Positions 1-21,291 of a stretch of DNA of 21,291 nucleotides are shown in pieces. The stretch is from positions 1 through 21,291 of the IMG/VR virus record IMGVR_UViG_3300046096_000210. One strand, given 5' to 3'. This DNA comes from a virus. Positions within the stretch are counted from its first letter, which is position 1. Each line of letters starts with the position of its first letter. Both the position numbers and the translations under genes were made by a program. The notes beneath the pieces are model-generated. The model saw only the letters and a list, made by a program, of their open reading frames with translations, was not told the DNA's origin and did not search any database.

Positions 1-840
1 CCTTTTATTGTGCTTAGAGGATTAGCTACTGATGGTGAGGACTATGGCAGACCTTACGTCTACCCCTTCCTAGGAGACTTACAGGTAGTTGAACAGCTGA
101 CAGAAGCAAAAGTGAAGATGGCTCTTCAGGCAGCTAAGGTTCTATTTATCATTGAGCCTGGTTCTACGGTGAGAGAGTCTGATTTACAGAAAGCAACTAC
201 GGGTACTTTTATAAGAGGTGAACGGGCTGCTATTGGCACACTGCAATTAGACAAACTAGCTGACCTCAGTATTGTTTCCAACATCGAACAACAAGCTCTT
301 CAACGCTTGGCTCAGAACTTTTTAATGGTTCAAAGCATTCAACGTAACGGAGACAGAGTAACAGCAGAAGAGATACGGACACTTTCTAAAGAATTAGAAG
401 ATAACCTAGGCGCTTTTTATACCCTGCTGGCTCAAGAGTTTCAGCTTCCCTATATCCAAAGGAAGATTTTTGTTCTTGAGAAAACTGGAAAGATTCCTAA
501 AGTACCATCTGGCTTACTACAACCAACTATCATTACTGGCTTAGAAGCGTTAGGTAGGGGGCATGATGCTATTAAGCTGGCTGAAGCAACTCAAGCATTG
601 GCACTATTCGCAGGGTTACCGCCTGAAGTGAAAATGTTGCTTAATGCTGCTGAGTATGTAGAGCGAGTTCTGCTAGCCAAGGGTATTGACCCTAAGGGTT
701 TATTAAAAGATCCTGAGATGTTAGCTCAAGAAGCTGAAGATCAACAACAACAACAACTAGCTCAAGCTGCTGTACCTGAGGGTATTAAGCAGATGGGTAA
801 TTTAGTCAATAAACAAATAGAAGGAACACCACCCGAATGA
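1..840 (+). CDS. Portal (head-tail connector) protein, T7 gp8-like, 5' end outside window
   Basis: Dodecameric portal through which DNA enters and leaves the head and on which the internal core and tail are built. The frame is open to base 1 (reads PFIVLRG...), so the gene begins upstream and only about 279 C-terminal residues are seen, roughly half of a T7-type portal (536 aa in T7). Recognisable gp8-like segments are YGRPYVYPFLGDLQ, the VTAEEIR...ELEDNLGAFYTLLAQEFQLP stretch and the TIITGLEALGRG motif. The last 40 residues are glutamine-rich and low in complexity, as is usual for this family. Its stop overlaps the next start in ATGA (837-840), suggesting translational coupling. Assignment rests on remembered similarity to T7 gp8 and on its place before scaffold and capsid. 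Confidence 0.93.
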   Translation, partial: PFIVLRGLATDGEDYGRPYVYPFLGDLQVVEQLTEAKVKMALQAAKVLFIIEPGSTVRESDLQKATTGTFIRGERAAIGTLQLDKLADLSIVSNIEQQALQRLAQNFLMVQSIQRNGDRVTAEEIRTLSKELEDNLGAFYTLLAQEFQLPYIQRKIFVLEKTGKIPKVPSGLLQPTIITGLEALGRGHDAIKLAEATQALALFAGLPPEVKMLLNAAEYVERVLLAKGIDPKGLLKDPEMLAQEAEDQQQQQLAQAAVPEGIKQMGNLVNKQIEGTPPE

Positions 841-1133
841 TGGTAGATGAAAACGCAAACACTCCTGAGCTTACTGAAGTAGAAGCTCCAGAAGTCCTAA
901 AGCCAAAAGTAAAAGCTAAACCAAAACCTGCTGAAGTAGAAGCTAATGAAGTAGAAGATGAGTTTATTACGGAAGAAGTGGCAGCTGTGAAAGCAAACAC
1001 GACTCCTCAAGCTGTTAAACAAGAATGGTCTCAGCATAACAAAGGCACTAAGTGTGTCGTTAAAAAGGATGTTTGGGGTGGGTACTCTTTATCCTACGTC
1101 GCTCCTCCTGGTTCAGAATTAGCTCTTAGCTAG
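837..1133 (+). CDS. Acidic/lysine-rich 98-aa protein of unknown function between portal and scaffold
   Basis: I do not recognise this protein. Its start overlaps the portal stop (ATGATG at 837-842; either ATG may be used). Residues 1-50 are a charged, probably disordered stretch alternating Glu/Val and Lys/Pro (KPKVKAKPKP at about 22-31, then acidic EVEDE). Residues 58-90 look folded, with QEWSQHNKGTKCVVKKDVWGG and a YSLSYV strand. It sits inside the head module, upstream of the scaffold gene and with no gap after the portal, so a role in head assembly or in the virion is likely by position only. The antisense frame over its first half has no ribosome binding site and is ignored. Existence as a gene is well supported by coupling and by the tight packing. 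Confidence 0.75.
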   Translation: MMVDENANTPELTEVEAPEVLKPKVKAKPKPAEVEANEVEDEFITEEVAAVKANTTPQAVKQEWSQHNKGTKCVVKKDVWGGYSLSYVAPPGSELALS

Positions 1134-1150
1134 AATAGAGGTGCTGAATT

Positions 1151-1873
1151 ATGGAAGAAGCATTAGAGACTGTTGTAGAAGAGTCTGTAGAAGGTGAAGA
1201 GCAGTCGAGTGAGGTTACACCCTCACCTGAAGAAAGTTCTGATACTCCTATAGAGGAGACTGAAGCTGAGCCTGATAAACCTAGCTTTGATTTTAAAAAA
1301 TACTCAGAAGAGTTGGAATCCTCAAAAGATTCAAAACTATCTGAAGAGACTAGAGCAGAGATAAAAGACCTATCTGAAAAGATGGGAATAGACCCTGCTG
1401 TAGTGGATGCGTATATTGCAGACAGAGAGTCTGAGTATGCCAATTCAAAGAATCAGAAACAACTAACTGAAGAAGAGAAACAAGCATCCAACAAAAGGAT
1501 TTACGACTTAGTTGGGGGAGACCAAGGCTTAGAACATCTTGAAGCTTGGTCTAATGACCAGGTGGCTCAAGCTAAGATGACAGCAGACCAGTTAGATTAT
1601 TATCAAACTAGAATAGACGCTGGTGGGATGGAGGCTGAACTGGCTGTAAAGGCTTTGTTATATGACTATGCTCGGACTACAGGTGTTTCTAATCTAACAG
1701 AGCCTAAGCTGCTTATGGGTTCAGAAGCTGGGAATATGCCTAAAGTTTTTAAAAGCCGTGCAGAAGTACAAGAAGCTATGAGAGCTAAGGATAGTAGGGG
1801 TTTATCTAAATACGACACAGACCCTGTTTACAGAAACGAAGTCATTAAAAAGCTGAACAACTCAAAATTCTAA
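1151..1873 (+). CDS. Scaffolding (capsid assembly) protein, T7 gp9-like
   Basis: Internal scaffold that directs coat protein into the procapsid and leaves before or during packaging. It is 240 aa, somewhat shorter than T7 gp9 (307 aa). The N-terminal 50 residues are very acidic (Glu/Ser/Thr rich), followed by helical charged segments and a conserved-looking core with RIYDLVGGDQGLEHLEAWSN (about 117-136) and LDYYQTRIDAGGMEAELAVKALL. The C-terminus is basic (VIKKLNNSKF), the part that contacts coat protein in scaffolds of this kind. Ribosome binding site GAGGTG at 1138-1143, 7 nt before the ATG. Position directly before the major capsid gene supports the call. Confidence 0.88.
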   Translation: MEEALETVVEESVEGEEQSSEVTPSPEESSDTPIEETEAEPDKPSFDFKKYSEELESSKDSKLSEETRAEIKDLSEKMGIDPAVVDAYIADRESEYANSKNQKQLTEEEKQASNKRIYDLVGGDQGLEHLEAWSNDQVAQAKMTADQLDYYQTRIDAGGMEAELAVKALLYDYARTTGVSNLTEPKLLMGSEAGNMPKVFKSRAEVQEAMRAKDSRGLSKYDTDPVYRNEVIKKLNNSKF

Positions 1874-1914
1874 CAATTAAATAGACAATTAAACAGAAAC
1901 GGAATCACAATTAA
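1873..1914 (+). repeat. AT-rich capsid leader with three ACAATTAAA copies
   Basis: Between scaffold stop and capsid start there are two adjacent 12-bp copies, ACAATTAAATAG (1873-1884) and ACAATTAAACAG (1885-1896), differing at one base, and a third ACAATTAAATG at 1907-1917 that runs into the capsid ATG. The only purine-rich ribosome binding candidate is a weak CGGA at about 1900-1903. The leader may act as an A/U-rich translation enhancer for the most abundant virion protein; that role is inference. Confidence 0.5.
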
Positions 1915-2916
1915 ATGATGACTGTATTTACCGCTAGTGCTTTAGGGCAAATCAGCGGAACTGGTAACATTGAAGCCTCCTTTATCAGAGCCTTCACACA
2001 AGAGGTTTTAGCTGAGTTTGAAGCTGTAACACAGATTACCGACATTATTCCTAAACGGGCTTTGAAACCAGGCAACATTGGGGAACGCTTCCCAGTATTG
2101 ACGGCTAAAACAGCTCGCTACATGGCTACCCGTGGTATTGAAGTTACTGGGCAGAACCAAGTTCAAAAAGTTTATCGTACCGTAAGCGTAGACAGACCTG
2201 AGTACACTGACGAGTTTATCGATGACCAAGATGGTAAATTCGAGGAGTTCGATGTACGGAGTCCTTATTCTAAATTGATGGGGCGTGCATTGGCTTATCG
2301 TCTTGAATCTAAGTTAATGCGTACTGCTGTTAAAGCTGCTTTGGTAGCTGATGTAGGCACTCCTGGTACTCTCGGTTATATCCCTGGTGGTAAAACCTTG
2401 TTACATCCTAACATGAGAACCGACATTAACACCTTTGTAACTTACATACAAGCCGCAGCAGCTGAACTTGACAGAAAGAACGTACCTTCTGACGGGCGTG
2501 TATGCTTCGTAGATGTAGATACTTACTATAGCTTGATGAACGTATCTTTGTTTAACAACACTCAAACACGAGGTGAGAGCAACCCCTCTATGGCTGTTGT
2601 TGGAACGATGTATGGATTCACCTTCCTTAAAACTAACTTCATGCCTTCAAACGGTATTCAAGTTATTGGTGCGACTCCTGGTACTACTGGTATCTATGTT
2701 GGTGAAGCAGGTGAGCGTAATGACTACGCAGGTAACTTTGTTAAAAACGTAGGCATCTGTATGCACCCAATGGCTTTAGCACAGGTTGTTGACTACGACA
2801 TTAAAACCATCGTCGAAGAACGTCCTTCCCAGTTGGGTACGCTTATTATGGCAGCTCAAGCTAATGGTGTTGGTATTATTGACCCCAAATTAGTTGTAGC
2901 TTTATCTGTAGCTTAA
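1915..2916 (+). CDS. Major capsid protein, T7 gp10A-like
   Basis: Coat protein of the icosahedral head (HK97-type fold in this family). 333 aa, close to T7 gp10A (345 aa). Typical features in order: N-terminal arm (ALGQISGTGNIEASFIRAFTQEVL), the segment KALKPGN-like ...PGNIGERFPVLTAKTARYMATRG at about 53-75, the DRPEYTDEFIDDQDG stretch at about 94-108, then SPYSKLMGRALAYRLE. The C-terminal third holds the VGEAGERNDYAGNF segment and the MHPMALAQVVDYD segment. Two consecutive ATG codons (1915, 1918) could start translation; the second would lie further from the weak CGGA. No frameshift signal for a gp10B-type extension was seen; an intrinsic terminator follows 9 bases after the stop. Confidence 0.94.
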   Translation: MMTVFTASALGQISGTGNIEASFIRAFTQEVLAEFEAVTQITDIIPKRALKPGNIGERFPVLTAKTARYMATRGIEVTGQNQVQKVYRTVSVDRPEYTDEFIDDQDGKFEEFDVRSPYSKLMGRALAYRLESKLMRTAVKAALVADVGTPGTLGYIPGGKTLLHPNMRTDINTFVTYIQAAAAELDRKNVPSDGRVCFVDVDTYYSLMNVSLFNNTQTRGESNPSMAVVGTMYGFTFLKTNFMPSNGIQVIGATPGTTGIYVGEAGERNDYAGNFVKNVGICMHPMALAQVVDYDIKTIVEERPSQLGTLIMAAQANGVGIIDPKLVVALSVA

Positions 2917-2925
2917 ACAATTCAC

Positions 2926-2956
2926 AGCCCCTAGGTTCGCTTAGGGGCTTTTCTTT
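2926..2956 (+). terminator. Intrinsic terminator after the capsid gene (position of T7 T-phi)
   Basis: Perfect 8-bp stem AGCCCCTA (2926-2933) / TAGGGGCT (2942-2949) with an 8-nt loop, followed by TTTTCTTT. It lies 9 nt after the capsid stop and before tail tubular A. T7 and relatives have a partial terminator in exactly this place, which lowers transcription of the genes downstream of the capsid gene. Confidence 0.9.
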
Positions 2957-2968
2957 CGAGAGGTTACA

Positions 2969-3517
2969 ATGAGTTATCTATTAGATGCTGTTAATAGCCT
3001 ATTAAGCACAATAGGACAAACACCTATAGCCACCTTAGAGGGTGGTCAATCTCCTGATGTTCTGGCAGCAGTAGATTTAATTAAGAGAACAAACTCTGCT
3101 GTTCAATCTTGTGGTTGGAAGTTCAATACTGAGAAAACATACACCCTAAATTTTGACATTAATGGGAAAGTATCGCTACCTACAGGCGTACTAGATTGGA
3201 AGCAGGAAGATCTTTCCTCTTACCCAGATTTAGTTATTCGTTCTGGCTACTTGTACAACCAAGTTGATAAAACTTTCATCTTCACCACACCAGTAGATAT
3301 TACTGTTATATGGCTTGTGGAGTTTGAAGACGATCCCACACCCGTAAGGAACTATGTTATCGCTAAAGCAGCAGCAACCTTCCAAGAACGCTTCATGGGT
3401 TCTACCTTAGCTACTCAAACTTTGGGTAGAGATTTAGCCACAGCTCGTAGTGAGTTTATGCGGTGGGAGAATGAAGCAGGGGGTTACAATATGTTGAATG
3501 GATTGGGGAACTTCTAA
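2969..3517 (+). CDS. Tail tubular protein A (adaptor/gatekeeper), T7 gp11-like
   Basis: Forms the dodecameric ring below the portal to which the nozzle and fibres attach. 182 aa versus 196 aa in T7. The N-terminus LLDAVNSLLSTIGQTPIATL (about 4-23) followed by SPDVLAAVDLIKRTNSAVQSCGWKFNTE is the signature of this family, and the C-terminal AKAAATFQERFMGS helix with LARSE-type LATARSEFMRWENEAGGYN is also typical. Start ATG is preceded by GAGAGG at 2958-2963. Its stop TAA shares its last base with the next ATG (TAATG), so tail tubular B is probably translationally coupled. Confidence 0.93.
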   Translation: MSYLLDAVNSLLSTIGQTPIATLEGGQSPDVLAAVDLIKRTNSAVQSCGWKFNTEKTYTLNFDINGKVSLPTGVLDWKQEDLSSYPDLVIRSGYLYNQVDKTFIFTTPVDITVIWLVEFEDDPTPVRNYVIAKAAATFQERFMGSTLATQTLGRDLATARSEFMRWENEAGGYNMLNGLGNF

Positions 3518-5835
3518 TGGATGGGTATGTTACAGGAAAACTGAATAACCTCATACAAGGGGTATCACAACAACCAGCTCCCCAAAGAAAGCCAAGCCAG
3601 TTAGAGGAGAGTATCAACTTTTATCCTACTGTGGCTGATGGTAACAAAAGAAGAAACCCAACTGAAGTACGGGGTAAGTTATTAGGGGTGTCAGATTCTG
3701 ATATTTTTGAAACTTACAGCCCAGCACCAGAAGAATTATATTCAGTTGTTTTATCACCTACTTATATTAAGGTGTTCGATTCTTTAGGGGTGCAAAAGAC
3801 ACTCTCATCTCCAGATGGTTTATCTTATTTAAGTGGTTTAGCTAAAGAGGATATGAAGTTTTTAGCAGGCGGTGATTACTTCTTTATATTAAACAAAACT
3901 AAGACAGTTACCATGTCCTCTGATTTAAGCTCGTTGCGTCCTTTTGAAGCTCTGATTTTCATTAAGCAGGGTAACTACGGGGCAGACTACAAAGTATTCG
4001 TTGACAGCGTTCAGAAGGCTAGTAAGACTACCAGCACGTCAGTCGTGGCTGACATCAGCACAAAGCAGATAGCGACAGACTTAAAGAACCAACTGGTAAC
4101 AAATCTTAGTGGGTTCACTATTGAGCAAGTGGGTCATGTTATCTACCTAAGTAGTTCAACAGATTTCACTATAAGAACAGAAGACTCTAATGCTGATAGA
4201 AACCTAAGTGCTATTAAACAAGCTACAGGTCTTATATCAGACTTACCCACTACTGCGAAGAATGGCTTCATAGTAGAAATAACAGGAGGTGCTGATACTA
4301 ACAGTGATAATTACTACTTACAGTTTGCAACAACTGATGGCACAAGCTTTGCTAAAGGAGGCTGGGTTGAGGAAACTAAACCAAACACTCAGTACAAGCT
4401 TGCTAAAACAACAATGCCTCATGCTTTAACCAGAAACAATGATGGCACGTTCACATTCAAAGCTTTAGAGTGGACTCCTAGAGGAGCAGGAGATTCTGTT
4501 ACTAACCCTAACCCGTCTTTCGTTGGCTCTAAGTTGAGTAGCTTATTCATACATAAAGGTCGCTTAGGGTTCACAGCTCAAGACCAAGTGGTTTTAAGCG
4601 ATCCAAAAGACTTGTTCTCATTCTTTCGTGAATCAATGCTTACCGTATTGGAAACAGACCCTATTGATGTTATTGCTTTAACAGATCAGATTGTCAATAT
4701 TAATCACGCTATCAGCTTAGGGGATGATTTAATCCTATTCGGCGATAGACGGCAGATGGTTCTTAAATCAAGCAGTGGGACACTTTCTAATCAGACTGCT
4801 GATATTGACGTTGTTTCAAGCTATCAATGTTCAGCTTTATGTAAGCCTGTAGTATCAGGGAGAAGTATCTTCTTTTCTACTACTAACGGCGACAGAACAA
4901 CTGTAAGAGAGATGTACGCTAGGGATAGCTCCAGAGGCTTGTACGATTCTGATAACATTACAGAACACGTCCCTTGGTATGTGAGTTCTCCTTACAGGCT
5001 ATCTGCCTCATCAGACCGTTACACCTTAGCAGTCCAACCAACAATACAAGGAAACACATTGTTTGTTTATAGGTGGTTTGTCTCTAATGATGAGCGTCTC
5101 CAGCAGGCGTGGGTGAAATGGGTATTTGATGGCGTTGTTTTGAACTTTACTATATTTGAAGATAGTCTATATCTAACTATTAAAAGAGATTGGGGTATTT
5201 TCATTGAGGCTATAGGCTTGAACTCTACCGAAGTGGATTCACAGTTACCTGTAAAAGTCCTGCTAGACCACAGAGCTTACCCTTCAAAAACTTACAACAG
5301 CGGTACAAATTTAACAACAATCACATTGAACCATCCTTTTAACCCTGCTAAGACACAGCTTATAGCAACCTCTGGTAGTGCTGTTGTTGAGTTAATTCCT
5401 AACGCAACTGGGACATCAACAGTAGTTACGGTAGTAGGGGACTTTACTTCTCACACTATCTACTCAGGGCTTCGATATAACAGCAGCTTTAAATTCTCAA
5501 CGTTATTTAAAGACACTCAAAACAGTAACGGTTCGGTTATCTCAGAGACGCAAGGAAGACTGTTGTTAAGAAAGCTTAATTTAAACGTAGCTAAGACAGG
5601 CTTTTTCACCGTCAAAGTAACACCTAAGTATGGACAAGAAACAACTGTTAGGTTTGTGGCTAGAATCATGGGAACACCAATCCTAGTAGACTCTGTAGCT
5701 ATTATAGACAAGCGATTTGAAACAGTTATAAATCAAACAAACACAGATGTTTCTATTGAGGTAGCTAATGATTCTTGGCTGCCTAGCACATTTATATCAG
5801 CAACATGGGAGGGTTTTTATGCTTCGAGGGGTTAG
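3517..5835 (+). CDS. Tail tubular protein B (nozzle), T7 gp12-like
   Basis: Hexameric nozzle of the short tail, beta-rich, through which DNA passes. 772 aa versus 794 aa in T7. The N-terminus VTGKLNNLIQGVSQQPAPQR (about 5-24) followed by INFYPTVADGNKRRNPTEVRG is diagnostic of the family, as are the later SSLFIHKGRLGFTAQDQVVLSDPKDLFSFF segment (about 342-371) and LGDDLILFGDRRQMVL. The gene begins in the TAATG overlap with tail tubular A and its last 17 bases overlap the next gene, whose ribosome binding site lies inside it. Confidence 0.94.
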   Translation: MDGYVTGKLNNLIQGVSQQPAPQRKPSQLEESINFYPTVADGNKRRNPTEVRGKLLGVSDSDIFETYSPAPEELYSVVLSPTYIKVFDSLGVQKTLSSPDGLSYLSGLAKEDMKFLAGGDYFFILNKTKTVTMSSDLSSLRPFEALIFIKQGNYGADYKVFVDSVQKASKTTSTSVVADISTKQIATDLKNQLVTNLSGFTIEQVGHVIYLSSSTDFTIRTEDSNADRNLSAIKQATGLISDLPTTAKNGFIVEITGGADTNSDNYYLQFATTDGTSFAKGGWVEETKPNTQYKLAKTTMPHALTRNNDGTFTFKALEWTPRGAGDSVTNPNPSFVGSKLSSLFIHKGRLGFTAQDQVVLSDPKDLFSFFRESMLTVLETDPIDVIALTDQIVNINHAISLGDDLILFGDRRQMVLKSSSGTLSNQTADIDVVSSYQCSALCKPVVSGRSIFFSTTNGDRTTVREMYARDSSRGLYDSDNITEHVPWYVSSPYRLSASSDRYTLAVQPTIQGNTLFVYRWFVSNDERLQQAWVKWVFDGVVLNFTIFEDSLYLTIKRDWGIFIEAIGLNSTEVDSQLPVKVLLDHRAYPSKTYNSGTNLTTITLNHPFNPAKTQLIATSGSAVVELIPNATGTSTVVTVVGDFTSHTIYSGLRYNSSFKFSTLFKDTQNSNGSVISETQGRLLLRKLNLNVAKTGFFTVKVTPKYGQETTVRFVARIMGTPILVDSVAIIDKRFETVINQTNTDVSIEVANDSWLPSTFISATWEGFYASRG

Positions 5836-6313
5836 TTGTTTCAAAACAACTCATATTGATATTTTAAATTTATCTATTACTCTACGGGTCTCTGATGCAG
5901 TTGAAATGAAGTCATCTTCGGGTATGGGTGTTTATGAAGGTTTGATGGAAAGCTTCAACGCTTCAAACATCTGCTATACTGCCTTTGATAACGACAAGGA
6001 CACAGCATCCCCAATTGCTATATTCGGTTTTACTGATATAGATGAGGTTGGTGTTGTTTGGATGATGGCATCTGAAGGTGCTTTTGACACCTTTAAAATG
6101 CAGAAAGCTCTCGTAGGCTTAGGTAAAACGTTCATAGCAGAATGTTTAGGTCTTAATCCTAGATTGGTAAATTATACTGATTCACGGAACGGAGCTCACT
6201 TAAGACTGCTAAAGCATTTAGGGGCTACCTTTTATGAGCCTGTCCCGTGGGGAGTGGAGGGTAGGCTTTTCGTCCCTTTTGAATTTAAACAGGAAGATTA
6301 TATTTATGTGTGA
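5819..6313 (+). CDS. gp13-like protein (internal virion protein A) with GNAT-like fold
   Basis: 164 aa; T7 gp13, 138 aa, is needed for assembly of the internal core. The start is chosen at 5819, where GGGAGGG (5807-5813) gives a strong ribosome binding site 5 nt upstream; the longer frame from 5768 would lie deeper in the nozzle gene and has no such site. Family-like segments: EMKSSSGMGVYEGLMESFNASNICYTAF (about 28-56), GVVWMMASEGAF (about 77-88), LVNYTDSRNGAHLRLLKHLGATF (about 121-143). The last of these resembles the acetyl-CoA-binding end of GNAT acetyltransferases (Asn-Gly/Ala...Leu-x-x-Leu-Gly-Phe type), but whether the protein has any enzyme activity is unknown. Confidence 0.82.
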   Translation: MLRGVSCFKTTHIDILNLSITLRVSDAVEMKSSSGMGVYEGLMESFNASNICYTAFDNDKDTASPIAIFGFTDIDEVGVVWMMASEGAFDTFKMQKALVGLGKTFIAECLGLNPRLVNYTDSRNGAHLRLLKHLGATFYEPVPWGVEGRLFVPFEFKQEDYIYV

Positions 6314-6917
6314 TCCAATCACAATTACAGCAGTTTCAACAGCTGTAGCTGCTGCAGCTGCTGCAGCTGCTGCTGTTAAAAGCAGTAGTGATCAGAATGC
6401 TTATCAAAAGGCACAAACAAACGCTAGGAACGTTCAGATAGCTCAAAATAATGAGGCTTCTGCTAGTGCTTATAAGTCTGATGTGCAAGCTGAAAACAAT
6501 AGGCAACTGGAGGTTCAGGCAGCAACAGCCCAAAGCAATCAAGCAGCTGCTGTTCAGACGATGCAGGCAAGCTCTGCACTAGCCAATTCCACAACATCCG
6601 CGGGCATAGGCGGACAAGGTGTTACGAGCCTTTTTGAAGATTATAACAGACAGCAGGCTATCTTACAAGAGGCTAACAACCGTAACACCCAACTGGCTCA
6701 ACTACAAGCAAACTCTCGTATATCAGGCTACGGGGCTGAGTACCAGAATAGAGTTAATAGCCTACAACCCTATATCAGTCAACCAAACACCGCCAACATC
6801 CTTGCTGACACTATTTCTGGTGCTTCTGCTGGTGCTTCTTTAGGCTCAACTATCAACGGTGGGCTGGAAGCTAGGAAGAATAAAATTGATTTATCTAAAG
6901 TAAGGAAGAATCCATAA
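6306..6917 (+). CDS. Internal virion protein B, T7 gp14-like
   Basis: Internal core protein that in T7 is ejected first and forms a channel in the outer membrane. 203 aa versus 196 aa in T7. The start is placed at 6306 (MCDPITITA), overlapping the gp13-like stop by 8 bases; the MCDP N-terminus with a following hydrophobic alanine run is typical for this family, while the longer frame from 6234 is not. Residues 15-23 are nine consecutive alanines encoded by a GCT/GCA repeat, then Gln/Asn/Ala-rich helices (about 30-115), and a Gly/Ala/Ser segment near 182-195. AGGA at 6291-6294 is the probable ribosome binding site. Confidence 0.88.
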   Translation: MCDPITITAVSTAVAAAAAAAAAVKSSSDQNAYQKAQTNARNVQIAQNNEASASAYKSDVQAENNRQLEVQAATAQSNQAAAVQTMQASSALANSTTSAGIGGQGVTSLFEDYNRQQAILQEANNRNTQLAQLQANSRISGYGAEYQNRVNSLQPYISQPNTANILADTISGASAGASLGSTINGGLEARKNKIDLSKVRKNP

Positions 6918-8842
6918 TGGCTGAACGACAACAAATAAGACAGCAGATACTAAACTCTCCTGAACTATCCGTACAAGCAACTCCTGTGGATACCTATGTA
7001 AGACCCGTGGAGCAGCAGGTAGCACCTGTTAAACCCTCAAAGCTAGAGGCTCTTCAGAAAGCATTAATAGGCGTTTCAACAGTAGTTAATCCTCTGTTAG
7101 AGAAGACGCTAAAAACACAACATGAAGCTTTATCTGCTGAAGGTTCAAAGCTGGCTGTTAAGAGTCAGTCTGACTTCTCAAGTGCTGTTAATGCAGGGAA
7201 AGTTCCTGTTACAGATAACCCTTGGTTGTATGAAGGTTATCAACAGCAACGGGCTAAACAGGTTGCTTCCACTTACGGGACAACACTACAAGAACACTAC
7301 GATAGGCAGAAGACAGACTTTCAGGATGATGAAGACTATACAAAGGTGTCTGAGTTTCTCCGAGCCTCCTCTTCTAATGTATCTGGTGAGTTTGCTAATG
7401 CTTCTAAAGAAGTACGGGCTATCCTAGACCCTGTTATCACCAAATCTAATGCAGACCTTTACAACACCCACGTTTCTGAGAGGCGTAAAGAAGTTTACCG
7501 ATTAACTCTTCAGCATTATGGTGAGAATGTGTTAGGCTCTTTAGATAAAACCACTAAGGCTATGAGCCTCTTGAAACCTGGAGATTCTGAAACATCTAAA
7601 GCTTTAAAAGAGGCTCTTATTGATAGTCTTTCTTACGATCCTAAATCCCAATTTTCACTGACAGCTAAGGATGCAGAATCTACCAAGATAAATACTATTA
7701 TCGATTTTGCAGTAAGAGCTAGAAAACCTTGGCTTCTGGAGGAGGCTGGGAAGAGTCTTAACAGAGATAAGACTATGTTAAATCAGTTACCTGAGTGGCA
7801 AGAGAAAGTATCTGACGCTAAGATTGCTATTGAGGATGCTAATCATAAGACTGAGACACGGGCTAGGGAACAGCTTAGTCGTGCTGAACAGGATGACACT
7901 AGAGCGTTCAACACAGAAGCTGCTGATTGGTTCTTCCAGAAGAAAAACCTAACGCAAGAAGGACTTGCTGAGTTACTGAAAAAATACCCTGGTGCTTCTG
8001 TTGCTGCTAAGTCATGGGTCTCAGTAGTCAGTCGAAAAGAAGAGAATCCTTTTGATAGACGTGATCCAGCTTACCAGCGAGGGCTTCAAGAGGATACTAA
8101 AGCTATTCAAGAAGGTAGAAAGACTATGGCGGATATTAACGTCAGTAAGTATAACGCCTCAGATGCCGCTAGATTGTACACCTTAGAGACTAACGTAGAA
8201 GAGCGTAAGCTTTCTATTACTAGAGATTACGGGGTAAATAGGTTAGGTATTGAGTTGAAACGATTACAACCAAGCAGCCTCTCTCCAAACAAATCTGAAG
8301 AGACTTTAGCCTTTGTTACTCAGAGAGAGTTAGTCCTTAATAAGTATGCTCCCTTAATAAAGGATGGCACACTAACACCTGAACAAGCTTCTGGTATGGC
8401 TCAACAAGAGTTATTAGAAGGTGTGGATTCATTCCTAGCTAATAAGGGTATTCAGAGATTCAATCCTAAAGCAACAACACCAACTCAAACTCAGCAAACA
8501 CAGCCACAACCATTACAAACAGGAGGAGGCTATGTTCCTTCGGTTCAAACACCAAACACGCTCAGTACGACGCAAGCTGGGAAAGGTACTGCTGTATCCC
8601 CTTTTCCTTTCGGTGGTACTTACGGGGGTGTTTACACACCACCAGGCGGACAGCCAAAACAATCTGAACAGCGGGCTAGCTCACCAAGTCCTTCACCTAA
8701 ACCAGTACAGAAAAGGCAGGCAACTACACAAAGCAGTTCAGTAAGTAAGCCTAAAGCTGCTGCTGTTAGTTCTACTAAATATTCGCCCGTACAACAACAA
8801 GCACTTAACAAGTTAATACAAGCAGTACAAGGTAAGAAATAA
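6917..8842 (+). CDS. Internal virion protein C, T7 gp15-like, with a long low-complexity C-terminal linker
   Basis: Core protein that in T7 forms, with gp16, the periplasmic conduit and DNA-translocating tunnel during ejection. 641 aa, shorter than T7 gp15 (747 aa). Residues about 1-30 are Gln/Pro/Val-rich; about 35-510 are helical and charged with the gp15-like DNPWLYEGYQQQRAKQVAS motif at about 101-119. From about residue 514 to 621 the chain changes to a Thr/Gln/Pro/Ser/Gly-rich linker (for example KATTPTQTQQTQPQPLQ and SSPSPSPKPVQKR), ending in a short basic helix QQALNKLIQAVQGKK. The start is in a TAATG overlap with the gp14-like gene, and its stop overlaps the gp16-like start in the same way. 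The linker is not something I know from T7 gp15. Confidence 0.85.
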   Translation: MAERQQIRQQILNSPELSVQATPVDTYVRPVEQQVAPVKPSKLEALQKALIGVSTVVNPLLEKTLKTQHEALSAEGSKLAVKSQSDFSSAVNAGKVPVTDNPWLYEGYQQQRAKQVASTYGTTLQEHYDRQKTDFQDDEDYTKVSEFLRASSSNVSGEFANASKEVRAILDPVITKSNADLYNTHVSERRKEVYRLTLQHYGENVLGSLDKTTKAMSLLKPGDSETSKALKEALIDSLSYDPKSQFSLTAKDAESTKINTIIDFAVRARKPWLLEEAGKSLNRDKTMLNQLPEWQEKVSDAKIAIEDANHKTETRAREQLSRAEQDDTRAFNTEAADWFFQKKNLTQEGLAELLKKYPGASVAAKSWVSVVSRKEENPFDRRDPAYQRGLQEDTKAIQEGRKTMADINVSKYNASDAARLYTLETNVEERKLSITRDYGVNRLGIELKRLQPSSLSPNKSEETLAFVTQRELVLNKYAPLIKDGTLTPEQASGMAQQELLEGVDSFLANKGIQRFNPKATTPTQTQQTQPQPLQTGGGYVPSVQTPNTLSTTQAGKGTAVSPFPFGGTYGGVYTPPGGQPKQSEQRASSPSPSPKPVQKRQATTQSSSVSKPKAAAVSSTKYSPVQQQALNKLIQAVQGKK

Positions 8843-11800
8843 TGGATAATCCCATAAAAGCTGGTCTCACTTATGATGCGGCTCAACGTCAGAATGTACC
8901 AGAGTTTAATACCACTAATGCTATTTCAGAGCTAGCATTGAGCAATAACCTTTCCTCTGAAGAAGTTGACGCACTAAGACAGCTCACTCCTGAACAATTA
9001 CAACAAGCTCTTCCTCCTGATGTTCTTAAAGCAGGGGATGACGCATTAGCCCAACGTAGAACATACCAAATAGATTCTAACATGAGTCAAGTATCAGCCT
9101 CTGAAGGAGGTACAGGTGTCTTTGGTGTTGGTGATGTTGTTACTAAAGGTATTGGATCATTCAACCAGTTCAGCAACCAAGTAGGTTCAGCCTTTGATGC
9201 TGGTGTGAATGTTGTAGGAAACACCATCTTTGGTAATGATGTTACTAAAGGGATTGCTGCTGGTGTCATAAACTCAGCAGGAGAAACAGTAGAAGCTTTT
9301 GGGGGTAGTGATTACACACCTACGAAAGTTGGTTCAGGTGTTGGAGACTTCACAGAAGGTATCGCAAGGTTTGCTACTGGGTGGGCTGGCTTAGGGAAGT
9401 TTAAACTTGGTACATCCGCATTAGGAGGTGTTGCTACAGGTTTAGTTAAAGGAGCTGTTACAGACTTCGTTCTAACAGACAGAGCTGAAGGTAACTTATT
9501 CGACTTTGCTTCCTCACTTAATTCTGGTATTGATAAATTCATTCCTGAATATCTTAAATCAAGACCAGGACAAGGAGAAGCTGAAGCAGGCTTTAAAGCT
9601 GCTCTAGCTGGTGCTGGTATTGGTGCTGTTGCTGAGGGAACTATCTTCTTAGCTTCACGAGCGTTACGCTCTGCAAGGCTGCTTAAAGAGATGGGTCATG
9701 GAGACTTAGCTGATGAGCTGGTGGCTTCAACCGACCTGAGCAACACAGGCACGGTATCAGGCATTGCGAGAGACCCTGAAACAGGAGTCGTGCTTGCTAC
9801 TTCATCATCCAGCATACCCAATAGTGAAGTATTAAATGCGGTTGAAGCAGAATTAAGTAAACCCAAACCAGATAATGCTAAAATAGCTGAGATTCTTAAA
9901 GCTAGTAGAGACCGTCTGAATAAAGACTACATTAGTAGGGAGCTTGTAGATAAAACAAAAGTTCCAACATTCTCTGATTCTGAAAATAGATACTTTAATC
10001 AACTTGAAAAAAAACGCCAACAACTTCAAAAGAAAGTTGACCGCATCCCAACAGAGTTGAGTAAGGTGGAATCTAAAGCTAGTTCAGCTAACTCTCACGT
10101 CGCTAACACTTCTGAAACGTATAAAGACGTTAAGAAGCTCCTCAACACCGACAAGTCAGACGAAACAGTAGCCAAGGTTTCTGCTCGATTAGCTGATGAC
10201 TGGTCTGCTGGGACGATTAGTGATACTGATGTCCTAGATATGGTAACTGAAGCATCTCAAGGTATTCATACTCCTGAGAGCTTAGAAGCTGCTTTGATTC
10301 GGAATGCTAAGGCTATTAACGTGGTTGAGCAACAAGATGTGCCTGCCTTAGTTGGCAGCATGATGAACTCAACAAAGACTGCTGCAAAGCTAGCTGATGA
10401 AACACTAGCCTACGGGGTGGTTGTTAAGCTTTATCAAAGTAAAATCTTGAAGCAGTTAGACCTCTTTAAGTCCTTTGGGGAGAACGTCTACAAAGACCTT
10501 GAAAAATCTATCATGGATTCCATCCAAGTAGAAGGGGCTTGGCATGACTTAGGAACACCACAAGGTAAGGGGCTACAAACTAGGCAGATTGTTACGGGTA
10601 AAGCTAGAAAGTTAGATAAGCTTAAAGACGCTCCCTTCTCTAATTCAGTAATTAACGCATTGACAGACCCTAAGACTAAGAAGCTTGACCCTAAGAGGGT
10701 GTTAGCCTACGCAGAAGCAAAAGCTAATGACGTAGCTACAGCCACTTTGGTTAAACGCTTTCAGAATGGGTTAGATTATGTTCAGGCTTACAACGTAAAC
10801 TCTATGCTGTCTGGCATATCAACTCAGATGGCTAACATGACCAGCTGGATTTCCACTTATAAGAGACCCTTAGATTTAATTTCTGGCGGTCTTGCTATAG
10901 GAAACAAAGCTGCAGTCTCTGAAGGAATAAACAGGTTACGGTATCTAACGGGTACTGCCCCTATGATTGGCAAAGGAGCTACAGCTCAAGCAATCTCTGT
11001 ATTAAACGCTCACTATGGTAGTGATGATATTTTTAAAGCTGTGGGGAGAGCCTTCCATGGAGAAGGAGATGACTTATTCACCAGCTTGAGTAATCAAGTT
11101 GATAGTAAGGTTAATCACGATAACCCTGTATTTAAAGCCTTATCAATTCCTACTAAGGCTTTGAACGCTATTGATGAATTATTTCAACGGGCTAACTACA
11201 ACGCTCATGTGTACGCTAGAGCTTTAGAGAATGCAGAAGCCTTTGGATTACCTGGGTCTCCTGAACACACCACTCATTTGACAGAAGCCCTCAACAGAGC
11301 TTTTGATACTACCCATGTTCCAGAGCTAATAGAAGCTAAAGCTACAGCCAACGCTTTGAAGATAAGCAAGGAAACTGGGTGGAACTTTGATAGGGTGAAA
11401 GAAGAGCAGGTTAAGATCCTATCGGAGGATTTCAAAACGCTAGGCAAGCCAACCAGTAAAAGTTCGAGAGATTACGCCCAAGCTGCTACGCTGGTATCAA
11501 AGCTAGATGTGAATGATACCTCCAAGACTATGTGGTATAGAGGTGCTGTTGCGTTGAGTGCTGGGGCTAGGAATATGCCTGTATTAGGCAGAGTCTGGAA
11601 GATGTTTCAACCCTTTGAGACTGTGCCTATCAACATGCTTCAAGCAACGATAGAGAACGATCCGCTCCTTATGATGCTAGGTACGTCTACTATAAATAAG
11701 CTCATAGCCAAAGACCCTGAACAGGTGGGTAGGCTCATCTCTGGTACTACCTTGTATACCTTGGTGGGAGCAGGTGTTGCAGCTGGTGTTATTACTGGCG

Positions 11801-12870
11801 GTGGTTCATTAAACCCAGCAGTAGATAAGTCTCTTAAAGAATCTGGATGGCAGCCTTACAGCTTCGTTATTACAGGAGCAGACGGTAAGAAAACCTACAT
11901 CCCATTTAAGAAGTACGGTCAGATAGCTCAAGTAATGACTAATGCTGCTAACATATCAGAAGCTTTAATAGGGGCTGACTGGGAGAAGTACCAAACTAAG
12001 TTTAATGAGAATATCCCTACTAAGATATTAGCTGGTGGTATCCAAAGTATTATGGATTTACCTTTTAACCAAGGTATTACAGATCTCCTTGGAGTAATGA
12101 CAGACTTATCATTTGGAAAGCCTGACCCGTTCAAACGCTTAAACAATAACCTTGCTGGTAGAGTTGTTCCATCAGTCTTCAGAAACTTCACACAAAATTC
12201 TGATGACTCACAAAGAGACCCTAACAGCCCGTGGGAACGTATCCTAGTAGATGCAGGGCAAGGAAGCACATTCAGAATACCTCACAAGTATGATTCGTTC
12301 GGGAGTCCTTTTGCTTATCCTGACTTACTGCTTAGAACAACATCCCATGAGAAGCTAACTGCTATTGAAAATGAGATGTTCCACTTAGCTGAATCAGGTG
12401 TACCACTGACGGGACTAACAGAGAGTGTCAATGGCTTAGACTTACACGAGTTTAAGAACAAAGATGGCTTATCTGCTATTGATTTACAGAATAAATACCT
12501 AAGAGAAGTAAAGATTGAAGGTTTAACATACCCTCAAGCCCTCTCTATGACGATTGAAGCTGCTAAATACAAAGAAGCTAAGTATCCTGACAGACTTCCT
12601 ACAGGTGAAGATGACTTACTGGCTAAAGGTGGTAGGTACAAGTTGCTTAAAGCAGTTCAAACCAACTACTTCTCAAAGGTTCGTATCTTGTTAGAAGGAG
12701 ATGAGACCCTCAAACACGAGAAAACAGGCGTAACCCTACACGCTTTCAAAGTGCAGAATGGAATCCTTGACTCCACAGCCGATGAATACAGTAATATATT
12801 GGATGCTTTCACTCAACAATCAAATAGTAACGGAACACCGCTAACAGACGGTATTCTTGACAACAATTAA
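8842..12870 (+). CDS. Internal virion protein D, T7 gp16-like, without a visible transglycosylase domain
   Basis: Largest core protein, 1342 aa versus 1318 aa in T7, ejected into the cell envelope at infection. Residues 1-90 are helical and rich in Leu/Gln, followed by a Gly-rich stretch (about 90-220) and a hydrophobic segment around 249-275. A coiled-coil-like region lies at about 384-413 (KKRQQLQKKVDRIPTELSKVE). A second Gly/Ala/Val hydrophobic segment is at about 967-990, followed by the GWQPYSFVITGADGKKTYIPF stretch typical of large internal virion proteins. In T7 the first 150 or so residues form a lytic transglycosylase with a catalytic Glu; I cannot find its ES...GAxGLMQ-type motif here. 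The identity rests on size, order and the C-terminal half. Confidence 0.85.
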   Translation: MDNPIKAGLTYDAAQRQNVPEFNTTNAISELALSNNLSSEEVDALRQLTPEQLQQALPPDVLKAGDDALAQRRTYQIDSNMSQVSASEGGTGVFGVGDVVTKGIGSFNQFSNQVGSAFDAGVNVVGNTIFGNDVTKGIAAGVINSAGETVEAFGGSDYTPTKVGSGVGDFTEGIARFATGWAGLGKFKLGTSALGGVATGLVKGAVTDFVLTDRAEGNLFDFASSLNSGIDKFIPEYLKSRPGQGEAEAGFKAALAGAGIGAVAEGTIFLASRALRSARLLKEMGHGDLADELVASTDLSNTGTVSGIARDPETGVVLATSSSSIPNSEVLNAVEAELSKPKPDNAKIAEILKASRDRLNKDYISRELVDKTKVPTFSDSENRYFNQLEKKRQQLQKKVDRIPTELSKVESKASSANSHVANTSETYKDVKKLLNTDKSDETVAKVSARLADDWSAGTISDTDVLDMVTEASQGIHTPESLEAALIRNAKAINVVEQQDVPALVGSMMNSTKTAAKLADETLAYGVVVKLYQSKILKQLDLFKSFGENVYKDLEKSIMDSIQVEGAWHDLGTPQGKGLQTRQIVTGKARKLDKLKDAPFSNSVINALTDPKTKKLDPKRVLAYAEAKANDVATATLVKRFQNGLDYVQAYNVNSMLSGISTQMANMTSWISTYKRPLDLISGGLAIGNKAAVSEGINRLRYLTGTAPMIGKGATAQAISVLNAHYGSDDIFKAVGRAFHGEGDDLFTSLSNQVDSKVNHDNPVFKALSIPTKALNAIDELFQRANYNAHVYARALENAEAFGLPGSPEHTTHLTEALNRAFDTTHVPELIEAKATANALKISKETGWNFDRVKEEQVKILSEDFKTLGKPTSKSSRDYAQAATLVSKLDVNDTSKTMWYRGAVALSAGARNMPVLGRVWKMFQPFETVPINMLQATIENDPLLMMLGTSTINKLIAKDPEQVGRLISGTTLYTLVGAGVAAGVITGGGSLNPAVDKSLKESGWQPYSFVITGADGKKTYIPFKKYGQIAQVMTNAANISEALIGADWEKYQTKFNENIPTKILAGGIQSIMDLPFNQGITDLLGVMTDLSFGKPDPFKRLNNNLAGRVVPSVFRNFTQNSDDSQRDPNSPWERILVDAGQGSTFRIPHKYDSFGSPFAYPDLLLRTTSHEKLTAIENEMFHLAESGVPLTGLTESVNGLDLHEFKNKDGLSAIDLQNKYLREVKIEGLTYPQALSMTIEAAKYKEAKYPDRLPTGEDDLLAKGGRYKLLKAVQTNYFSKVRILLEGDETLKHEKTGVTLHAFKVQNGILDSTADEYSNILDAFTQQSNSNGTPLTDGILDNN

Positions 12871-12878
12871 GAGGTTTT

Positions 12879-14078
12879 ATGCCTACAGTCGTAACACAAA
12901 ATAACTTTACAGGGGATGGCAGCACTAGGAGCTGGGCTATCTCCTTCCCGTATATCAACCCATTCCATGTTAAGGTCTATTTAGCGGGGGTTTTACAAAC
13001 AACCTCTTACATTTGGCTTAATACTACCACCATTCAGTTTGTTACAGCTCCAGGTAATGGGGTAACAATAGATTTAGTAAGAGAAACACCCTATGACACC
13101 CCATTAGCTTTTGTTAGTGGGGGTGTCATGTTAGACCCAGCCTCTTTAGCTGTCAACGTACTACAAACTTTGTATGTAGCACAAGAAAGAGTAGTTGCTC
13201 AGTCGGGTGTATTGAGTACAAACCTGAGCGATAGGTGGGATGGGCAGGGAAAACGCCTAACTAACGTAGGAACAGCGATCGATTCAGCTGATGTCCCTTC
13301 TTACGGGCAGATTAAGGCAGTCTTAACCGCTGCTAACGCTGCTGCTTCGGCAGCCACAATAGCTTCTAACACGGCAGTTTCTGCTTCTTCAGGCTTATTA
13401 GCCAACATTGCTGATATTAACGCTAACAAATTGGCTGTTCTTGAGGTAGTTTCGGGGGCAAGCTTGCCCCCATACGTCGCAAACCTATACGAGGCTATAT
13501 CAGCTTTAATAGCAACAGCTGTAGCCGTAAACACTACGGCTATTACAAATTTAATTAAGACGGTAGCCTATGTAAACTTTGATAGAACTACTCCTGCTAA
13601 CGTATCCGCCAGTTACACTCAAAGCGGTCAAACCGTTACAGTAACTCTTAATGACCATAACCACAAAGTGGGTCATTTTATTTTTGCTGATAACTCCACA
13701 GGAGGCAGTGCTACAGGGGGTTTCCTTATCACAGGGGTACTAGATGCTAATCGCTTTACCTATACCTCTACCAACTCCTTAACCACCAGTGGTACGTTGA
13801 TTCTAAAGCGTTGTACGGTGCGGTCTTCTAAAAACATTCATTCCGTTTATTACACCAATACCGTAGGGCTTACCTACATCAATTTAGATGACCCCCTCAC
13901 TAACACAAATTACACAACACAATACACCGTAGGCAACACGGTCTTTAACAGAGAAGTGCCAATTGGAGATGGAAGTGTCATAGGACAAACTGCTTTATAT
14001 TTTGCGGTTTCCTCATATACGACTAACGGAACTAGTTTTTTAGACTTCCCCTACAATGCTGTAACAATCGTTCAATAA
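12879..14078 (+). CDS. Tail fibre / anchor protein, T7 gp17 N-terminal domain
   Basis: Residues 1 to about 125 are the T7-type fibre attachment domain: QNNFTGDGSTRSWAISFPYI, then HVKVYLAG, RETPYDTPLAFVSGGVMLDP and the LYVAQERV helix, which docks the fibre on the tail. About 145-175 is an Ala-rich heptad-like segment (shaft), and 225-399 is Thr/Asn-rich beta structure. At 399 aa it is clearly shorter than T7 gp17 (553 aa), and no T7-type tip is recognisable. Two further genes follow without a terminator, so the fibre may serve as an anchor for separate receptor-binding proteins. A perfect 18-bp palindrome lies in the coding region at 13454-13471. Ribosome binding site GAGG at 12871-12874. Confidence 0.88.
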   Translation: MPTVVTQNNFTGDGSTRSWAISFPYINPFHVKVYLAGVLQTTSYIWLNTTTIQFVTAPGNGVTIDLVRETPYDTPLAFVSGGVMLDPASLAVNVLQTLYVAQERVVAQSGVLSTNLSDRWDGQGKRLTNVGTAIDSADVPSYGQIKAVLTAANAAASAATIASNTAVSASSGLLANIADINANKLAVLEVVSGASLPPYVANLYEAISALIATAVAVNTTAITNLIKTVAYVNFDRTTPANVSASYTQSGQTVTVTLNDHNHKVGHFIFADNSTGGSATGGFLITGVLDANRFTYTSTNSLTTSGTLILKRCTVRSSKNIHSVYYTNTVGLTYINLDDPLTNTNYTTQYTVGNTVFNREVPIGDGSVIGQTALYFAVSSYTTNGTSFLDFPYNAVTIVQ

Positions 14079-14088
14079 AGGAACACAT

Positions 14089-14460
14089 ATGGCAAACATA
14101 CCAACCCAGCTGTCCGCTTCTTCATCGAACGGACAGCTTTTTAGTTTCACATACGATACACCAAGTTTAACAACACCTTCTGTTCTTAAAGCAGCAGAGC
14201 CTCTTACAGCAAGTAAGCTATCTTTATTCTCCTTTGTCCCTGTTGCTACTGGCACATTAAGATTCTGGTCAGTAGGGGCGACCAATACAGTCCTGGCGTC
14301 CCGTCCTATTGTGGCTGGTCAAAGCTTAGATATTGCAGTACCGAGAGAGGCTGCTTCTTGGATTGCTCCTAAAGGATCTGCCTTTGGTATTAGCTCAGAC
14401 GTAGCTTTAACGAATCCCAACAGCACTATTACTGCTGGCTTCTTTAATGAGGTAATCTAA
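14089..14460 (+). CDS. Small beta-rich protein in the fibre cluster, unknown function
   Basis: 123 aa, not recognised. It has alternating hydrophobic/Ser-Thr segments without charged helices, for example QLSASSSNGQLFSFTYDT, LRFWSVGATNTVLASRPIVAGQSLDIAVP and STITAGFFNEVI, which suggests a compact beta-sandwich of the kind found in phage head or tail decoration proteins. It has no signal peptide or membrane segment. AAAGGAA at 14077-14083 precedes the ATG by 5 nt. It lies between the fibre anchor gene and the 878-aa lectin-like gene, so a place in the same receptor-binding assembly is a reasonable guess from context only. Confidence 0.8.
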   Translation: MANIPTQLSASSSNGQLFSFTYDTPSLTTPSVLKAAEPLTASKLSLFSFVPVATGTLRFWSVGATNTVLASRPIVAGQSLDIAVPREAASWIAPKGSAFGISSDVALTNPNSTITAGFFNEVI

Positions 14461-14463
14461 TTG

Positions 14464-17100
14464 ATGGGGTTCTCATTCACGTTTAATTCAAGTGGTAGTG
14501 GAGTAGGAGCACCTCCAGCTTCCGCCACACCAACGTTCAGTGCTGGAGGTGATACACACACTAATAGCACATCAGTTACTACAAACTATACGGCAAAAAT
14601 TAGTAACTATTCAACATTGAATGCTTTATCTGGTGCTACATGGGCTGCTCCCACAACGAATGTAGGTACTGCTAGCAGAAGTGGTGATAACATTACCGTT
14701 GTTGTACCTGTTGGGTATCAAGGTGATATTAACATAGGTATCGGATTTACCGAAACAGGTAAAACCCAAAGCTTTGGTTTTAAATCGACTACGGCTAGCG
14801 TGGCTACATCGGCTACGCCTGCGATATCAGGTTCTAATACCGTTGTAGAGGGTAATGCGTTAACCTTTACCATTACCGCCCCTCTTTCAGGTACAAGCTA
14901 TGCTTGGTCAGCTAATGAGGGTACTATAACACCAAGCCCTAATACGCAATCTGCGGTATGGTCTCCTGCTTCAACTAGCACAAATCGTAACGCCGTTATT
15001 AGCGTAATTGCTACCGAATCAGGCAAGCTTCCTTCAGCCCCTGCTAATAAGACTATAGGGGTAACGGTTTTCTACTTCCCTGTAACGGCATTAGCTCAAG
15101 ATTTTGAGGCTAAAGGCACTTTAGCTTTTGGCTTTGATGGCTTAGTCCCTGCTTATTCAGGGAATACTTTTAAAATCAAACGACTATCCGATAACACCAC
15201 GGCATCCTTTGGCTTTGCACCCATTAGCAAACAAGCTTTGTTAGCTTCTGCTTTAGCGTGGGCAAATGGTGAAGCGGATATTGTAGAGTTTTTAGACCAG
15301 TTTGCTAGCGGTAAACTGCTTTCAGCGGTGGGTGTTGTTCCTTTTGCTCGGGGTGGTGTCATTCAAAGACAACAGATTCAAGCTGCTCTTTCAGGAGCAA
15401 CACAAGGCTTTATAACACCCGATAACACCAAAGGGTCTGCTACGTGTGATATCAGCTTAACAGGGACGAACTACTTACAATGTACGAATGCCAATTTGGT
15501 AACCAGTCAAGGCATTGAAGTGCATATGCTAATGAGTCCAAAAACTCGAAAGTTTTCAGGGGCAACAGTGGTTAATAACCAGTACGAGCCTGTTGAATGG
15601 GGAGCAGAAGCCGTTAAAGAATGCTACATGGGATACGGCACATCAGGTACAGAGACTAATAGAGTTGCTGTTATTTCAAACTTTGGCACGGCTTCAGCAG
15701 TTTCATTCCGTCGGTTTCCTTCAGTAACTACCGCTTATGCTACCCCCACTACCACGCCCACGATGCACCTTAAGCAATGGGCAAGTCAAGTATTTTCATT
15801 TGTAAGCAACCCGACTGCTGGTGTTACGCAGATTTGGCAAGGGGGCGATTTAGTAGGCTCTGTAGACAATGGTACGCAACTGATGGCGGATGATATGACT
15901 TCAGTTCATCAGCAATTTAGAGTGGGACGGCAAACGACTTCCGCCTTTGCTGAATCTACCTACAAAGGAAACTTCTTGTTTTCTGGTGTGCTTATCACTA
16001 AAACGCTAACTGTAGATGAACGACGCAAAGTACACGAACGATGGAGTGCATATGCTCGGTACAGTCTCTTGCAGAATCAAGCATGGGTTGAGGCTCAATT
16101 TGAAGACTACTTGGTCTTTAAGAATGCGACATCAGCAGGTTTGGCTGGGGCTAAAAACAAGTTCAATCTTGCGTTTAACCAAAGCACGTTTAACGGACAA
16201 AACCCATCTTGGGCTTACAACACCCCCGCTCAAAATGGGTTATCGGGGTTATATTCAAACGCCTTTGATAATATGGCAAACCAGTTTGAAGACATTGGGA
16301 CGGATAAAGTAGGGGGTCAGTTAAGAGCAGGTACGATTGTTACTGTCATCCAAACAGACCCTACTTACAATAGGGGCGATGCCCTAACCGATGTGTTTGC
16401 TTATACCGCCGTATCCCCTACCTTGCACTTGATTACGCAAGAGTTGACTTGGGATCTAAAGGTGGCGATAGACCACAGGGGGTTCAGTCACGTCACTAAA
16501 GCAACCATTAAAGACCCTAACGATGTTTCTGAACGTCAAACCAACTCTTACACCAGTGTGTCGGGTATCACAACCACGCCTTATAATGGAGTAAACCATA
16601 CGTTTGATTATCGGTTTAAAACTATTACGCAAGCGGTTAGTGCGGAAGCTGAAGACAAGTATGACTTTAAAACCCAAGCACAAGGGTTGGAATACATGGC
16701 AACAAAAAACGAGTTCTTGCATTCCAAGCAAGGGACTTACGGTGCAAACTTAGCCCCTTTACCTAGTAAAACCTACGTTATTATTCAAACATGGGAAAAT
16801 AACCCATTGCTCAATGAGAATGGAACGCAAGCTGAAATTGATGAGTATATGCCTAGAGCCAGTAAGACCATAACAGTGTGTCTGCTTAATAACCCTGCTA
16901 TAGGAGGCTTAGATGGTTTCTTTGCAAGTGAAGCACCAACAGGGATGTCTCGGCTACCTGCGTTAGGGTCAAGGCTTGTAGCTCATGCTGATGATAAACG
17001 AACATTTTATGGCACACGCCACTTTTTCGGTGTCATCAACAGAGCATTAAACTCTGTTGAAGTAGCCCAAATGGCATCTAGTATAGGGCAGTTATTATAA
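14464..17100 (+). CDS. Receptor-binding protein with AbfB-like and lectin (LamG/ConA-like) modules
   Basis: 878 aa if begun at ATG 14464; a TTG at 14461 is one codon earlier and both suit the GAGGT at 14449-14453. Residues about 20-205 form two Ser/Thr-rich Ig-like repeats (the second about 118-205). About 217-330 matches the pattern common in phage tip proteins related to arabinofuranosidase-B jelly rolls: AYSGNTFKIKRLSDNTTASFGF, then W.NGEADIVEFLDQF. About 340-535 is a lectin-like module ending in LFSGVLITKTLTVDERRKVHERW, and the C-terminal half ends with a second similar edge, HFFGVINRALNSVEVAQMAS. No catalytic residues can be named; binding of a surface glycan is inferred. Its codons look richer in ACC/ACG and GCC than the neighbours, by eye, which may mean separate origin. 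Confidence 0.78.
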   Translation: MGFSFTFNSSGSGVGAPPASATPTFSAGGDTHTNSTSVTTNYTAKISNYSTLNALSGATWAAPTTNVGTASRSGDNITVVVPVGYQGDINIGIGFTETGKTQSFGFKSTTASVATSATPAISGSNTVVEGNALTFTITAPLSGTSYAWSANEGTITPSPNTQSAVWSPASTSTNRNAVISVIATESGKLPSAPANKTIGVTVFYFPVTALAQDFEAKGTLAFGFDGLVPAYSGNTFKIKRLSDNTTASFGFAPISKQALLASALAWANGEADIVEFLDQFASGKLLSAVGVVPFARGGVIQRQQIQAALSGATQGFITPDNTKGSATCDISLTGTNYLQCTNANLVTSQGIEVHMLMSPKTRKFSGATVVNNQYEPVEWGAEAVKECYMGYGTSGTETNRVAVISNFGTASAVSFRRFPSVTTAYATPTTTPTMHLKQWASQVFSFVSNPTAGVTQIWQGGDLVGSVDNGTQLMADDMTSVHQQFRVGRQTTSAFAESTYKGNFLFSGVLITKTLTVDERRKVHERWSAYARYSLLQNQAWVEAQFEDYLVFKNATSAGLAGAKNKFNLAFNQSTFNGQNPSWAYNTPAQNGLSGLYSNAFDNMANQFEDIGTDKVGGQLRAGTIVTVIQTDPTYNRGDALTDVFAYTAVSPTLHLITQELTWDLKVAIDHRGFSHVTKATIKDPNDVSERQTNSYTSVSGITTTPYNGVNHTFDYRFKTITQAVSAEAEDKYDFKTQAQGLEYMATKNEFLHSKQGTYGANLAPLPSKTYVIIQTWENNPLLNENGTQAEIDEYMPRASKTITVCLLNNPAIGGLDGFFASEAPTGMSRLPALGSRLVAHADDKRTFYGTRHFFGVINRALNSVEVAQMASSIGQLL

Positions 17101-17117
17101 TAAGGAGGACTTGAATT

Positions 17118-17624
17118 TTGCCCATAAAAAGAATCTGCATCCACTGGACGGCAGGTAATCATTTTGCTAATGACATTGATAAAGACCATTATCACTTCAT
17201 TGTGCAGAACATCGTAGACACAAATAACCAAGTTGTTGTTGGTACTTACACACCTGAATCCAACTTTAGAACACTAGGTAGAAGAAAGACTGGCTACGCT
17301 TCTCACTGTGGTGGGGGTAACTCCTGGGTTATTGGGGTTGCTTTATCTGGTGGTACTGAAAGCAGACCACTGACGGAACAGCAGTGTGAAAGAGCGTGGG
17401 AGCTTATAGCTTCCCTCTGCTTGGAGTACGACATCCCTATCACTGAAGCTACAGTTTACACCCACTACGAGTTTGGATTGAAGAATCCTAGAACAGTAAG
17501 TAGAGGTAAGCTGGACATCAATAAGCTGTGGCATGAACCTAAACTAAAACCAGGTGAAGTAGGTAACTACATTCGCAATAAAGTTACTTGGTATTACAAC
17601 AAACTAAACAAGGAAACTAAATAA
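17118..17624 (+). CDS. N-acetylmuramoyl-L-alanine amidase (endolysin; T7 gp3.5 / Amidase_2 type)
   Basis: Zinc amidase that cuts the bond between N-acetylmuramic acid and L-alanine of peptidoglycan at lysis. 168 aa; T7 lysozyme is 151 aa. Ligands and catalytic residues can be read off: His9 (IHWTAG), Tyr25 (HYHFIVQ), His63 (ASHCGGG), His116 (YTHYEFG), Lys131 and Asp133 (GKLDINKLW). The third zinc ligand is Asp, as in AmpD and PGRP enzymes, where T7 has Cys130. Start is TTG at 17118: a full AAGGAGG (17102-17108) lies 9 nt upstream and there is no in-frame ATG nearby. No signal peptide, so it needs a holin to reach the wall. Gene 3.5 is in the early half in T7; here it sits with late lysis genes. 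Whether it also binds RNA polymerase, as in T7, cannot be told. Confidence 0.92.
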   Translation: MPIKRICIHWTAGNHFANDIDKDHYHFIVQNIVDTNNQVVVGTYTPESNFRTLGRRKTGYASHCGGGNSWVIGVALSGGTESRPLTEQQCERAWELIASLCLEYDIPITEATVYTHYEFGLKNPRTVSRGKLDINKLWHEPKLKPGEVGNYIRNKVTWYYNKLNKETK

Positions 17625-17625
17625 A

Positions 17626-17766
17626 ATGAATAACAACTTAGAGCTGAACCCAAAGAAATCTTTTAAAGACTCTGTAGCAGCCTTCTTTCACAATCTAAAA
17701 TATGAAGATGTCATTTCAGCTTGGAATGCTTTTCAAGTGTTAATAGCGATCTTCAAGAAGAAATAA
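17626..17766 (+). CDS. Small 46-aa protein in the lysis cluster, unknown function
   Basis: Short reading frame ATG 17626 to TAA 17764-17766, starting 1 nt after the amidase stop, with AAGGAA at about 17610-17615 as ribosome binding site. The product starts MNNNLELNPKKSFKDSVAAF and ends NAFQVLIAIFKKK: a polar N-terminus, then two amphipathic helices, and a short hydrophobic stretch (VLIAIF) capped by three lysines. It is too short for an ordinary membrane span, so peripheral membrane attachment is more likely than insertion. It lies between endolysin and the putative holin, so a role in lysis control is possible but not shown. I do not recognise a family. Confidence 0.6.
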   Translation: MNNNLELNPKKSFKDSVAAFFHNLKYEDVISAWNAFQVLIAIFKKK

Positions 17767-17780
17767 ACACAACTGAATAT

Positions 17781-17808
17781 GGGAGGTGTAACAGCCTCCC
17801 TCTCTTTT
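17781..17808 (+). terminator. Probable intrinsic terminator within the lysis cluster
   Basis: GGGAGGT (17781-17787) pairs with GCCTCCC (17794-17800): six Watson-Crick pairs plus one T-G pair, 6-nt loop GTAACA, followed by TCTCTTTT. It lies 14 nt after the 46-aa gene and before the one-helix membrane protein. It would reduce read-through into the holin candidate and terminase genes, unless the phage RNA polymerase ignores it. Confidence 0.7.
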
Positions 17809-17827
17809 AACAATAGGGGACAATATC

Positions 17828-18067
17828 TTGGATATCAAACTACTTCAAGCTTTTGGTGATTTATCTTTACCAGCACTAGGCTACATCATATTAGCACTTA
17901 ACATCTGGTTCTTATTTAGGCAGAATCAGCTAGATAGGTCTATATATCAGAGACATTTAGAGATAGATAGAGAAATATACAAAGACCATACAAAGATGTA
18001 TAGCGACCACATGGCTGTAAACAATCAGATAACAATGGAAGCTTTAAAACAATTAAAGAAGGGGTAA
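17828..18067 (+). CDS. Small membrane protein with one transmembrane helix, holin candidate (T7 gp17.5 position)
   Basis: 79 aa. A polar N-terminus is followed by one hydrophobic helix at about residues 14-32 (LPALGYIILALNIWFLF), then a charged helix rich in Arg/Lys/Glu/Asp/His (about 33-60) and a short basic end (LKQLKKG). Size, single helix and position directly before the small terminase gene match T7 gp17.5 (67 aa), the class II-type holin. A spanin-like protein is the main alternative because of the long charged helix after the membrane segment. Start is TTG at 17828, 7 nt after AGGGGA (17815-17820); the first in-frame ATG would lie beyond the membrane helix and so is unlikely. Confidence 0.65.
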   Translation: MDIKLLQAFGDLSLPALGYIILALNIWFLFRQNQLDRSIYQRHLEIDREIYKDHTKMYSDHMAVNNQITMEALKQLKKG

Positions 18068-18072
18068 CACCA

Positions 18073-18339
18073 GTGTCAACAGAAGACGACTTAGCCTACC
18101 TACACGATTTAGTTGTAGGAGGCTTAACTAAAGATTTACAAGATGCAGAGAAGAGAACCCCTGCTCACTACAAAGCAGCTATGGAACTTCTCAAACATAA
18201 TAAGATTTCAGCACTAAGTAACCCAGGTAGTCAATTAAGCAAGCTAGCAGAAACGCTAGAAGGCTTGTCAGATGCCTCAGGTGAGTTCCTTTCACAGTCT
18301 GATATAGAGAATGTAATACAGCTTAGAAAGAGGGTATAG
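18073..18339 (+). CDS. Terminase small subunit, T7 gp18-like
   Basis: DNA-recognition subunit of the packaging motor. 88 aa versus 89 aa in T7 gp18. Begins with GTG at 18073, with AAGAAGGGG ending 8 nt upstream. Helical throughout, with THE family-like central TPAHYKAAMELLKHNKISAL segment (about 29-48) and a C-terminal ENVIQLRKRV. Its TAG stop shares the final base with the GTG start of the large subunit (TAGTG), so the two are probably coupled. Call rests mainly on length, order and coupling to terL. Confidence 0.85.
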   Translation: MSTEDDLAYLHDLVVGGLTKDLQDAEKRTPAHYKAAMELLKHNKISALSNPGSQLSKLAETLEGLSDASGEFLSQSDIENVIQLRKRV

Positions 18340-20060
18340 TGGACGCATACAGACCACCTATCCCAACACGCTACGCTCAGTTCAGAAACTTCATGAGAGA
18401 CGTATTCGTTGAGTTCTACAACTGGCAAGAGCCTACTTGGGTGCAGAATGAAATAGCAGACCAGATTCAGTACGGGACAGACCGTGAAATCATCATGGCA
18501 TATCGTGGTTGTGGTAAGTCAAGTATCCTACAGTGTTATGCTGTGTGGTGTTTGATGCTAGACCCACAGAAGAGTATCCTTATTGCTTCTGAAACTACTG
18601 GACTAGCTAAGATATTCGTAGCTCAGATGAAGAGAATCATCAAAGATTACAGACCCTGTCAGTGGCTATACCCTGATGATGATCAAATCAACGAAGCAAG
18701 CAGGTTCTACGTTAAGCCTTGTACCAAGTCAGCTACCATATCAGTTAAAGCTACCTCTATTGGGTCAAGTATCACAGGCTTACGGGCTGACTTGATTATT
18801 GCAGATGACGTTGAGACTGCTAGGAACGCTCTCACCCTTGAGAGTAGAAGTAAAATTGGGTTATCCTTTGAGGAATTTTCCTCTATCCTTCGTACCCGTG
18901 GACGTATTGCTGTACTAGGAACACCTCACAGCCACGACTCCACCTACTTAGTGTTAGAGAAGAAGGGTTACACCTGTAAAATCTACCCAGCGGAAGTGCC
19001 TGACCCAGTCAGGCTGAAGCGTTATGGTGATAGAATCTCAGAAACCTACTTGAAGATGCTTGATGCAGGCATAGAACCATCAACACCAGCTGACCCTGAA
19101 CGCTTAGACTCCTTTGATTTAACAAAGAAGAAGATAGAGTTCAGACCAGCTGGCTATAGCTTACAGTTCCTACTAGATACTTCCCTCTCAGATGAGTTAA
19201 AGTATCCGTTGAAGCTTAAAGATTTAATCGTGATGGACTTAGACATCAACACAGCACCAGGTAAGATGAGTTGGACTAACTCTCCTGAGTATAAGATTAA
19301 GGATATTGAAGCTATAGGCTTTGGGTTTGATGCTTATTACCGCCCTATGCTTGTTAATGAATCAAGTATTACTGACTATGACAGCTCTATTCTCTATGTC
19401 GACCCTTCAGGCAGAGGGGCAGATGAGACAGCCGTAGCTGTTGTTAGAGCAGCAGCAGGTAGGTTGTTCATACCAAAGGTGAAAGGGATGCTAGGAGGTT
19501 ACACAAGAGCCAATCTGGAAGCTATCTCACATCTTGCTAGGCAGTATAAAGTCAACAAGGTAATAATTGAATCTAACTTTGGTGATGGGATGTTCAATGA
19601 ACTTCTTAAACCTGTATTGAATAGCATCTACCCTTGTATGATTGAAGATGTTAAAGTATCTCAGCGTAAAGAGCTAAGGATACTAGATACACTTGAACCT
19701 ATCATGCAGCAGCATAGGCTAATTATCAGTAGAGAAGTCATCTTAGAAGACCTGGCTGATATAGCAACCTACGGGCAGACTATGGATGCTCCTCAGCATT
19801 ATAGTTTATTCCATCAGATGACTAGACTCACTAAAGAGAGAGGTTGCTTATCTCACGACGACAGACTGGATGCTCTCGCTGGTGCTGTAGCTTACTTAAC
19901 TAAGTTCATGTCTATTGATCCAGACATTGATATTTCAAGACGTTCTAAAGCCTTAGAGCTATTAGAGCTTGAACAAGATAGAGCTTACATGAGTAAGCTG
20001 ATGAGGCGTGCTGATGACTTTAACATCCCAAATCCTAACTGGCTAGGAGATGATGATTAA
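18339..20060 (+). CDS. Terminase large subunit (packaging ATPase and nuclease), T7 gp19-like
   Basis: ATP-driven motor that pumps concatemeric DNA into procapsids and cuts it. 573 aa versus 586 aa in T7. ATPase domain: Walker A YRGCGKSS (55-62, Lys60), Walker B DLIIADDVE (151-159), coupling motif GTPH (194-197). Nuclease domain: LYVDPSGRGADE (352-363, Asp355), IIESNFGDG (409-417, Glu411) and HDDRLDALAGA (506-516, Asp507/Asp508), the acidic triad of RNase H-like terminase nucleases. Start codon is GTG in the TAGTG overlap with the small subunit. The acidic C-terminus (GDDD) is where T7-type terminases contact the portal. All key residues are present, so it is probably active. Confidence 0.96.
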   Translation: MDAYRPPIPTRYAQFRNFMRDVFVEFYNWQEPTWVQNEIADQIQYGTDREIIMAYRGCGKSSILQCYAVWCLMLDPQKSILIASETTGLAKIFVAQMKRIIKDYRPCQWLYPDDDQINEASRFYVKPCTKSATISVKATSIGSSITGLRADLIIADDVETARNALTLESRSKIGLSFEEFSSILRTRGRIAVLGTPHSHDSTYLVLEKKGYTCKIYPAEVPDPVRLKRYGDRISETYLKMLDAGIEPSTPADPERLDSFDLTKKKIEFRPAGYSLQFLLDTSLSDELKYPLKLKDLIVMDLDINTAPGKMSWTNSPEYKIKDIEAIGFGFDAYYRPMLVNESSITDYDSSILYVDPSGRGADETAVAVVRAAAGRLFIPKVKGMLGGYTRANLEAISHLARQYKVNKVIIESNFGDGMFNELLKPVLNSIYPCMIEDVKVSQRKELRILDTLEPIMQQHRLIISREVILEDLADIATYGQTMDAPQHYSLFHQMTRLTKERGCLSHDDRLDALAGAVAYLTKFMSIDPDIDISRRSKALELLELEQDRAYMSKLMRRADDFNIPNPNWLGDDD

Positions 20061-20082
20061 GCTCACTACGCCAACGCTAGAC

Positions 20083-20127
20083 CCCTAGGATTCTATAGGT
20101 GCTTTACCTTCATGAAAAATCCTAGGG
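20083..20127. repeat. Inverted repeat with 10-bp perfect arms after terL
   Basis: CCCTAGGATT (20083-20092) and AATCCTAGGG (20118-20127) are exact complements separated by 25 nt. The loop contains TCTATAGG and a smaller AGGT/ACCT pairing. No T-run follows on either strand, so it is not a normal intrinsic terminator; a packaging or end-processing signal is possible. Confidence 0.6.
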
Positions 20128-20133
20128 CAGTTT

Positions 20134-20166
20134 AGCACTCATAGAATTCTATAAGGAGTGAGTGCT
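20134..20166. repeat. Inverted repeat AGCACTCA/TGAGTGCT enclosing a palindrome
   Basis: AGCACTCA (20134-20141) and TGAGTGCT (20159-20166) are exact complements. The 17-nt interior begins with the perfect palindrome TAGAATTCTA (20142-20151) and includes the AATTCTATAAGGAG promoter-like motif. The nested symmetry suggests a protein-binding or DNA-hairpin site. Confidence 0.6.
20141..20158 (+). promoter_or_regulatory. Promoter-like motif AGAATTCTATAAGGAG
   Basis: One of four related sites in the terminal region (others at 20087-20100 and 20516-20530 on +, 20536-20552 on -). Aligned on TCTATA they share (A)ATTCTATA followed by purines; the minus-strand copy reads AATTCTATAGGGAG, close to the CACTATAGGGAG core of T7-family phage polymerase promoters. 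I did not see AATTCTATA elsewhere in the window. Confidence 0.35.
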
Positions 20167-20314
20167 TGGAAAATTTGCTATAGGTTTTTGGTGGTATAAC
20201 GCTTGATGTAGGAAGCAATTTACCCCCGTACCCCTACTATAACAGCCACAATAGGCATTATAGGCACTGAAACTACACTATAAAACCTGTAAAGCCTTGC
20301 TATCATTGGCATTA

Positions 20315-20337
20315 ACAAGGGATTAATAATCCGTTGT
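20315..20337. promoter_or_regulatory. Quasi-palindromic operator-like site with a -10-like TATAAT downstream
   Basis: Symmetric about A20326: ACAA-G-GGATTA and TAATCC-G-TTGT, with one mismatch pair in 11. A perfect TATAAT follows on the + strand at 20353-20358, but no good -35 hexamer is placed for it. The half-site ACAACGGATT (minus strand 20337-20328) recurs exactly at 21256-21265. Confidence 0.35.
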
Positions 20338-20457
20338 ATAACTAAATGAGACTATAATAGCACAATTTTGATGTTACCATACGTTCATGCTATAAAGTGT
20401 GTGTGTAGATGTGGTGTCTATTTTTACCAAGTCAAGCCAACAGCAGAAGCAAGACCA

Positions 20458-20487
20458 ACTCAAGCAACTCAAACTCAAGCAACTCAA
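20458..20487 (+). repeat. Tandem 15-bp repeat in a CAAG-rich tract
   Basis: ACTCAAGCAACTCAA occurs twice head to tail (20458-20472, 20473-20487). Degenerate CAAGC-type copies extend from about 20427 to 20510. T7-group terminal repeats are flanked by arrays of short repeats, which is the comparison I would make. Confidence 0.7.
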
Positions 20488-20517
20488 ACAATGCCAAGCC
20501 AATAGCAACTCCCTTAG

Positions 20518-20549
20518 AATTCTATAGTTGAAACACTCCCTATAGAATT
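20518..20549. repeat. Inverted pair of the AATTCTATAG motif
   Basis: AATTCTATAG (20518-20527) and CTATAGAATT (20540-20549) are exact complements with a 12-nt spacer. As promoter cores they would point towards each other; as a hairpin or dimer-binding site they form a 10-bp symmetric element. It lies 38 nt beyond the end of the minus-strand gene that follows. Confidence 0.6.
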
Positions 20550-20586
20550 ATATAAACTCCCCTAATCTTTAAAGACGCTTAATTAA

Positions 20587-20994
20587 TTAAGTAGAACGAT
20601 GCTTAACCCTAGTTAAGTCTGGCTCAATTTTCTTATATTTAGCCCAATTAGCCCAATCGTGATATTGTCCTGTAATAGCCCCAAAAGGGCAATTATTACC
20701 AGTTGATTCGGCTTTAATGATAATCTTTTGTGAATTGATAGTTAAAAACCTATCGCAATACCAAACATTAGTATTCATTACAGAACGATATTTATTATGA
20801 TGCCATGTAAGAACCGTGTACCCTAATATGGTTTTTTCTTCATCGGGCATCCCCATTTGATTGATAGCAACATCAATAGGAGTATCAAGCCATGATGCCA
20901 TAATCTTTTCAATCTGATAAGCATTAACAACTGATACAGGGATTAAGGCAACAACAACAAAAACTAATAAAGTACTAATTACTCTCTTGTTCAT
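20587..20994 (-). CDS. Secreted/periplasmic small protein with two cysteines, unknown function
   Basis: 135 aa. Residues 1-25 are a clear signal peptide: MNKR, a long hydrophobic core (VISTLLVFVVVALIPVSVV) and an A25 cleavage site of the V-N-A type. There is no lipobox Cys, so the mature protein should be periplasmic and soluble. Cys80 and Cys102 could form a disulphide. The SWLDTPIDVAINQMGMPDEE segment (about 34-53), a TW strand, then WYCDRFLTIN and STGNNCPFG resemble small exported proteins of Gram-negative bacteria (SWxGxPxxxLxxxxGxP ... GNNC pattern), which I know only as uncharacterised. It starts in an ATGA overlap with the upstream minus-strand gene, so the two form an operon, reading against all other genes here. 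Superinfection exclusion or alteration of the host surface is speculation. Confidence 0.75.
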   Translation of the reverse strand: MNKRVISTLLVFVVVALIPVSVVNAYQIEKIMASWLDTPIDVAINQMGMPDEEKTILGYTVLTWHHNKYRSVMNTNVWYCDRFLTINSQKIIIKAESTGNNCPFGAITGQYHDWANWAKYKKIEPDLTRVKHRST

Positions 20995-21170
20995 TTTAAT
21001 TCTTTCTCTATTATTTCATACTGCCCCTCTGCAAGTTGTTCTAAAAACTCAACTCTGCTAGGAATCCTATGTTCATAACACATGTCTTGTAACCATTCCC
21101 AGCAAGCATCTGAAAGCCTCATGTTTCGTGGCTTTACAACTCCTCTATCTCTTTTATCGTGATATATCAT
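20991..21170 (-). CDS. Ribbon-helix-helix-like 59-aa protein, possible regulator
   Basis: Start chosen at 21170. The frame is open back to an ATG at 21233, but the -10 box of its own promoter (21200-21195) would then lie inside the gene, so the shorter form is preferred. The product is basic at the N-terminus (DKRDRGVVKPRNMRLSD), then a probable strand (about 13-20), helix (21-35), turn IPSR (36-39) and helix (40-58): the arrangement of CopG/Arc-type ribbon-helix-helix proteins. The ribosome binding site is weak (AAAG), in keeping with a near-leaderless short 5' end. It is coupled by ATGA to the secreted protein gene. A self-regulating repressor of the divergent promoter is a natural guess, but DNA binding is not shown. 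Confidence 0.68.
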   Translation of the reverse strand: MIYHDKRDRGVVKPRNMRLSDACWEWLQDMCYEHRIPSRVEFLEQLAEGQYEIIEKELK

Positions 21171-21194
21171 AATAAGCTTTACTACTTTATTTGA

Positions 21195-21221
21195 ATTATA
21201 ACAAAAATTACCTATTGACAA
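21195..21221 (-). promoter_or_regulatory. Sigma70-type extended -10 promoter for the minus-strand operon
   Basis: Reading the minus strand: TTGTCA (21221-21216), 15-nt spacer, TGTTATAAT with perfect TATAAT at 21200-21195 and the extended -10 TGn. Transcription would start near 21188, about 18 nt before the preferred ATG at 21170. The short spacer is offset by the extended -10. Confidence 0.65.
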
Positions 21222-21243
21222 TATCGTTACCATAGGTTACTAT
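21215..21243 (+). promoter_or_regulatory. Sigma70-type promoter reading out of the window to the right
   Basis: Perfect TTGACA at 21215-21220, 17-nt spacer, TACTAT at 21238-21243 (4 of 6). Its -35 box overlaps the -35 of the minus-strand promoter by five bases, so the two divergent promoters share one face of DNA. No start codon is seen before the window ends at 21291. Confidence 0.6.
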
Positions 21244-21291
21244 AACTACATAAGCACAACGGATTGAAACGAAACAAGCCGTTATCAAGAT

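Follow-up and report, generated by a model that had tools for sequence, protein, structure and literature searches.

The late end of a T7-like virus genome carries a leftward two-gene cassette that is a real, probably horizontally acquired moron with a product that can now be recognised. As judged by its sequence, the exported protein of this cassette belongs, as a divergent member, to phrog_3716, a family of bacterial envelope proteins. The window, by which we mean the whole stretch of DNA analysed (21,291 bases), is a linear virus record carrying the late half of a T7-like genome, with the genes for portal, capsid, tail, internal proteins, tail fibre, amidase, TerS and TerL on the plus strand. 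The portal and internal proteins were named from position and size, not from search, and TerS, TerL and the tail fibre were recognised by their profile matches in Pfam (PF11123, PF22530 and PF03906, respectively). The initial annotation had described two minus-strand open reading frames (ORFs), 20587-20994 (135 aa) and 20991-21233 (80 aa as listed), that are joined by an ATGA overlap and are alone in reading leftward; both ORFs and the overlap are present, and the other accepted genes (17/17) are all on the plus strand. The pair had also been placed beside the genome end. It lies beyond TerL on a contig that is a linear 21-kb fragment, and the end in question could be either one. The features of the locus are:

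18339 to 20060, plus strand: terminase large subunit of the T7 gp19 type, identified by profile matches, the anchor upstream of the cassette.
20061 to 20586: 526-bp non-coding stretch past TerL, a candidate site of the genome terminus (terminal repeat).
20086 to 20155: near-palindrome around ATAGAATTCTATA, two copies, on the TerL side.
20515 to 20556: two more copies of the ATAGAATTCTATA-type near-palindrome, on the cassette side.
20587 to 20994, minus strand: exported-protein gene, 135 aa, with signal peptide 1-25, mature part 26-135, and Cys80 and Cys102.
20991 to 21170, minus strand: small partner gene, 59 aa (MIYHDK...EKELK), upstream of the exported gene, its start chosen from the promoter position.
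21171 to 21233, minus strand: N-terminal extension of the 80-aa ORF, read from the sequence as probably untranslated promoter and leader.
21195 to 21221, minus strand: leftward promoter, TTGTCA, 15 bp, TATAAT, with a TG extension, from a consensus scan.
21215 to 21243, plus strand: rightward sigma-70-like promoter, TTGACA, 17 bp, TACTAT, back-to-back with the leftward one and facing the contig end.

The bacterial-type promoter with an extended −10 that had been proposed for the cassette was found by consensus. It reads TTGTCA-15-TGTTATAAT at 21221-21195, and in the scan used, TTGTCA/TGnTATAAT was the sole pair in the window joining such hexamers to the extension. The 80-aa ORF exists as annotated, but this best promoter falls inside its frame; therefore, the start is likely the ATG at 21170 and the first gene probably encodes 59 aa rather than 80. 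A short palindrome, TGATATATCA, overlaps the start of the 59-aa gene. The phage-type promoter motif TTCTATAGG occurs across the whole window at a frequency no higher than chance, and TTCTATAGGGAG, at 20533-20547 on the minus strand, looks like the start of a T7-type promoter facing TerL. Rfam and tRNA searches of the window and a PADLOC search for defence systems gave no match. The GC content of the cassette (34.8%) is lower than that of all 390 same-length windows of the rest (mean 42.3%). The consensus promoter, the opposite transcription, the low GC content and the phage relatives in the same post-TerL place bear out the proposal of a cargo unit. An ORF of 135 aa arose in 3 of 1000 Markov shuffles of the 1.2-kb region; beyond these statistics, it is the homology to the family that marks the exported ORF as a real gene.

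The exported protein begins with a predicted signal peptide, MNKRVISTLLVFVVVALIPVSVVNA, followed by YQ, that has a basic n-region, a strong h-region and a V-N-A site, and a rule-based export scan classed it as the SPI type with cleavage after A25. In a simple scan of the window, 20587-20994 was the only convincing exported ORF, the other match, at 11725, being internal to gp16-like coding sequence. A lipobox is absent from the window protein, which has no cysteine ahead of residue 80. The predicted Sec signal, the two cysteines and the envelope nature of the relatives agree with the earlier description of an exported two-cysteine protein, whose site of action is probably the periplasm.

Close relatives of either cassette protein were absent from viral_contigs, genome_contigs, phages and plasmids, and the family was entered by profile search. 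A weak tblastn match pointed to RHEph01 gp53, a reference member that matches phrog_3716 at E 2.4e-44. The window protein matches the phrog_3716 model at E 4.1e-6 over residues 22-67 only. A profile of relatives built without it scores it at 36 bits, with 9.9 bits for the best of 2000 shuffles of its mature part. Core matches at E 0.5-5 (Acinetobacter phage Acjo_20, Synechococcus phage S-H9-1 and others) were rejected as chance, RHEph01 excepted. Further members were found in RHEph21, two plasmids, Uetakevirus ZX5, the Yersinia phages YeP4-6 and a Klebsiella prophage-type phage, those of ZX5 and of the Klebsiella and Yersinia phages being single cargo genes. A bacterial-genome scan, seeded with the window and Klebsiella sequences jointly, found a Betaproteobacterial MAG, a Vampirovibrio plasmid and a cyanobacterial MAG (UBA6984) as the best matches (24%, 27% and 25% identity; E 2e-11 to 1e-6, computed at fixed database size), and BLASTP of the window protein against the Vampirovibrio member gave 27% over 126 aa at E 2e-11. 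In these matches the last cysteine lies within GNNCPF or GNSCP. A scan with the window, betaproteobacterial and Vampirovibrio members yielded no further viral carrier, and no Pfam model matched the family members tested.

Across the whole domain the family shows the signature W-x-G-x-P ... G-x-P ... G ... W/Y ... C ... I ... G-N-x-C. G48 is present in 57/57 aligned rows and P50 in 54/57; because C80 and C102 are both invariant (57/57 each), a Cys80-Cys102 disulfide is likely. Position 37, usually G in the family, is D in the window protein. A lipobox is found in 34 of the 57 rows, the window and Vampirovibrionia rows having a plain Sec signal instead, and membership of the family does not depend on it; the relatives are lipoproteins or Sec-secreted proteins. 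Aligned all together, the members proved too diverse for pattern scanning, and this alignment was set aside. Sampled genomes carried members in 8 of 398 cases for the phylum of the Enterobacter genome and, with a broader alignment, in 25 of 369 for its class; for the phylum of the Vampirovibrio genome the broader alignment gave 12 of 292, the weakest two or three of which look like chance. The family is a patchy set of mostly chromosomal envelope proteins in Pseudomonadota and Vampirovibrionia. The relatives of the exported protein speak against the lack of conservation that had been considered at the outset, and phrog_3716, a family without known function, gains a likely fold, a likely compartment and relatives.

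Several members have distinctive surroundings. On the Vampirovibrio chlorellavorus plasmid (L115:2896-4263), the envelope domain is fused C-terminally to PDZ and trypsin-like protease domains, an HtrA-like protein with an unusual domain order. In the Vampirovibrio phylum sample (L136-L149), there are one or two members per genome, with plain Sec signals, and these members share KK.VNP.N..W as a C-terminal motif unseen elsewhere in the family. In one gammaproteobacterial group (L166, L168, L170), a conserved 413-aa gene immediately precedes the family gene, and in L151 and L157-L159 the gene follows an apparent ribulose-phosphate epimerase gene.

In the tree, the window protein sits on a long branch within bacterial rows (Beta, Vampirovibrio and Vampirovibrionia; support 97/85), apart from the Paadamvirus and enterobacterial phage clades. 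Since a common clade of window and Paadamvirus proteins was weakly rejected (p-AU 0.037), the capture was likely independent of that in Paadamvirus. The Vampirovibrionia and betaproteobacterial members (L114, L115, L116, L136-L149) share this clade with the window protein, are its best sequence matches and have its GNNCPF motif, and the Vampirovibrionia members also have its Sec signal without a lipobox. Unlike the window gene, they lie on bacterial contigs and have no small partner, and L115 is the protease fusion.

The AlphaFold model of the exported protein, made with 12 aligned sequences, superseded a poor single-sequence model (pLDDT 47). Its core is confident (pLDDT block means of 79-95, about 90, for residues 31-70 and 81-100) and consists of two helices and three to four strands, excluding the C-terminal 30 residues; this speaks against the disordered product that had been considered at the outset. 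In VIA-align, E. coli BamE chains took ranks 2-18 with Z 6.9-7.8 over 71-72 residues, and OsmE reached Z 6.7, where Z < 8 can reflect a common arrangement and, counting against the likeness to BamE, Z 7-8 is reachable by chance for fold-poor models. In the Foldseek search of the PDB, the T6SS immunity protein BtiO came first (E 0.014, TM 0.41-0.52), followed by BamE, all at E > 0.01; among viral structure models, a protein annotated SmpA/OmlA came second at E 2e-4. Pfam SmpA_OmlA (PF04355) did not match the exported protein up to E 10, and BamE was absent from its PDB sequence matches. We conclude with moderate confidence that the model represents a BamE-like fold, not membership of the BamE family. 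The window protein resembles E. coli BamE/SmpA-OmlA and OsmE in this predicted fold and in likely compartment, the periplasmic side of the envelope, but differs in sequence, in its predicted disulfide and in having no lipid anchor, and it need not join BAM.

Envelope cargo occurs after TerL in more than one lineage of T7-like phages. In the Paadamvirus phages RHEph01 and RHEph21 and in Rhizobium prophage-type records, a family member lies ~200 bp past TerL. It is followed by variable membrane proteins or a weak AbiJ-like match, and we therefore regard the post-TerL stretch as an accessory site. In the same stretch of RHEph01, gp056 (L083:4505-5002) has a weak AbiJ N-terminal match (E 0.005) and is a possible defence gene. 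The members of Paadamvirus (RHEph01 gp53, RHEph21 QXV74672) and of the Rhizobium T7-like prophages are, like that of the window, phrog_3716 proteins encoded directly after TerL, exported and having the same two cysteines. They differ from it in a lipobox, a 30-residue longer Ser/Thr/Tyr-rich loop and rightward orientation. Conservation of the pair is not supported: the exported protein has relatives after TerL in Paadamvirus, but no relative has the partner. Among 80 TerL-related viral loci (38-44% identity to the window TerL), the family was present in 0/80; therefore, conservation among phages does not extend to the cassette. Both the family and the place after TerL have precedents, and what is new here is the non-lipidated phage version and its partner gene.

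The carrier had been called a lytic podovirus. A strictly lytic carrier is not supported: temperate T7-like phages are among its nearest relatives when capsid and terminase are compared, the records L098-L100, which are of isolate genomes, having been read as prophages. By capsid, the nearest cultured phages are LUZ100 and Limnohabitans phage YIMV22061 (31%), and LUZ100 has an integrase. In known integrase-bearing T7-like phages, the integrase lies near the RNA polymerase gene (PMC10134795). The half-genome that would hold any integrase is absent from our record, and this phage may be lytic or temperate. The locus is a further indication that a lytic cycle is not the only lifestyle of many T7-like phages.

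The reading that we judge best overall, to which we give somewhat less than an even chance as a whole, is an independently transcribed moron encoding a soluble periplasmic BamE-fold binding protein, with exclusion or envelope modification as the leading candidate function. Within it, the part comprising the moron and the periplasmic BamE-fold protein is highly probable, and superinfection exclusion as the function is tentative. The cassette would be an accessory transcription unit that the phage acquired from bacteria. Its product would be secreted by Sec, cleaved after A25 and soluble in the periplasm, where the mature protein is predicted to fold as an alpha-alpha-beta-beta-beta(-beta) domain of the BamE/OmlA type with the Cys80-Cys102 disulfide. 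Like others of its fold, it may bind an envelope partner, most likely an outer-membrane protein or a BAM-linked factor, or alternatively the trans-periplasmic ejection proteins of an incoming phage. Such binding would change the host envelope during infection or lysogeny and make superinfection harder, and the small upstream protein would regulate the cassette. Exclusion by small exported phage proteins has been described for Ltp and the soluble periplasmic Glo of K139 (PMC3952083) and for Cor (PMC11436027). Ltp (TP-J34), Glo (K139) and Cor (phi80/N15) resemble the window protein as small exported phage proteins from accessory units, and Glo also as a soluble, periplasmic product of the kind predicted here. 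Unlike them, the window protein has a T7-like carrier; it shares no recognised homology with them, and exclusion by it is conjectural. The absence of the lipid anchor of the other phage members also counts against our preferred reading. Neither literature on SmpA/OmlA morons in phages nor a functional datum for any phage member of the family was found.

Concerning timing and place, and compatible with any proposed function, the cassette may be an early-infection unit at the left genome end, which we regard as a serious though not the favoured possibility. The terminus would lie in 20061-20586 and the cassette would enter first; with the rightward promoter at 21215, it would make up a divergent control region for early expression, regulated by the small protein. 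The back-to-back promoters fit this arrangement, as do the near-palindromic repeats flanking the non-coding stretch. Similarly, the terminal repeat of LUZ100 starts ~400 bp past TerL and is followed by host promoters, and the circular record of YIMV22061 has an unrelated leftward lipoprotein gene (L090:4598-4975) between TerL and rightward early genes. On the other hand, the candidate terminus is inferred, and the contig ends 48 bp past the promoter. The Limnohabitans lipoprotein was also considered as an RcsF relative, which is plausible by eye but not supported. The four ATAGAATTCTATA-type near-palindromes form two pairs (20082-20556) that bracket ~360 bp of non-coding DNA past TerL and, by analogy with LUZ100 and the Limnohabitans phage, may be terminal-repeat borders.

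As to function, a factor for host-envelope fitness or lysogenic conversion, with no anti-phage role, is somewhat unlikely. The phage would then carry a spare or variant form of a host envelope protein, which would make the outer membrane more stable or lessen envelope stress while the cell is infected or lysogenic. Such a role would suit the chromosomal envelope setting of most relatives (the 25/369 and 12/292 genomes above) and the resemblance of the fold to BamE and OsmE, both of which serve envelope maintenance. Other envelope lipoproteins are also carried by temperate T7-like phages, such as the RcsF-type lipoprotein of G11 (PMC10142737). Phage carriage is, however, sparse and patchy, with no link to a phenotype. 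Considerably less probable is a periplasmic inhibitor or immunity protein, whose BamE-type fold would block a periplasmic enzyme such as a competitor effector or the muralytic enzyme of another phage. BtiO as the first PDB match points this way, and the Vampirovibrio fusion to a PDZ and trypsin-like protease suits a binding or sensing module, but no effector gene lies nearby and the BtiO match is weak. Finally, a chimera, in which assembly or a prophage border has placed 0.7 kb of bacterial DNA at the end of the phage sequence, is very improbable: the lower GC content and the bacterial closest relatives in the tree would fit, but low-GC morons are common, family members lie directly after TerL in cultured T7-like phages, and TerL is not beside the attachment site in known integrase-bearing T7-like phages.

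A broader idea, which we put forward as speculation with little probability, is that T7-like phages have repeatedly and independently captured BAM-associated or BAM-like envelope proteins near their genome ends (BamE-like here and in Paadamvirus, RcsF-like in G11). Expressed first, these would serve in the periplasm as decoys or as modulators of outer-membrane biogenesis to remodel the envelope against rival phages; the present case would include a small autoregulator.

The small partner had been called RHH-like. This likeness was by eye only; there was no match in Pfam, PHROGs, NCBIfam or PADLOC, and a significant homologue was absent from every library and collection searched, with chance-level matches only in 593 genomes. 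An overlapping small upstream gene of this kind was also absent from the other family members seen. The segment RNMRLSDACWEWL...PSRVEFLEQLAEGQ of the small protein resembles cyanobacterial ORFs that are themselves borderline RHH; one of them shows 39% identity over 36 aa and matches RHH_4 only at E 0.013. The small partner is a candidate regulator of the cassette. Elsewhere in the window, the tail fibre gene is followed at 14461-17100 by a gene for an 879-aa protein with a weak PKD-like match and no PHROG match, which is possibly a second receptor-binding protein.
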